Assembly: GCA_028867675.1 (NCBI GenBank)
Contig: JAGWGA010000006.1
Span: forward strand, 1 to 58,374
From: Nitrososphaerota archaeon
Lineage (GTDB): Archaea; Thermoproteota; Nitrososphaeria; Nitrososphaerales; Nitrosopumilaceae
DNA length: 58,374 nucleotides
Reading direction: 5' to 3'
Made by a program: the position numbers and the translations under genes. Below, one piece after another: positions 1 to 58,374 of this stretch (position 1 is its first letter; each line of letters starts with the position of its first letter). Below the pieces are notes generated by a model. That model was not told where the DNA came from, did not search any database, and worked only from the letters and a program-made list of their open reading frames with translations.

Positions 1-1209
1 GCAATAGATGGCTTTTCCTGTGAGATGAATGATGCCAAAAATCATTTAAAAAATGAATTCAGTCCGGCTATAGCAAATGCAAAGAAAAATTCCTGGATTG
101 AAATCTATGAAAATAGGATCTCACTCAAGGGATATCATGATACAACTCCAGAAGAAAAAATTATCAAGTTAATTGCATCTAAAACATCTGGAATATCAGT
201 TGATGATATAGAAGACAAGAGTGCACTTGATCTGCTAAAAAAACGACCAGACTTTATTGTTATGAATTCAAAAAAATCTGTCTTGGTAAATTTGACAGAA
301 CAAGGCGTTGTGACAGCAAAGACTGTGCCCGATAAAATTGAGATGGAAGTGGAAACATCTGAAACACCATCTATTGAACAAAAAGTTGTGCGGGCAATAG
401 ATGTTGAAGCAGCTGCACCTACGGTATTTGCTGCAAGAAGTCATCCTCTAAGAGATGTCATAGATGAAGTGCGTGAAATTTTTGTAAGCCTTGGATTTTC
501 TGAAATAATTGGAAATAATATCCAGTCAAGTTTCTGGAACTTTGATGCACTCTTTACACCACAAGACCATCCTGCAAGAGAAATGCAGGATACGTTTTAC
601 CTAAAAGATGTTAAAGCAAGTAATATGGCAAAACCTGATCAGATAAAAAAAGTATCTGAAGCCCATAAGAAAGGCTGGAACTATCAATGGCAAAATGAAG
701 AGGCAAGAAAACTTGTCCTAAGAACTCATACTACATGTGTAACCATACGTGAACTTGCAGACAAGAAACACGACGAGGCAAGATTATTCTCAATAGGTCG
801 AGTGTTTAGAAATGAAAAATTAAGCTACAAACATCTTGCAGAATTTCATCAAGTAGAAGGTGTTGTAGTTGGTAAAAATGTCACATTACGAGACCTGATG
901 GGATTGCAGACTGAATTTTATCACAAGATGGGAATTAAAAAGATCAAGTTCTGGCCAACATTTTTCCCGTATACTGAACCGTCCCTACAGTCCATGATAT
1001 ACAATGAAAAACTTGGCAAGTGGGTAGAGTTGTTTGGAATGGGGATATTCAGGCCAGAGGTAACAAAACCACTAGGAATCAAAAACCCAGTTCTTGCATG
1101 GGGTGGAGGAATTGAAAGAATTGCAATGCTGCGATATGGTCTAGAAGATGTTCGCGAACTGTATGAAAACAAATTTGGTTGGTTGAGGAGTGTGCCAAAA
1201 TGCCAGTAG
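1..1209 (+). CDS. pheS: Phenylalanyl-tRNA synthetase alpha subunit (5' end outside window)
   Basis: Catalytic subunit of the cytoplasmic alpha2beta2 enzyme that charges tRNA-Phe. The reading frame is open from base 1, with eight codons before the first ATG at 25, so the true start lies upstream; about 400 residues are visible against roughly 480-500 in full-length archaeal PheS. Class II motif 2 is seen in FRNEKLSYKHLAEFHQ, and motif 3 in GGGIERIAMLRYG near the C-terminus. The missing part should be the N-terminal winged-helix region. The gene overlaps pheT by 10 nt, which indicates one transcript and coupled translation. Confidence 0.96.
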   Translation, partial: AIDGFSCEMNDAKNHLKNEFSPAIANAKKNSWIEIYENRISLKGYHDTTPEEKIIKLIASKTSGISVDDIEDKSALDLLKKRPDFIVMNSKKSVLVNLTEQGVVTAKTVPDKIEMEVETSETPSIEQKVVRAIDVEAAAPTVFAARSHPLRDVIDEVREIFVSLGFSEIIGNNIQSSFWNFDALFTPQDHPAREMQDTFYLKDVKASNMAKPDQIKKVSEAHKKGWNYQWQNEEARKLVLRTHTTCVTIRELADKKHDEARLFSIGRVFRNEKLSYKHLAEFHQVEGVVVGKNVTLRDLMGLQTEFYHKMGIKKIKFWPTFFPYTEPSLQSMIYNEKLGKWVELFGMGIFRPEVTKPLGIKNPVLAWGGGIERIAMLRYGLEDVRELYENKFGWLRSVPKCQ

Positions 1210-2840
1210 TCACACTATACTTTGATAGGCTCAAAAAGATTCTTGGTAATGCTCCAAAAGCCAAGATAATTGAGACACTACCGTTCATTGGATTAGATAT
1301 TGAAGATGAGACTGCCGACCACATCAATGTGGAATACAGTCCAAACAGACCTGACTATTCTACTGACTATGGGATAGTCACAGGTCTGCAAGGGTTGCTT
1401 GGAAAAAAACTTGGAATGCCTGTACTAAAAATAAAAACTGGAAAAAATTCTGTAAAGGCAGAACCTTCTGTTTCCAAAGTTAGACCCTATGTTACAGCAA
1501 TAGAGGCAAGAAATGGCAAGCTAGACGATGAAACTATACGACAGATAATCACAATGCAAGAGGATCTTCATAATGGATTAGGGAGAAGAAGAAAGAAAGC
1601 ATCCATTGGGATTCATGATATAGAAAAAATAAAATTCCCGTTATACTACAAAACTACAACAAGAGACCATAGTTTTGTTCCACTTGAATCAGAAACATCA
1701 ATGACTGTAAAAGAGATACTGGAAAAAACTGAAACAGGAAGAAAATTTAGTCATATCTTGGATGGCAATGTCAAAGTTCCTATACTTGTAGACTCTGCTG
1801 GACAAACCATATCGCTTCCTCCAATAGCAAATGCCAAACTTACAGAAATGAACACAAAAACCAAAAATCTTCTTGTAGAAGTCACTGCAACAGACAAGAA
1901 TGCTGCAGAGGGAGTGCTTGCAGTCATTGCAAATACTTTGCATATATCTGGTTTTCAACTATATTCTGTAAAAATAACTGGCGCAAACAATTCTACTCCT
2001 GTACTAAAATCGCGAGATCTTATATTAGAGCCCGAGCTTGTAAACAAGACATTAGGAATTGAAATATCGGATACTATCATAGTAAAGTCTCTTAGAAAAA
2101 GCAGGCTAGATGCAAAGATGAGGGGAAAGAAGATTGTCTGTACCATTCCACGATATAGGACAGATATTTTTGGAGTGATGGACTTGGTCGAAGAAGTTGC
2201 GCTAGGTTATGGAATTCAAAATCTAAATCCCACAATGCCTGAGTCAGTTTCTGCGGGAGAGCGAAATGATGTTACAAAAACTCTGGAAATTGTTCGTTCT
2301 GTAATGATTGGTCTCGGCTATCTTGAAGTGATGAACTTTGAGCTTACAAGCAAGGAGATTCTATATGACAAAACCCATAAGGATTCATCCAAAATAATCT
2401 CCGTTGCAGATTCAAAAAGTCAAGAGCATATAATTTTGCGTGACATGCTCCTTCCTGGCATGATTGATATTTTATCAAGAAATATTCATGAATCATATCC
2501 CCAAAAAATATTTGAGATTGGCACTGTATTTGAAAAAGGCTCTACAATAAAAGAAGAAATTCATCTTGCTTGCCTTTGTGCACACAAGGACGTCAATTTT
2601 ACAGAAGTAAAATCGATTCTTCAATCTCTTCTAAAAACTGGTTTTAATCTTTCATGCACCACTGTAGCACAAAAAGAACCAATGTTTGTTGATGGAAGAA
2701 CTGGCAATATTGTAGTGTCTGATAAGAAAATTGGAACTATAGGGGAAATTGATCCAAAGATTGCTGATAATTTCAAGCTAAGAACTCCTGTATCTGGATT
2801 TGAAATGGATCTTACTGATATCATTCTTGATAAAAACTGA
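1200..2840 (+). CDS. pheT: Phenylalanyl-tRNA synthetase beta subunit
   Basis: Non-catalytic partner of PheS, carrying B3/B4 editing-like and B5 domains. The protein has 546 residues, normal for the short archaeal/eukaryotic-type beta subunit. The N-terminal segment VEYSPNRPDY and the later B5-like region (CTIPRYRTDIFGVMDLVEEV) are typical of the family. The start is taken as ATG 1200 because GAGGAG (1185-1190) sits 9 nt upstream; an in-frame TTG at 1179 would add seven residues and lies upstream of that Shine-Dalgarno. The start lies inside the end of pheS. Confidence 0.95.
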   Translation: MPVVTLYFDRLKKILGNAPKAKIIETLPFIGLDIEDETADHINVEYSPNRPDYSTDYGIVTGLQGLLGKKLGMPVLKIKTGKNSVKAEPSVSKVRPYVTAIEARNGKLDDETIRQIITMQEDLHNGLGRRRKKASIGIHDIEKIKFPLYYKTTTRDHSFVPLESETSMTVKEILEKTETGRKFSHILDGNVKVPILVDSAGQTISLPPIANAKLTEMNTKTKNLLVEVTATDKNAAEGVLAVIANTLHISGFQLYSVKITGANNSTPVLKSRDLILEPELVNKTLGIEISDTIIVKSLRKSRLDAKMRGKKIVCTIPRYRTDIFGVMDLVEEVALGYGIQNLNPTMPESVSAGERNDVTKTLEIVRSVMIGLGYLEVMNFELTSKEILYDKTHKDSSKIISVADSKSQEHIILRDMLLPGMIDILSRNIHESYPQKIFEIGTVFEKGSTIKEEIHLACLCAHKDVNFTEVKSILQSLLKTGFNLSCTTVAQKEPMFVDGRTGNIVVSDKKIGTIGEIDPKIADNFKLRTPVSGFEMDLTDIILDKN

Positions 2841-2873
2841 AGATTATTTTTACATAACAGGAAATTAACTAAA

Positions 2874-3317
2874 CTAATGGGGAATCATATTTACATAATA
2901 GATAAGAGCGTCTGAGCCAACCTTGAGTGCAAACTTGATGAAACCTTCTATTGCTTCATCTTCCAATTTGTCTCTTAATTTGTCACCTAATTGTTTTAAC
3001 TCCTTCTTTGTTTCGGGATTTCCTTGTATTTTATCAATTAACCCGTTGTACGATTTCTTGTCTTTCACAAGTTTGACAGGTAACAGATGTTTACGAAAAA
3101 TACCAATACCTTCGGGTGTAATAGTAAATCTGCAATCATCACCTGCTGTCTGATCAAAAGGTCTTAACAAATTTGCCTGCGAAAGTTTGTTCAATGACGC
3201 CCAAATTGTACCAGTTACATTAATTTCTGGTAGTATACTTGGAGGCGCTTGTATAGTTACATATCTTACGTTAATAGTTGCTGGGGCCCATCCTTTACCT
3301 TGTTCGACATTTCTCAT
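2874..3317 (-). CDS. Winged-helix-like hypothetical protein
   Basis: A 147-residue protein that I do not recognise by name. Residues about 30-75 read like a winged-helix domain: a helical stretch (IWASLNKLSQANLLRPFDQ), then a beta-wing ending FTITPEGIGIFRKHLLP, a pattern common in small archaeal wHTH regulators. The C-terminal half is charged and helical (residues 85-135) and ends in a short hydrophobic stretch. A TATA-like CATATTTAG on the minus strand lies about 22-26 nt before the start codon. It is convergent with pheT. A DNA-binding role is inferred from pattern only. Confidence 0.6.
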   Translation of the reverse strand: MRNVEQGKGWAPATINVRYVTIQAPPSILPEINVTGTIWASLNKLSQANLLRPFDQTAGDDCRFTITPEGIGIFRKHLLPVKLVKDKKSYNGLIDKIQGNPETKKELKQLGDKLRDKLEDEAIEGFIKFALKVGSDALIYYVNMIPH

Positions 3318-3692
3318 TTGTTGAATTGCTAAATATGATAGAACCTATCTCTCAAGATCAGAAGTTCCAGATAACAACACAATCCCATAATGCTAACAAG
3401 TTTAATAGATTGTTGGAGTGCACACTATGAGCCATGTCTAAATGAATTCTTCACCATTACCTTACAGTTAATGAGAATCAATGAATTCTGCAAGCCAAGA
3501 ATTCCAAAAGATATTTTCTACACAAATTTACACCTGTCACTAATGTAAATGTGGCATCTACATATGGTGTAAATTGTGGTTTTGAGTGTACGTAAACAAA
3601 AGTAAAATCAACAGGCTTGTAAAAACACCTAAATCGATATTTGATCAGATATTATTTTCTAATCTATAGTAATCAATTTTACATGATATTTT

Positions 3693-3719
3693 ATCGTGAG
3701 GCACAAAAACCCTCACGAT
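3693..3719. repeat. Perfect 9-bp hairpin in intergenic region
   Basis: ATCGTGAGG (3693-3701) and CCTCACGAT (3711-3719) are exact reverse complements separated by a 9-nt A-rich loop (3702-3710). It lies in the AT-rich stretch between 3318 and 4215, away from any gene start, and is followed by a short T run. It could be a terminator, part of a small RNA or a protein-binding site; nothing else visible decides between these. Confidence 0.6.
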
Positions 3720-3910
3720 TTTAGGCTTGGTCAGTTATGGGTAGCCATCAGATGATTGGTTCTTGTAATATCTTAAGTCTCAAGCTCAATGTTGTCAATA
3801 ATTTGGTAGACTTTTTTCTTATCATGATATATCATACCATAATATCAAAAACACGCTCAAAATCTCTGAATTCTGATCAATCACAATAAATTACTCGATA
3901 GAAGAACAAT

Positions 3911-4070
3911 CAATCGCCCCATAACGCACGCAGACGGACTGGGATGATGAAAGATGATTTTTGGTCCACCCAGCCGTGCTACAGGGCACCCCGGTAATAG
4001 AACAAGATGAGGATTAAGGCTAAACGTACCAATGACTCTATGTGGGTCAGAACCGGGGGACATTCTTTTT
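3911..4070 (+). ncRNA. Candidate structured RNA (GC-rich island), family not assigned
   Basis: Within the 898-nt gene-poor gap 3318-4215 this block is sharply GC-rich: 78 of the 150 bases in 3911-4060 are G or C, against strongly AT-rich flanks. Pairings visible by eye include CCCCGGT (3989-3995) with ACCGGGG (4052-4058), CTGGG (3939-3943) with CCCAG (3969-3973), and GTGC (3976-3979) with GCAC (3986-3989); the first and last share one base, so not all form together. A T run (4066-4070) follows the last stem and a TATA-like AATAAATTA (3883-3891) precedes the island, which favours the plus strand. The elements GAAAG, GGTAA, AAGGCTAAA, AATGACT and CAGAACC occur in the order seen in RNase P RNA, but at about 160 nt it is far shorter than usual and a convincing P4 helix is missing. 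The rest of the gap holds only the hairpin at 3693-3719. Confidence 0.45.
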
Positions 4071-4215
4071 ATCTAAATTCTCTAAAAATATCTGCAATCA
4101 AAAGAATTTTTGAGATTTTATGGAGAAAAACAGATCTAAATTCAACTACGATATCATTATTGTCTAGCTAGAAAACGACAGAACCATTGATATATTTGCG
4201 TTGTATAGGTATTGT

Positions 4216-4455
4216 ATGGCAACAGCATATGTGCTAATAAATTGTGAACTTGGCTCTGAAGAATCTATAATCTCGCAGCTTAAAGCAATCAGCGGAGTCA
4301 AAGAAGTTCACGGTACCTTCGGGGCCTACGATATCTTGGCAAAGATAGAATCTCCAACAGTGGAAGCACTAAGAGAGATAATTACTTGGAAAATTCGTAA
4401 AATAGAGAAGATTCGTTCCACTCTAACCCTGATGGGCATTGAAGGTCAAAGTTAA
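4216..4455 (+). CDS. Stand-alone Lrp/AsnC ligand-binding (RAM) domain protein
   Basis: A 79-residue protein made only of the alpha-beta effector-binding domain of Lrp/AsnC regulators: a VLINCELGSE strand-helix start, the GVKEVHGTFGAYDILAKIE core and a C-terminal IRKIEKIRSTLTLMGI segment. No helix-turn-helix is present, so it probably oligomerises with, or senses amino acids for, a full-length regulator elsewhere. ATG 4216 is chosen because a TATA-like GATATATTT (about 4189-4197) lies about 24 nt upstream, as for a leaderless mRNA; a TTG at 4201 is the alternative start. Confidence 0.85.
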   Translation: MATAYVLINCELGSEESIISQLKAISGVKEVHGTFGAYDILAKIESPTVEALREIITWKIRKIEKIRSTLTLMGIEGQS

Positions 4456-4563
4456 TTCTCTGGAAAAAATATCCGCCATATTTTTAAAACTTATCCCAGA
4501 GAATACTCTAATTTTTAATTTTTTATGCAAGACCTTTTAATTGTCTTGTAATCTTTGCACATT

Positions 4564-5130
4564 ATGCTTCTTCACTTCATATTCCTTGTAAAGGAAGAAG
4601 AACTAGAACAGAGAAAATGGGAATTTGAATATGTAGAAAAGATGGCCCAGTTTTACAAGACATGGATTGAAAAGACATTCTCACTAAAAGTCGATGTTCA
4701 GACAGATGAGATGATAGCAAGATCTGGTGGACGATTTAGAATTGTTGATACTCCTGCATTGATTGACGATCACAGGTCGCGTGGAACTGATATTTTTCAT
4801 TTTTATCTTACTTATTTTAGACCCATCTGGACTGACTGTACCTGTGAAGGGTACTATTCCGATAATTTTGGTATGGTTCAATGGACCAAGAGCCCACAAA
4901 AAGATGATCTCAAATATTTAATGGAAGTTAATTGCCCCAAAGTATCTCATGAACTCTCTCATGAGTTTCTAAGACAAACCGGATACAAAAATTACAAAGA
5001 GATAGTTCATGAAATCTGGGACAAGCATCTCTTTGCATCATTCCCATACGAACATTATGATGCAAATCACAAACAAACAGAAAAGGATGCCCTCTTTGCA
5101 ACTATTGACACTTCGAGTTTGCGATCATAG
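4564..5130 (+). CDS. Putative zinc-dependent metalloprotease-like protein
   Basis: A 188-residue protein of no family I can name. It carries HELSH at residues 129-133, a match to the zincin HExxH motif, followed by a second HE at 149-150 (IVHEIWDKH) that could supply the third zinc ligand. No signal peptide is evident, although the first ten residues are hydrophobic. The upstream half is rich in aromatic residues and has a Cys pair (CTC, about 92-94). Peptidase activity is inferred from the motif alone. ATG 4564 is preferred over TTG 4555. Confidence 0.6.
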   Translation: MLLHFIFLVKEEELEQRKWEFEYVEKMAQFYKTWIEKTFSLKVDVQTDEMIARSGGRFRIVDTPALIDDHRSRGTDIFHFYLTYFRPIWTDCTCEGYYSDNFGMVQWTKSPQKDDLKYLMEVNCPKVSHELSHEFLRQTGYKNYKEIVHEIWDKHLFASFPYEHYDANHKQTEKDALFATIDTSSLRS

Positions 5131-5197
5131 CAATCCCTGCTTTTACTAGTTTTTAATGGCGCTAAAAGACTATAAGTAAGTAATTTAGAGATTTTTT

Positions 5198-5314
5198 ATG
5201 CCAGAATTCATTTGCCCTGACTGTGGTAAGAAACTATTTCACGAAAACGAAACCACACTGACTGTAGAAAAACAAATTCACACAAAATTCTGTTCTGCTA
5301 AGAAAAAGCACTAA
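5198..5314 (+). CDS. Zinc-ribbon microprotein (38 aa)
   Basis: A short open frame encoding 38 residues that begins MPEFICPDCGKKLF and ends FCSAKKKH. C6-x2-C9 and H28-x3-C32 give a plausible four-ligand zinc site, and the tail is strongly basic. It starts at ATG 5198, with TATAAGTAAG-like sequence about 25 nt upstream. Its stop overlaps the stop of the convergent gene at 5311 by 4 nt, an arrangement repeated elsewhere in this window, which supports it being real. Confidence 0.6.
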   Translation: MPEFICPDCGKKLFHENETTLTVEKQIHTKFCSAKKKH

Positions 5315-5943
5315 CACTTTGTGACAGAATAAATTCTGTCTCTAAAACTTGCTGTCTTGAAATCTATTTTATTTTGAGGATCTTTCTTTCTAGTTGTACT
5401 TAGTTTTTCCAAAGTAACAAGTGCATCTCCGTCAAACCCGACCGAAGAACCGAAAACTCCTTCTGAGAGCTGATTTCCATGCTCTCCCATTTTGATATCA
5501 TCAACCATTTCATAAAACTTGACTGCTTCTCTTTTTGTTGCTGGTCCACCTGAGGATTTGTTGAGACCAACTGCAATATACATACCGTTATTTTTGACTG
5601 CGATAGGTACCTTGTAGACCTTTCCAGAACGACCTGGAATTTTTTCATTTAATAAAATTTCACACTTGTGGAACATGCTTGAGATATATGCAAAGAATCG
5701 ATAGTTTGCATATGTGCCGGCTGTATCTTCATGACAATCAACGAAAACCTTGTGCAAAAGTTCAAGAGCAGAATCATTCATGCTTTGCAGACGTTCTTCA
5801 ATTCTTCCTTTTCTGACCAAATCAGATTTACAATCTGCAGCAATCTTTTCTAAAATGAACGGAGGCAGATTATAGTTTTTCAGCGTGGAGACAAAAGTTC
5901 CAGTCTTGGAAGCTCCAAATGTTGGAAAATTGCCTTTGCTCAA
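5311..5943 (-). CDS. Conserved-looking hypothetical protein
   Basis: A 210-residue soluble protein that I do not recognise. It begins with MSKGNFPTFGASKTGTFVS, has a helical middle (about 25-100, with a Cys-His-rich stretch VFVDCHEDTAG) and a beta-rich C-terminal half (KVYKVPIAVKNNGMYIAVGL). No membrane segment, signal peptide or known catalytic motif is visible. The start at 5943 lies 112 nt from the tRNA-Trp 3' end. It converges on, and overlaps by 4 nt, the zinc-ribbon microprotein. Confidence 0.65.
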   Translation of the reverse strand: MSKGNFPTFGASKTGTFVSTLKNYNLPPFILEKIAADCKSDLVRKGRIEERLQSMNDSALELLHKVFVDCHEDTAGTYANYRFFAYISSMFHKCEILLNEKIPGRSGKVYKVPIAVKNNGMYIAVGLNKSSGGPATKREAVKFYEMVDDIKMGEHGNQLSEGVFGSSVGFDGDALVTLEKLSTTRKKDPQNKIDFKTASFRDRIYSVTKC

Positions 5944-6055
5944 AACAGCTTACCTCCAAGTAATTCTGATATTTTAAAATCCAATTCCTATCTCCCCTAG
6001 TAGGAATACTAGGTTGGTTTTTCCTTATAACTGTTAGGTCTAAAAAAAAGATCGA

Positions 6056-6213
6056 TGGTGGGGCCGACCGGAATTGAACCGGCGACACACGGGTCACTAC
6101 AGCTCCAAACTGTACATCATCCTAACGTCAGTGAAGCTTGTGAAACCACTGGAGCCCTTAGCGGTGATCAATGTGATCTAAACTGTCGCCATACCAGGCT
6201 AGGCTACGACCCC
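6056..6213 (-). tRNA. tRNA-Trp (CCA) with two introns
   Basis: Read on the minus strand, exons 6213-6185, 6157-6149 and 6094-6059 splice into a 74-nt cloverleaf; CCA is encoded at 6058-6056. The acceptor is GGGGTCG/CGGCCCC with A73, the D arm carries GG, the anticodon stem is ACGGG/CCCGT around loop CTCCAGA (anticodon CCA), and the T loop is TTCAATT. Intron 1 (6184-6158, 27 nt) lies at the unusual position 28/29; intron 2 (6148-6095, 54 nt) is at the canonical 37/38. Bulge-helix-bulge folds can be drawn: GGCG/CGCT with bulges AC^A and AA^G for intron 1, and CTCC/GTAG (one mismatch) with bulges AG^T and TG^A, plus inner helix GGTTTC/GGAGCT, for intron 2. A TATA-like GCATTTATC lies about 24 nt upstream. 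Confidence 0.92.
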
Positions 6214-6406
6214 ACGTAATCTCGATAAATGCACTTGAATTTTAATTTACTTGAGTTTCTGAAGCTTTATTGATACCGTTGTGTCACTTTTGAGCGTTGA
6301 ACTGTCAGAGAAAAACTTTGAGCTCTTGTGATTTTCTAATTTATTGTATGCCTAAATCTTACTTGAATCGGAGTGGAAAAATCTGGTTCGACCAATAATT
6401 ATACTG

Positions 6407-6916
6407 TTGGGTGCAATTCCTGTCTTGGCTGCTCTTTTCATTGTAGTTCCAACACTTTTACGACCTGAAATTCCAAATGTTGCAGTAAATTCTGATGACG
6501 TTATATCAATAGAATATAGTAAACAGCATCTCAAAAAAATATCATTTGGTGTTTCAGAAAACATTGGTGCTCAAACAACCCAAGTCCTAACTATTTCAAA
6601 TGATGGCCAAGCTGTTTACAGTCTAACAAAAGATGGATATTCTGAACCTGACAAGAAATACCTACTCTCAAAAGAAGAGATGACCAAGATAACTGGACTG
6701 ATAAAAGAGACAGGACTTATGGAAATTCCACAAACATCATTTCAAGTAAAAAGTGATCTTGATGAATATGACAAATATGGACTCCAAGTTACACTAAACG
6801 GTAAATCAGTCAATATCCAGTGGCCTGACCAGAATTCTACCCAAGAGTTCATTCCTCCGCTAATAAGCCAAGTTCAAAACAGCATGGATGATATAATTGC
6901 GGAAATAATAAAATAA
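6407..6916 (+). CDS. Membrane-anchored hypothetical protein
   Basis: A protein with one N-terminal hydrophobic segment (VLAALFIVVPTLL) followed by a soluble domain of about 140 residues (TTQVLTISNDGQAVYSL..., ending MDDIIAEIIK). It probably faces outside the cell. The first permitted start is TTG 6407, but hydrophobic, Arg-containing codons continue upstream in frame (LVRPIIIL) back to a TAA near 6350 with no ATG, GTG or TTG, so the start is uncertain and a rarer initiation codon is possible. Function unknown. Confidence 0.6.
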   Translation: MGAIPVLAALFIVVPTLLRPEIPNVAVNSDDVISIEYSKQHLKKISFGVSENIGAQTTQVLTISNDGQAVYSLTKDGYSEPDKKYLLSKEEMTKITGLIKETGLMEIPQTSFQVKSDLDEYDKYGLQVTLNGKSVNIQWPDQNSTQEFIPPLISQVQNSMDDIIAEIIK

Positions 6917-6941
6917 ATAGCCTAGGGCGCGATCAAAGTTC

Positions 6942-7910
6942 ATGATTCCTCTTTCTGGCGATTTGGGCAATTCTAAAGGAGTAGTAAAAGAAAAGATTGG
7001 TTCTTTTGATACCTCACGCGGAACTTCTACTCTAAAGCGTGGTTTTGCTCACATGTTAAAAAATGGAGTTGTGATGGATGTTACAACTGTAGAGCAAGCG
7101 CAGATTGCAGAAGAAGCAGGCGCAGTAGCTGTAATGGTTTTAGATAAACTTCCATCTGATGTTAGAAAAGCTGGCGGTGTTGCAAGAACTGCAAGCATTA
7201 GAATTATTCAAGAAATTATGGACTCGGTAACAATTCCAGTTATGGCAAAATGCAGAATTGGTCATGTATATGAAGCAATGGTCTTACAAGAAACCAATGT
7301 TGACATGATTGATGAATCTGAAGTTCTAACTCCTGCTGATGAAAATCATCACATATGGAAATGGGACTTTACCAGTCCGTTTGTTAATGGTGCAAGAAAT
7401 CTTGGCGAAGCTCTTCGAAGAATAGAAGAGGGTGCAGCAATGATTAGAACAAAAGGAGAACCTGGTACTGGAAATGTTGCTGAAGCTGTAATTCATATTA
7501 AAAATGTGAATACTGAACTCCGCCGCATAAAATCAATCTATGATGCAGGAGATGAACAAGACTTGATTAGTGCTGCAAGAGAACTCAGAGTTTCATATTC
7601 TTTGGTGGAAGAGACTGCAAGCTTGGGCAGGTTACCTGTTGTCAACTTTGCAGCTGGTGGAATTTCAACTCCTGCAGATGCTGCATATCTTATGACACTT
7701 GGATGTGATGGTGTCTTTGTCGGTTCTGGAATATTCAAAGCCGATGATGCAAAAGAAAGAGCACAAGCTATAGTCTTGGCAACAACATTCTGGGAAGATC
7801 CCGATAAAGTAAAAGAAGCACAAAAAATGATTGACGAAAGACAAACAATGTTGGGACTTGACACTAAGAATCTTGAACTGAAAATGCAAGAACGAGGAAG
7901 CACTGCATGA
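6942..7910 (+). CDS. pdxS: Pyridoxal 5'-phosphate synthase, lyase subunit
   Basis: Makes PLP from ribose 5-phosphate, glyceraldehyde 3-phosphate and ammonia supplied by PdxT. The 322-residue TIM barrel is near family length with a slightly long N-terminus. Family signatures are [28 protein letters not shown] (containing a catalytic-lysine-type segment), GEPGTGN in the phosphate-binding loop and [18 protein letters not shown] 6942 is used. The stop overlaps the pdxT start as ATGA, so the two subunits are translationally coupled. Confidence 0.97.
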
Positions 7911-8524
7911 GTGGTCTTAACATCGGTGTATTGGCAGTACAAGGAGATGTCGCAGAAAATATCATGGCAACAAAGATGGCCCTTGAAGAACTTGGTCTTG
8001 ATGGTATAGTAAATGAAGTCAAAACACCAGAGCAGATTTCTGAACTTGATGGGTTGGTTATACCTGGTGGAGAAAGCACCGTAATTGGAACCTTATCTCT
8101 AGTAAATGGCTCCCTTAAAAAAATTAAAGAAAAAATTGCATCTGGAATGCCAGTATTTGGAGTCTGTGCAGGAATGATTATGCTGTCAAAAAAGGCAAAA
8201 GACAGAGTTATTGGCGAGATGGACCAGCCATTGTTAGATTATCTTGATGTAAAAATTGAGAGAAACGCATTTGGAAGACAAAAGGATTCTTTTGAGTCAA
8301 ATATATCCATGGATAAGATTGGAATTTCTAAATTTCAAGGAGTCTTTATTCGTGCTCCATCAATCTTAGAAACAGGAAAAGATGTAGAAGTATTGTCAAA
8401 GTTTAATGAAAAAATTATTGCTGTAAAACAAGGAAACGTCATTGGAACATCATTTCATCCTGAATTGACAGGGGATATTTCAATGCACAAGTACTTTGTA
8501 AATCTCATTAAAGCAAAGCACTAG
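7907..8524 (+). CDS. pdxT: Pyridoxal 5'-phosphate synthase, glutaminase subunit
   Basis: Class I glutamine amidotransferase that delivers ammonia to PdxS. The 205-residue protein shows the oxyanion/GGE segment ([13 protein letters not shown]), the nucleophile elbow GVCAGMIML with the catalytic Cys, and the His-Glu pair in GTSFHPEL. The length is normal. It starts within the last four bases of pdxS. No other gene follows closely before the aconitase promoter region. Confidence 0.97.
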
Positions 8525-8575
8525 ACTCAGATACCGTTTATATTAAATTCAGATTGATTGTATGATGTTATAGTG

Positions 8576-10858
8576 ATGGAAATAGAAACAACTCCTGAAC
8601 TAGTTTCAAAGGTTTACAATAAGATAGAAGAAAATATTGCAAAATATCGTAAAATTATCAACAGACCGCTAACATTAACTGAAAAGATCTTAATTGGGCA
8701 TCTTGATGATATTGAATCTGCAAAAGACTTGGTACCTGGCAAGAGCTATTCGTTTCTTCGACCTGATAGAGTTGCACTACAAGATGTAACTGGACAAATG
8801 GTTATTTTGCAATTCATGCAGTCTGGTCTTAAACGAAGTACGCTTCCTACAACTGTACATTGTGATCATCTAATACGTGCCAAGGTTAGTGGCGATGTCG
8901 ACATCAAAGTTGCACTAGATGAGAACAGCGAGGTCTACAAGTTTCTTGAATCCTCTTCTAGAAAATATGGAATAGGGTTTTGGAAACCGGGTGCAGGAAT
9001 TATTCATCAAGTTGTGCTAGAAAATTATGCATTTCCAGGCGGGCTAATGATTGGAACTGACTCTCATACTCCAAATGCCGGAGGTCTTGGAATGCTTGCT
9101 GTTGGAGTAGGGGGCCTTGATGCGACTGAAGTAATGGCAGGATTTCCATGGGAACTTTTGTATCCAAAAAGAATTGGAATACATCTCAAGGGAGAACTAA
9201 ACGGATGGGTTGCACCAAAAGATGTCATATTGTATGTGGCATGGAAGCTTACAGTATCTGGTGGAACAAATGCCATCGTAGAATACTTTGGACCGGGTAC
9301 AAAATCAATTAGCTGTACTGGAAAAGCAACCATAACAAACATGGGAGCAGAGATTGGCGCAACATGTTCAGTATTTCCATATGATGATAAAATGGAAACT
9401 TATCTGAAATCAACTAACCGTGGACAAATAGCAAAGATTGCAAACATGCACAAAGACATTCTTGTTGCAGATCCTGAAATTGAACAAAATCCAGAAAAAT
9501 ATTTTGATAAAGTAATAGAAATTGATCTATTTACACTAGAACCATATCTTGCAGGACCACACACTCCGGATCTTGCAAGACCGATTTCACAACTTGCTGA
9601 AGATGTACAGAAAAATAATTACCTTGATACTATTTCTGTAGCCCTTATTGGAAGTTGTACAAATTCTTCATATGAAGATATGTCAAGAGCTGCATCTGTT
9701 GCAGAACAAGCAAAATCCCATGGGATTCATGTAAAAATTCCTCTTCTTGTAACTCCTGGCTCTGAACTAATCAGAGAAACAATAGAAAGAGATGGACAGA
9801 TGCATACACTAAATGAAATTGGTGCAACTGTACTTGCTAATGCTTGTGGACCATGTATTGGACAATGGAATCGACCCGAAATGAAACCAGGCGAGCCAAA
9901 TACTATAATCACTTCATTTAATCGAAACTTTCCTGGACGAAATGACGGAAGACGTGAAACCATGGCCTTTATGGGCAGTCCAGAATTGGTAGTAGCCCTT
10001 GCACTTGGTGGAAGATTATCATTTAATCCACTAAAGGATTCTCTCATGGGATCTGACGGTACAGAATTCAAACTAGAACCTCCAAAAAAGGCGCCAGAAG
10101 TTCCATCAAAAGGATTTTCAAATATCAAAGATGTCTATGTTGCACCTGCTACAAATCCTGATGAAATCGCTGTAGCAATCAACCCTTCCAGTGGAAGATT
10201 GCAAAAACTAGAGCCATTTTTGAAATGGGATGGAAAAGACTTTGTTGAACTACCTATATTGCTAAAAGCTAAAGGCAAGTGTACCACAGATCACATCTCA
10301 CCAGCAGGTGCGTGGCTGTCATTGCGTGGTCATATTGATAAAATAAGTGACAATGTCTTTCTTGGCGCAGTAAACGCATTTACAAATGATGTCGGCAAAG
10401 GAAAGAACCAATTAAATGGAAATACAGAATCGTTTCCAGTAATAGCAAGACAATACAAAGACAAAGGACTCAAGTGGATTGTAATTGGCGATAATAATTA
10501 TGGAGAAGGAAGCAGTAGAGAACATGCAGCCATGTCTCCAAGATATCTTGGATGCGGCGCTGTAATTGCAAGAAGCTTTGCAAGGATTCATGAAACTAAT
10601 CTGAAGAAACAAGGAGTACTTGCATTGACATTTGTAAATCCTGCAGATTATGATAAAATACAAGAAAGTGATAAGATTAGCCTGTTGGATTTATCTCAGA
10701 TTGCACCAGGAAAAAATGTTAGATGTGTTTTATCCCACAAAGATGGAACTAAAGATGAAATTTTGCTAAAACATTCCTACAATGATTTTCAGATAAAATG
10801 GTTCAAGGCAGGTTCTGCATTGAATATTATGCGTGAAAGAGAATCTCAGGCCAATTAG
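8576..10858 (+). CDS. acnA: Aconitate hydratase
   Basis: Isomerises citrate to isocitrate in the TCA cycle. The protein has about 760 residues; 4Fe-4S cluster cysteines appear in SCTNSS and ANACGPCIGQW, and the swivel domain carries GDNNYGEGSSREHAA. ATG 8576 (MEIETTPELV) is preferred to a TTG at 8558. A TATA-like TTTATATTA lies about 36 nt upstream, leaving a leader of roughly 10 nt. It is single-standing, 51 nt after pdxT. Confidence 0.95.
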   Translation: MEIETTPELVSKVYNKIEENIAKYRKIINRPLTLTEKILIGHLDDIESAKDLVPGKSYSFLRPDRVALQDVTGQMVILQFMQSGLKRSTLPTTVHCDHLIRAKVSGDVDIKVALDENSEVYKFLESSSRKYGIGFWKPGAGIIHQVVLENYAFPGGLMIGTDSHTPNAGGLGMLAVGVGGLDATEVMAGFPWELLYPKRIGIHLKGELNGWVAPKDVILYVAWKLTVSGGTNAIVEYFGPGTKSISCTGKATITNMGAEIGATCSVFPYDDKMETYLKSTNRGQIAKIANMHKDILVADPEIEQNPEKYFDKVIEIDLFTLEPYLAGPHTPDLARPISQLAEDVQKNNYLDTISVALIGSCTNSSYEDMSRAASVAEQAKSHGIHVKIPLLVTPGSELIRETIERDGQMHTLNEIGATVLANACGPCIGQWNRPEMKPGEPNTIITSFNRNFPGRNDGRRETMAFMGSPELVVALALGGRLSFNPLKDSLMGSDGTEFKLEPPKKAPEVPSKGFSNIKDVYVAPATNPDEIAVAINPSSGRLQKLEPFLKWDGKDFVELPILLKAKGKCTTDHISPAGAWLSLRGHIDKISDNVFLGAVNAFTNDVGKGKNQLNGNTESFPVIARQYKDKGLKWIVIGDNNYGEGSSREHAAMSPRYLGCGAVIARSFARIHETNLKKQGVLALTFVNPADYDKIQESDKISLLDLSQIAPGKNVRCVLSHKDGTKDEILLKHSYNDFQIKWFKAGSALNIMRERESQAN

Positions 10859-10903
10859 AAAAGCAAGAACTAATAGTTTGGAATCCGTTTATTTCTATCA
10901 CCC

Positions 10904-11137
10904 TTGAGCCATACATTTGATCCAAACGAGCTTTACAATAGAGTAGTTCATTATTACATTGACAAAAAAGGATATTCAAAAGAGCAGGCAAATGAGATAG
11001 CCCGCAAAGTAGTTGAGAGGGAGAAAAATAGGTACACCTGCAAGAATGTTAGCTGTGGTCATTTAATGGATGATCATATTAGACACCATGAGACATGCCT
11101 TGTATTAGATTGTGAATGCAGACAATTTGTCAGTTAG
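10904..11137 (+). CDS. Small Cys/His-rich hypothetical protein
   Basis: A 77-residue protein. The N-terminal half is helical (YIDKKGYSKEQANEIARKVV), and the C-terminal half is rich in possible metal ligands (YTCKNVSCGHLMDDHIRHHE followed by CLVLDCEC). It probably binds zinc; no family is recognised. TTG 10904 is taken as the start because a TATA-like GTTTATTTC (about 10887) lies nearby and there is no ATG in frame. It overlaps the convergent MDR gene by 8 nt. Confidence 0.65.
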   Translation: MSHTFDPNELYNRVVHYYIDKKGYSKEQANEIARKVVEREKNRYTCKNVSCGHLMDDHIRHHETCLVLDCECRQFVS

Positions 11138-12128
11138 ATACGCGTAACAATATCTTTCCAAACTGGTTACTCTTTTCCATCTTTTGGTGTGCTAGTTTTG
11201 CGTCTTTAAGATCAAATATGCTATCAATTGCAGGTTTTATCTTTTTTAATTTCATAAATTTATGTAATGATATCAATTGGGATTTTGAGCCAAGATATGC
11301 TCCAATTATTTGAGATTCTTTACTGTAAAATGTTCTGATATTTACTGTACCTTCAGAGCCGCTTGTGGTACCACATGAAACCATTATCCCTCTTATCTTG
11401 AGTACTTCAAGACTTGAAGGCCATGTCTTTGCACCAACATGATCTATTACTGCATCAACTCCAACTTGGTTTGTAATCTTTAGGACCTCGGATGTTACAT
11501 CTTGTGTGCTGCGGTCAATGACATAGTCTGCTCCAAGTTTTTCTGCAAACTTTACTTTGTTTTTGTCTGATGCAATTGTTATTACCTTGAGGCCTTTGGC
11601 TTTTGCCAATAAAATAGCTGCAGAACCAATTCCACTGTTTGCACCCCATATCAGAATCATGTCTCCTTTTTTACATCTTGATCTCTCCAACATATTCCAA
11701 GATGTAAGATATGATACATTAATTGATGCAGCTTCAGAGTCTGTAAAATAATCTGGTTTTTTTATTATGTTATTTTTTGGGACTGAAATTAACTCTGCAT
11801 ACCCGCCTTTGTATTTTCCAAATCCTCCAATAATTCCAAACGATGTTCTTGGAACTTTACTGTCAAAAGCTGGATAAACTGTTACCTTTTCTCCTTTTTT
11901 GAAATTTCCAAATCCTTCAAGTAATGTACCACTAATATCGCAACCCAAAATGTGGGGAAATTGAACTTTTTTTCCAACAATTCCGTTTCTTACCCAGATA
12001 TCTAGATGGTTTACTGCACAATATTTTACTTTAACCAAGACGTCGCCTTTCTCTGCAACAGGATCTGGAATATGTTCATATGACAAGACCTCTGGTCCTC
12101 CATGTTTTCGAATAACTATTGCCTTCAA
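11130..12128 (-). CDS. Zinc-type alcohol dehydrogenase-like / quinone oxidoreductase (MDR family)
   Basis: NAD(P)-dependent medium-chain dehydrogenase/reductase of 332 residues. The GroES-like N-terminal domain contains VKYCAVNHLDIWVRNG and GCDISG; the Rossmann domain has GANSGIGSAAILLAKAKG and the helix after it. The structural-zinc Cys cluster of classic ADHs is not evident, so it is closer to the QOR/zinc-less side of the family. The substrate cannot be told. It is convergent with the small Cys/His-rich gene. Confidence 0.88.
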   Translation of the reverse strand: MKAIVIRKHGGPEVLSYEHIPDPVAEKGDVLVKVKYCAVNHLDIWVRNGIVGKKVQFPHILGCDISGTLLEGFGNFKKGEKVTVYPAFDSKVPRTSFGIIGGFGKYKGGYAELISVPKNNIIKKPDYFTDSEAASINVSYLTSWNMLERSRCKKGDMILIWGANSGIGSAAILLAKAKGLKVITIASDKNKVKFAEKLGADYVIDRSTQDVTSEVLKITNQVGVDAVIDHVGAKTWPSSLEVLKIRGIMVSCGTTSGSEGTVNIRTFYSKESQIIGAYLGSKSQLISLHKFMKLKKIKPAIDSIFDLKDAKLAHQKMEKSNQFGKILLRVSN

Positions 12129-12301
12129 CTAGTATTCTCAGATGAAATTATTATTTAAACAACCTTTGATTATACAATAACTCTAGTTTTTCTGCATTTT
12201 CCACAACTGATCTCATATACAATAAAGAGATCCGCATCCGCTAGTACGGTACAATTATCTGAACCTAAATTCTTATTTATAATAGACCATATTGTATCGC
12301 A

Positions 12302-13138
12302 ATGGATGCGATAGCATCTTTGAAGACTCTGGGATACTATCCCATTACAACAAAAGGTGACAAGGTTATTCTTGATGCTACTTTGAAGACTCTGAAGATA
12401 TTTGGCCAATCATCATATGCTGAATTGTTAGAAAAACTTCGTGCAAATTCTGGAATGTCTGAAATTGAACTGATAAAAAATTTTCATTTATTTGAAGAGG
12501 CATTAAAAAAATCAACAGGACAAGTTTCTGCAAAAGTTATGTTGGATATGATAAAAGAAGATCTGATAAGACATACCAATCTCAGTACTGTTAATTATAA
12601 AATTGACGAAATTATCGAAAAAGTAGAAGAATCTGGAGTCTATGATTTTATCCGCACTGTATCTTCTTTTGAACACATTTTAGTTCTTTACAAAAACCAG
12701 GATGTAATTGATCGTGTACTTGGAGATTTTTTTGGTAAGATTGCTCTTGCTCCCCGTGGACTAGTTTCTAAAATGCCTACTGCGATCAAAGATATTCGAA
12801 ACATAACTTATGCTAAGCTATCAGAAAAGGGCAAAGAGCATGTCATGAAAAAACTGGGTGAATGGATTGAAGATATTCTTTTAGCAAATGTGTCACAAGT
12901 TCCTGCAAAGGTTGCAGATGAGGACTGTACATGGTACATTCGTAATGGTTTTGGTGACGCGCACCTAAAACTTGAATCTTCACTTGGACTAGTGCCTAAT
13001 AGAAAAGTGACTCTTCTTTGCGCATATGATATGTCGCAAATTCCACCTGAACAGCTAGAATCTATAATTAAAACTCACGGATATGTGCTTGTGGAAAATT
13101 CTACCATGGCCCTATATGAAAATCCTAACAAAAAATAA
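12302..13138 (+). CDS. MEDS-like sensor/regulator protein
   Basis: A 278-residue protein. Residues from about 120 onward resemble a divergent MEDS (DcmR-type sensory) domain: a start like FEHILVLYKNQDVIDRVL, then a C-terminal RKVTLLCAYDMSQIPPEQLE segment with the expected TLLCAYD core. The N-terminal 110 residues are helical and not recognised. No kinase or helix-turn-helix motif is seen, so it may relay a signal by protein contact. TATA-like TATTTATAATA (about 12273-12283) lies about 25 nt before ATG 12302, as for a leaderless mRNA. Confidence 0.6.
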   Translation: MDAIASLKTLGYYPITTKGDKVILDATLKTLKIFGQSSYAELLEKLRANSGMSEIELIKNFHLFEEALKKSTGQVSAKVMLDMIKEDLIRHTNLSTVNYKIDEIIEKVEESGVYDFIRTVSSFEHILVLYKNQDVIDRVLGDFFGKIALAPRGLVSKMPTAIKDIRNITYAKLSEKGKEHVMKKLGEWIEDILLANVSQVPAKVADEDCTWYIRNGFGDAHLKLESSLGLVPNRKVTLLCAYDMSQIPPEQLESIIKTHGYVLVENSTMALYENPNKK

Positions 13139-13193
13139 TCTAAAAAATATTGTATTATACTCCATACAATTCTAAATCGTTAAAAAATTATGA

Positions 13194-13634
13194 TTAGTTT
13201 CGTGTTGGAGTACACGCAGAGATCCACTGTTGCATTGCGGTCTGGGTAAGATCAGTAAATGACTTCGCAGTTTCATTAAAAGTCTTGATACTTTGATGTG
13301 TTGCATCAATTGCACTTTGAACTGCCTTGTTTTGTACCTCTTGTACTTTTATCATCTCTTCAGATGCATCATTTACCATCTTTGCAATAGGTTGTGAGAC
13401 ATTTGTGTTTGTACCAGATTTGTTTGCAAATTCACGCTGAATGGAAATAGCTGATTCTGCAATGTTTTTCCACGCAGTTGTGTATGAACGCTGAAGGTTT
13501 GTTACTGATTGTTGGTACTGTGTTATTGATTTTTCTACCTCGTCGAAAAATCTCTGCATATTTTGTCTGTATATTGCATAGATGTCTTTTGTTTCAGTTT
13601 GTAACTCTTTTGGTTCTTGGACTGTTTTACTCAT
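13194..13634 (-). CDS. Phasin-like helical protein
   Basis: A 146-residue, almost entirely amphipathic-helical protein rich in Gln, Ser, Thr and Ala (IYRQNMQRFFDEVEKSITQY early; IDATHQSIKTFNETAKSFTD late). This composition and length resemble phasins, which coat polyhydroxyalkanoate granules; group I archaea can carry PHA synthase genes, but none lies in this window. The assignment is inference from composition. It is divergent from the phosphoesterase gene and shares an upstream element with it (see 13675-13807). Confidence 0.6.
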   Translation of the reverse strand: MSKTVQEPKELQTETKDIYAIYRQNMQRFFDEVEKSITQYQQSVTNLQRSYTTAWKNIAESAISIQREFANKSGTNTNVSQPIAKMVNDASEEMIKVQEVQNKAVQSAIDATHQSIKTFNETAKSFTDLTQTAMQQWISACTPTRN

Positions 13635-13674
13635 ATTTTTTACTGTCGATCAATAATCATTAATGTTGTCAATA

Positions 13675-13807
13675 TAGATTATGTAACGACTAATTTGATA
13701 TGAAAAATAAATAAAATTTTTCATTATGTTCAGTTGTGGTATTATGATATTGTAATCATAAGAAATTATTTGCGATCATCATTTTACAATGTTGATAACA
13801 TAATCTA
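13675..13807. promoter_or_regulatory. Shared upstream element in divergent promoter region
   Basis: TAGATTATGT at 13675-13684 and its exact reverse complement ACATAATCTA at 13798-13807 lie at nearly equal distances (about 41-44 nt) from the start codons of the two divergent genes at 13634 (minus) and 13851 (plus). Each copy therefore has the same orientation relative to its own gene and sits upstream of the expected TATA position. Between them is a second inverted repeat, TTATGAT (13742-13748) with ATCATAA (13755-13761). These look like activator or repressor sites, but no regulator can be named. Confidence 0.4.
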
Positions 13808-13850
13808 ATTGCAAAATCAATTTATCGTAAAAATCTTAATTTGTCACTCA

Positions 13851-15395
13851 ATGACTAAAATTCTAACAACAACACTCGTTGGACTTCTAATAACATCACT
13901 CTTTGTAAGTAGCTCGGGCTGGGCTATGGCAGACAATGGTGATAAGTCTCCAATAAAACACGTGGTTGTGATATTCCAAGAAAATATTTCATACGACCAC
14001 TATTTTGGAACCTATCCAAATGCATTGAACCCACCAGGTGAGCCTGTATTTACACCACTTCCACACACTCCAGATAGCAATGGTCTAACTCCTGCACTTC
14101 TGACACACAATCCAAATTTGTATAATCCATTTAGATTGGATAGAACACATTTGATACTGTGTGGTACGAGTAACGAATACCATGGAGAACAGATAGCATA
14201 CGATGGAGGCCTTGTGGACAAGTTTGTACAAAAACAAGGTGGAGCCGAGGTAGACGGCGGAGTTAGCAATTGTAGCTCTACGGCAAATGGTAATGAATCC
14301 ATGAGCTATTATGATGGAAATTCCGTCACAGGACTTTGGAACTATGCACAGCACTTTGCCATGAGCGATAGTAACTTTGCAACAGAGTTTGGTTCAACCC
14401 TCTTGGGACACATCAACCTCATCTCTGGAGATACTAGCGGAGTAACAGATGGTACAGTAGTAGGCGGTCAGGTAATTGCAAACCAGGAATCAATGTTTGA
14501 TGACTGTGCAAAGACTCCAGCCGTACCCATATTTCTCACTGGAAAGAATCTAGGAGATCTGCTCAATGAAAAAGGTATAACATGGGGCTGGTTCGCAGGT
14601 GGTTTCAAACCCACAACTAAATGGGATGGAATTGCCGGCCATAAGGCAGTCTGTAATGCAACAGGAAAAAGAACTCAAAGTGATAATGGTACAACAAAGA
14701 TCTATGGTTCACACTATGATCCATTCATGTACTACAATTCTACTGCAAATACGCATCACCTCAGACCCATCTCCAATGCTACAATAGGATACACAGATCA
14801 GGCAAATCACCAGTACGACCTAACTGACTTTTGGAATGCATTATCTGTTGGCAATATGCCAGCTGTAAGCTTCTTAAAGGCACCAAAGACTCAGACTGGC
14901 CATGCAGGAGATTCTAGCGTACTTGATGAGCAACTGTTCATAGTGAATACAATAAACAAACTAGAACAGAGCCCACAATGGTCAAGCACTGCAGTCATTA
15001 TCACATATGATGACTCTGACGGATTGTATGATCATGCGATGCCAAAGATAGTGAATCACTCCAACGACCCGATAAATGACTTTGCTCCAACATGTGGTGG
15101 CAATAAAATTATGGGAGATGTACAAGATAGATGTGGCCACGGACCAAGATTGCCACTACTTGTGATATCACCATATGCAAAATCAAACTTTATCTCACAT
15201 GAAGTAACAGATCAGACATCAGTGCTAAAGTTCATCTTAAACAACTGGCACTTGGACTTTGATGATCCTATTTCATTTGTGAATCAAGCAAACTCACTTG
15301 ATAACATGTTTGACTTTGACAACCACGGAAGTACATCAATCGTACTGTTGGACAACAAGACTGGAGAAGTTTCATCAGTCATCCCGACTCACTAA
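13851..15395 (+). CDS. Secreted phosphoesterase (phospholipase C / acid phosphatase family)
   Basis: An exported 514-residue phosphoesterase of the type that includes bacterial phospholipase C and AcpA. A signal peptide is clear (TKILTTTLVGLLITSLFVSS, likely cleaved near AMA-DNG). Then HVVVIFQENISYDHYFGTYP gives the metal-binding and nucleophile-type EN segment, FATEFGSTLLGHINLISGD and VIITYDDSDGLYDH follow, and a late DFDNHG. ATG 13851 gives a clean signal peptide; a TATA-like AATTTATCG lies about 26 nt before it, and an upstream TTG at 13809 is unlikely. It probably scavenges phosphate outside the cell, the substrate being unknown. Confidence 0.88.
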   Translation: MTKILTTTLVGLLITSLFVSSSGWAMADNGDKSPIKHVVVIFQENISYDHYFGTYPNALNPPGEPVFTPLPHTPDSNGLTPALLTHNPNLYNPFRLDRTHLILCGTSNEYHGEQIAYDGGLVDKFVQKQGGAEVDGGVSNCSSTANGNESMSYYDGNSVTGLWNYAQHFAMSDSNFATEFGSTLLGHINLISGDTSGVTDGTVVGGQVIANQESMFDDCAKTPAVPIFLTGKNLGDLLNEKGITWGWFAGGFKPTTKWDGIAGHKAVCNATGKRTQSDNGTTKIYGSHYDPFMYYNSTANTHHLRPISNATIGYTDQANHQYDLTDFWNALSVGNMPAVSFLKAPKTQTGHAGDSSVLDEQLFIVNTINKLEQSPQWSSTAVIITYDDSDGLYDHAMPKIVNHSNDPINDFAPTCGGNKIMGDVQDRCGHGPRLPLLVISPYAKSNFISHEVTDQTSVLKFILNNWHLDFDDPISFVNQANSLDNMFDFDNHGSTSIVLLDNKTGEVSSVIPTH

Positions 15396-15482
15396 TTTTC
15401 CCCTCTCTTTCATTTTTGTATTAAATCTAATTTTGAGGCTATTCTAGGAATAAAATTAGAGAAAAAACCCTTACGGGTCTAG

Positions 15483-15500
15483 ATTATCAGAGCTGATAAT
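15483..15500. promoter_or_regulatory. Palindromic operator-like site next to a TATA box
   Basis: ATTATCAG (15483-15490) and CTGATAAT (15493-15500) are exact reverse complements with a 2-nt spacer. The right arm runs into an AT-rich TATA-like stretch (15496-15505) that lies about 26 nt before ATG 15529 of a 34-residue open frame. A repressor bound here would cover the TATA box. Confidence 0.4.
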
Positions 15501-15528
15501 ATAAAATGGCATTGTATTATTGAATTTC

Positions 15529-15633
15529 ATGAAGAAAACAAAGCATTCTAAGGAATTTATTCAGAAACAATTTGACGAGTTAATGAAAAAACGTAAAAAA
15601 GAGAAAACTGGCGAAACAGAAGAGAAGGATTAA
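15529..15633 (+). CDS. Very small basic/charged protein (34 aa)
   Basis: Encodes 34 residues beginning MKKTKHSKEF, dominated by Lys and Glu and predicted helical. Support comes from a TATA-like box about 26 nt upstream flanked by a perfect palindrome, and a poly-T stretch just after the stop. No family recognised; short charged frames can occur by chance, so confidence is modest. Confidence 0.45.
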   Translation: MKKTKHSKEFIQKQFDELMKKRKKEKTGETEEKD

Positions 15634-15662
15634 TTTTTTTAATCAATCTCTCTGAATTCTTT

Positions 15663-16223
15663 TTATTGAAAATGAAATCTTGAACTCTTGGAAATTATAA
15701 CAACGCCAATTAATGATATTGCAATTACCATTCCTGCAAGGGAACTAAATTCTGGTATTGATGTTGCAAGTTTTGAATTTGCTGAAATATTATATTTGTC
15801 CATAAAACCCGATGTAACTTCAAGAACATATTTTGCTGGTAGCCCATATCTGTCATACACTGGACATGTTGAAAGATCAGATGAAGTACAAGGTGGAACA
15901 TTTTTCTCTACGTGTAATATGTTTCCATCACTGTCAAACCAAATTATATCCAGTAAAAATTTCATGTTGGGCATCCAAATTGGAATAACCTGTGGGGCTG
16001 GAACAACAAAAAGCATTCCTTGATTGTAAGATAGTTGTTGTTGGTCTTGCAACCCTTGTACCCTTGCTTCCTCTGTATCTGCAATCATTGCATTTAATGT
16101 TACATTATCTATACTGATGGTTTGATTTGGAAAAATGATCTTGGAAGATTCCGCCTTGACATCATTTTGTAATAATATTATTGATACTACAAGTACTAAT
16201 AGAATTGGAATAAAATACTTCAT
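15663..16223 (-). CDS. Exported DUF192 protein with PEFG-like C-terminal sorting tail
   Basis: A 186-residue protein. It begins with a signal peptide (YFIPILLVLVVSIILL). A DUF192 domain follows (EEARVQGLQDQQQLSYNQGM, MPNMKFLLDIIWFDSDG). The tail is IPEFSSLAGMVIAISL followed by more hydrophobic residues and a basic end (SKSSRFHFQ). A PEF motif, a membrane segment and basic residues are the layout of archaeosortase substrates; thaumarchaea have a PEFG-CTERM version. So it is probably processed and anchored on the cell surface. The role of DUF192 proteins is poorly known. Confidence 0.85.
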   Translation of the reverse strand: MKYFIPILLVLVVSIILLQNDVKAESSKIIFPNQTISIDNVTLNAMIADTEEARVQGLQDQQQLSYNQGMLFVVPAPQVIPIWMPNMKFLLDIIWFDSDGNILHVEKNVPPCTSSDLSTCPVYDRYGLPAKYVLEVTSGFMDKYNISANSKLATSIPEFSSLAGMVIAISLIGVVIISKSSRFHFQ

Positions 16224-16313
16224 AGATTGAACATCAGTTGACTTTTAGATAAAGTTCGCTATTGTATAACAATTTGCATCGTATCTAAATGATTTACAAT
16301 ATGTTATCCAAAA

Positions 16314-16712
16314 CTATATTGATTGTTCTTTTTTTATTATCTCTAAAATTTTAAACGGAATTTTATTTAGATCAACTCCCCTTTCCGTAGTTACAAAAAG
16401 CACATTTTCACCCATTGGATAACTGATGAGAATAATCTTACCTCTATGTGAGAGTGAGAACTCAACTGGACCAAATTCCTCATCAAATTCATGTCGCATT
16501 CGAACTCGAAGTGAGAGTTCCATGAATAACATCTCATCTTTTTTGGCATCTTCAAGTGCTTTGAGACCTTGTCGCATGCCTCCCGCAATCATCTTCCCAT
16601 TGCTATTGATTATTCTTACAGATCTTATCATGTTATCAATTTTGAAAACTTCGTCACACATCAAATCAAAATTATGAGGCTTGTCTTGCACTATATCGTA
16701 GTAATACTTCAT
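16314..16712 (-). CDS. Hypothetical protein, roadblock-like profile
   Basis: A 132-residue soluble protein. The run VRIINSNGKMIAGGMRQG, a helix with acidic residues, then LSHRGKIILISYPMGENVLF resembles the alternating strand-helix profile of small roadblock/PAS-like sensor domains found in group I archaea. No catalytic motif is visible. It stands alone between the DUF192 gene and an exported Ig-like gene, both on the same strand. The name is only descriptive. Confidence 0.6.
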   Translation of the reverse strand: MKYYYDIVQDKPHNFDLMCDEVFKIDNMIRSVRIINSNGKMIAGGMRQGLKALEDAKKDEMLFMELSLRVRMRHEFDEEFGPVEFSLSHRGKIILISYPMGENVLFVTTERGVDLNKIPFKILEIIKKEQSI

Positions 16713-16791
16713 ACAGATTAACTTTGTATCTTTAGATGTTGATGGAGCTTCATTTTGTATATGACAAAGTATTGATTTTCTATCTGTTTGA

Positions 16792-17511
16792 TTATTTTAC
16801 AACATGAAAGGTGCTGGTAGAAGATACTGTATACTTGTGGTAAACTATAACATTATAGATTCCAAGCTTTGAATTTTGTCCTAGATTATAGGGTGTTTGA
16901 AATGCACCAAGATATGATACGACTGGATATAGTCCATCTATCTTGCCGCTTGGTGACGTAATTTTTATAATTACGGGCTCACCTAAATGATAATTGTTTA
17001 CATTACCAGAAATTGAAATATCCACTCCATTACCTAGAGAATATTCTTTTTGATCAGTTGAAACATTTCCACCAGAAATTGAAGCTTTGTTGGATGAAAA
17101 AGAATTGTAAAAAGAGATTACTTGAGAAGCTCCACCCCTAAAACCTGGAAGAATAGCATCTGCATACCAAATAAATTGACCCTCATCTAGCGTGTTTGGA
17201 TTTTGTAATGTGAGATATGCTAAACCTGATGAATCAGACTTTGTTAAAAAGGCATTATGCATATCTGCATCATGTGAACCGCCTTGCATCCAGAATTGTA
17301 CTCTAGCTCCTTCTATGGGAAAACCCCCGCGAGTTACCTTTACCTCAAGTTTGGTAGGAAAGTGTGTCAATGTTACACCATCTTGAGGCGATATTACAGA
17401 AACCTTTAGAGTCACACTTGTTGGCTGACCTGCACTTTGAGCAAAAAATTGGAATGAAGATGTAGTAAGAATAATGGATGCAATAATTACTGTAATCAGA
17501 AACTTGTTCAT
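16792..17511 (-). CDS. Exported Ig-like/MG2-type protein
   Basis: A 239-residue exported protein. The signal peptide is NKFLITVIIASIILTTSSFQ, with likely cleavage near AQSAGQ. Two beta-sandwich modules follow: residues about 35-125 (FPTKLEVKVTRGGFPIEGA, LTKSDSSGLAYLTLQ), like bacterial Ig-like or alpha-2-macroglobulin MG2 domains, then LGEPVIIKITSPSGKIDG. ATG 17511 is chosen; an ATG at 17520 would add three residues. The large protein at the right end of the window uses the same kind of module. Likely a surface or adhesion protein. Confidence 0.72.
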   Translation of the reverse strand: MNKFLITVIIASIILTTSSFQFFAQSAGQPTSVTLKVSVISPQDGVTLTHFPTKLEVKVTRGGFPIEGARVQFWMQGGSHDADMHNAFLTKSDSSGLAYLTLQNPNTLDEGQFIWYADAILPGFRGGASQVISFYNSFSSNKASISGGNVSTDQKEYSLGNGVDISISGNVNNYHLGEPVIIKITSPSGKIDGLYPVVSYLGAFQTPYNLGQNSKLGIYNVIVYHKYTVSSTSTFHVVK

Positions 17512-17582
17512 ACAAATCATTCGTTATTCTGCTAGATAATGACTTGCAAAAAAAGTCCAACTAGACTATAATGATATGTACA

Positions 17583-17624
17583 AATCCCAAATTTTGGGAT
17601 TCAGTATATATTTCCAAATTGGAA
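17583..17624. promoter_or_regulatory. Two palindromes flanking a TATA-like stretch
   Basis: AATCCCAAA (17583-17591) and TTTGGGATT (17593-17601) form a perfect 19-nt palindrome around one T. TTCCAA (17612-17617) and TTGGAA (17619-17624) form a second around one A. Both share a CCAAA...TTGG core, and TATATAT (17605-17611) lies between them. They sit in the divergent spacer between two exported-protein genes (starts 17511 minus, 17686 plus). This layout suggests a dimeric repressor binding on both sides of a promoter. Confidence 0.5.
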
Positions 17625-17685
17625 CTGCAAATAGTAATTTTTTGCTTTATTGTTTAATGGTTACAAAATGCTATTATGATGCCTA

Positions 17686-18774
17686 ATGAGAATGATATAC
17701 CCTCAATCTCAATTGGGACGATATTTTCTATATGGCCTAGGAATCTCCATGGTGTTATTGACTACAAGTCAACTTGATGCTAATGCAATGGGTAACAGTA
17801 CTAATTCTACTATGTCTACAAATCAAACTATGACTCATTATGTGAACTCTACCCAGTCTATATCACTAAACAATACTATCTCTACAAACTATGCTGTTAC
17901 AAAACAAATTGTAAACGCAACTGGAAATGCCACAAGTATTCTGAAGAATATTACAATTGCAGATGATCTTCCAATATCTGATTCCATAAATCTAGTAAAT
18001 GATTCTACACAACTAGTTCTAAAACCAATAATCCAAAACGTGACATCGGTTGTATCCTCTACAAATCAGACCATTTCACCCATAAAGACCGTGTCAGTTG
18101 TTATACAACTTCCTAATGCTACTACATCAATTACTTCCACATCAAAACATGGAACTATTGGAGATGCAAAAATTGAAAATGAGACATTTCATCTTGGAGG
18201 ACAAGGGTATATTTCACAATCTGTGCAACAAGTAAATTCAATCAAAGCTCTTACCGTTTCTGCATGGGTTTTACCTGATTATACACAAGGATCTGCAATA
18301 TTTACAGTAATCAGCAAAGAAGGACAGTTTGCATTGACGATAAATAATTTGATTTTACCAAAGATGACTGCACAGTTTTCTATATTTGATGGTATTTCAT
18401 GGACAACAGTTACTTCTACAATAATAATTCCATCAGATAGTTGGACTCACTTGTCTGCAACATACAACAGGACCAATATTGCAATTTTTGTCAATGGAAC
18501 ATTACAATCAAGCATGATTGTACATGGTGTACTTACTATTGAAGACAATGGACATCTTGCTCCTGTTACACCTGATCATATATCGTCTAATTCTGATGTA
18601 GTAATTGGTGCTTCAATTGATTCCATACGTGACTATTCAAAAGACAAGTTTTCAGGACAGATTGACAAAGTTCACTTGTACGATAAATTACTTAATTCAT
18701 CTTCAATCTATCAAATATACAAAAATGAACTTGATTCGGGCAGTCTATCAAACTTGAATATGTTACCATCATAA
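17686..18774 (+). CDS. Exported LamG/concanavalin-like protein with Ser/Thr/Asn-rich region
   Basis: A 362-residue surface-type protein. After an N-terminal hydrophobic segment (YFLYGLGISMVLLTT) come about 110 residues rich in Asn, Ser and Thr with many N-x-S/T sites, a likely glycosylated linker. The C-terminal 210 residues have the LamG/laminin-like pattern: ALTVSAWVLPDY, QFALTINN, WTHLSATYNRTNIAIFVNG, then SGQIDKVHLYDKLLN. Such domains bind carbohydrate. No C-terminal anchor is seen. It is divergent from the Ig-like gene. Confidence 0.75.
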   Translation: MRMIYPQSQLGRYFLYGLGISMVLLTTSQLDANAMGNSTNSTMSTNQTMTHYVNSTQSISLNNTISTNYAVTKQIVNATGNATSILKNITIADDLPISDSINLVNDSTQLVLKPIIQNVTSVVSSTNQTISPIKTVSVVIQLPNATTSITSTSKHGTIGDAKIENETFHLGGQGYISQSVQQVNSIKALTVSAWVLPDYTQGSAIFTVISKEGQFALTINNLILPKMTAQFSIFDGISWTTVTSTIIIPSDSWTHLSATYNRTNIAIFVNGTLQSSMIVHGVLTIEDNGHLAPVTPDHISSNSDVVIGASIDSIRDYSKDKFSGQIDKVHLYDKLLNSSSIYQIYKNELDSGSLSNLNMLPS

Positions 18775-18811
18775 ATGGTACAACTTTTTAAAAATTTTTT
18801 TAATTGAAAAT

Positions 18812-19180
18812 TTATTTTGCACTAGCATCCATCTGCATCAAACCAAAGATATTTCCTTCAGTGTCCATACATGTTGCAAAATATCCTACTCCGGGAATCG
18901 GCATCTTTGGTATTAGAATTTGACCACCTTTTGCCTGGACTTTACTTGTATATTCATCAAGGGATTGTACAGTTATGGTATTTGTCATGCCTATCTGTCC
19001 TGGCATTCTTCTTAACATCCCTCCATTTATCCCAGGTTCGCTATCTTCACCAGTTCTAATCATCCAATATTCTATTGGACCATCCCACTTGTCAAACTTC
19101 CAACTAAATACTTCTTCATAGAATTTTTGTGCCCTTTCAGGAACATCTGATGGAATATCAAAGTGTGAAATTCGTGGCAT
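18812..19180 (-). CDS. Glyoxalase/VOC superfamily protein
   Basis: A 122-residue single vicinal-oxygen-chelate domain: HFDIPSDVPERAQKFYEEVF at the start, a middle GINGGMLRRMPG segment and the closing GVGYFATCMDTEGNIFGLMQ. This matches the subfamily often called glyoxalase/bleomycin-resistance-like, whose substrates are mostly unknown. The metal ligands would be H5 and an acidic residue near the end; only the first is certain by eye. It stands alone downstream of valS. Confidence 0.88.
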   Translation of the reverse strand: MPRISHFDIPSDVPERAQKFYEEVFSWKFDKWDGPIEYWMIRTGEDSEPGINGGMLRRMPGQIGMTNTITVQSLDEYTSKVQAKGGQILIPKMPIPGVGYFATCMDTEGNIFGLMQMDASAK

Positions 19181-19231
19181 TATGTTTTAAAAACACCATA
19201 CCTATAATTAAAGTTCTAGACTATATTTTCC

Positions 19232-21547
19232 CTAAACTATGTTGTGCATTGCCTTGAGATCTTTTGCAAACATCTCAAGGCTTTGAGGAATTGCTATTTC
19301 TATAGTATCCTTTAGTGAAAGGTTTGCACTCTTTTTCTTGTTCCACACTTCGGAATTAAATTCAGTTATTTCCTTGGTATATTTTGTCCAGTCTTCATGT
19401 CCTTCTGGCTCTACAAATTTTTCATGGTGAATTGTATTTTTCGAATACAGGTTCTGCCATAGATAATCTGTGATAAATGGAGTAATTGGTGCAAGCAATA
19501 TCAAAACTGATGATAAGACTTTATGTAATGTGTATATTGCACCATCACGTTCTTCTTCTGTAAAGTCAGAGCTGTATGCTCTTCCTTTTACCATTTCGAT
19601 ATAATGTGCTGCAAACAAATTCCAAGTAAATTCTCTTAATGCTGTTGCTGGAATAAAGAAATTAAATTCACTGTATCCCTTTTTGCATTCTATGATTAAT
19701 TTGTCTAATTCCGATAATATCCACTTGTCAGATGCACTTGGCTTGGTAGATTCTACTATGTTAAATCCAGAAAGAAATCTCGAAACATTCCAAAGTTTGC
19801 TCAAAAACTTTTTCGTAGTCTCTATTTTTTGCTCAGAACACCTAAAATCATAACCGACATTAATTTCGCTTGCACTCCAGAATCGGAATGTATCTGCTCC
19901 AAACTTTTGAATGACTGGCAAGGGATCAATTACATTTCCTTTGGATTTGCTCATCTTTGCGCCATGTTCATCAACACCATAGCCCATTATCCATGCATCA
20001 GTCCATGGCGTCTTGCCTGTTAATTTCTCACATCGTAATATGGTATAGTACAGCCAGGTTCTCACAATGTCTTTTGACTGGGGTCGTATAGTAGTAGGGT
20101 AGGTTTTGCTAAAAAATGCCTCGTCCTGCTTGTATTTAGTTATATACAAAGGTGAGACTGACGAGTCCATCCAGGTATCAAATGTTCGCTGTTCTCCCAC
20201 AAATTCAGTAGAATCACACTTGGTACACTTGGCTATAGGACTACTATCCTTCCAAGGTCTGTAATATTTCCCAGGTTCTGGCACATGTGGCTCATTGCAT
20301 TTCTTACAATACCAGATAGGTATCTCAGTTCCATAGAATCTTCTTCTTGATATTGGCCAGTCAATTGAGATTGATTCCAGCCAGTTCATTAGAATCTGTT
20401 TGTGCATTGGAGGATGGAAATTAATTTTTGAGCCAAGTTCCTTTATTTTATCTACAGAATCTTTTTGTTTCAGGTAATATTCCTCCATCGATATGATTTC
20501 AATTGCAGTCTTGCTTCGCTCAGATATTGGAGTTCGATGATTGATGTTGTCTATTTTCTCAACAAAGCCCTGATTTGTAAGATCTTCAATTATCTTCTCT
20601 CTAGCTTGTTTTACTTTTAATCCTACATATGCACCTGCAACCTCCTTCATTCTCCCATTCATTCCAACTGCTGCAATCTCCTCTAGTTTCAAATCTCTAA
20701 ACAGTGCAACATCGTTTTGATCACCGTAGCTACAAACCATTACTGCACCAGAACCAAACTCTTTTTCCGCAGATGGATGTACTTTGACTTCAACTTCTCT
20801 GTTTATTATTGGAATTACAACTTTCTTTCCAATGACATCTGTGTATCTTTCATCTTCTGGATTTACTATTATTGTCTGACATGCGCATAATAATTCGGGT
20901 CTTGTACTAGCAATGATTATAGTTCGTTTAGGATCTTTTACCTGAAATTTCATATGAACCAGTTTTGTTGGAATATCTTCATAAATTATTTCAGCATCGG
21001 CTATTGTTGTTCCAGTTACCCAATCATAGTTGTTAGGTCTGTTTGCAAGATACACTTGTCCCTGTTTCCACATTTCAATAAATGTCGACTGGGTTAAAGT
21101 TCGATACTTTTCAGAATCGGTTCTATAGTATTCTGCAAAATTGCCACTAAGTCCGAGACTCTTCATTATCTGTATCATTTCTGCTTCTAAATCGTCTAGT
21201 GCAGTCTCACATAACTTCAAAAACTCAGCCCTGTCTGTCTCATGCATTCTAATTCCATACTTTTTCTCTGTGTATATCTCAACAGGAAGACCGTTTCTGT
21301 CGATTCCTATTGGAAATAAGACGTTCTTCCCAGACATTCTTGCAGTTCTTGCAATCATGTCTATCTGTGCATAGTGAGAAGCTGCTCCAATATGCCATGG
21401 TCTTCCAGATGGATATGGTGGTGGAGTGTCTATAACAAAGACTTGTCCCTCTGGGGAAAAATCATAAATTTTGTTATCTTGCCATTGTTGTAAAATCTGC
21501 TTTTCAATCTCTGGATCCCAAGCGGTCTCCTTGATAGTTGGTTCCAT
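19232..21547 (-). CDS. valS: Valyl-tRNA synthetase
   Basis: Charges tRNA-Val and edits Thr. The 771-residue class I enzyme has PPPYPSGRPWHIGAASHY (HIGH-type motif), the connective editing domain (IASTRPELL), zinc-knuckle pairs (CKKC, CTKC) and the KMSKS loop GAKMSKSKGNVIDP. It is shorter than most ValRS and appears to lack the C-terminal coiled-coil arm. Its start is 3 nt after the stop of the QueD-like gene, so the two are co-transcribed. Confidence 0.95.
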   Translation of the reverse strand: MEPTIKETAWDPEIEKQILQQWQDNKIYDFSPEGQVFVIDTPPPYPSGRPWHIGAASHYAQIDMIARTARMSGKNVLFPIGIDRNGLPVEIYTEKKYGIRMHETDRAEFLKLCETALDDLEAEMIQIMKSLGLSGNFAEYYRTDSEKYRTLTQSTFIEMWKQGQVYLANRPNNYDWVTGTTIADAEIIYEDIPTKLVHMKFQVKDPKRTIIIASTRPELLCACQTIIVNPEDERYTDVIGKKVVIPIINREVEVKVHPSAEKEFGSGAVMVCSYGDQNDVALFRDLKLEEIAAVGMNGRMKEVAGAYVGLKVKQAREKIIEDLTNQGFVEKIDNINHRTPISERSKTAIEIISMEEYYLKQKDSVDKIKELGSKINFHPPMHKQILMNWLESISIDWPISRRRFYGTEIPIWYCKKCNEPHVPEPGKYYRPWKDSSPIAKCTKCDSTEFVGEQRTFDTWMDSSVSPLYITKYKQDEAFFSKTYPTTIRPQSKDIVRTWLYYTILRCEKLTGKTPWTDAWIMGYGVDEHGAKMSKSKGNVIDPLPVIQKFGADTFRFWSASEINVGYDFRCSEQKIETTKKFLSKLWNVSRFLSGFNIVESTKPSASDKWILSELDKLIIECKKGYSEFNFFIPATALREFTWNLFAAHYIEMVKGRAYSSDFTEEERDGAIYTLHKVLSSVLILLAPITPFITDYLWQNLYSKNTIHHEKFVEPEGHEDWTKYTKEITEFNSEVWNKKKSANLSLKDTIEIAIPQSLEMFAKDLKAMHNIV

Positions 21548-21550
21548 GTC

Positions 21551-22372
21551 CTAGATCTTTGATATCTGTGATATGATATGGGCACCCTTGTTGTAGCCCT
21601 CGTAAATATACACACCGACTGCTTCAATATTTTTTGGCATTTTTGGAACTAGCAGCTTGATTAGTTCAGTGGATAGATTTTCTACAGTCGCTTCTCCTTT
21701 CAAAAGATAAGTAGTATTTTTTGGTAATTGTAAATCAAATCTTCCCTTCGGACCATCAAATGCAATTCTATAATGTTCGCCATCGTCGTTTACCAAGTAT
21801 TTTTCATTTATGAAAAATTTATGATCCATCACTGAAATTACTTCTTTGATAATTTTCTTTGCATCGCCAAAATCCATTAGCAAATTGTTCTTCATCTCAC
21901 CAACTAGCTCTACTGTAACCGATGAGGTATGGCCATGTAATATAGAGCATTTTTCAACTAGCGGTAAGATGTGCGCATAATCAAAAGCAAATGATGGATC
22001 TTCCATGAATATGGAACCTGTCTGGACCTCTTGAGTTTTGTATAGTATAACATCTTGCAGCTCTGATAGTCTTGCTGCAAATTTTGGATGGCCCATTGCA
22101 ATAATTTTTGTATCAGGCAACTCAACTTTGAGTTCCTTGTATTTTGTGATATCTGATTCAATATCAATGACCTCGATTATTCCTTTGTCGGTCTTGAAAT
22201 CGACGTTAATCTTTTTGCCACTTTTTAGTGTCAAGGAGTAATCATATTGATATTCAATTTGTAAAAATTCAAGCATCTGGGCTATGGACAGCTCAGTTCT
22301 GCTTCTCAGTAGGTTTCCTTTACCGTCAATATACTTAAAATCAGAATCTAGGATTGCAGAGCCAGTTGACAT
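21551..22372 (-). CDS. Nuclease-like domain fused to 6-pyruvoyl-tetrahydropterin synthase/QueD
   Basis: A two-domain 273-residue protein. From about residue 125 it is a PTPS/QueD domain: FAFDYAHILPL and HGHTSSVTVEL supply the zinc histidines, the Cys in EKCSILHGH fits the catalytic Cys, MDH supplies the Asp-His pair, and EATVENLS is the substrate-Glu segment. QueD makes carboxytetrahydropterin for queuosine/archaeosine; PTPS makes pyruvoyl-tetrahydropterin. Residues 20-110 read like a PD-(D/E)xK fold (SRTELSIAQML, NVDF, GIIEVIDIE), but the usual final Lys is absent, so it may be inactive or nucleic-acid binding. It is first in an operon with valS. Confidence 0.82.
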   Translation of the reverse strand: MSTGSAILDSDFKYIDGKGNLLRSRTELSIAQMLEFLQIEYQYDYSLTLKSGKKINVDFKTDKGIIEVIDIESDITKYKELKVELPDTKIIAMGHPKFAARLSELQDVILYKTQEVQTGSIFMEDPSFAFDYAHILPLVEKCSILHGHTSSVTVELVGEMKNNLLMDFGDAKKIIKEVISVMDHKFFINEKYLVNDDGEHYRIAFDGPKGRFDLQLPKNTTYLLKGEATVENLSTELIKLLVPKMPKNIEAVGVYIYEGYNKGAHIISQISKI

Positions 22373-22495
22373 TTGAAAAAATGTGCCCAGTCCGTATATA
22401 AATTCTGTATAGGTGTCTTCTCTAACAGATATTTCATAAAATTTTGTAAATGCCTATTGAGAATAGGTTAAACCATGAAGGTAATCTTCAAAGTC

Positions 22496-22645
22496 TTAAT
22501 GATTCTGAATTAATTCCGATATCTGATTAGGAGTTAGCTCATCATGTCTTATTTTATCAAAGGCATACATGTCTCGTATGTTCTTAACAAGTTGGGTCAC
22601 TTCTTCTACTTCTCTCTCAAAGGACATCTCATATGTTGATTCCAT
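22496..22645 (-). CDS. Small helical hypothetical protein (49 aa)
   Basis: Encodes 49 residues (MESTYEMSFEREVEEVTQLV at the start), acidic and helical throughout, ending ELTPNQISELIQNH. Codon use looks like that of its neighbours. An in-frame GTG at 22669 could extend it by eight residues. No family is recognised. It stands alone upstream of the QueD-valS operon on the same strand. Confidence 0.45.
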   Translation of the reverse strand: MESTYEMSFEREVEEVTQLVKNIRDMYAFDKIRHDELTPNQISELIQNH

Positions 22646-22841
22646 GTCTAGATGATATGTTGACACAAAGATAGGCTCTGGTATGTAATGGAAAGTTACA
22701 CATTTCCTAGTTTGCTATGGAATGAAGCCATGAGAAGGCAAAATTGGAAAATCTCTCTCATTTTGATACCAAATTCAGCTTAACTAGTTACTGCAAAATT
22801 GTAAAGATCTGATTAAAAAATATTCATTTTGTATGTAGTCT

Positions 22842-23021
22842 GTGTTTACACAAGAAGTCCAAGACGAAACCATGCAGAGACAGTCATATCGATGTCAAAA
22901 ATGTCATGCAAAATTAGACTCTGTTAGGAGGGAACATTTTGTTTTTGTCCACATCGACGGAAATACTGAAAATATAACTTCAAGAAATTGTAAAGCACTC
23001 TGTAAGAAATGTCATCCGTAA
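22842..23021 (+). CDS. HNH-like zinc microprotein (59 aa)
   Basis: Encodes 59 residues with the layout of a minimal HNH domain: YRCQKCHAKL, then HFVFVHIDGNTENITSRNC and ALCKKCHP. Two CxxC pairs form the structural zinc site, and VHIDGN...N...CH matches the HNH core, although the usual double His before the Ile-Asp is a single His. Nuclease activity is possible but not assured. GTG 22842 is taken because a TATA-like AAAAAATATT lies about 25 nt upstream; ATG 22872 would leave 49 residues and still keep the motif. Confidence 0.6.
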   Translation: MFTQEVQDETMQRQSYRCQKCHAKLDSVRREHFVFVHIDGNTENITSRNCKALCKKCHP

Positions 23022-23158
23022 AAATAAAAAATCTAATCTAGAATAATTCTTAATCTTAAATCCTTAAGTTTATAGAAATTATATAAAATTATGCAAAACT
23101 TGCAAACAAAAATCACGAGGTTCAACAACAAAATCGAATTAAAAAGTTAGAAAATGAC

Positions 23159-23299
23159 TTGAAACAGCAAAAATCAAGAATTGATAAATTAGAAAAAAGA
23201 CTAGTACCACTAGAAAAAGCTAAGTCAAATCTTGATGCCATATTGGACGAGATTTTCGCTGATGTCAAAAATCAGTTGAGTTACATCCAAGTCCTATAA
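23159..23299 (+). CDS. Coiled-coil frame with uncertain start, possibly frameshifted
   Basis: The frame ending at 23299 encodes a heptad-rich coiled coil (KQQKSRIDKLEKRLVPLEKA). It is open back to a TAA near 23080, but the only standard start inside is TTG 23159, giving 46 residues. An ATG at 23091 with a good TATA-like box just upstream is in a different frame and meets a stop after 19 codons. Either a non-standard start is used, or one base has been lost or gained after 23091. A 20-codon frame starts at 23299, overlapping the stop, and is probably chance. Confidence 0.35.
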   Translation: MKQQKSRIDKLEKRLVPLEKAKSNLDAILDEIFADVKNQLSYIQVL

Positions 23300-23543
23300 T
23301 GAAAGGAGAATTGGTAAAACTGTTGCTTAAAACAAAGAAAAAAATAAAGATAAACCTCTAGATTATTAAATTCTTTTTAATAATTTTGGATGATGAATCA
23401 TTCATTCGATAGTCTTTTTATTCATCAATGGCAACTTGCTTGATGGATAAAAAAGTAGCATGTCTGACTCCTAGAAGTTACCATGCATCAGTTTTGCTTA
23501 ATCTTATTACCATCATCGTAAACAGCAATGGAGACTAGATAAC

Positions 23544-24038
23544 TTGACAAATTACTGCCCAAAATGCAGGAAAGAACTAACAACACAAGAGGAAGAAGAA
23601 CTTTTTTGTTTAAACTGTGGTAAATTAGCATTCACAGTCAAACACCATGACAAACAATTGAAACCTGAAGATCGAAAGAAGCAAAAATATCTTCTAATAT
23701 CTGCAATTATCGGTATTTCTTTAATTTCAGTGACAATAGCACTGTATATTTTTCCAACAACTCCTCAACTGTATCAATATTCTATGGAATGTAAGAAACT
23801 TGTAGATAATGGTACAATGCCAATTTTCCAAGCAAATCTAACTCTAACTAAATCTCAAATTCAAGGAAACTTCAGTCAGGAATGTATTTCATATGGTGAA
23901 GATAATTATTGTTACCAAGTGGGAATGAATCAACTGCCTACACCAACAGATCCCCAATGGACTTGTAATGTCTTGTCAATGGTACCTCTTTCAAATTATT
24001 CATCAAGTACCTTGGTACCACTGGAAGTAAAACCATGA
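23544..24038 (+). CDS. Zinc-ribbon membrane protein
   Basis: A 164-residue protein. An N-terminal zinc ribbon (YCPKCRKEL ... FCLNCGKLAF) is followed by a basic linker, one membrane segment (YLLISAIIGISLISVTIALY, about 50-70) and an outer domain with several Cys residues (MECKK, QECIS, NYCYQVG, WTCNV) that could form two disulfides. The ribbon would be cytoplasmic. TTG 23544 is the only workable start; an ATG just upstream reaches a stop after four codons. Function unknown. Confidence 0.65.
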   Translation: MTNYCPKCRKELTTQEEEELFCLNCGKLAFTVKHHDKQLKPEDRKKQKYLLISAIIGISLISVTIALYIFPTTPQLYQYSMECKKLVDNGTMPIFQANLTLTKSQIQGNFSQECISYGEDNYCYQVGMNQLPTPTDPQWTCNVLSMVPLSNYSSSTLVPLEVKP

Positions 24039-24101
24039 CACTAATTTAAAATATTTTTCAAAACAATCTTTTGATTTACCTTCTGCAAAAGAAATAATGC
24101 T

Positions 24102-24389
24102 TTACTTTATTGAATTTAGAGTTCTTGCAAGGGTGATATCATTTTGTGTTATCCCACCTGCATCATGAGTTGTCAAGTCTACTGAAATTTTGTTGTATAC
24201 ATTAAACCATTCTGGATGATGATTCATTTTTTCTATATGTATGGCGGCTTTACACATAAAACCAAAGGCATCAACAAAGTCATCAAATACAAAATCCTTG
24301 TGTAGTTTATCATTTACAATGCTCCATCCTGGTAATCCTGCAAGTTCTGCCTTGATTTGTTCATCAGATAGTAGTATCATTATATTCAT
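24102..24389 (-). CDS. Pterin-4a-carbinolamine dehydratase
   Basis: A 95-residue PCD/DCoH protein: [20 protein letters not shown] at the start and [20 protein letters not shown] followed by THDAGGIT, the catalytic His cluster. In other organisms it dehydrates the carbinolamine produced by aromatic amino-acid hydroxylases; in archaea lacking those enzymes its role is unclear. An internal ATG at 24380 is an alternative start. It is divergent from the PP-loop synthetase gene. Confidence 0.93.
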
Positions 24390-24434
24390 TTCAAGGAATC
24401 CTATATTTAACTCTCAAAATGAGCCCACTGTATA

Positions 24435-25220
24435 ATGACAAGCTTGTCTGGTCTTGAAAAAGAATTGTATGAACAAATAATATCATCAATTGAAGGTTTT
24501 AAAGAATCTAAAACAATGGGTATTTCTTTTTCAGGCGGAGTAGACAGCTCACTATTAGCAAAGATTACAAAAGATCTTGGATATGATGTTATACTATTAA
24601 CAATGGGCTTTGAGGATTCACACGATGTCGAGTTTTCTAAAGTAATGGCAAAAACCCTTCAAATGCGACACGAAATTGAGCTAATCTCTGAAGAAACATT
24701 CTCAGATGTGGCAAAAAAAATCTGGGAAATGATTAATGTTGACAATCTGTCTTGGAATGAGAACTGTATTGCATTTTATTATGTGGCAAAACTTGCAAAG
24801 AAAAACAATATTTCCAAAGTGATAACAGCAAATGGTATGGATGAACTATTTTGTGGCTACAATTCGTACCGTGATTTTATTCCAGAAGGGGAGGAGGCAG
24901 TCTTGGGATTGATGAAGGAAAAACTAGACAATGAAATACGTATGATGAAGGCAGTAAACCAGGTCACCTCAGAGTTTGGGGTTCAGATAGTCCAGCCTTT
25001 TCTATCTGACAAATTTGTAGAGTTTGCAAAAACTATACCACTTGAGTATAAAATAAAGGACAAGGATGACTTGACAAGAAAACATATTGTAAGAAAACTG
25101 GCTTTATCTGTTGGAGTTCCAGAAGACTCTGCACTAAAGCAAAAAAAAGCAATGCAGTATGGTTCACTAATTCACAAGAATTTTCTTAAAGTCAAGAAAA
25201 CTTGGAACATGAACTTTTAA
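24435..25220 (+). CDS. Asparagine-synthase-like PP-loop ATPase
   Basis: A 261-residue ATP-pyrophosphatase with the PP-loop SFSGGVDSSLLAKI and the Asn-synthase-type segment ANGMDELFCGYNSYRDF, later IVQPFLSDKFVEFAKTIPL. The N-terminal glutaminase domain of AsnB is absent, so ammonia or another amine donor and a different acid are likely; it may be an amide-forming or tRNA/cofactor enzyme. Its last 29 nt overlap the convergent purB gene. Confidence 0.85.
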   Translation: MTSLSGLEKELYEQIISSIEGFKESKTMGISFSGGVDSSLLAKITKDLGYDVILLTMGFEDSHDVEFSKVMAKTLQMRHEIELISEETFSDVAKKIWEMINVDNLSWNENCIAFYYVAKLAKKNNISKVITANGMDELFCGYNSYRDFIPEGEEAVLGLMKEKLDNEIRMMKAVNQVTSEFGVQIVQPFLSDKFVEFAKTIPLEYKIKDKDDLTRKHIVRKLALSVGVPEDSALKQKKAMQYGSLIHKNFLKVKKTWNMNF

Positions 25221-26565
25221 CTTTGCTTGATACATTTCTAATAATGTCCAGTGATGCTCCAAGGTGATTTTCTGGAATGAAAATTTCACCAATTTCTAAA
25301 TCTGATAAATGAGATGAGATTACCTCGTCGTTTCTCACTGCATCTCTAAAGTCGGTTCCTTCTGCAGATGATGCAAATGCCACTCTCTGAATGTCTCTGT
25401 ATGCTTCAAATCGTGGAACTCCTTTTTGGATTAATGCATCAAGTACAAATTCTGCAAATATCTGTCCTCGTGTAACATCCAGATTTCCTCTAATCTTATC
25501 TTCATTTACAAATATTGAACTGAGAATCTTTGTCATGGCCTCAAGCATTTCGTCTAGTAAAATTGCAGTTGTAGGTAAAATGAATCTCTCATTTGCAGAG
25601 TTTGACAAGTCTCTTTCATGCCATAATGGAATGTTCTCAAATGCCACCGACATTTGACTGCGTAATAATTTTGAAAGCGATGTTACACGCTCACTTTTTA
25701 CAGGATTCCTCTTGACTGGAACTGCACTGCTTCCCATCTGACCTTTCTTGAAGGGCTCTGCAATCTCACCTATCTCAGTTCTCTGGAGATTACGAATCTC
25801 AACAGCAATTTTTTCAAGTGTAGAACCAACAAGTGCCATTGTAAAAATATATTCTGCATATCTTTCACGTGGAACTACTTGAGTTGTAACATCTGCTGGA
25901 TACAGTTCAAGCTTCTTTGCTACTCTTCTTTGTATCTCCAAAGCCTTTGCACCCATTAAGGAACCAGTTCCTACTACCCCTAATGTCTTGCAGATCAAAA
26001 TTCTCTTCTTGATTTCTTCAATTCTTTCTAGATGCTTTGACATCTCTAGCGCCCAGTTGGCAAATTTGAGACCAAATGATATGATGCTTGCATGCTGACC
26101 ATGGGTTCTTCCAACTGCTGGAAGGCTCTTGTATTTTACGGCATGCTCTGCTAAAATAATAGCTAATTTTGCTACCTTTGGTTCTATGATTCGTAAAGTA
26201 TCACGAAATTGTAATGAGTTACTTGTATCTACTAGATCATTGCTTGTCAGGCCATAGTGAATCCATGGCTTTGTAGATGTCTTGCATATCTCACTTAGTG
26301 CTTCAACTAGCGCTGCTGTATCATGATCACTTTTTGCCTCTAGATGTCTGACCCGTTTTACTGAAATTTTTCCAGATTTTGCCATCTTTGAAATATTAAA
26401 AGCTGCCTCCTTTGGAATCATTCTAATTTCTGACTGTGATAGTGCTACTGCGGCCTCTATTTCCAATTGATATGTAATTTTCTTTTGATCATCAAAAATC
26501 TCTTTCATAGCATCTGTACCATAACGACCTCCATCAATTGGAAGAATTGGCATGTATGGATTCAA
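25192..26565 (-). CDS. purB: Adenylosuccinate lyase
   Basis: Acts twice in purine synthesis: it releases fumarate from SAICAR and from adenylosuccinate. The protein has 457 residues, a normal length. The superfamily signature is GSSAVPVKRNPVKSER, with HYGLTSNDLVDTSNSLQ and GRTHGQHASIISFG supplying catalytic His residues. The first Met (26565) is used; a second at residue 5 is possible. Its partner purA lies at 41640, so the pair is not in one operon. Confidence 0.96.
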   Translation of the reverse strand: MNPYMPILPIDGGRYGTDAMKEIFDDQKKITYQLEIEAAVALSQSEIRMIPKEAAFNISKMAKSGKISVKRVRHLEAKSDHDTAALVEALSEICKTSTKPWIHYGLTSNDLVDTSNSLQFRDTLRIIEPKVAKLAIILAEHAVKYKSLPAVGRTHGQHASIISFGLKFANWALEMSKHLERIEEIKKRILICKTLGVVGTGSLMGAKALEIQRRVAKKLELYPADVTTQVVPRERYAEYIFTMALVGSTLEKIAVEIRNLQRTEIGEIAEPFKKGQMGSSAVPVKRNPVKSERVTSLSKLLRSQMSVAFENIPLWHERDLSNSANERFILPTTAILLDEMLEAMTKILSSIFVNEDKIRGNLDVTRGQIFAEFVLDALIQKGVPRFEAYRDIQRVAFASSAEGTDFRDAVRNDEVISSHLSDLEIGEIFIPENHLGASLDIIRNVSSKVKSSCSKFS

Positions 26566-26648
26566 TTGATGATAGAAAATAAATCTACTTGTATCAAACG
26601 GGTATCAAGATCGACACTTTTTTTATACTGAAACTATAAATCAACTCT

Positions 26649-26771
26649 ATGGACAAGCCAGAAAAAAAGAGAGTAGACAAAGTTTTTGATGATAAAGAAG
26701 ACAAGACTGACCTGCTTGATGGCAAATCATTACACGATTTGTACAGACATACTACAAAGCTCATCAAGTGA
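26649..26771 (+). CDS. Small charged hypothetical protein (40 aa)
   Basis: Encodes 40 residues, beginning MDKPEKKRVDKVFDDKEDK and ending HTTKLIK, with alternating Lys and Asp. A TATA-like TTTTTTTATAC lies about 25 nt before ATG 26649, as for leaderless genes here. The frame lies in the spacer between purB and rtcB and does not overlap either. Function unknown. Confidence 0.5.
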   Translation: MDKPEKKRVDKVFDDKEDKTDLLDGKSLHDLYRHTTKLIK

Positions 26772-26834
26772 TTTTCTAGATATTCTATACTCATGATTTA
26801 AATTGTGTACGAATGCCTTTTTTCGCAGAAAGAG

Positions 26835-28286
26835 ATGTCCTCACTAATTCCAAAGAAAATTCGAGAGATGGAGTATCGCATTGAGGTTGACCCATCAAAA
26901 GGAATGAAGGTTCCAGTTACAATTTACGCTGATGACAAATTATTGCAAAAGATGCTCACAGACAGAACCATACAGCAAGCAGTTAATGTGTCTACAATAC
27001 CAGGTGTGCTAAAGCATGTAGTAGTTCTTCCGGACGGTCACGAAGGTTATGGATTTCCAGTTGGTGGAGTAGCTGCCATGGATGCCGAAGAAGGCATGAT
27101 TAGTCCAGGGGGAGTAGGATATGACATCAACTGCGGTGTTAGGCTAATCAAGACCAATCTTACAGAAAAAGATGTCAGACCAAGACTAAGAGACCTTGTC
27201 TCAGAGTTGTTTACATCAATTCCATCGGGTGTAGGGTCTAAAGGTGCAGTAAAATTATCTTCCTCTGATCTAGACGAAGTTCTTGTAAGAGGAGTACAAT
27301 GGGCAGTTGATCACGGATATGGCTCAAAAGATGATGCAGATGTTTGTGAAGAAAATGGTCAGATAAAAAACGCAGACCCTTCAAAGATATCTCCTACTGC
27401 AAGAAAGAGAGGTGCCCCACAACTTGGAAGCTTGGGTTCTGGAAATCATTTCCTTGAAGTACAAAGAGTTGATCAGATTCATGATAAAGAAGCTGCTAAA
27501 AAAATGGGAATCTTCAATGAAGGTCAAATTACAGTATTGATTCATTGTGGATCTAGAGGATTTGGACACCAAGTTTGTAGTGATTACCTTAGAGTATCAG
27601 AGCAAGCACTTCCAAAATACAAAATAAATCTTGTAGATAGAGAACTTGCATGTGTTCCAAACTCTTCAGAAGAAGGAGAGTCATATCGCAAAGCAATGTT
27701 TGCGGCATTAAATTATGCATGGAGTAATAGACAGATGATTACTCATTGGACCAGAAAGGCCTTTGAGCGAGTCTTCAAACAAACAGAGGCTGATCTTGAC
27801 ATGAAACTAGTCTATGATGTAGCTCACAATATTGCCAAAGTTGAAAAACACAAAATCGATGGACAGATGCGCTCAGTTGTAGTTCACCGAAAAGGTGCAA
27901 CAAGGGCATTTCCACAAGGAAGAGAAGAAATTCCAAAAAAATATCGAGATATTGGTCAGCCCGTCTTTATCCCAGGTTCGATGGGTACTGGTAGCTGGAT
28001 TTTATTGGGACAGCCAAATTCGATGGATCTAAGTTTTGGCTCTACTGCTCACGGTGCAGGAAGAATGATGTCAAGATCTGCAGCAAGAAGAGGATTTACT
28101 GAAAGTCAAGTACAAAAAACTCTTAGCGATAGAGGAATTTTCATTAAAGCTCTCACAAGAGAAGGTGTGGTGGAAGAAACACCAGAGGCCTACAAGGATG
28201 TAGATGCTGTAGCAAATGTGTCTCATGAGCTTGGAATTGCTACCAAGGTAGCAAAACTTGTTCCTATTGGAGTAATCAAGGGTTGA
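26835..28286 (+). CDS. rtcB: RNA-splicing ligase RtcB
   Basis: GTP- and Mn-dependent ligase that joins tRNA exons after intron removal, relevant here because tRNA-Trp in this window carries two introns. The 484-residue protein has the full set of motifs: LPDGHEGYGFPVGGVAA, GGVGYDINCGVR, GSLGSGNHFLEVQ, HCGSRGFGHQVC, PGSMGTGSWILLG and HGAGRMMSR with the guanylylated His. ATG 26835 is chosen because a TATA-like TTTAAATT (about 26794) gives a short leader; GTG 26805 would lie upstream of the expected transcript start. No intein is present. Confidence 0.96.
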   Translation: MSSLIPKKIREMEYRIEVDPSKGMKVPVTIYADDKLLQKMLTDRTIQQAVNVSTIPGVLKHVVVLPDGHEGYGFPVGGVAAMDAEEGMISPGGVGYDINCGVRLIKTNLTEKDVRPRLRDLVSELFTSIPSGVGSKGAVKLSSSDLDEVLVRGVQWAVDHGYGSKDDADVCEENGQIKNADPSKISPTARKRGAPQLGSLGSGNHFLEVQRVDQIHDKEAAKKMGIFNEGQITVLIHCGSRGFGHQVCSDYLRVSEQALPKYKINLVDRELACVPNSSEEGESYRKAMFAALNYAWSNRQMITHWTRKAFERVFKQTEADLDMKLVYDVAHNIAKVEKHKIDGQMRSVVVHRKGATRAFPQGREEIPKKYRDIGQPVFIPGSMGTGSWILLGQPNSMDLSFGSTAHGAGRMMSRSAARRGFTESQVQKTLSDRGIFIKALTREGVVEETPEAYKDVDAVANVSHELGIATKVAKLVPIGVIKG

Positions 28287-28783
28287 GCGAGGAAGACAAA
28301 GAACTAGAGATTCTCAAGGCAAAAAGAATGCTTGAGATGCAAAAAAATATCACTCAAAGACAGAAAATTGAAGAAGTAAAGCCTGAAACAAAAAAACCAC
28401 AGATTTCTCCTCGTGAACTTGTAGTAAAACAACTCGGATATAGGGGAATTGAGGTTCTCCAAAACGCTGAATCTCAGTTTCCAGAAGAATCCAAAGTTGT
28501 CATAGAAAAACTTGCAGAGCTAATCCAAGGAGGCGAAGTCCATGAAGTCATAGATGGAGGAAAACTACTTACCTTGTTTAGGTCTCTTGGAATCAGAGTA
28601 AGGATGCAGACAACAATCAGTGTTGAGCAAGACGGCAAAATGGTATCTTGGTCTGATAAACTAAAGGGCGACATTAAACAAGAATATGAAACCCCTTCCG
28701 AAGATGCATCATCTGAATCTGTCCGATCTAATACGGAACAATCACAATCTGAAAATGTTTCTAACCCAACTGAGACTTTTTAA
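28283..28783 (+). CDS. PDCD5/TFAR19-like DNA-binding protein
   Basis: A 166-residue protein with the PDCD5 pattern: an N-terminal helix KELEILKAKRMLEMQKN, a three-helix core ending VIEKLAELIQGGEVHEVIDG, and a short loop-strand tail (VRMQTTISVEQDG). Archaeal homologues bind double-stranded DNA. The last 30 residues are Ser/Glu-rich and probably disordered. It is longer than the usual 110-120 residues. TTG 28283 overlaps the rtcB stop, so translation is coupled. Confidence 0.7.
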   Translation: MSEEDKELEILKAKRMLEMQKNITQRQKIEEVKPETKKPQISPRELVVKQLGYRGIEVLQNAESQFPEESKVVIEKLAELIQGGEVHEVIDGGKLLTLFRSLGIRVRMQTTISVEQDGKMVSWSDKLKGDIKQEYETPSEDASSESVRSNTEQSQSENVSNPTETF

Positions 28784-28848
28784 GATTTACATCAAGACTA
28801 GTTCAATTCAAAATAAGTTTATTATTCATGCATAACGCTGGATTCTCA

Positions 28849-29175
28849 ATGCACGGCAGGCCAACCATACTTCAAATTGCAACAACCAACTATGAACCTG
28901 ACAGACAAGTTGTTGTCAATACAATGGAGGAAATTCAGACTCTATGCGGTACCACTGAAGGTTTTCTTGTAGAAAGTGAACCAATGGAAAGATTTGGTTG
29001 GGCTTTTTTCAAAGTATTGATCAAAACCGAGTTGCTTGCTGGAATGGAATCAAAATTTGGGGAACAGATTGCTAAAACTAAAGGAAAGAAAGTCGAAGAA
29101 AAGTTTGTAACATATATGACAAAACTTTTCGAAAGCAAAAACGCTAAAGTAAAAATTAAACTCGTAGACGCTTAG
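28849..29175 (+). CDS. Conserved-looking hypothetical protein
   Basis: A 108-residue soluble protein ([20 protein letters not shown] at the start). It has a mixed alpha/beta profile, with a helical C-terminal half ([20 protein letters not shown]). ATG 28849 is chosen over 28828 because a TATA-like GTTTATTATTC lies about 26 nt upstream of 28849. Its stop overlaps the uS11 stop by 4 nt. No family recognised. Confidence 0.65.
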
Positions 29176-29576
29176 ACTCTTCTTCCTCTTTTACCACCCT
29201 TCTTTCTTGTGGTATCATGAGGGATTGGTGTTACATCATCAATTCTTCCAATCTTGAACCCGCCTCTTGCCAGTGCTCTGATTGCTGCTTGTGCACCTGG
29301 ACCTGGAACACGTGAACCTACTCCACCGACTGCTCTTACTCTAATGTGAAGACCAGTGAAGCCTTTGTCATGTGCTGCCTCAACTACTGCTGCAGTTGAT
29401 TTCATTGCAGCATAAGGTGATGACTCGTATCTGTCTGCGTTAACATGTCGTCCACCAGAACTTATTGCCACAGTCTCAGCACCAGAAACGTCTGTGATGT
29501 GAACTATGGTATTGTTAAAACTACTGAAAATGTGAGCTATTCCCCATTTTTCCTTAGTTTCTTGTTCAGACAACAT
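29172..29576 (-). CDS. rps11: 30S ribosomal protein uS11
   Basis: Small-subunit platform protein contacting 16S rRNA and mRNA near the E site. The 134-residue sequence has the family core [19 protein letters not shown] and [19 protein letters not shown] and ends with the basic [16 protein letters not shown]-type tail (here [18 protein letters not shown]). It follows thiL by 30 nt on the same strand rather than sitting in a ribosomal-protein operon. Confidence 0.97.
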
Positions 29577-29606
29577 TTCAAAAGCCTATAACGGGTTTAA
29601 AAAACA

Positions 29607-30563
29607 TTAGGATCTTAGGTGTACCCAGCCACATCTTTTGATTTTCTTTGGCTTGAATTTCTCCATGAGTACGACATCTTTACCCCTTGCAACATAGCCC
29701 ATCACAAACAAAGGAACTTTTAGTTTTCTTGCTATGTTTCTGACTTTATCTAAATGTCGTGGTGATACCGTAAAGACCATCTCATATTCCTCTCCGCCAC
29801 AAAAAACCAAATCTTTCAAATCTATCTTGTTTCTTGCAGCAAATTCTATGACATCATATCCCGTTGGAAACCCAAAAATTACAAATCTGCTCTTGCTCTG
29901 TTCGCTCATGTCGTTGAGTGTTATGGCAAGTCCATCACTAGAGTCCATTGACGATGAAAAATACTTTGAAGCTTGTAGACCAAACTGGAGTCTTGGAGCA
30001 GGACGCATAACTTGTTTTTTACATTTTTTCAAAAACTGTGTACTTGCCTTACTCTTTTCCAAAATGATCTTCAATCCAGAAGAAGAATATCCAAAAGGAC
30101 CTGATGTTACTATGATATCTCCAGTCTTTGCCCCTCCCCTTGTTGGCATATTTTTGTTATTTGACCCAAACATTGAAACTTCAATTACTAACTCTTTTCC
30201 TTGGTTGGTATCACCTCCTACTATCTTCAATCCAAACTCTTTTGATGCTAATGCAAAACCGCCTGCCAACTGATTTACCATTTTTCTTGTAAATCCCCGA
30301 GGAATGGCTAGTGCAATTGTTGCAAATGAAGGCTTTACTCCCTTACATGCCAAGTCACTTACACATGCAACAAGACTCTTTCGTGCAATATCTGATAACT
30401 TCATTCCTGGAAGAACATCGGTACTTGCAACCAACATGTCCGATTTTACTATAATTCTAGAACTGCCGATCTTTAGTACTTCGACATCATCGCCTAGAAA
30501 ACTAGGCTTGCCAAACCTTCTCTGAAATGTCTTAATTATTTCTCGTTCGTCTGGATTCTTCAT
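29607..30563 (-). CDS. thiL: Thiamine-monophosphate kinase-like protein
   Basis: ATP-dependent kinase of the ThiL/PurM superfamily, converting thiamine phosphate to thiamine pyrophosphate. The 318-residue protein shows FLGDDVEVL, VKSDMLVASTDVLPGM, IVGGDTNQGKELVIEVSMFG and SSMDSSDGLAI, the Mg- and nucleotide-binding acidic motifs. Its start lies inside the end of the glmM-like gene (32-nt overlap), so the two are coupled; uS11 follows. Confidence 0.9.
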   Translation of the reverse strand: MKNPDEREIIKTFQRRFGKPSFLGDDVEVLKIGSSRIIVKSDMLVASTDVLPGMKLSDIARKSLVACVSDLACKGVKPSFATIALAIPRGFTRKMVNQLAGGFALASKEFGLKIVGGDTNQGKELVIEVSMFGSNNKNMPTRGGAKTGDIIVTSGPFGYSSSGLKIILEKSKASTQFLKKCKKQVMRPAPRLQFGLQASKYFSSSMDSSDGLAITLNDMSEQSKSRFVIFGFPTGYDVIEFAARNKIDLKDLVFCGGEEYEMVFTVSPRHLDKVRNIARKLKVPLFVMGYVARGKDVVLMEKFKPKKIKRCGWVHLRS

Positions 30564-31845
30564 AACTTTGTTTAACCAGCATAGTGATTTGTTTTTCTAT
30601 TGATTTAGCTTTATTGAGGTCATTTGACTCTGCAGAGACTCTGATTATGTGCTCAGTATTTGATTGTCTTACCAAAACCCAACTGTCCTCATCTATTATG
30701 GATTTTATTCCATCAATTGTTATAATATTGCTAGATATTTTCTTCATCTTCTTCAAAAGAATCTCAAGTGTCTTCTTATGGAGTTTAGAATCAACGCTTA
30801 CCTTGGTTCTTACTTGGTGGTATTCTTCCATGAATTTTATAATATCATCAAATTGTTTTGTTCCAACCATTGATGCAACAAGACCACTTGTCAATATGCC
30901 GTCTCGACACATGTTAAATTCTGGCAAAATAAATCCTGCGCTACTTCCTTCTCCACCAGCTTGAGATTTTGTTTTTAACATCATATCTACAACATTTGCT
31001 TCCCCAACTTTGGATCTGTGAACTTTACCGCCATGATTTATAATGAATTTCTCAATTGCAACACTGGTATCGATACTTAGAACAAATTTATTGTATCCTT
31101 TTTCCAGTGCACCTGCAATACCTAAACCCAATGTTACATCAGGTGATTTTTTCTTGCCATTTTTTACTATGACAAGTCTATCTCCGTCTAGATCAAAAGC
31201 AAAACCAATGTCTGCTTTTTTTGTGGCTTCAACAAGGCCTGATAATTTATCATTAGTAGGATCTGGACCTCGGTTTGACTTGCCAGGAGTTCCGTTGATT
31301 ACAGTCACTTTGCAGCCTAGTTTTTTTAGTAATTGTGGGGCAACCTCAAACGCTGCACCTCCACCTACATCGATTGCAATCTTGGGCGATTTTTTTAATT
31401 TGCCAATTAATTTTGCAGCTTCCTCAATGTACTTTGAACTGACTTCAAACTCCGAGCCAAATTCTTCTTTCTTAAATTGTCCTCCTTTTTCTAATTTTTC
31501 CAGTTCTGATTCGTTTATGCCTCTGCCTTCTAGAATGAACTTGAGCCCATTCCACTCCAAAGGATTGTGGGAAGATGTGATGATCAATCCACTACCGTAT
31601 TTTCTTGCTTCTCTGAATATTACGGGTGTTGGAGATATTCCCAGATTGTACACCGTAATCCCTCTCTCTAAAAGTGAGGCAACTGCAAGATTTGTTACTA
31701 TTTCTCCTGATGGTCTGGTGTCTTTTCCAACTACACATTTTTTTGATTTTATCAGAGGTGAGAAATTTCTACAAAAATGAATTACATCTTTAAGACTTAG
31801 GTCGTTGCCAAAAATTCCACGAACTCCGGAAATTGATACCTTCAA
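30532..31845 (-). CDS. glmM: Phosphoglucosamine mutase / phosphohexomutase
   Basis: Alpha-D-phosphohexomutase of 437 residues. The phosphoserine loop ITSSHNPLEWNGLKF, the metal loop FDLDGDRLVIV and the sugar-binding GEGSSAGFILPE are present; the C-terminal domain with RVSAESNDLNKAKSI binds the phosphate. The GlmM-like motifs favour glucosamine-phosphate, for UDP-GlcNAc synthesis, but phosphomannomutase activity cannot be excluded. It is first of a three-gene run with thiL and uS11. Confidence 0.88.
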   Translation of the reverse strand: MKVSISGVRGIFGNDLSLKDVIHFCRNFSPLIKSKKCVVGKDTRPSGEIVTNLAVASLLERGITVYNLGISPTPVIFREARKYGSGLIITSSHNPLEWNGLKFILEGRGINESELEKLEKGGQFKKEEFGSEFEVSSKYIEEAAKLIGKLKKSPKIAIDVGGGAAFEVAPQLLKKLGCKVTVINGTPGKSNRGPDPTNDKLSGLVEATKKADIGFAFDLDGDRLVIVKNGKKKSPDVTLGLGIAGALEKGYNKFVLSIDTSVAIEKFIINHGGKVHRSKVGEANVVDMMLKTKSQAGGEGSSAGFILPEFNMCRDGILTSGLVASMVGTKQFDDIIKFMEEYHQVRTKVSVDSKLHKKTLEILLKKMKKISSNIITIDGIKSIIDEDSWVLVRQSNTEHIIRVSAESNDLNKAKSIEKQITMLVKQSYEESRRTRNN

Positions 31846-31898
31846 TGAATCAAAAGCACAAAGGCTTTTTATAAACTCTAATTACATTGCGAACCACT

Positions 31899-31972
31899 GC
31901 CTCGATAGCTCAGCCTGGTAGAGCGAACGCCTCGTAAGCGTTAGGCCGTGGGATCGAATCCCACTCGAGGCT
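31899..31972 (+). tRNA. tRNA-Thr (CGT)
   Basis: A 74-nt cloverleaf with acceptor GCCTCGA/TCGAGGC, D stem GCTC/GAGC, anticodon stem AACGC/GCGTT around loop CTCGTAA (anticodon CGT), T stem GTGGG/CCCAC with loop ATCGAAT, and discriminator T, as expected for archaeal tRNA-Thr. There is no intron and no encoded CCA. A TATA-like TTTTTATAAAC (about 31865-31875) lies about 27 nt upstream. Confidence 0.97.
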
Positions 31973-32021
31973 TAAATTAAGTAAAATGAAGCAAACGAAC
32001 TTCTAATTATTTTAAAGGTTG

Positions 32022-32105
32022 TTATTCGTCTGCTTTTCCATCAAGTGTCTCGATATCTAATTCGAGATCTTTAATTCCTTTCCACCATTCTAATGTCTCC
32101 GCCAC
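32022..32105 (-). CDS. Possible microprotein (27 aa) in the tRNA-Thr to wHTH gap
   Basis: A 27-codon frame starting GTG 32105, with a good Shine-Dalgarno-like GGGGAG five nt upstream, encoding MAETLEWWKGIKDLELDIE and an acidic tail. It is the only coding-like signal in the 377-nt gap 31973-32349; the remainder (32106-32349) is very AT-rich with no recognisable element. Short frames like this can arise by chance. Confidence 0.3.
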   Translation of the reverse strand: MAETLEWWKGIKDLELDIETLDGKADE

Positions 32106-32349
32106 AAATACTCCCCTTTTGATAAACAAAAGTACGCCTTTATAGATCTGTCGGTTTACTGAGCACTAACTCAAAAATCAATAATTTTCTATAAGATCTA
32201 ACCAAATTTTATTTACGGATAATTTTTGGACAGATTTTGATCCACTAAACTCTTGAATAGTTTTAAACAAAAAACAATGTAATACATTTTTTTTTAAATT
32301 ATATTCTATATGTGATTTTTAAAATTAAAATAATAAAAAGAGAAGAGGC

Positions 32350-32631
32350 TTAAAGATCTAAGCCAAAAGAGTCTGCAAGACTCTGGAATCTTTCATAAGT
32401 TTGCAAATATTGCTTACCTTTTGGTGTTATGACAAATGTGTTCTTTCCATCGAATTCGATTTTATTGATTAGACCTGCGCCGGTTAGGTTGTCTACGAAT
32501 TTTGATAGTCTTGAATGTGATAAATTGGCCTTTGTTAGAAGTGATGTTACGTTAATTCCGTTCATTCCGCTTTCTTCTGTTACAGTAAGCAAATCTCTTA
32601 CTATCTGCATGCTTGTTCTATACGCTACCAT
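32350..32631 (-). CDS. Small winged-helix regulator (ArnR1-like), paralogue 1
   Basis: A 93-residue winged-helix protein: MVAYRTSMQIVRDLLTVTEE, VTSLLTKANLSHSRLSKFVD (recognition region), then LINKIEFDGKNTFVITPKGK as wing, and the closing YERFQSLADSFGLDL. It is closely similar to the protein at 39588-39878, both starting (M)AVAYRT-like and ending FADSFGL-like. Group I archaea have many such one-domain regulators. The target is unknown. Confidence 0.82.
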   Translation of the reverse strand: MVAYRTSMQIVRDLLTVTEESGMNGINVTSLLTKANLSHSRLSKFVDNLTGAGLINKIEFDGKNTFVITPKGKQYLQTYERFQSLADSFGLDL

Positions 32632-32754
32632 TGTGACTAGATGTAAGATTTCCTGATATAAGGGTATTACTATTTATGCTCTTTGTAATCCTTATAGGGA
32701 CGAGTTTTACCACGATTAAAAGGAAATTTATCCCTTTTTTGAGGCTAATAGACA

Positions 32755-33315
32755 TTGGATTTTTCCTGTATAGAGGATTGCTCAAAGTGCTGTATTGAAA
32801 GAGAATACTATCCTACAATAAAGTTTGGCAAGGTAGGGGTTCTGATACTGCCAGATGAAAAAGAAAGAATAGAATCACTGGCAGAACAAAGTGGCATCAA
32901 GGTAACCATTTTGCCCAGAATAGGTGTATCAAAAACAGAGTCTGGAGGGCCTGATACAGTACTTGCATATCAGATGATGGGCAAAGATTTGAATGGCAAT
33001 ACGTGTCCTTTTCTTGAAACAGAATCAAGTAAAAGATCGCCCCATGGTGGATTTACTTGTAAAATTTACAATGACAGACCACTTGCATGTAGAGCATATC
33101 CTGTAATCGAATCATCGCCTATTGTGTTGGATTCAAAATGTAAGTTTTGTGAAAGTTGTGGCACACCAACAGGAAATGTAAATTCTGAGATTGAATCACT
33201 AATTCAAATTAAACAAAAAATGCAAACTGATGCACCATACATTTGGCGCTATGCAACTGGTGTAGGAGAATTAAAACACAAAGATCTGATGCAAAACGGT
33301 TGGTTTCTAACCTGA
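32755..33315 (+). CDS. YkgJ-type Cys-cluster (zinc/iron-chelating) protein
   Basis: A 186-residue protein with the CxxxCxxCC plus CPFL...CxIYxxRPxxCRxYP layout of the YkgJ family, here FSCIEDCSKCC, NTCPFLE, FTCKIYNDRPLACRAYP, with two extra Cys (CKFCESC). These clusters bind zinc or iron-sulfur; the enzymatic role, if any, is unknown. TTG 32755 is supported by a TATA-like ATTTATCC about 26 nt upstream. Its end overlaps the convergent zinc-ribbon gene by 9 nt. Confidence 0.82.
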   Translation: MDFSCIEDCSKCCIEREYYPTIKFGKVGVLILPDEKERIESLAEQSGIKVTILPRIGVSKTESGGPDTVLAYQMMGKDLNGNTCPFLETESSKRSPHGGFTCKIYNDRPLACRAYPVIESSPIVLDSKCKFCESCGTPTGNVNSEIESLIQIKQKMQTDAPYIWRYATGVGELKHKDLMQNGWFLT

Positions 33316-33471
33316 ACTATTTACTCTTTCATGAGTACCTGGATAGTGTTCTCCAATTTTTTTAGAATAACACTTGCTACACAAATTTCCCTTTATGTTC
33401 CAAGATTGCATTGGAACGTAAACATGATCTAAAGGACCATTACACATTCCACACTGTCCAACTTCTTTCAT
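33307..33471 (-). CDS. Zinc-ribbon microprotein (54 aa)
   Basis: Encodes 54 residues: MKEVGQCGMCNGPLDHVYVP then GNLCSKCYSKKIGEHYPGTH. The two CxxC pairs about 20 residues apart form a complete zinc ribbon. The promoter is clear: on the minus strand TTTTTATA lies about 26 nt before the ATG and is flanked by an inverted repeat (33484-33513), which suggests the gene is regulated by a dimeric repressor. Convergent with the YkgJ-type gene. Confidence 0.65.
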   Translation of the reverse strand: MKEVGQCGMCNGPLDHVYVPMQSWNIKGNLCSKCYSKKIGEHYPGTHERVNSSG

Positions 33472-33483
33472 TTCTATATCTCT

Positions 33484-33513
33484 CGATCATGTTAGGTATA
33501 AAAATCATGATCG
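33484..33513. promoter_or_regulatory. Inverted repeat flanking the TATA box of the zinc-ribbon gene
   Basis: CGATCATG (33484-33491) and CATGATCG (33506-33513) are exact reverse complements, and the 14-nt spacer contains GTATAAAAA, read on the minus strand as TTTTTATAC. The TATA box is about 26 nt from ATG 33471 of the minus-strand gene, so a protein bound to both arms would straddle its promoter. Confidence 0.5.
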
Positions 33514-33554
33514 TAAATAGCATGTTAAATACTACTATATTATAGAAGAAAACA

Positions 33555-33619
33555 GCGGTAGGATGGCTGGCTAATGTGGACCTCCTGCAAGAGAACCTAT
33601 CGGTCAACCGTTCTGCCGC
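33555..33619 (+). ncRNA. Candidate small structured RNA beside the AIPR gene
   Basis: A short GC-rich block (40 G or C in 33551-33620) in AT-rich surroundings. Its ends pair over 7 bp: GCGGTAG (33555-33561) with CTGCCGC (33613-33619), one pair being G-U. Inside are CGG-TCAA-CCG (33601-33610) and a weaker CTC/GAG hairpin. TATA-like sequence lies just upstream (33530-33545) and a short T run follows (33621-33626). It is not a tRNA: positions 8-9, D arm and T arm do not fit. Strand is inferred from the T run. It ends 18 nt from the 3' end of the convergent AIPR gene. Confidence 0.4.
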
Positions 33620-33636
33620 GATTTTGATTAAAAGTT

Positions 33637-35397
33637 CTAAAAAAGATCTTGGACTACTTTTTGAATGCTTACAATCTCTTCTTCTTCTTGCTTTATCTTC
33701 TTCTCAATTACTCTTACCATGGAATCCTGCCAAACATGGTGAGAGAAGAAGTTATGGTAGGTATTTGCAGCCGTCATCTCATCGTCTACTACAGTATCTT
33801 CCAGGAATTTGGTCACAACTGTATCTGTTAATTTTAGGATGCGCTGGTTTAGCTTGACACTCTTGAATATTGGCTCTAGTTTTGCAATGTCTTCCTTAAA
33901 GTCATCCTTTGTTAGAAGAATCTTTTCATGGAGGATCTTAAAGTAAACTGCAACAAAGAATAATGTTGCATATCTCTTTGTCTTATGGCCTCCCTTCTTT
34001 CCATAGTTTAAGGATTTTTTTGCATACTCCTTGACAAAATATGGATAAAGTAACAGTCTAAAATCATCCTTTAATTTCTCATTGAAGACCTCGTCATACT
34101 TGCTACCTCTTGGCAAGAATTGTGCAGGAGAACTATAGGCTTCTGTTGGTCTTTGTTCAATGCCTGCAACAAAGGCCTGTATGGCATCCTTTGCTACAAT
34201 GACTTTTTTGTGGTTGTCTGGCAAGTATTTGTTGTAAATTACATCTCCAACAAATTCGCTTTGATGTGACTTTGTCTTGGTATCAAATGAACCTCCTTGT
34301 ATTTCATAAAAATAATGGATGTTTTCCATTTGTGATTTTAGTGATTTATGAAAATCCATCAAAGATACAAGATCTTTTCCTCTTACTGCATTTTGCGAGT
34401 TTCTGTATTTTGTAATATTATTTTGGTCTAGTTCATCTGCAGCTTTTATTATTGTGACAGTTATACTTCCATCCAAGTTATGTGTACGTCTTGCATGGTC
34501 TAGTACTGAGTTTGATGTCTGTGCTCCGTTTACTATCTGAGGAGAATGTAATACAATGGAGTTATCTTCCAATTCCTCAAAATCACTTACAACTATGGTA
34601 ATTCCGTTGTTGTAATAGAAGAACTTGTGAGGCACTTCTTGGAGTGTTTCTCTCAACCCCTTGTTAACTGTAGTTTTAAACTGCATCCACTGACGTATGT
34701 TTGATTCAAAGACATAGTCCTTGTTCTTTGTGACAAAATTTGTCAGTTCTCTTAATTTCAAAATACCAAGAAGTGTATTTTGATATCGTAGTTTTGTCTC
34801 AAGTTTAATTGATGCCTTTTTACCAGCAGCTGGTTTTTTTATCCTATCCCAAAGTTTTCGAACTATGACATCAACATCATAAATTTCAACAGAATCAAAA
34901 TTCTCATCCTCTACCTTTTGGTCAGTTACATAGATGCATTCTATCTTGAGATTCTTCTCCTGAATCTTTGTAACTAGATGTGCAAGTTCTGGACGCATCT
35001 TTGCAATATCTTTACCTTGTAATCTCTTGACATCTTCTCTGAATTTTACTATGGCTTCAATAGAGTGAGATGTTCCATACTTTGACTGGAATAGATAGAT
35101 CTTGTCTTCAGAAAAGTCAACTGGCAGATATGCATCAATTCCTAGATCGTTTGCTCCATCAATTATTGCATCGGTTGCATCATCCTCTGTTGCCTCAAAT
35201 ACTCTGGTTAATACCCATTGCAAAAAGTTGTGACCTTTCTCAACCTCGTTTTGTGCACTTTCCGCATATTCTTTTATTGAATCTTTTACATTTTGTACAA
35301 ATCCATCAAGTGGCATACCGTTTGTATTCTGATATGCTATAGGTTTTGCACCTGGAATGTATTCTAGTAACCCGTTACTTCTTTCAGCCAAATTCAA
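33637..35397 (-). CDS. AIPR-family protein with N-terminal nuclease-like domain
   Basis: A 586-residue protein of the AIPR (abortive infection phage resistance) family: FFYYNNGITIVVSDFEE and SPQIVNGAQTSNSVLDHARR are its hallmark segments (about 260-310). The N-terminal 180 residues look like a Mrr/PD-(D/E)xK module: GANDLGIDAYLPVDF (D88) and KIYLFQSKYG (Q104-S105-K106). So it probably cuts DNA or RNA when triggered by phage or foreign DNA. It stands alone as a defence gene, with no toxin-antitoxin or restriction partner adjacent; a candidate RNA abuts its 3' end. Confidence 0.85.
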   Translation of the reverse strand: MNLAERSNGLLEYIPGAKPIAYQNTNGMPLDGFVQNVKDSIKEYAESAQNEVEKGHNFLQWVLTRVFEATEDDATDAIIDGANDLGIDAYLPVDFSEDKIYLFQSKYGTSHSIEAIVKFREDVKRLQGKDIAKMRPELAHLVTKIQEKNLKIECIYVTDQKVEDENFDSVEIYDVDVIVRKLWDRIKKPAAGKKASIKLETKLRYQNTLLGILKLRELTNFVTKNKDYVFESNIRQWMQFKTTVNKGLRETLQEVPHKFFYYNNGITIVVSDFEELEDNSIVLHSPQIVNGAQTSNSVLDHARRTHNLDGSITVTIIKAADELDQNNITKYRNSQNAVRGKDLVSLMDFHKSLKSQMENIHYFYEIQGGSFDTKTKSHQSEFVGDVIYNKYLPDNHKKVIVAKDAIQAFVAGIEQRPTEAYSSPAQFLPRGSKYDEVFNEKLKDDFRLLLYPYFVKEYAKKSLNYGKKGGHKTKRYATLFFVAVYFKILHEKILLTKDDFKEDIAKLEPIFKSVKLNQRILKLTDTVVTKFLEDTVVDDEMTAANTYHNFFSHHVWQDSMVRVIEKKIKQEEEEIVSIQKVVQDLF

Positions 35398-35471
35398 TTT
35401 GTTTACAAACTACTCTATTTAGAAAAGTAGGTTATTATGATATTATCCATATTGACACTTTTGAAATTAAA

Positions 35472-35831
35472 TTGAGTGGAACCATCAAAATAGAAGGGAA
35501 AAACCTCATTTTTGAAATTCATGGAATTGATGTCATTTTAGCAATAAGAAAAAGCATAACTATTCCGCTAGAACATGTAGTATCTGTATCAACAGATAAG
35601 GTATCTTGGGAACCATTTCAACAGCTAAAAGTTGCAGGAACATCTCTTCCAGGAGTGATAAAAGATGGAATGTTTCTTTCAACAGATGGTCTCTTGTTCT
35701 TTGAGATGCATAATACTGACAAGTGCATTACCTTATCACTCAATAATGAAAAGTACAAAAAAATCATTTTTGAAGTGGAAGACAAAGAGTTTGTAGCAAA
35801 AACTATCCGTAGTGCTTTATCTAGAAAATGA
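35472..35831 (+). CDS. PH-like beta-rich hypothetical protein
   Basis: A 119-residue soluble protein. It consists mainly of beta strands with a C-terminal helix (KEFVAKTIRSALSRK), like bacterial PH-domain proteins: SITIPLEHVVSVSTDKVSWE, GVIKDGMFLSTDGLLFFEMH. TTG 35472 is the likely start, with TATGATATTA about 26 nt upstream; a longer version from TTG 35346 would run through the start of the divergent AIPR gene and is unlikely. Function unknown. Confidence 0.6.
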   Translation: MSGTIKIEGKNLIFEIHGIDVILAIRKSITIPLEHVVSVSTDKVSWEPFQQLKVAGTSLPGVIKDGMFLSTDGLLFFEMHNTDKCITLSLNNEKYKKIIFEVEDKEFVAKTIRSALSRK

Positions 35832-35840
35832 TAAAATAAG

Positions 35841-35912
35841 AGGTGAGGAAGGGATTTGAACCCCTATAGATTCGCTTTGCAGGCGAACGCATAGCCACTC
35901 TGCCACCTCACC
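35841..35912 (-). tRNA. tRNA-Cys (GCA)
   Basis: A 72-nt cloverleaf on the minus strand: acceptor GGTGAGG/CCTCACC, anticodon stem TTCGC/GCGAA around CTGCAAA (anticodon GCA), T stem AGGGG/CCCTT with loop TTCAAAT, discriminator T. The D arm is short (GCA/TGC). No intron and no encoded CCA. It lies 9 nt past the convergent PH-like gene. Confidence 0.97.
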
Positions 35913-35953
35913 GCGATCAAAATGGCTTTATTTGAACAATTAAATCTTTTAGA

Positions 35954-36172
35954 TTAAAATTTTGAAAATTGCTTTGCTGCAAGTCTTATATCTTCTGATT
36001 TTATCGTCTTTCTTCCTGCATTCACTGACATCTCTACTGCATTTTTTGCAATTGAACCACCAATCTCTTCTAGTATTCTTCTTAGCTCATTTGCAGATTC
36101 ATCGCTTACTCTTTCAGCACCAGCTTTTTTCAAAATTCTATACATTACCGAAAGACCAAATTCTGTTGTCAT
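35954..36172 (-). CDS. Archaeal histone
   Basis: A 72-residue single histone fold (three helices, no tails): VMYRILKKAGAERVSDESAN, ELRRILEEIGGSIAKNAVEM, then AGRKTIKSEDIRLAAKQF. It packages DNA by forming dimers and longer stacks. The length is typical of thaumarchaeal and euryarchaeal histones. An internal Met at residue 10 is a less likely start. It lies upstream of, and divergent from, the TatD-like gene. Confidence 0.95.
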   Translation of the reverse strand: MTTEFGLSVMYRILKKAGAERVSDESANELRRILEEIGGSIAKNAVEMSVNAGRKTIKSEDIRLAAKQFSKF

Positions 36173-36268
36173 GCAATTAAATCCAAAAACCCTCGATAAA
36201 AGACTTTGAGTGGAAAAAAACTATGCTAGGAACAATTTATACACACTTTTTTAGTCAATAAAGTGTCC

Positions 36269-37024
36269 ATGGTTTGGTTGACTGATGCTCATATTCACCT
36301 ATCAGACAACGAGTATTTGTCGGATTTACCGTATATCCTAACAGCTATGGACCGATTGAAGATTAAAGCTTGTTGTGTTTCCATGGATAATCAAACTTCA
36401 AAAGCTTCACTAGATTTAGGAGAACGTAGTCCACTAGTTCTTCCCTTTATTGGGATTCATCCAGAAAAAGCATCCGATGATCTTGATTTCATGATGGACA
36501 TGATTAAACAAAATTCTGGTAAAATATCTGGAATTGGAGAGATTGGTCTTGATAAGACATATGTCTCCGATGAGGCCGGTTTCTCAAGACAAGTATTTGT
36601 ATTCAAAGAATTACTATCTCTTGCAGAAAAATTAGGAAAACCCGTATCGATTCATTCTAGAAAAACTCTGGATGAAATATTTTCTATACTTCCATCTTAT
36701 TCAATCAAGGGTGTACTACTCCATTGGTTTTCTGGTAGCAAAAAGCAATTGCAACAAGCCATGGATCTTGGTTGTTATGTATCATATGGGCCTGCTATGG
36801 TTTACGCCGAAGACAAGCAAGTTCTTCTTTCATTGACTAGTCAAGACAAGATACTAGTAGAGACCGATGGGCCGGTAAGATTTTCAAGATGCTTTGGACA
36901 AAAAACTGCACAGGTAACATTTCTACCTAGTGTACTTTTTTGTGCAGCCTATGTGCTGAACAAGCCATATGATGAGATGTTGTCAATTACTGAGAAAAAT
37001 ACTAGTTCGTACCTTGGTGTATAG
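36269..37024 (+). CDS. TatD-family metal-dependent hydrolase
   Basis: A 251-residue TIM-barrel hydrolase: TDAHIHLSD supplies the first metal ligands, GIGEIGLDKTY the catalytic Glu, VSIHSRKTLDE and LLHWFSGS further His, VETDGPVRFSR the final Asp. TatD proteins are 3'-5' DNases or RNases or related phosphodiesterases. ATG 36269 is chosen; a GTG at 36263 would add two residues. TATA-like AATTTATAC lies about 30 nt upstream. Confidence 0.88.
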   Translation: MVWLTDAHIHLSDNEYLSDLPYILTAMDRLKIKACCVSMDNQTSKASLDLGERSPLVLPFIGIHPEKASDDLDFMMDMIKQNSGKISGIGEIGLDKTYVSDEAGFSRQVFVFKELLSLAEKLGKPVSIHSRKTLDEIFSILPSYSIKGVLLHWFSGSKKQLQQAMDLGCYVSYGPAMVYAEDKQVLLSLTSQDKILVETDGPVRFSRCFGQKTAQVTFLPSVLFCAAYVLNKPYDEMLSITEKNTSSYLGV

Positions 37025-37055
37025 GTATAAAAAACCCCTTTTAGCAATCAACCTA

Positions 37056-37322
37056 GTGAATAGAATCAAAAAGATTTCCATGGAGTTAATGACTACTTAT
37101 AAAGGAAAATTTGATAATGATTTTGTACACAACAAAAAAATTCTAAATGAAATAGCAATTGTACGTTCAAAGGGTCTTAAGAACGAGATTGCAGGCTATA
37201 TTTCCACTTATATCAAAAGAGAATTACAAGACAAGGCAGAAAAAGAATCCGAAGCAGCAGCAATTGCTCATGATGAAACAGTTGAAGAAACTGAAGAGAT
37301 CGAAGAGCAAATTCTTAACTAG
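37056..37322 (+). CDS. rps17e: 30S ribosomal protein eS17
   Basis: An 88-residue small-subunit protein of archaea and eukaryotes: VNRIKKISMELMTTYKGKF, then FVHNKKILNEIAIVRSKGLK and IAGYISTYIKREL. The C-terminus carries an additional acidic tail (ETEEIEEQ). GTG 37056 is used because GGTATAAAAAAC (about 37024-37034) lies about 26 nt upstream, as for a leaderless mRNA. The longer frame from 36969 overlaps the TatD gene and is not credible. Confidence 0.9.
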   Translation: MNRIKKISMELMTTYKGKFDNDFVHNKKILNEIAIVRSKGLKNEIAGYISTYIKRELQDKAEKESEAAAIAHDETVEETEEIEEQILN

Positions 37323-37367
37323 ATATTTTACAAAAATCCCATATACTGCATTCCTTTCTTTGATTAT

Positions 37368-38144
37368 GTGTTAACTGTAAAACTACTGGGCGGAGCCAAA
37401 AAATCGTTTTCGTCGGAAAAATTAGAGATTCCAAGTGATTCCATGAATGTATCCGCTCTTTTAGAATATTTAGAAAAAAATACTCTAGAAAATATGCCAC
37501 ATCTTGATCCTAACAATATTCTAGTTGCAATAAACGGCATTGATTCATCTGCATTACAAGGAAAAAATACTTCATTAAAAGATGGGGATGTTATTAGTAT
37601 AATTCCACTAGTTCATGGAGGTGCATCAAAGAGAATACAGTTTAGTTTAATGAAAAATTTTGTAGAACTGGTACGACTCAAAAAAACACAAGACTCGATT
37701 AAATTCATAGAATCACTAAGGGAAAAATATTCTGACGTTACAATCCAAGGCGTCAGAGATCCTTTTATCTTGAATGCAGAACACGCAAAAAAGATTATCT
37801 CAATTTCCTTGTCTGCACAAAAGGCAGATACTTTACTTTCAAATAAAATTGAGACTGATATTTTGATGAGATTTGCATGTACAAGACAAATTAGTGAGGC
37901 AATCTCCAAAGCTGGCGTAAAAAAGAATGCTGATTCAATATTAGTTATGATTGGAAAAAAATCAGACCTTGACAAGATATTTTCTGAAATTGAAGATCTT
38001 CTAACCAATAGTGTATTTTCAAAAGACAATTCTGGATTGATAAAAAAAGAATTTGGAATAACGGAAAAACAACTTGAATGCATAATCTCTAAAACTCCAT
38101 TGGAAGACCTGCTAGCAGAAAAGTCTGCGGTATTATTCCATTGA
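37368..38144 (+). CDS. Ubiquitin-like (MoaD/ThiS/Urm1) domain fused to KEOPS subunit Cgi121
   Basis: A 258-residue fusion. Residues 1-85 form a beta-grasp domain of the MoaD/ThiS/SAMP type, ending IIPLVHGG with the Gly-Gly at 84-85 (codon of G85 at 37620-37622). Normally Gly-Gly is the C-terminus and is adenylated or thiocarboxylated; here about 170 residues follow. That part matches Cgi121: a strand-rich start (DVTIQGVRDPFILNAEHAKK) and FACTRQISEAISKAGVKKNA. Cgi121 delivers tRNA to the KEOPS complex that makes t6A. The fusion could be a pro-protein cut after Gly-Gly, or a permanent domain pair. GTG 37368 is supported by a TATA-like CATATACT about 26 nt upstream. Its end overlaps the convergent THUMP gene by 12 nt. 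Confidence 0.82.
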   Translation: MLTVKLLGGAKKSFSSEKLEIPSDSMNVSALLEYLEKNTLENMPHLDPNNILVAINGIDSSALQGKNTSLKDGDVISIIPLVHGGASKRIQFSLMKNFVELVRLKKTQDSIKFIESLREKYSDVTIQGVRDPFILNAEHAKKIISISLSAQKADTLLSNKIETDILMRFACTRQISEAISKAGVKKNADSILVMIGKKSDLDKIFSEIEDLLTNSVFSKDNSGLIKKEFGITEKQLECIISKTPLEDLLAEKSAVLFH

Positions 38145-38654
38145 ATCGCGCTTGAGTTTTAGAGTACTGATTATGTCTTCCTCTTTTAGAATAGACACGC
38201 CTGTTATGCCGCCCATTATCTGAATCATGACGTTCCAGTCATAGGTCTCTAAAGAGACCTTGTTTGGAATGATGTCTGCGATTGCATCTATTAGTTCCTT
38301 TGAGGATATCTCGTTGCCTCTTTTTTCAATTGTGATACGATAGGTATCTGTATCCTTCATGACCTTGACTTGACTTCTGACACTTTCTACTATATTTTCA
38401 AGACCTGTTGTGGTAGACTGTCTTAGTGGAATAAATCTATGACAGTATCTCATCCTCCACGGTTCATCAAGAATTATTTTTTTTATTTCACTTATGGCAA
38501 CAAATGGATCAACTGAGGTGTCTATCCAAATAATTCCTGAAAAACTAGATTTGCCTATTCTTGGATGTTCGTCTCCCAGTTCTTCAATAATTTCGCCAAT
38601 TTCATCACATGCTTCTTCTTCGAGATGTCGACTACAGGTTACTATTAAATTCAA
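38133..38654 (-). CDS. THUMP-domain protein (Tan1-like)
   Basis: A 173-residue protein with the N-terminal ferredoxin-like NLIVTCSRHLEEEACDEIGE and a THUMP core (DTDTYRITIEKRGNEISSKE, PNKVSLETYDWNVMIQIMGG). THUMP domains bind the tRNA acceptor end; the Tan1 type helps Nat10/TmcA-like enzymes make ac4C. No catalytic domain is present. It shares a 4-nt ATGA overlap with the Sua5 gene upstream, so both are tRNA-modification genes on one transcript. Confidence 0.87.
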   Translation of the reverse strand: MNLIVTCSRHLEEEACDEIGEIIEELGDEHPRIGKSSFSGIIWIDTSVDPFVAISEIKKIILDEPWRMRYCHRFIPLRQSTTTGLENIVESVRSQVKVMKDTDTYRITIEKRGNEISSKELIDAIADIIPNKVSLETYDWNVMIQIMGGITGVSILKEEDIISTLKLKRDSME

Positions 38655-39241
38655 ACTAGATTCTCCAATTTTATTTTGCCCTGTCTCACTATTTTTAATT
38701 CATTGCCAACAACTTCGACTATGGTGGATTCACCAGAATTTGAAATTTTTCCTCCATCTAATAGAATATCATAGCCTGAAAATTCGTCCAAAATCTCCTT
38801 TGAATCATCAAATGAAGATTGTCCAGAAAAGTTTGCACTAGTACCTACAAGCAATCTGCATTTTTCTAAAAGAGAAAGTACACCGGGATGATTTGGAACT
38901 CGTACTGCAATTTTACCTTCAAGACCTAAAGACTCTGCAATTTTTCTGTCTTTAACTGGAAGAATTAATGTAACAGGACCAGGCCAAAACTTGTCTGCAA
39001 TCTTTTCTGATATGGCATCAAAAAATGCTATGCTTTCTACATCTTTTTTGGAAAAAGCTAGAACCGGAAGCTGCTTCATTTTCTCTCTGCCTTTTATGTT
39101 GTATATCTTGTTAACCGCATCCGAGTTGTACGGATCGCATCCTACTCCATAAACAGTATCGGTTGGAAAAACAATAATTCCTCCTTTCTTAATGGAATCA
39201 TAAGCATCTCTTATTCCTAGTTCATTACACTGAAGAATCAC
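38651..39241 (-). CDS. Threonylcarbamoyl-AMP synthase (Sua5/YrdC)
   Basis: Makes threonylcarbamoyl-AMP from Thr, bicarbonate and ATP, the first step to t6A37 on tRNAs. The 196-residue YrdC domain shows GGIIVFPTDTVYGVGCD, KGREKMKQLPVLAFSK, WPGPVTLILP and GTSANFSGQ. It lacks the Sua5 C-terminal domain. It heads a two-gene operon with the THUMP protein and lies within 1 kb of the Cgi121 fusion, which acts in the following step. Confidence 0.93.
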   Translation of the reverse strand: MILQCNELGIRDAYDSIKKGGIIVFPTDTVYGVGCDPYNSDAVNKIYNIKGREKMKQLPVLAFSKKDVESIAFFDAISEKIADKFWPGPVTLILPVKDRKIAESLGLEGKIAVRVPNHPGVLSLLEKCRLLVGTSANFSGQSSFDDSKEILDEFSGYDILLDGGKISNSGESTIVEVVGNELKIVRQGKIKLENLV

Positions 39242-39317
39242 ATTTTTCTCAGGTGCTTATTAGTAAATTATCTCTTTTTATGAAAATGATATATCGTTGA
39301 TTTAAGTATTGTATACG

Positions 39318-39419
39318 ATGAATGAAGTAGCACAATGCCAATGTCCTCCTGGTGGGGAAACCTACGAAGACGAAGATGGAATGCAGATCTGCGTTTCATG
39401 CGGCGGCTGGGTAGCGTAA
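39318..39419 (+). CDS. Zinc-ribbon microprotein (33 aa)
   Basis: Encodes 33 residues: MNEVAQCQCPPGGETYEDED, then QICVSCGGWVA. Two CxC/CxxC pairs give a mini zinc ribbon. A TATA-like GATTTAAG lies about 22-26 nt before the ATG, and a perfect 5-bp hairpin (39426-39438) lies 6 nt after the stop. Coding is likely but the protein is too short to assign. Confidence 0.5.
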   Translation: MNEVAQCQCPPGGETYEDEDGMQICVSCGGWVA

Positions 39420-39425
39420 AATAAC

Positions 39426-39438
39426 GCCACAAGGTGGC
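39426..39438 (+). terminator. Short hairpin after the zinc-ribbon microgene
   Basis: GCCAC (39426-39430) pairs with GTGGC (39434-39438) around loop AAG, just downstream of the 33-residue frame and before an AT-rich run. It may end that transcript. Archaeal termination mostly relies on T runs, so this is tentative. Confidence 0.35.
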
Positions 39439-39495
39439 AATTATAGTATCATTACTGTGCAAGTCTTTTATAGGAAAATATTTTCACTGAGTGAT

Positions 39496-39591
39496 ATGTC
39501 CGACAATATGGAAAATGATTTTGAAGATGATTTTGAAGACGATGATGTAGAAGATGAAAAAGAAGATATCGTAGATGAGGGGGAAACCTAA
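39496..39591 (+). CDS. Highly acidic microprotein (31 aa)
   Basis: Encodes 31 residues, about two thirds Asp or Glu (MSDNMENDFEDDFEDDDVED). The stop overlaps that of the convergent winged-helix gene by 4 nt (bases CTAA), the same configuration as four other convergent pairs in this window. Possibly a disordered acidic tail-like protein; function unknown. Confidence 0.45.
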   Translation: MSDNMENDFEDDFEDDDVEDEKEDIVDEGET

Positions 39592-39878
39592 ATTCTTAAT
39601 CCAAACGAATCAGCAAACTCTCTGAATCCACGGTAGGCTTGAAGAAATTCTCTGCCTCTATTACTGATTTTATATTTACAGGCTCGGTCTGAATTGGTCT
39701 GCTCTAATAGTCCCTGTGAAACAAGTGTGTCCAAAATTTTTGAAAGTCTAGCATATGAGACATTTGCTTTTCGAATTAAATAAGTGACACTTGCACCAGA
39801 TTCATCAGGTGCTTCATCTCTTGCAGTAGAGAGAATGTCTCCGATAATACTTACATGAGTTCTATACGCTACTGCCAA
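39588..39878 (-). CDS. Small winged-helix regulator (ArnR1-like), paralogue 2
   Basis: A 96-residue winged-helix protein: MAVAYRTHVSIIGDILSTAR, VTYLIRKANVSYARLSKILD (recognition region), wing CKYKISNRGREFLQ, then YRGFREFADSFGLRI. It is a paralogue of the protein at 32350-32631, with the same order of elements and the same ends. Its first 17 nt overlap the end of the membrane-protein gene upstream, so the two are probably co-expressed. Confidence 0.82.
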   Translation of the reverse strand: MAVAYRTHVSIIGDILSTARDEAPDESGASVTYLIRKANVSYARLSKILDTLVSQGLLEQTNSDRACKYKISNRGREFLQAYRGFREFADSFGLRI

Positions 39879-40497
39879 ATCCTGGCCTCCTCAAAGGAAC
39901 CTGTGAAATTGGAACAAAGAGTGCCCCCAATCCTACAATCTTTGTAGAGACTGAGATAAAATACAAAATTGATTTTGGAAACACAATTGAATACCAGCCT
40001 AAAAATTCTCCTAATGCAAGTAAACCAAGGCCCGCAGCTACGAAAATAGTGCTCCTTTTTCTATTTTCCATGTACGATAATATTGTTTCAATTGTCCCAT
40101 ATACCAGTAGGATAAAAGAAATTGACCTTATAATATGCTCAATTGAATTACCTGGAATGATGAAAAGTGGTACTGCGATAGTTTTGAGAAACCTCGACTT
40201 GGGGAAAAAAGATTTTATCCCATGAGAGAATGCTATGAAAAAGTACCCTATAGTCTGAATCCCTAATCCTAGGGTCTGAATCCATGGGTCTACCTTGGTA
40301 AAACCAAAGACAAATGATTCTATTAGAAAACCAAAGCCTACTACTCCAAATCCTATACTGATTGCAAAAAATGAGATGTTTAATCTAAAAAGAGTGGGAC
40401 TGCCAGTATTTTTGAATCCGATATATGCAAAAATTCCTAAAACTAAACCAACTACAAACCCTAAAAGATTAAGAATGGACTCAAGAATAAATTCCAA
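39862..40497 (-). CDS. Polytopic membrane protein
   Basis: A 211-residue protein with about six or seven membrane segments (ESILNLLGFVVGLVLGIFAY; ISFFAISIGFGVVGFGFLIE; LGLGIQTIGYFFIAF; IRSISFILLVYGTIETIL; IFVAAGLGLLALGEFLG and a last one near the C-terminus). No transporter motif is visible. It is translated just ahead of the winged-helix paralogue; that regulator could act on, or with, it. Confidence 0.75.
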   Translation of the reverse strand: MEFILESILNLLGFVVGLVLGIFAYIGFKNTGSPTLFRLNISFFAISIGFGVVGFGFLIESFVFGFTKVDPWIQTLGLGIQTIGYFFIAFSHGIKSFFPKSRFLKTIAVPLFIIPGNSIEHIIRSISFILLVYGTIETILSYMENRKRSTIFVAAGLGLLALGEFLGWYSIVFPKSILYFISVSTKIVGLGALFVPISQVPLRRPGFGSSV

Positions 40498-40547
40498 TTA
40501 TGAATAATGCCGTCTGAAATTACATAAGGCTTGTAGTGTATTTTTTT

Positions 40548-40754
40548 CTACCATTCATCAAGAGTTCCGGGTGTAGTACCATTGGTGTCTTTTGTATAAT
40601 CGCCCAAAATGTCCGAATATCTTGCATCCTTGTATGCTATAAATTTCACATATTCACCATATGACATGTCTAGCGAACAATGTGAACATTTGACGTATGT
40701 GAAATCATCTCCAAGTTCTGCAATCTTATCACACTTGGGACATTTGATTTTCAT
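40548..40754 (-). CDS. Small zinc-ribbon protein
   Basis: A 68-residue protein with an N-terminal ribbon: MKIKCPKCDKIAELGDDF then VKCSHCSLDMSYGEYVKF, and a polar C-terminal tail (DTNGTTPGTLDEW). The two CxxC pairs are well spaced. The function may be nucleic-acid or protein binding. It lies head to head with the YggX-like gene, with a 72-nt promoter spacer. Confidence 0.72.
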   Translation of the reverse strand: MKIKCPKCDKIAELGDDFTYVKCSHCSLDMSYGEYVKFIAYKDARYSDILGDYTKDTNGTTPGTLDEW

Positions 40755-40826
40755 GGTACTATATTACTTCCAAGACCTATTATCTCTTCTTAAAGAATTA
40801 AATTGCTATGGTATCTAGTTTGAATC

Positions 40827-41102
40827 ATGACAAGAACCTGTACCAAGTGTAAAAAGGAAATTCCAGACGATATGCAACTTGATCCTTTTGCTGTAAATTA
40901 TCCATGCTGTAACACATGCTGGGAAGAATGGAAGCAATATCGAATCATGGTAATGAATGAAATGAAACTAGACATGTCAATGCCCGATCACAGAAAGGTA
41001 GTTAAAAAATATGAAAAAGTCTTTGTCGGTGTTATGACTCCTGAGGGAGATGTAATCAATTACGCTGACGAAAACAAGAGAAAGCCGGACAGCCCTCTTT
41101 AG
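40827..41102 (+). CDS. YggX-like protein with N-terminal zinc ribbon
   Basis: A 91-residue protein. It starts with RTCTKCKKEIP and NYPCCNTCWEEW, a Cys-rich ribbon, and continues EEWKQYRIMVMNEMKLDMSM and VKKYEKVFVG, resembling the helical part of Fe(2+)-trafficking/YggX proteins, which protect Fe-S clusters from oxidation. The pairing with a zinc ribbon is unusual. Its stop overlaps the convergent gene by 4 nt. The YggX assignment is by motif only. Confidence 0.65.
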   Translation: MTRTCTKCKKEIPDDMQLDPFAVNYPCCNTCWEEWKQYRIMVMNEMKLDMSMPDHRKVVKKYEKVFVGVMTPEGDVINYADENKRKPDSPL

Positions 41103-41560
41103 AGACCAATCTCACTTTTTGCCCTTTGAGGGATAATCATAAACAATCTCTTCTTGGCATTTTCATCAAATTTTTCCACTATGCTTTTTAGCGTTACAGA
41201 AAGAACTACTCTTTGTTGTATATCAAGTGACATATATATTTCAAAAACTCCATCTAGATTAAACGCAATTAGTTTTTCTGGATGGGATGTTATTTCATTG
41301 ATGTAATTTGAAAACATTGTACTTCTTTGCTCTTCTGATAAAGTACAGAGAATCTCAAGCCATGTCTTAAACAAGGTTGAAAATTTGTCAAACTGTATAG
41401 TTGGACCTGCCTGCAATGCATTGTTTATGATCTCATTCTTGTCTTCTCGATTCATTGAAAAAAACTCTGTCAGTCTCTTTTTTAGAATGGGCTTTCTTAG
41501 AAATTCAGGTAATCCTGCCAGATTTACTATGATATTTCCAGCATGATTTGGTGAAGACAT
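41099..41560 (-). CDS. Helical hypothetical protein
   Basis: A 153-residue all-helical, soluble protein (GLPEFLRKPILKKRLTEFFS; TWLEILCTLSEEQRSTMF; SLDIQQRVVLSVTLKSIVEK; NAKKRLFMIIPQRAKSEIGL). The three or four similar helical blocks suggest a repeat-like bundle. I do not recognise the family. It is divergent from purA with a 79-nt spacer and overlaps the YggX-like gene at its stop. Confidence 0.6.
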   Translation of the reverse strand: MSSPNHAGNIIVNLAGLPEFLRKPILKKRLTEFFSMNREDKNEIINNALQAGPTIQFDKFSTLFKTWLEILCTLSEEQRSTMFSNYINEITSHPEKLIAFNLDGVFEIYMSLDIQQRVVLSVTLKSIVEKFDENAKKRLFMIIPQRAKSEIGL

Positions 41561-41639
41561 GAAATTTGAAGACTTGGATCTCTTGTAAAATCGTATTGCT
41601 AAGATTTGGCTTAAATATCTCCGGTTATGCTCTCCCTGT

Positions 41640-42641
41640 ATGCCTTCTACAGTAATTGTTGGTGGATTTTATGGAGATGAGGGAAAAGGAAAGATTGTAT
41701 CTTATCTTGCGATTAAAGATAATCCCACTGTAGCTGTTAGAGGTGGAGTGGGACCAAATGCCGGTCACACAATAGAACATGACAATAAAAAATACAAAGT
41801 TAGAATGTTGCCAAGTGCATTTCTTAATGCTAATACAAGATTGCTAATAGGCCCTGGAGTTGTAGTTAGTCCAGAAGTTCTTCTAAAAGAGATTGAAGAG
41901 TTTAAGACTCATGATAGGTCGTATGTAGACTTTCAATGCGGAATAATAGAAGAATCACACAGAACAACAGATTCTGGTGGAAGGCTAAAGCAGTCAATTG
42001 GAAGTACTGGTACCGGTACAGGACCTGCAAATGCCGACAGGGCAATGCGCACACTAAAACTTGCAAAGGATATTGATTCTCTTGCAATGTATCTTGATGA
42101 TGTTCCAAACCAGGTAAATTTTGCACTAGATAGAAAAGAAAACGTCATAGTTGAAGGAACCCAAGGGACATTTCTCTCATTATGGCATGGAACATATCCA
42201 TTTGTTACATCAAAAGATGTAACTGCATCTGCTATATGTGCAGATGTGGGAATTGGACCAAAGAGTGTGGATGAAGTACTTCTAGTTTTCAAGGCATTTG
42301 TTACTAGAGTTGGAGAGGGCCCGCTAAAAAATGAGATTTCTCCCGAAACGGCAGTGGCAAAAGGCTGGCAAGAAGTTGGAACAGTTACTGGAAGACAAAG
42401 ACGTGCAGCTGAATTTGATTTTGATCTTGCCAAGAGATCAATTATGCTAAATAGTGCAACTCAGCTTGGAATTACAAAACTCGATGTGGTATTTCCAGAA
42501 TGTGCACATATGCAGTCATATGCAGATTTGAGTTCTCCTGCCAAATTCTTTATCAAAAATATTGAAGAGAAACTTAAAGTTCCTGTTACATTGATTGGCA
42601 CAGGCCCTGATGTATATGATATAATTGATAGAAGACAATAG
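41640..42641 (+). CDS. purA: Adenylosuccinate synthetase (archaeal short form)
   Basis: Couples GTP hydrolysis to formation of adenylosuccinate from IMP and Asp. At 333 residues it is the short archaeal type, lacking about 100 residues present in bacterial PurA. Conserved segments are GGFYGDEGKGKIVSYLA (catalytic Asp and P-loop-like), GPNAGHTIEH with the general-acid His, STGTGTGPANADRAMRTL and VGTVTGRQRRAAEFD. Its successor enzyme PurB lies at 25192. Confidence 0.95.
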   Translation: MPSTVIVGGFYGDEGKGKIVSYLAIKDNPTVAVRGGVGPNAGHTIEHDNKKYKVRMLPSAFLNANTRLLIGPGVVVSPEVLLKEIEEFKTHDRSYVDFQCGIIEESHRTTDSGGRLKQSIGSTGTGTGPANADRAMRTLKLAKDIDSLAMYLDDVPNQVNFALDRKENVIVEGTQGTFLSLWHGTYPFVTSKDVTASAICADVGIGPKSVDEVLLVFKAFVTRVGEGPLKNEISPETAVAKGWQEVGTVTGRQRRAAEFDFDLAKRSIMLNSATQLGITKLDVVFPECAHMQSYADLSSPAKFFIKNIEEKLKVPVTLIGTGPDVYDIIDRRQ

Positions 42642-42697
42642 GGAAAAGCAAAATTACAAGCGACTACTTTTAATGGGGATGATTTTTGTAAAATAAT

Positions 42698-43354
42698 ATG
42701 GTAAAGCTTCCTTTTTACATCGAAGTTGCAGATATGCTCGAATTTGCACGAATGTCTTGTGCCTTGGAACGAGTTCCGCGTACAGCGTTTTCTTTTGAAC
42801 TAAATGGAAAAAGTGTAATTTCAGTCCAGATGGATCTGCTAAAAGAAAGATCTGTTAACTTTTACGTCCCATTAGACCTCAAAGGCCATTATCTATCATA
42901 TGGATTCAAGGGGGGAAAAGAAGACTATGAAGTTGTAAATACTGTTACAAATCCAATGTACATCTATTCTCCAATTGTTAGAGTAAAATCACTTCCAGAA
43001 ACTCTCAAGCCAGAGACTGCATCACTTCCTGAAGTTGTTTACGAATCAATCGAACTTGAAGATCTTACCAGTTTGATAAAACTAAGTTATGGATTTGAAG
43101 AATCACCATTTCCACTCTTTGCCTTTCCAGATGGTTCCAGCTGGTATGTAGGAGTCTTCATGAACTTTAACGAGTCTGATGAGACTTCGTACTTTTGTCA
43201 TGTTAAACTCGATTATGAGCCTACAAAACCATTTATGAAATATTCCAGCAAAGATGGCATTGAACCATCCTTTGTAAGTACTGTAAGTGACCACGGATAC
43301 TCATACCTTAAAGTGATAAAACTCAAAGGTAAACATCCTCTAGTCAAGCTATGA
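42698..43354 (+). CDS. Hypothetical protein ahead of pyrF
   Basis: A 218-residue soluble protein with a beta-rich profile and several aromatic residues: PFYIEVADMLEFARMSCALE at the start, NFYVPLDLKGHYLSYGFKG, GSSWYVGVFMNFNESDETS. No membrane segment or metal motif. It overlaps pyrF by 4 nt (ATGA) so it is translated with it, which could mean a pyrimidine-related role, but that is only context. Family not recognised. Confidence 0.6.
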   Translation: MVKLPFYIEVADMLEFARMSCALERVPRTAFSFELNGKSVISVQMDLLKERSVNFYVPLDLKGHYLSYGFKGGKEDYEVVNTVTNPMYIYSPIVRVKSLPETLKPETASLPEVVYESIELEDLTSLIKLSYGFEESPFPLFAFPDGSSWYVGVFMNFNESDETSYFCHVKLDYEPTKPFMKYSSKDGIEPSFVSTVSDHGYSYLKVIKLKGKHPLVKL

Positions 43355-44100
43355 GTAGTTTTAGAAAAAGAATGAAGGAGGCTTCTCTTAGAAGCTCTGT
43401 TATACTTGCAAATGATCTTGATGACAAAAATATGATTCTAATCGAGAAAAAGACAATACAAAACATCAAAACACTTGGAAAATATCTCTGTGCTATAAAA
43501 TTTAATTTTCATCTTCTTTTACCACTTGGTGAGAAAAAGATCAAGAAAATAAATAAAATTGCACATGATTTTGGGTTGCAAACTATAGCTGACATCAAAC
43601 TAAATGACATTGGAAATACTAACATGATTACATTACAAAGATTGTGGAACAGTGGATTTGATGCAGTTATTGTAAATCCTATAATGGGTCCAGAAAATTT
43701 ATCCGAACTTGTAAAAAATGCTCATAAAAATAACCGAGGTGTGATTACATTGGTTCACATGAGTCATCCTGGAGCAAAGCTTGGCTATGGCCTTAGAGTC
43801 CAAGACCCAGATACTAAAAAAATGACAAATATTCATGAACTTTTTCTAAAGTGGTCCTATTCATTTCATGTTGATGGAATTGTAGTTGGTGCAACCATTC
43901 CAAAACTTATTGAATTATCATACAAAAAAGCAAAGGGAAGATTTGAGATCTATTCACCAGGAGTTGGAACTCAAGGAGGAGATCCACACGATGCATTACA
44001 CGCTGGAGCAAAATATCTGATTGTTGGAAGGACCATTCTTAATTCAAAAAACCCACAACTTGAAGCAAAAAAACTTCAAGAGTCAACTTTGAAATCCTAA
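43351..44100 (+). CDS. pyrF: Orotidine 5'-phosphate decarboxylase
   Basis: Last step of UMP synthesis. The 249-residue barrel has the catalytic Asp-Lys-x-x-Asp array in TIADIKLNDIGNTN, an early Lys in AIKFNF, phosphate-binding GVGTQGGDPHDAL and YLIVGRTILNS. It is slightly longer than the minimal archaeal enzyme. The start overlaps the upstream gene's stop. The 3' end overlaps the convergent Nudix gene by 18 nt. Confidence 0.93.
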   Translation: MSSFRKRMKEASLRSSVILANDLDDKNMILIEKKTIQNIKTLGKYLCAIKFNFHLLLPLGEKKIKKINKIAHDFGLQTIADIKLNDIGNTNMITLQRLWNSGFDAVIVNPIMGPENLSELVKNAHKNNRGVITLVHMSHPGAKLGYGLRVQDPDTKKMTNIHELFLKWSYSFHVDGIVVGATIPKLIELSYKKAKGRFEIYSPGVGTQGGDPHDALHAGAKYLIVGRTILNSKNPQLEAKKLQESTLKS

Positions 44101-44499
44101 CTCTTTTACCTTTTTGAATAATTTTCTAGCAGTCTTGTAAGTTAATTTCTTTAGTGTATCATCGAAGCTTAACCATACAAAGTCTTGATGTTCATGTGAT
44201 AGTTTTACATCGTCTGTCTTTGTACTTGCTAGGAAAAATACAACTTCCTTGTGAATTACTTCGCCATCTCTCTGATAGTAATATTCTACCTTGTCCTCAA
44301 ACCCATCAACAAAATCAATATCAGTAATTCCAGTCTCCTCTCTTGCCTCTCTTATTACAGTCTCCTTGAATGTCTCTCCTTTCTCAATATTTCCCTTGAC
44401 AAAATCCCAATGGCCTGAAGGATAATTCAAAAGAAGATACATCTTCCCTGATGGAGATTCTTTGTAAAGAATTGTGCCTGCGGATCTTTCTTCTAACAT
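44083..44499 (-). CDS. Nudix hydrolase
   Basis: A 138-residue Nudix pyrophosphatase. The Nudix box is complete: GNIEKGETFKETVIREAREE followed by TGI, matching GX5EX7REUXEEXGU. The opening SAGTILYKESPSGKMYLLL and the ending ISFDDTLKKL-like helix (here LSFDDTLKKLTYKTARKLF) resemble dinucleoside polyphosphate hydrolases, but the substrate is unproven. Convergent with pyrF; upstream of uppS on the same strand side. Confidence 0.92.
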   Translation of the reverse strand: MLEERSAGTILYKESPSGKMYLLLNYPSGHWDFVKGNIEKGETFKETVIREAREETGITDIDFVDGFEDKVEYYYQRDGEVIHKEVVFFLASTKTDDVKLSHEHQDFVWLSFDDTLKKLTYKTARKLFKKVKELGFQS

Positions 44500-44536
44500 T
44501 TACAAAAGATGTTTTCGAGTCGGGTATTTCTCTTTT

Positions 44537-45238
44537 CTATTTTCCTATTCTGCGAACTCTTTTTTGAAAGGTCCTTATTGCACGCATTAGGTCAATTTTC
44601 CTAAATTCCGGCCAGTAGATGTCCATGAAAACAAGCTCACTGTAGGCACTTTGCCAAAGTAGAAACCCACTCAATCGCTTCTCACCCGAGGTTCTCAATA
44701 TCATATCAGGAGATGATTGAGGCAAGTGCGAGGTGTAAAGACTTGATTCGATCACATCTTTGTCTATTTGATTGACATCAAGTGAGCCATCTTTGATTCT
44801 AGTTCCAATCTTTTTGATTGCATCAACTAGCTCATTTTGTCCACCGTAAGCTATTGCTATATTCAGGTAATGTGTATCGTAATCTTTTGTTACCCCTTCA
44901 AGTTTATTGAGGATGTCTCTTAGATAGTCTGGTAATAACTCTACACTGCCAATTGCCTTTATCTTCATTTTGTTTTTGTGTATCCTTGGATCGTTGTACA
45001 GCTTTTGTAATCTTGCATTTATCAAATCATATAGATAATCAAGCTCATCATCTTGTCTGCCGAGATTTTCTGATGATAACACATACAATGTAATTATTTT
45101 GATATTGAGTTCTTCACACCAGTCAAGTAACTTTTCTACTGCATCAGCTCCCTTAAAGTGACCCTCTAATTTCATGATTAAATTGCGCTTTGCCCATCTT
45201 CTATTGCCGTCTAGAATAATTGCAATGTGGTTTGGCAT
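44537..45238 (-). CDS. uppS: Cis-prenyltransferase (polyprenyl diphosphate synthase)
   Basis: Extends isoprenoid chains for the lipid carrier of glycosylation (dolichol-type in archaea). The 233-residue protein has the substrate loop IAIILDGNRRWAKR, GHFKGADAVEKLLDWC, TLYVLSSENLGR, and the C-terminal RTSGEKRLSGFLLWQSAYSE motif. Length is normal. It precedes the DUF373 membrane protein gene on the minus strand, with a 77-nt spacer. Confidence 0.95.
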   Translation of the reverse strand: MPNHIAIILDGNRRWAKRNLIMKLEGHFKGADAVEKLLDWCEELNIKIITLYVLSSENLGRQDDELDYLYDLINARLQKLYNDPRIHKNKMKIKAIGSVELLPDYLRDILNKLEGVTKDYDTHYLNIAIAYGGQNELVDAIKKIGTRIKDGSLDVNQIDKDVIESSLYTSHLPQSSPDMILRTSGEKRLSGFLLWQSAYSELVFMDIYWPEFRKIDLMRAIRTFQKRVRRIGK

Positions 45239-45315
45239 CTCTCCAGTACGGATGTCGTTTTCTAATCTTTTAGAGTATAGACTGTAAAAACCACCTAAAT
45301 TGAGAACTTTATCTT

Positions 45316-46461
45316 TTATTCTGATAGTACTTCGCCACCCTTCTTCTTTCTATATTTGTGGAAGAGAAGTGACGCTGATATCAGTATTACTGCAAGACCA
45401 AGTAATAGAGGCGGAATGAGAGTGATCGGACTTTCTCCTTTTGTCATTATTACAGTAAACTGGTAAACAATTGGATATAATGTGATTAGAACTATGATTC
45501 TTAGAATCTCAGTAATTGAACTAATTCCTCCCTTGAACCAACTACTAAGTAATGATCCTCCAAAGATACATCCTATTCCCATCCATAGGAAAGGCAGCAT
45601 TCCAGCTACAAACAACCCAACTGTTTGTTGATTCAAAACTAATTTCAAAATACTATCAGGTTTTGCAGTAATTCCTGGAATCACTGAACTAAGTCCAGCT
45701 GTTAATGATGCTAATATCATTACAATTCCTGCAACTAGAGTAAAGGTTCGTATGAATCCTCCAGGTGTTGGTTTATTCCAATTGGTCCAAGCTCTGTCAA
45801 TATCAAAAGCCCTGATTAGAAATGCTCCTCCAAGAATACTTACTAGTACTGCAAATATCAATTGGGTTAATCCAAGTATTGTAGCTACTCCGCCTATTAA
45901 CAAAAGTATTCCTGGAACCCCCAGAAAGAATTTTGAATATTTTGAATCAAATGCTATTGCTTTGAGGTATCTTCCTAATACTGCATAAGAATATTCAACT
46001 GTTCTGCTTACTCGCATTACAACTCTTTTTACAGAAACTATGGGCAAGACATTTTGAATAATTGGAATGACACTTTCATCATCTTCTCCATCTGATACTA
46101 TAACAGCTCCATTTGCTGAAAAACTTGCAGCTATTGTTTTTACTTGGGAAACAATCTTCTCATCACCTTGTACTCCTTTATGTTCAGTACCTGCAACTAT
46201 TACAACTTCAGCTTGGTAACCCTTACTGATTAAATCCTCAAATGTTTTAACGGCTGCAAAAATTGAATTAGAATCTGCATCTTCAGGATCTTCGAGTGCG
46301 AGTCTCTGAGCTGCATCAATACATGCATTACGTCCAATTACTGGTGTAACAACACCTGCTTTTACTCCAATGTCATCGTCTCTGTCGACACAAATTACTA
46401 ATAGCCTGCTAGTCTTACCCTCCGACGAATCTTTTTGCAAACTGGCTTCTTTTGTAGACAT
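45316..46461 (-). CDS. DUF373 membrane protein
   Basis: A 381-residue archaeal protein. The soluble N-terminal part starts LLVICVDRDDDIGVKAGVVT and has AEVVIVAGTEHKGVQGDEKI, characteristic of DUF373. The C-terminal half has about six membrane segments (GIPGILLLIGGVATILG-like stretch, LIFAVLVSILGGAFLIRAF, TLVAGIVMILASLTAG, VGLFVAGMLPFLWMGIG and two more). Function unknown; it is widespread in archaea. Upstream of uppS, possibly co-expressed. Confidence 0.9.
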   Translation of the reverse strand: MSTKEASLQKDSSEGKTSRLLVICVDRDDDIGVKAGVVTPVIGRNACIDAAQRLALEDPEDADSNSIFAAVKTFEDLISKGYQAEVVIVAGTEHKGVQGDEKIVSQVKTIAASFSANGAVIVSDGEDDESVIPIIQNVLPIVSVKRVVMRVSRTVEYSYAVLGRYLKAIAFDSKYSKFFLGVPGILLLIGGVATILGLTQLIFAVLVSILGGAFLIRAFDIDRAWTNWNKPTPGGFIRTFTLVAGIVMILASLTAGLSSVIPGITAKPDSILKLVLNQQTVGLFVAGMLPFLWMGIGCIFGGSLLSSWFKGGISSITEILRIIVLITLYPIVYQFTVIMTKGESPITLIPPLLLGLAVILISASLLFHKYRKKKGGEVLSE

Positions 46462-46552
46462 GGTATAGATGAAAATCGCATTTCCTATTAATTAACCTAG
46501 TTTCAACAGATCTTCACAAATACTTTAAGAAATTCAACTCTAATTGTTTGAC

Positions 46553-47050
46553 TCATGGACGAGTCTGGTCAGACTTTACTGTCAATGTATCCGACTCTTT
46601 CTTTAGGGCATCTAACTTTGCCATCTCATCACTGAGGTCACTTGGGGAGATTCCGCTTTTCATCTTGTTTGCAAGTGCGATTGTCTCAGTAAGGTATTCA
46701 TTGTACTTTTTGAGGGATTCAAAGTATGCTCCATAGCTTTGTTGCCATTGGGTAGGTGCATTACTTTCTATTAGTTCAGATATCAGTGAGGTCACCTGAG
46801 ATGATGAGACCTGGGTCTTGTTGATAAATTCATCCGGAGTTATGCTCTTGTCTGATAATCCTTTGAGGCTTGAATCCATCTCAGTTGCAATAAGTGATTG
46901 TTTCTCTTTTAGACCATCCAACTCGCTTTTGTAATCTGAAACAACAACTGATGAACCATGATTTTGTGGAAGGAACCATATTACAAAACTTGCACCTGAA
47001 ATGACTGCCAACATTGTAATTGTAATTATGATTCCCTTTTTTGTGGCCAT
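46553..47050 (-). CDS. Membrane-anchored coiled-coil protein
   Basis: A 165-residue protein with one N-terminal membrane segment (GIIITITMLAVISGASFVIW), then a long helical, coiled-coil outer part (DYKSELDGLKEKQSLIATEM; YGAYFESLKKYNEYLTETIA; SDEMAKLDALKKESDTLTVK). It has no Cys or catalytic motif. Located between the DUF373 gene and the divergent DUF5679 gene; the 247 nt 47051-47306 between them hold only AT-rich promoter-like sequence, with a TATA-like GCTATATAC near 47275. Confidence 0.65.
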   Translation of the reverse strand: MATKKGIIITITMLAVISGASFVIWFLPQNHGSSVVVSDYKSELDGLKEKQSLIATEMDSSLKGLSDKSITPDEFINKTQVSSSQVTSLISELIESNAPTQWQQSYGAYFESLKKYNEYLTETIALANKMKSGISPSDLSDEMAKLDALKKESDTLTVKSDQTRP

Positions 47051-47306
47051 TTCTAGTCAGTCTCTTTAGAGCGCGTTTAAAAGCATAACTGCATTAAACA
47101 ATTTTATCATTCTCATTGTCAATTTGTTAATTTCATGATCTTGGATCATTTCCTCATAAGAAATATGATAAAAATGTATAATTTCATGAAAAAACTAGAG
47201 ATATGATCTGAATTGGGCCATGTAAAAATTTAACACCCTCTAGTGTATAGTGAAATAATTTTTACAGAGTCTTGCTATATACCACTTCATTCGTAAGATG
47301 TTGAAA

Positions 47307-47450
47307 ATGACTCAAGCATACTGCGTAAAATGCAGAAAAAAAGTCGACATCTCAAACCCAAAGGAAGTTAAGCTAAAGAACGGACGACCTGCGGTAAAGG
47401 GCACTTGCCCAAAATGTAGTACTAATGTCTTCCGAATAGGAAAGCCTTAG
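47307..47450 (+). CDS. DUF5679 zinc-ribbon protein
   Basis: A 47-residue protein: MTQAYCVKCRKKVDISNPKE then AVKGTCPKCSTNVFRIGKP. This matches the short DUF5679 zinc-ribbon family, often found near translation genes. Two CxxC pairs bind one zinc. ATG 47307 is used; an ATG at 47298 would add three residues. The TATA-like box near 47275-47283 supports either. It heads the translation gene run 47307-48589. Confidence 0.75.
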   Translation: MTQAYCVKCRKKVDISNPKEVKLKNGRPAVKGTCPKCSTNVFRIGKP

Positions 47451-47509
47451 TACAATTCTTCTTTTTCTAGAGTAAATCAATATAGGTAGCGATTTTACAA
47501 CTACTCTAG

Positions 47510-47932
47510 TTGACAAAAGCAGAATATGAAAAATTATTAAAAGGCATTCAAGATAAAGTATCTAAAATTCAAGCTGGCTCCACTTCTAGATTCGAACTTC
47601 CCAAAGTGGATATCATGTGGCAAGGAAACAGAACATTTTTCAGAAACTTTTCAGAATTTCCAAAAATACTAAGAAGAGATCCAGAAAAATTACTTCAATA
47701 TCTCTCAAAAGAATTTGCAACTCCGGCACAATTTGGAGGTGACAAGGCAGTCTTTGTAGGGAAGAAAGATCCTCATGAATTTACTATTAGATTGAATAGG
47801 TATCTCAAAGAATACGTAGAATGTCCAACCTGTAAGAGTCCTGATACTAGGGTAGAAAAAGAAAACCGCGTAACCTCTCTTAAATGTGAAGCCTGTGGAG
47901 CCAAATCTCCACTAAAGGGCGAATATGCGTAA
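47510..47932 (+). CDS. Translation initiation factor aIF2 subunit beta
   Basis: Beta subunit of the heterotrimer that brings initiator tRNA to the small subunit. The 140-residue protein has the aIF2-beta/eIF5 core (GNRTFFRNFSEFPKILRRDP, EFATPAQFGGDKAVFVGKKD) and the C-terminal zinc ribbon (VECPTCKSPDTRVEKENRVT, CEACGAKSPLKGEYA). TTG 47510 is supported by AATATAGG-like TATA sequence about 26 nt upstream. The DUF424 gene starts directly after its stop. Confidence 0.95.
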   Translation: MTKAEYEKLLKGIQDKVSKIQAGSTSRFELPKVDIMWQGNRTFFRNFSEFPKILRRDPEKLLQYLSKEFATPAQFGGDKAVFVGKKDPHEFTIRLNRYLKEYVECPTCKSPDTRVEKENRVTSLKCEACGAKSPLKGEYA

Positions 47933-48229
47933 ATGAATTTTGCAGTAAGAGTAGTGAATCAACAAAACAATAGAATGTTGAATATGTGTGATGCCGAATT
48001 AGTTGGCAGAACACTCAAACAATCTGATTTGGAGGTCAAAATCACCAAGAGCTACTATGGAGAGCGTCTAGTTGATGAAAGAGAGGCCGAATCTCTTCTG
48101 AGAACTTCATCAATAATTAACATGGCTGGCAGAAAAACAATTGATCTTTCAATTAAGATTGGTGTGGGATCATCTAAGGGTGTAAAAGAAATTGAAGGAA
48201 TTCCATTTCTTATTGTTTTCAAATTCTAA
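47933..48229 (+). CDS. DUF424 protein
   Basis: A 98-residue archaeal protein of the DUF424 family (NMCDAELVGRTLKQSDLEVK, YYGERLVDEREAESLLRTSS). Its gene begins immediately after the aIF2-beta stop, a conserved archaeal neighbourhood, so a role in translation is likely but unproven. No metal ligands or catalytic residues are evident. Confidence 0.9.
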   Translation: MNFAVRVVNQQNNRMLNMCDAELVGRTLKQSDLEVKITKSYYGERLVDEREAESLLRTSSIINMAGRKTIDLSIKIGVGSSKGVKEIEGIPFLIVFKF

Positions 48230-48277
48230 CAAATACAACGATTATATACATACTGAACCTTCTGTTGTCTGAGAATT

Positions 48278-48589
48278 TTGGGTAAGCGAAAAGTCCTAAA
48301 CGAAAGTGAGTTAAAAGAAATGTACATGCCAGGAGAGGGAGAGCTCTTGGGAAGAGTTGTAAAACTCTTGGGTAGTGATCATATACTTGTAAGATGTACT
48401 GATGATAAGACAAGAATGGGAAGAATCAGAGGAAAACTAAAAAGAAAAATTTGGATTAGAGATAATGATGTTGTAACAATTGCACCATGGGATTTCAAAG
48501 CTGATGACCGCGGTGATATTACTTGGAGGTATACACTATCACAAGTTGATATTCTAAAACAAAAAGGGCTTTTGCCACAAGATTTCTAA
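48278..48589 (+). CDS. Translation initiation factor aIF1A
   Basis: S1/OB-fold factor that binds the ribosomal A site during initiation. The 103-residue protein shows VKLLGSDHILVRCTDDKTRM, GKLKRKIWIRDNDVVTIAPW and DITWRYTLSQVDILKQKG. TTG 48278 follows a TATA-like GATTATATAC by about 30 nt. It precedes the RIO1 gene with a 60-nt spacer. Confidence 0.95.
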   Translation: MGKRKVLNESELKEMYMPGEGELLGRVVKLLGSDHILVRCTDDKTRMGRIRGKLKRKIWIRDNDVVTIAPWDFKADDRGDITWRYTLSQVDILKQKGLLPQDF

Positions 48590-48649
48590 TAGTAATAGAT
48601 TTTACAAAGTTTGTTTTAGAGTTAATGTTGTCTATAGGAGAAAAATGAA

Positions 48650-49591
48650 ATGAATAAAGAATCTATAGATGATCTTGACGATCAAATTGTTGACGATGAT
48701 GTAGATCCAGAGATTGTGGAAGAAACTAATCCAGAACTCGAAGATGAAAATAATCTTGATTCAATAGAGATAACTGACGAAATTGAAGAAGATTCCTCTA
48801 CTGAAGAATCTGACTTGGGATTACAAGACAAATTGGCAAGAAAGATGAACCTTAAACTGGCTGGAATTCAAAGAGGGAAAAGATCAGAGAAGGACATATT
48901 TGACAAAGACAAGGTACTCGAGGCAGTCTTTGATAAATCGACCGTGATGACTCTCTCACGGCTAATAAATAATGGAATTATTTCATATGTTAACGGTGCT
49001 GTTGGTGCTGGAAAAGAGTCTCAGTTGTACTGGGCAGTTGACCCGTCTGGAATTGATCTTGCTGTAAAAATTTATCTCGTCACAACATCGAACTTTAAAA
49101 AGCGATATCCTTACCTTGTTGGAGATCCGCGTTTTACTAGAATAAAAAGTGGTACTAGATCTCTTGTGGAACTATGGGCAAAAAAGGAATTTCGAAATTT
49201 GAGCAAGTCTTTTAATTGTGGAATTCCATGTCCAGAACCAATCACCGTGGTAAAAAATATTCTAATAATGAAATTTGTGGGAAAAGGCGGTGTTCCATAT
49301 CCTACATTGGTTGAATCGGAAGTAGATTACTCTGATTATGAAAAAACAATCACAATTATTTCTGATCTATATCAAAAAGCTGAACTAGTTCATGCAGACC
49401 TTTCAGAGTATAACATTTTCAAAACTGATGAAGGACCCATAGTTTTTGATTTTGGATCTGCGGTAGATATAAGACATCCTAAAACCAAAGAATTTCTTGA
49501 AAGAGATATTAGTAATATTACTAGATTCTTTGTTAAGAGAGGACTAACGGTGGACAATCCAATTGATGTGTTTAAGAGGGTCGTACAATGA
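48650..49591 (+). CDS. rio1: RIO1-type serine/threonine kinase
   Basis: Atypical kinase required for maturation of the small ribosomal subunit. The 313-residue protein has an acidic, probably disordered N-terminal extension (1-65). Then come SYVNGAVGAGKESQLYWAVD (nucleotide loop), VHADLSEYNIF (catalytic Asp) and IVFDFGSAVD (metal Asp). The RIO1 rather than RIO2 assignment rests on the absence of an N-terminal winged helix and on this motif set. The stop overlaps the KH protein start as ATGA. Confidence 0.93.
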   Translation: MNKESIDDLDDQIVDDDVDPEIVEETNPELEDENNLDSIEITDEIEEDSSTEESDLGLQDKLARKMNLKLAGIQRGKRSEKDIFDKDKVLEAVFDKSTVMTLSRLINNGIISYVNGAVGAGKESQLYWAVDPSGIDLAVKIYLVTTSNFKKRYPYLVGDPRFTRIKSGTRSLVELWAKKEFRNLSKSFNCGIPCPEPITVVKNILIMKFVGKGGVPYPTLVESEVDYSDYEKTITIISDLYQKAELVHADLSEYNIFKTDEGPIVFDFGSAVDIRHPKTKEFLERDISNITRFFVKRGLTVDNPIDVFKRVVQ

Positions 49592-50160
49592 TCTTTGAAA
49601 AAGTTATACTAATTCCAGTTGATCGTGTCGGTGTATTGATTGGAAAAGCAGGAAAAATAAAAGCAAAGATAGAAAAAATTTGCTCCGTTTCATTATCAGT
49701 TGATGGTCAAACTGGAGAGACAGTCATAAAGGGAGTTGGAGATGTTGAAAATATAATGCCATTTAAAGCTGAAGAAATTGTGATGGCCATAGGACGTGGA
49801 TTCTCAGCAGAGAATGCATTGCGTCTTGTCCAAGAGGAGACTTCGTTACATGTAATGGATCTACGCCAATTTGCCGGAAAATCTGCTGCACAAATTGAGA
49901 GAATAAAAAGTAGAATAATAGGAGAAGGCGGTCGTGTTAGAAAAAATATTGAAGATCTAAGTGGTGCTAAAGTATCTGTTTATGGTAGAACAGTTGCAAT
50001 CATTGGAGATGGAACACAGCTAAAATCTGCTGTAAATGCAATAACCTCTATCTCAAGTGGTAGCACACATGGTAAAGTATACAATGATCTTCAAGAATCA
50101 CGAAGAAGACAAAAGCTAGAACGACTTCAACTTTGGGAAGGGGGAAATATACTTGAGTAA
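49588..50160 (+). CDS. KH-domain ribosome-maturation protein (Pno1/Dim2-like)
   Basis: A 190-residue protein with two KH domains: first VGVLIGKAGKIKAKIEKIC, second RIIGEGGRVRKNIEDLSGAK (GxxG loops visible). It resembles archaeal Dim2/Pno1, which binds the 3' end of 16S rRNA during small-subunit maturation, and RIO1 is its known partner. The gene is coupled to both neighbours: it overlaps rio1 by 4 nt and top6B by 8 nt. Confidence 0.93.
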   Translation: MIFEKVILIPVDRVGVLIGKAGKIKAKIEKICSVSLSVDGQTGETVIKGVGDVENIMPFKAEEIVMAIGRGFSAENALRLVQEETSLHVMDLRQFAGKSAAQIERIKSRIIGEGGRVRKNIEDLSGAKVSVYGRTVAIIGDGTQLKSAVNAITSISSGSTHGKVYNDLQESRRRQKLERLQLWEGGNILE

Positions 50161-51985
50161 AGAAACATTCAGTCAAATTTCTCCTAGTGAATTCTTTTAC
50201 AGAAACAGAGACCTTGCAGGATTTAGTAATCCAACAAGATCACTTTACACATCTGTTAGAGAATTTGTAGAAAATGCCCTAGATGCATGTGATCAAAAAA
50301 AAATACTTCCCGACATTCATCTTTCAATAAAGGCAGTTGATGCTGAGAAACCAGATCCAAAACATTACATCTTATCTGTAAAAGATAACGGTCCTGGAAT
50401 TGATCCTGAACACATCCCACTTGCATTTGGTACTGTTCTTTATGGCTCTAAATTTGGTCTCAAGCAAGCAAGGGGTATGTTTGGTCTTGGTGCAACAATG
50501 GCTATACTCTATGGCCAGATTACTACAAACAAACCAGTTACTGTAAAAAGTTGCTCTGATGGTAAAACACTTGATGAATTTGTAATGTTACTTGACATTC
50601 AAAAAAATAAACCTGTCATTCTAAAACATAATACCAAAGAAGGATCAAAGACTGGTCTTACTGTTAGTATTGTTCTTGAAGGAGATTATTCAAAGGCAGG
50701 ATCAAAGATTCGAGATTATGTTTACCAAACTTCACTGATTACTCCATACGCTTCAATAACATTTGAAGATCCTAGCGGTGAAAAATTCCATTATCCACGG
50801 ATTGTAAAAGAGATGCCTCGTCCGCCCACTGTAATCAAACCTCATCCACATGGTATTGATGTTGAAACCATTCGAAGAATGATCACTGATACTCATTATC
50901 AGATTCCAACAATTGACAATAAAATGATAGATAAAGTCAAAAAAGAATTAGCTTTAAAGAAAAATCTCACTCCAAAAGAAATTCTGGAAAGAGCACAGAA
51001 ACGCTGGTCTGATATATCTAGACCTGTTAGAACCGTGATTTCCGTCATGTCATTTCTTAACATTGACTTTGAAGGACTCAAAAAAATCAGAATCGACGAT
51101 ATTGACATTGCTAATAAAACTATAACATATTGGGACTTTGGAGAGTCTCAGACTCATGCAGTGGACTTAGACCCAGAGAGTCCATATTACAAGCAACTTG
51201 CAAGTACTGTCCAAGGGGATACGCTTCTTACCTTTTTGACAAAGAGATTCCAAAGGGTTGGACCTACTACAGCAGAAAAGTTTTGTGAATTTGCCAAATT
51301 CAAGCCTGATAAAAGAATCGGTAGTATGACAAATGAAGAGTTAGTAAAACTAGCCGATGCACTTCAAAAATTTGAAGAATTTCTCGCCCCTGATCCTAGT
51401 TGTCTTGCACCATTAGGAGAAGAACCACTTTCAAAAGGAATAATGAAGTTTTTCAATCCAGAATTTGCAGCTGTCTGGCAACGTAACGCATCTGCTTATT
51501 CTGGATTTCCATTTATTGTAGAGATGGGAATTGCATATGGCGGAGATATTCCACCAAATGGTTTGAAGGTTTATCGTTTTGCAAATCGTATACCACTTCT
51601 ATATGATGAGGGAAGTGACGTTGTTCTCAAAATAGTTAATGAGACTGAATGGGCAAGATACAAAATTAAAGGTGAGCCTCCTCTTGTTATTGTATCACAT
51701 ATCTGTTCAACAAGAATTCCGTATAAGACAGTTGGAAAAGAAAATGTAGCAGACAGACCTGAACTTGAAAGAGAATTAAAAAATGCATTACAATATTTAG
51801 CAAGAAAATTAGCTGTTCACATGTCTAGACAAGGCGCAGCAGATATGGCAAAAAAGAGAGCAAATCTTTATTCAAAATATGTACCGCTTATTGCACAATT
51901 TGCAACTGAACTTGCTGGTAAGAAAAAAGAACCAAATTATAACCAACTAATAAGGATGGGAAGTGAGATTGAAGAACAAGTCTAG
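50153..51985 (+). CDS. top6B: DNA topoisomerase VI subunit B
   Basis: GHKL ATPase subunit of the type IIB topoisomerase. The 610-residue protein shows the N box (VENALDACD), G1 box (VKDNGPGI) and G2 (GMFGLGATMAIL), a helix-two-turn-helix segment around FLTKRFQRVGPTTAEKFCEF, and a transducer domain later on. TTG 50153 lies within the end of the KH gene, with GGGGGAAAT upstream as a ribosome site. It overlaps top6A by 23 nt. Confidence 0.96.
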   Translation: MSKETFSQISPSEFFYRNRDLAGFSNPTRSLYTSVREFVENALDACDQKKILPDIHLSIKAVDAEKPDPKHYILSVKDNGPGIDPEHIPLAFGTVLYGSKFGLKQARGMFGLGATMAILYGQITTNKPVTVKSCSDGKTLDEFVMLLDIQKNKPVILKHNTKEGSKTGLTVSIVLEGDYSKAGSKIRDYVYQTSLITPYASITFEDPSGEKFHYPRIVKEMPRPPTVIKPHPHGIDVETIRRMITDTHYQIPTIDNKMIDKVKKELALKKNLTPKEILERAQKRWSDISRPVRTVISVMSFLNIDFEGLKKIRIDDIDIANKTITYWDFGESQTHAVDLDPESPYYKQLASTVQGDTLLTFLTKRFQRVGPTTAEKFCEFAKFKPDKRIGSMTNEELVKLADALQKFEEFLAPDPSCLAPLGEEPLSKGIMKFFNPEFAAVWQRNASAYSGFPFIVEMGIAYGGDIPPNGLKVYRFANRIPLLYDEGSDVVLKIVNETEWARYKIKGEPPLVIVSHICSTRIPYKTVGKENVADRPELERELKNALQYLARKLAVHMSRQGAADMAKKRANLYSKYVPLIAQFATELAGKKKEPNYNQLIRMGSEIEEQV

Positions 51986-53066
51986 TGCAAAGACAGCTGA
52001 AACAAGAAAGAAGAGATTACTATCCTTATTGGAACAACAAGGTCTTAATATTTATGAAAGTCTTGACAAGGGAAGATTTCCACAATTTGTAATCCCTAGC
52101 AGATCTGTAAGCAATATTGTTTATGATAAAAAAATAAGACAATACATTTTGGGTAGTGCAAGCGCAGTACGTAGTTCTAGAAACATGTCACAGTTACGTT
52201 CTTACACACAACTTGCATGGCTTGCTTTCTTTGTTAACAGACTAGTACGAGAAGGAAAATCATCTACATTAAGAGACATTTATTATTCATCACAGGCATT
52301 TAGTATTGATTTTGAGGATCAACCCGAATCTGACAATATCATAGTAGACCTAGAAGCAGTACTGACAAGTCCTCGTGAAGAATTTCACATATTTCCTGAG
52401 GAACGAAGTAGTGTATTTGGAGATTTGACAATTGAATACACCGTTCCTGGATATGAAGGAAAAAGAATGAATCTCTCTGACCATCCTGATGGATATTTGA
52501 TAGGACCAAGTTTGAGTAGTGCAGAACTTGTAGATACTAGTGCAGAACTTGTCATTGCTATAGAAAAGGGAGGTCTTTTTACAAGATTTGTTGAAGAGAA
52601 AGTCCATAAAAAATTCAAAGCAATTATTGTTGATACGGCAGGTCAGGCTCCAAGGTCTACAAGAAATCTTCTAAGGAGACTAAATAACGAAATGGGATTG
52701 CCTGTAGTTATTCTAGCAGATGGTGATGTGTATGGAGAGCACATTGCAATGGTCATAAAATCTGGTTCTGCAAATGCTGCACATCTAAGAGAATTGACAG
52801 TACCTGATGCAAAATGGTTGGGTGTATGGGCCACTGATATTGAAAAGTACAAGCTACCAACAATCCCTATGACCGAATCTGATATCAAAAGAATCTATGA
52901 TCTTCAAAAAGACCCTAGATATCAAGAAGGAAACTGGAAAAAACAACTAGAGGTGTTTCTAAAGTTGAAAAGAAAAGCAGAGCTTGAGGCCTTCTCAAAG
53001 TATGGTCTTACAAATATTACAGACAAGTATCTGCCAGCAAAACTTGAAGAATCAAAGAGTTTCTAA
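51963..53066 (+). CDS. top6A: DNA topoisomerase VI subunit A
   Basis: DNA-cutting subunit, related to Spo11. The 367-residue protein has the 5Y-CAP domain with catalytic Tyr in STLRDIYYSSQAF and the Toprim acidic cluster in ELVIAIEKGG and VILADGDVYGEH. GTG 51963 is the first start in frame (TTG 51969 is close). The start overlaps the end of top6B, so the subunits are made together. The stop overlaps the convergent Hsp20-like gene by 15 nt. Confidence 0.96.
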   Translation: MRLKNKSSAKTAETRKKRLLSLLEQQGLNIYESLDKGRFPQFVIPSRSVSNIVYDKKIRQYILGSASAVRSSRNMSQLRSYTQLAWLAFFVNRLVREGKSSTLRDIYYSSQAFSIDFEDQPESDNIIVDLEAVLTSPREEFHIFPEERSSVFGDLTIEYTVPGYEGKRMNLSDHPDGYLIGPSLSSAELVDTSAELVIAIEKGGLFTRFVEEKVHKKFKAIIVDTAGQAPRSTRNLLRRLNNEMGLPVVILADGDVYGEHIAMVIKSGSANAAHLRELTVPDAKWLGVWATDIEKYKLPTIPMTESDIKRIYDLQKDPRYQEGNWKKQLEVFLKLKRKAELEAFSKYGLTNITDKYLPAKLEESKSF

Positions 53067-53546
53067 TTTTTTAATTCTCAAAGTGAGAACACCGTTTCTA
53101 TATTTGAAGTCATGGATTCCCATATCTGGTGTTGTTTCAATTGGTACTTCTTTTGAAAAATGTCCTGAACCGCGTACGTATAAAATTCCATCAATTAGTC
53201 TGACAGTTACCTGATCTTCTGGACCTGGTACCTCTGCTACAAATATTATCTCTTTTTCACCTTTAATTAGATCGTAAACCCAATTCTTGGCATCTACTTC
53301 CTTTGGTATATATTGTGGAACATTCTCAGATGTCATTTTCTTTAGTACTCTAACCCAATAAATCATGATGGCAGCAGCGATTCCAATCAATATGAAACTG
53401 ACATATCCTTCTGAGGATCTAAGCGAGAGCATGTATACTACTCCCAAGAACAGCAATACCATTAAGGGAATGATAAAATCAAGTGATTTGTCATTAGAGT
53501 ATCTGCTCTTGTAGCTTGCCAAAGATATTCTGTATATTCCATCCAT
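53052..53546 (-). CDS. Membrane protein with C-terminal Hsp20-like domain
   Basis: A 164-residue protein with two membrane segments (SLDFIIPLMVLLFLGVVYML, YVSFILIGIAAAIMIYW) followed from about residue 85 by an alpha-crystallin/CS-like beta sandwich: KEIIFVAEVPGPEDQVTVRL, GILYVRGSGHFSKEVPIETT, then FKYRNGVLTLRIKK with the ALTLRI-like strand. Small heat-shock proteins are usually soluble; here the domain is tethered to the membrane, perhaps protecting membrane proteins. Family membership is by motif. Confidence 0.68.
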   Translation of the reverse strand: MDGIYRISLASYKSRYSNDKSLDFIIPLMVLLFLGVVYMLSLRSSEGYVSFILIGIAAAIMIYWVRVLKKMTSENVPQYIPKEVDAKNWVYDLIKGEKEIIFVAEVPGPEDQVTVRLIDGILYVRGSGHFSKEVPIETTPDMGIHDFKYRNGVLTLRIKKLETL

Positions 53547-53630
53547 GATCCAAATATAAACACTCGTAGAATTTTGACTCTAATTAGATAGTGCTGATTA
53601 AGATTTCAACTAAAAGCGGATCTCAATTAC

Positions 53631-54188
53631 TTAGGTAGTTTCCCATCGTTTGAATAAATTATGTTCTATCCCAAATTGATCCAAACACTTGCCTACTACA
53701 TGATTTAAAATTTCATCTACATTTTTTGGTCTGTTATAGAAACCTGGCATTGCAGGTAATATGACGACTCCTATCCTAGAAAGTTTGAGCATGTTTTCAA
53801 GATGTATACTTGTAAGAGGAGTTTCTCTTGGAACCAGAATTAGTTTTCGAGATTCTTTCATTGTAACTCCTGCAGCCCGAGCAACAAGGGTTTCTTCATA
53901 ACCATTAGCAATGCTTGATAATGTTTTCATTGTACAAGGAATCACGATCATTCCATCTGTCTTGTGCGTTCCACTTGAAACACTTGCTGCCATGTTTGAA
54001 TCATCAGAATAATGTTCTGCCAATGATCTTACATATTTTAAATCATGATCAGTTTCTAATACTAGACATTTCTTTGCCCACTCTGTCATGATTAAATGAA
54101 CATCAACTTTACACTGCTTGAGAACTTCTAACATTCTTACACCATACCGGATTCCAGAACTTCCAGTTAATCCTATAATTAATCTCAT
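53631..54188 (-). CDS. ubiX: Flavin prenyltransferase UbiX
   Basis: Makes prenylated FMN, the cofactor of UbiD-type decarboxylases. The 185-residue protein has IIGLTGSSGIRYGVRMLEVL (nucleotide loop), MIVIPCTMKTLSSIANG (conserved Cys-Thr segment) and KLILVPRETPLTSIHLENML, all UbiX signatures. A UbiD gene is not in the window. It stands alone, divergent from the small regulator gene at 54271. Confidence 0.94.
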   Translation of the reverse strand: MRLIIGLTGSSGIRYGVRMLEVLKQCKVDVHLIMTEWAKKCLVLETDHDLKYVRSLAEHYSDDSNMAASVSSGTHKTDGMIVIPCTMKTLSSIANGYEETLVARAAGVTMKESRKLILVPRETPLTSIHLENMLKLSRIGVVILPAMPGFYNRPKNVDEILNHVVGKCLDQFGIEHNLFKRWETT

Positions 54189-54270
54189 AAGAGAATTGAC
54201 CTTATTCCATATTTAATTTCAGCTACGATTTTTAGCATGTTTATTTATGGCGTTATGAGTTTTGATGTAT

Positions 54271-54639
54271 ATGAGTGTCAATATGGATACAGTTGAAGAA
54301 AATATTGTTTCAGAACTACGGCTAACTTCTATTCAAACTCGGGTCTATATCTTGGTAGTAAAAAAAGGAAAAATGTCTGCCAAAGATATTGCACAAAACC
54401 TTGGTATATCTGAAGATGAGGCTCATCAAGCAGCCACAAGTCTCATTCAAAATGGGGGATTTATTGATATTACAAAGACAGAGTTTGAATCAATGCATCC
54501 AAGATTTGCTGTTGTTAATATGTATAGAAGAATGTGTGAAAGAGAAAATATTCAATTTAAGAAGAATCTGTTGGTAGACAACATCTCAATTGTTTTAGAA
54601 AAACCATATGATGATGCAAGAACTAAATATAACCAATAA
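54271..54639 (+). CDS. TrmB/MarR-like winged-helix regulator
   Basis: A 122-residue protein: RLTSIQTRVYILVVKKGKMS AKDIAQNLGISEDEAHQAATSL reads as a TrmB-type helix-turn-helix (residues about 20-60), followed by NGGFIDIT as wing and a helical tail. ATG 54271 is preferred because a TATA-like TTTATTTATGG (about 54240) lies about 26 nt upstream; ATG 54283 and TTG 54262 are alternatives. Transcribed with the next gene 14 nt away. Target unknown. Confidence 0.68.
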   Translation: MSVNMDTVEENIVSELRLTSIQTRVYILVVKKGKMSAKDIAQNLGISEDEAHQAATSLIQNGGFIDITKTEFESMHPRFAVVNMYRRMCERENIQFKKNLLVDNISIVLEKPYDDARTKYNQ

Positions 54640-54652
54640 TGGAGGAGGAAAC

Positions 54653-55051
54653 ATGTCTTCAGACGATGAATCTTGTAAGCATGAACCAGTATATTTTGGT
54701 GTGACAAATATTAATTATGAAAAAAGAACTATCGGTTCAGTTGATACATGGCGCTGTGTAAAGTGCAAGAAAATTTTCTGTGAAGAAAAACAACTTGGCA
54801 TTGAAAATATAGTTGATTACATAGGGATGCCAAAAATAGCTTCAGATCAAAAATGGGCTGTACTTTTATGTAATCTAAAAAAGCACAAGGATAAATGGAA
54901 ACTAGTCCGAATAAAACAAGATGATGAAATTCAACATGAATGTGTTGATGAGAAAATAATAAAACTAAAAGTAAAAGACTTTAAGATTGAAGATGACAAA
55001 CACTGGAATTTTCTTATTGAAAACTCGGTTAACAAGGCAATAGAAGTCTAA
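54653..55051 (+). CDS. Hypothetical protein with Cys pairs, possible zinc binding
   Basis: A 132-residue protein beginning MSSDDESCKHEPVYFGVTNI with RCVKCKKIFCEEKQ further on (about residues 38-50): C-x-H plus CxxC and a later Cys can bind a metal. The C-terminal half is charged and helical. A strong Shine-Dalgarno GGAGGAGG (54641-54648) sits 5 nt before ATG 54653, so this start is used and an upstream frame from 54608 is discarded. Family not recognised; second gene of a pair with the TrmB-like regulator. Confidence 0.65.
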   Translation: MSSDDESCKHEPVYFGVTNINYEKRTIGSVDTWRCVKCKKIFCEEKQLGIENIVDYIGMPKIASDQKWAVLLCNLKKHKDKWKLVRIKQDDEIQHECVDEKIIKLKVKDFKIEDDKHWNFLIENSVNKAIEV

Positions 55052-55057
55052 GATTGC

Positions 55058-55342
55058 ATGAATATTCAAGTTCAAATAAATAATGTTCGTGGAAGCGCAA
55101 TGGCTGCCAAAATAACTGGCACTTTTAATATTGACGGTCACTTGTTTAAGTTTCAAGCAATAGCTTTTGGAAGAATTGGAGGACATAATATTGGTGCCAA
55201 GATATCAAAGATGACTGAGAAGGATCTTGTAAAACTTGGTTATGATGTGAACGAAGTGATAGACCAATTACAGCAAAGGCTTGTTCGTGGAGATATTACT
55301 CTTCCAGAAGGATTGACAAAAGAATCCTTTGCAGATGGCTAG
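55058..55342 (+). CDS. Small hypothetical protein
   Basis: A 94-residue soluble protein ([20 protein letters not shown], then [20 protein letters not shown], ending [20 protein letters not shown]). The N-terminal half is strand-rich and the remainder helical. It starts 6 nt after the stop of the Cys-pair protein, so it is the third gene of that run, and its stop overlaps mtnP by 4 nt. No family recognised. Confidence 0.6.
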
Positions 55343-56133
55343 AACTGGGCTTCTTCAAATGCCTTATGACAAGAGCAACCACGTTGTTGTGGAATTGCCT
55401 CCAAAAGTAGGGAAAGTATGTTCTTTGTTGTACCTACATTCTTGGATAATGTTTCCAGGACTTCTTTTGCAGTAACAGGCTTTTGAGCCCATACATCATA
55501 ATCTGTAACTGTTGAAATCGAAACATAACACATCTGAGCTTCTCTTGCAAGCTGACACTCTGGAACTAGAGTCATTCCTATTATATCTGCACCAATTACA
55601 TTTTTGTAAAACTTTGATTCTGCTCTTGTTGAAAACCTTGGACCTTCGATGCAAATGTATGTTGCATCTTTATGAATATGCAAATTCATTTTATCTGTTA
55701 CATTTGAAACAACATTTTGTAGCTCAGGACAAAATGGATCAGCTACTGATATGTGAATGACTTTGTTTTCCTCGTATAATGTATATTTTCTTGATTTTGT
55801 AAAATCTATAAACTGTGATGGAAGTACAACGTCACCTGGTTTTAATTCCTCCTTTAGACTCCCGACTGCAGATGGTGCAATAATTCTCTTGATGCCCATC
55901 TCTTTGAATGCCCAAATGTTTGCTCTAAAATTTATTAGATGTGGAGGAATCGTGTGTTTTTTTCCATGTCTTGGCATGAATGCAACTTTTCTTCCTCTGT
56001 AAATTCCAACTGTAATTGAATCAGAAGTTTTTCCAAAGGGAGTGTCTATGATAATCTCCTTACTTTCAGTTAGTAAACCAGAATCATATATTCCAGTTCC
56101 ACCAAAAATGCCAATCTCTGCTTGTTCTGTCAA
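55339..56133 (-). CDS. mtnP: S-methyl-5'-thioadenosine phosphorylase
   Basis: Splits MTA (from polyamine and other SAM-dependent synthesis) into adenine and methylthioribose 1-phosphate. The 264-residue protein begins [15 protein letters not shown], has [40 protein letters not shown] and [15 protein letters not shown], the MTAP signature. APRT, which reuses the adenine, is directly upstream with a 4-nt overlap, so the two form a salvage operon. Confidence 0.94.
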
Positions 56134-56642
56134 TATTTCACCAATGAATTTTGTTTATAGTCTTTGATAACCTTTGAACCCTTCAAATCAGTCAATTCTA
56201 CAATGAAAGCAAAACCTGATACTTTGCCACCTATCTTTTCAACTAGCTTTGCAGCAGCTTTTGCTGTACCACCAGTTGCAAGCAAGTCATCACAAATGTA
56301 CACTTTTTGACCTTTCTTAACTGCGTCAACTTGAATCTCCATTGTAGCTTTTCCGTATTCTATACTGTATGATATCTTGTGAGTTTCACCTGGTAGCTTT
56401 CCTTGTTTTCTAATCATTATCATTCCCTTGTTATACTTGAGGGCTAGCGCACAAGCTAGAGGAAAACCTCTTGATTCTATTCCTGCAAAAATATCAACAT
56501 CATTTGGATGGATTATCTTTGTAAATTCTTCTACTAGTAGAGACAAGGCGGCTGGGTCTCTTAGCATAGGGCTGATGTCTCTAAATAAAATCCCTTTTTT
56601 TGGAAAGTTTGGTATTTCTGCAATCTTGTCTTTTAGATTCAC
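56130..56642 (-). CDS. apt: Adenine phosphoribosyltransferase
   Basis: Turns adenine and PRPP into AMP. The 170-residue protein has [34 protein letters not shown] and the PRPP loop [20 protein letters not shown], all typical of APRT. It precedes mtnP on one transcript and overlaps it by 4 nt; together they recover adenine from MTA. Function is well supported. Confidence 0.95.
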
Positions 56643-56690
56643 AAATCGTTGACAAGTTGTCTATATAAAAAATATTACTAAATTGAATTT

Positions 56691-58374
56691 TTATTGAATT
56701 GTTACGCTGATTGTAGCTTTGCCTGTGATGGATGATGCCTCGATTGTGTATTGGCCAGGATTTACACTTCGTGGAACCTGCCAATCTGTCTGATAGTCAC
56801 CCCTGTTGGTTGCTGAAGTTGGCAATGTATCAAGTAGAGTGCTGTTAGAACCAATCTTGATTTTTACAGAAGCTGTATTGCCCGCATCAGTTCCAGAAAT
56901 TTTGATTGTGTCTCCTCTTGTATATATTCCAGTTAAACGATCTAAATTGACTGTGATCCCCTGATTAGTTGATTTTACAGTTAGGTATTTTGGCGTGTGG
57001 TTAAGGCCACTGGTGGCATCTAGTTTCCATGTTCCAGTAGTTGCGATAGATGGTATCTTAAAATCAAAAGAAGAAAAATGACCTGTTTTATCTGTAAATG
57101 TCTCTAATGATTTGACAACTATGCCAGTAGGATCAGTCAAAGAAATCTGAAGAAGCATGTTTGGATTGGCAGATCCAATTATTATGATGCTGTCTCCTGG
57201 AAGATATATGTCCTTGACGGTATTGAGTATTATGTTTCCTGTTCCGACTGCAAGTCCAACTGCAAATTCTTTTTGAATTTTTGTTTCTGCATGACTAATT
57301 ACCGCTGAATATATTCCTGATGTGTACGCAGTTAAATTAAAAGAATAAGTTGCTTCTCCATTTTGCCCTAAATTAATTATATCTGAAAATTTTTGCTGAT
57401 CAGATGGATCTATTACAACAAGATTAAGAGTTGAAGATGAAGGACCGGTTACAGTGATTACAGGTTTTTCAGTTACTGAATAACTAAGTTTATCCAATGT
57501 AGCTGTTATTGGGGGAGATGGATCTTGACCTACTCCAAAGTATAGTATTACTTGATCATTGCCTTGTGTTGCAGTTACTGTGTAGGTTCCTTGTGTGGCT
57601 GAATCTAGTAATGGATAAGATATTGAAACTGTACCCGTGGACGTTACATTTGCATCATGTGAATAAATTTCTAAACCTGAAGGATCTGAAAAGGAAAAAG
57701 ATACAATCTGGTTTGAAATCGAAGTACCATTTATTACAACTGTCTGTCCTGGATCGTATTTTTGAGCAGATGTTGACACTGAAATATTATGGGTTGTAAC
57801 AACGCTGTATTGTTTGGAAATCTGATCTTTTCCATCTGTTATAGTAATTGAATATTTTCCAAATGGAGTGTCTATAGGTACAGTTCTACTAATTGAGTAA
57901 TTTCCATCTTTATCTGGTTGTGCAGTCAAAGTTGTTATTGGATTTCCATTTATATCAAAGATTGTAAAGGTTATAGTAGTTCCTGGAGTTGCTGTACCTG
58001 TGATTGTTTTTGTATCTCCTCGATGAAATACTGGATCAAAATTTACTGTTAGAGGAACATTTTGAATCACATTGCCATGCTTTGATGTCTTAAGATTTGT
58101 AGAAAATGTTTTTTGATTACCCTGCTGATCCTTTAGAACAAAGTTCACACTTCCAACTTGTTCAGAATCTGGTACGATTAAAGTTGAAACAAAATTTCCT
58201 TCTCCATTGGATGATATTGTACCTATTTTGTCATTACCTATATACAAATCAAGATTGGTCATGGAAGAAAAACTCTCACCTACTACACGTATGTGAGAAC
58301 CAAGAGAAGGAGTTGATGGAATTATTCTAAATGTTGACATGTCTAATATTCCTTGTATTGTTTGTGGTGTTTGA
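56691..58374 (-). CDS. Large Ig-like repeat surface protein (5' end outside window)
   Basis: The visible part is over 550 residues and built of about six or seven beta-sandwich repeats of near 90 residues (PITTLTAQPDKDGNYSISRT; KYDPGQTVVINGT; LPGDSIIIIGSANPNMLLQI; YTRGDTIKISGTDAGNTA), like archaeal or bacterial Ig-like/MG2-type modules. The frame remains open past the ATG at 58340 to the window edge and no signal peptide is seen, so the start lies beyond 58374. It is probably an exported cell-surface or adhesion protein; no C-terminal anchor is visible at its end. Confidence 0.78.
   Translation of the reverse strand, partial: QTPQTIQGILDMSTFRIIPSTPSLGSHIRVVGESFSSMTNLDLYIGNDKIGTISSNGEGNFVSTLIVPDSEQVGSVNFVLKDQQGNQKTFSTNLKTSKHGNVIQNVPLTVNFDPVFHRGDTKTITGTATPGTTITFTIFDINGNPITTLTAQPDKDGNYSISRTVPIDTPFGKYSITITDGKDQISKQYSVVTTHNISVSTSAQKYDPGQTVVINGTSISNQIVSFSFSDPSGLEIYSHDANVTSTGTVSISYPLLDSATQGTYTVTATQGNDQVILYFGVGQDPSPPITATLDKLSYSVTEKPVITVTGPSSSTLNLVVIDPSDQQKFSDIINLGQNGEATYSFNLTAYTSGIYSAVISHAETKIQKEFAVGLAVGTGNIILNTVKDIYLPGDSIIIIGSANPNMLLQISLTDPTGIVVKSLETFTDKTGHFSSFDFKIPSIATTGTWKLDATSGLNHTPKYLTVKSTNQGITVNLDRLTGIYTRGDTIKISGTDAGNTASVKIKIGSNSTLLDTLPTSATNRGDYQTDWQVPRSVNPGQYTIEASSITGKATISVTIQ

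Follow-up and report, generated by a model that had tools for sequence, protein, structure and literature searches.

A ubiquitin-like domain joined through an internal Gly-Gly to the KEOPS subunit Cgi121 in Nitrosopumilaceae: a probable pro-protein and its candidate JAMM protease

A 258-aa fusion of a ubiquitin-like (Ubl) domain to Cgi121, a subunit of the KEOPS complex, is encoded by an open reading frame with a GTG start at positions 37368-38144 (forward strand) of the window, the 58,374-nucleotide stretch of nitrosopumilacean DNA analyzed here. Judging from sequence comparisons, this fusion is probably (roughly 0.7) a pro-protein that is cut after Gly85 by JAMM-A, a JAMM protease encoded elsewhere in the genome, to give a free Urm1/SAMP-like sulfur carrier or modifier and Cgi121. 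The architecture itself is not new; what is new is the comparative evidence for a cut and for the protease likely to make it. The fusion was reported in 2010, beside S17e, in all Thaumarchaea then sequenced (Makarova and Koonin, PMC2948915). The present gene has the same architecture, archaeal group, and S17e neighbor and is the same thing, so the preliminary description of this DNA overstated its novelty. SAMPylation of KEOPS or coordinated functioning was proposed for the fusion at that time; the passages there on the fusion hold no account of split homologues with a stop after His-Gly-Gly (HGG), of short tails after Gly-Gly, or of an association between JAMM proteases and the fusion (PMC2948915). 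No later experimental work on the Ubl-Cgi121 protein was found in the literature searched, most subscription papers being outside its scope. As far as this literature shows, the split-tail-fusion series and the JAMM association are apparently new to specialists.

Domain organization

The Ubl domain, of Urm1/ThiS-type beta-grasp fold by Pfam and Foldseek, comprises residues 1-85 (37368..37622, +). The Pfam profiles ThiS (residues 7-85, 2.3e-11) and Urm1 (residues 2-85, 6.6e-8) both match over cut-off, and both matches finish exactly on Gly85. Gly84-Gly85 is encoded by GGA GGT (37617..37622, +), and the predicted cut site lies directly after it, at the point where split homologues stop. The domain scored below the NCBIfam cut-offs for Urm1_like (29.4 vs 70 bits) and SAMP1 (17.8 vs 60) and is therefore named Urm1/ThiS-type only. 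A short, poorly conserved junction of residues 86-88 (Ala-Ser-Lys; 37623..37631, +) leads into the Cgi121 domain, residues 89-258 (37632..38141, +). Here, NCBIfam NF011465, 'KEOPS complex subunit Cgi121', matches residues 108-256 (1.6e-33; 116 bits vs a cut-off of 40) and Pfam CGI-121 (PF08617) matches residues 120-235 (9.7e-8, over cut-off). Scanning the two halves separately gave the same domain calls as the whole protein. Foldseek agreed, placing the N-terminal part with Urm1/SAMP1/MoaD structures (2k9x, 2l52, 1fm0) and the C-terminal part with Cgi121 structures (4ww7, 7kjt, 8up5; probability 1.00). Both assignments of the preliminary description, a MoaD/ThiS/Urm1-type domain ending in Gly84-Gly85 and about 170 residues of Cgi121 after it, were borne out. 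In KEOPS, Cgi121 brings in the tRNA via its CCA end, and mjCgi121 binds both Bud32 and that end (PMC7718258).

An AlphaFold2 model built from an alignment of 45 relatives contained two well-defined domains with a mean pLDDT of 89. Its weakest block was 81-90, which holds the junction (pLDDT 68). The last Ubl strand runs to residue 80 and the strand that opens the Cgi121 domain begins at 89, leaving residues 81-88 free of strand or helix. The model is thus least sure at the junction, which speaks for the pro-protein reading. An internal start yielding free Cgi121 was considered and rejected: the first Met past Gly-Gly is residue 95, which is not conserved and lies just beyond the modeled first Cgi121 strand (89-94).

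Split, tailed, and fused forms

P0001 matches were present in 353 of the 400 genomes of the class, and the closest named relatives were Candidatus Nitrosotalea. The open frame was intact in 79 of 80 loci from named GTDB species and in more than 100 class genomes, a set that overlaps the named one and includes several single-contig assemblies. Split homologues with a stop after Gly-Gly exist, as expected if fusion were a sequencing or assembly error, but this many open frames leave an artefact, which the preliminary description had allowed for, with a negligible probability, and we reject it. The one broken frame (L276, around 3001-3778, Candidatus Nitrosotalea sp. TS) is frameshifted within the Ubl, probably through misassembly.

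All analyzed loci with both parts were fused in family f1, which corresponds to the Nitrosopumilaceae by its named loci. Most other families encode the Ubl separately, upstream of Cgi121; the two genes are usually direct neighbors and often share a few bases. Conservation of the fusion in Nitrososphaerota, a question left by the preliminary description, thus holds for the Nitrosopumilaceae, where the fusion is fixed, while the other families mostly keep two genes. The separate Ubl genes end exactly in HGG-stop or, in several lineages, in HGG followed by 1-9 residues. The tails seen were S, SR, ML, GTAF, SPKPA, MVGV, CL, GCL, CLRYDGEVE, L, A, SSH, STL, QY, AQ, and QEAYGSVK. A stop after Gly85 had been named beforehand as a reason to doubt the finding; such stops do occur in other families of the class, and the finding stands, because they make the fusion a derivative of a two-gene operon that became fixed in Nitrosopumilaceae.

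Fusions are not confined to one family. In genus g28, some members are fused and others are split with exact HGG; two of the g28 fusions have HGG-M at the junction, where the M looks like the former Cgi121 start codon. More fusions occur in f22 and f24. Outside the class, a Ubl gene lies directly upstream of Cgi121 in at least six loci (L404, L406, L407, L408, L409, L411); restriction of the pair to one lineage was rejected, since it is spread over the whole class and occurs in further classes of the phylum. From this distribution, we infer that the two-gene operon was the ancestral state and that fusion evolved repeatedly; the present fusion arose when the stop codon between the two genes of this old operon was lost. 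The partner also seems interchangeable, since in two genomes (G282 and G461) a Ubl near Cgi121 is fused after HGG to an unrelated phosphoribosyltransferase. These loci (L052:582-1439 and L402:489-1421) belong to two distant families, one of them outside the class. The series from HGG-stop through HGG with a short tail to full fusion suggests how modifier precursors can arise once a trimming protease exists.

Conservation of the Gly-Gly

Among 118 fused loci, 116 had HGG. The two exceptions come from the same genome, G271, and G109 was counted twice, so that 115 of 116 genomes keep HGG. The motif was also present in 79 of 79 intact named loci, a set that overlaps the 118 loci in species. By comparison, residues 86-91 were at most 53% conserved among the fused loci, with Ser the commonest residue after Gly-Gly. 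HGG, Asn56, Asp74, and other Ubl positions do not vary in the family, even where overall identity falls to about 45%. This conservation amid variable flanking residues is evidence that the junction Gly-Gly is under selection. As encoded, the pair is internal in the fusions but terminal in the split homologues, and it would become C-terminal in the fusion only if the chain were cut.

The 0.8 Mb draft genome G271 (L065:589-1512) holds the only Ubl-Cgi121 fusion that lacks Gly-Gly. A frame error was ruled out, since the translation is an open frame in which Gly-Gly is missing. An S17e-like frame overlaps upstream of this fusion.

A second Ubl, an E1, and a thiolation enzyme

The genome-wide statements that follow rest on profile searches. 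The only full-length E1 of the genome (ThiF/MoeB-type; L002:1447-2763, G000 contig C11) itself bears an N-terminal Ubl, with an internal Gly-Gly-Ser before the E1 domain. This Gly-Gly was kept in the 17 Ubl-E1 sequences aligned, although their linkers differ greatly in length. The two Ubl domains detected in the genome are therefore both internal, with Gly-Gly followed by Ser or Ala. A third ThiS-family Ubl was not found by profile search of the genome, of which 2-3% is missing. Any free Gly-Gly Ubl here must come from a fusion, unless the profile missed one or it lies in the missing 2-3%.

The genome also holds a PP-loop enzyme of NcsA/TtuA type, which did not reach the NCBIfam NcsA cut-off. 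With the Urm1-like Ubl and the MoeB/UbaA-like E1, an E1-like activating enzyme, all three parts of the Urm1/SAMP2-NcsA/Ncs6 pathway of tRNA 2-thiolation are represented. The likeness has limits: the Ubl here is not free as encoded, and the Urm1_like, SAMP1, and NcsA cut-offs were unreached.

JAMM proteases and tails after Gly-Gly

Two JAMM/MPN+ proteins with complete catalytic motifs, JAMM-A and JAMM-B, were found in the genome. JAMM-A (G000:C202) matches PfJAMM1 (1.5e-14) and, below cut-off, the haloarchaeal desampylase. JAMM-B matches AfJAMM and is nearly universal in the class, including genomes with nothing after Gly-Gly. Because the two types overlap in Pfam E-value, JAMM-A was scored by sequences, tree, and an A-type profile, and the counts take in an E1-linked branch that is more divergent but clusters with JAMM-A. 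For the association tests, junction classes and JAMM calls were transcribed by hand from the program outputs.

Of 47 genomes in which residues follow Gly-Gly (tailed or fused), 46 carried JAMM-A, vs 19 of 50 with an exact HGG-stop. In the first set, of representative genomes, the counts were 34/34 tailed vs 13/32 HGG-stop (Fisher 2e-8), and 11/11 vs 9/28 (p=1.5e-4) with f1 and f3 removed. In the second set, picked before its JAMM-A content was known, they were 12/13 vs 6/18 (p=0.0024). The single miss, G255, is a fused genome available as a draft that is 84% complete; among the positives, the G163 sequence is truncated at a contig end. All 6 inferred tail gains fell on branches with JAMM-A (p=0.014; gene tree of Ubl plus Cgi121 with a rough ancestry correction); with six events, the tree-aware association is modest. 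Several near-complete genomes lack JAMM-A, and all of these are exact HGG-stop (e.g. G096, G168, G278, and G004). Its relation to PfJAMM1 and this co-occurrence make JAMM-A a candidate Ubl protease. Its presence in 19 of 50 HGG-stop genomes counts against the pro-protein reading and implies that it has other work, namely deconjugation.

In G271, whose fusion has no Gly-Gly, neither JAMM type was detected; this fits the pro-protein reading but, coming from a single 82% complete draft, is suggestive only. In a group of loci (L187-L192 and neighbors; G351, G246, G325, G342, G310, and G020), a gene of a divergent JAMM branch is separated from a Ubl-E1 fusion gene by some tens to hundreds of bases, a further hint that JAMM proteases and Ubl fusions work together.

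Cutting or a permanent link

Several Ubl fusions with an internal Gly-Gly are known to be cut. In Haloferax, HvJAMM1 cuts a linear SAMP1-MoaE test fusion precisely after Gly-Gly in vivo, where no cutting was observed for a version lacking Gly-Gly (PMC4443979). Mycobacterium tuberculosis MoaX is cut between Gly82 and Ser83, as its function requires, by a protease that was not identified in that work (PMC4326299). Deinococcus DRJAMM cuts the natural MoaD-MoaE fusion DR2607 (PMC8832034). Each of these proteins has, like Ubl-Cgi121, an N-terminal beta-grasp Ubl, an internal Gly-Gly, and a functional partner, and MoaX has Ser after Gly-Gly, which is also the commonest residue there in the Ubl-Cgi121 fusions. 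They differ in that their cut is established, by JAMM in two cases, whereas that of Ubl-Cgi121 is predicted, and in that the partner here is Cgi121 of KEOPS rather than MoaE and the Ubl is Urm1/ThiS-like. The Caldiarchaeum ubiquitin precursor CsUb-pre is likewise trimmed after Gly-Gly by a JAMM, Rpn11; CsRpn11 leaves SAMP precursors alone, and this choosiness of an archaeal JAMM counts against assuming a cut here (PMC6043591).

The preliminary description had offered either a pro-protein releasing a modifier or a permanent link. The split HGG-stop forms, the HGG invariance, the JAMM association, and the known cuts now better support the pro-protein, which is likelier on these comparisons, and the permanent link keeps a smaller share of the probability. 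In the latter case, the Ubl would be an extra KEOPS domain linking t6A to another process, with Gly-Gly serving folding or contacts. We consider this unlikely. It would fit the fixation of the fusion throughout Nitrosopumilaceae and the span of only about 8 residues between the modeled folds, which may hinder protease access, and G271 suggests that such a form can exist. However, split Ubls of the same kind directly upstream of Cgi121, even in the same genus, end at Gly-Gly or shortly after it, and a buried structural need fails to explain why HGG precedes a stop in some loci, a variable tail of 1-9 residues in others, and Cgi121 or a phosphoribosyltransferase in yet others. The Gly-Gly-Ser within the second Ubl fusion also argues for cutting, and the JAMM association would be left unexplained by a permanent link. 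A relic, in which the Ubl lost its carrier function after fusion and the Cgi121 half alone matters, is very improbable. The fusion is derived, a relic would at first keep the motif, and one lineage, G271, did lose it; yet HGG, Asn56, Asp74, and other Ubl positions stay invariant, the profile search turned up no third, free Ubl that could do the work instead, and the E1 and NcsA-type enzyme were kept.

The pro-protein could also be cut by a protease other than JAMM-A, either one outside the JAMM family or JAMM-B, an MPN+ protein whose HSHP...S..D motif is complete and which occurs nearly class-wide. The MoaX study, too, named no protease (PMC4326299). This is quite unlikely, since JAMM-B is present also where nothing follows Gly-Gly and so does not track a need for trimming, whereas JAMM-A tracks tails and is a PfJAMM1/desampylase relative. 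Against JAMM-A stands fused G255, in which it was not detected.

Predicted pathway and significance

Eukaryotic ubiquitin is made fused to ribosomal proteins. The Ubl-Cgi121 fusion would likewise keep two tRNA-modification factors in equal supply. We infer that a JAMM/MPN+ metalloprotease, most likely JAMM-A, cuts after Gly85, leaving a Ubl that ends in Gly85 and, by analogy, a Cgi121 that starts at Ala86. The free Gly-Gly end would then be adenylated by the only full-length E1, itself a Ubl-E1 fusion. Because the E1 and the NcsA/TtuA-type PP-loop enzyme are present, the released Ubl would probably act as sulfur carrier in tRNA 2-thiolation by the latter, and perhaps also as a protein modifier. 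The released Cgi121 would join KEOPS for t6A.

If the protein is cut, the ubiquitin-ribosomal protein precursors would have an archaeal counterpart, in a group that ranks among the most abundant archaea, and the Nitrosopumilaceae Ubl pathway would be entered through a JAMM protease. The precursors Ub-ribosomal protein and CsUb-pre also carry a C-terminal extension and have ribosomal or translation genes adjoining, but here the Ubl is a Urm1/ThiS-type carrier and the partner a tRNA-modification subunit. A broader proposal, which we offer tentatively and at somewhat below even odds, is that Nitrosopumilaceae lock both Ubls in fusions (Ubl-Cgi121 and Ubl-E1), making a desampylase-type JAMM the obligatory gate of the whole Ubl pathway. 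The supply of sulfur carrier would then depend on the same cut as that of the KEOPS subunit, and tRNA thiolation, t6A, and protein conjugation would be coupled. Through the split-tail-fusion series and the JAMM association, the fusion noted in 2010 becomes a testable case.

Neighboring genes

An S17e-like ribosomal protein gene (37080..37322, +; Pfam Ribosomal_S17e 2.2e-14) lies 45 nt upstream of the fusion gene, and the two are probably co-transcribed. It is preceded by a TatD-type nuclease gene (36263..37024, +; Pfam TatD_DNase 3.9e-47). On the other side, a THUMP-domain gene (38133..38654, -; Pfam THUMP 2.8e-6) is convergent with the fusion gene and is followed by Sua5/TsaC (38651..39241, -; TIGR00057 9.3e-47, over cut-off), the L-threonylcarbamoyladenylate synthase of the first step of t6A. 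The product of Sua5 is the substrate of KEOPS for t6A. Of the 75 named relatives with enough flanking sequence, all kept TatD, S17e, and THUMP, and 74 kept Sua5. About 2 kb upstream of the fusion gene, the window also encodes a 586-aa AIPR-family protein (33637-35397, -; Pfam AIPR 1.1e-54); the annotation of this family refers to abortive phage infection.
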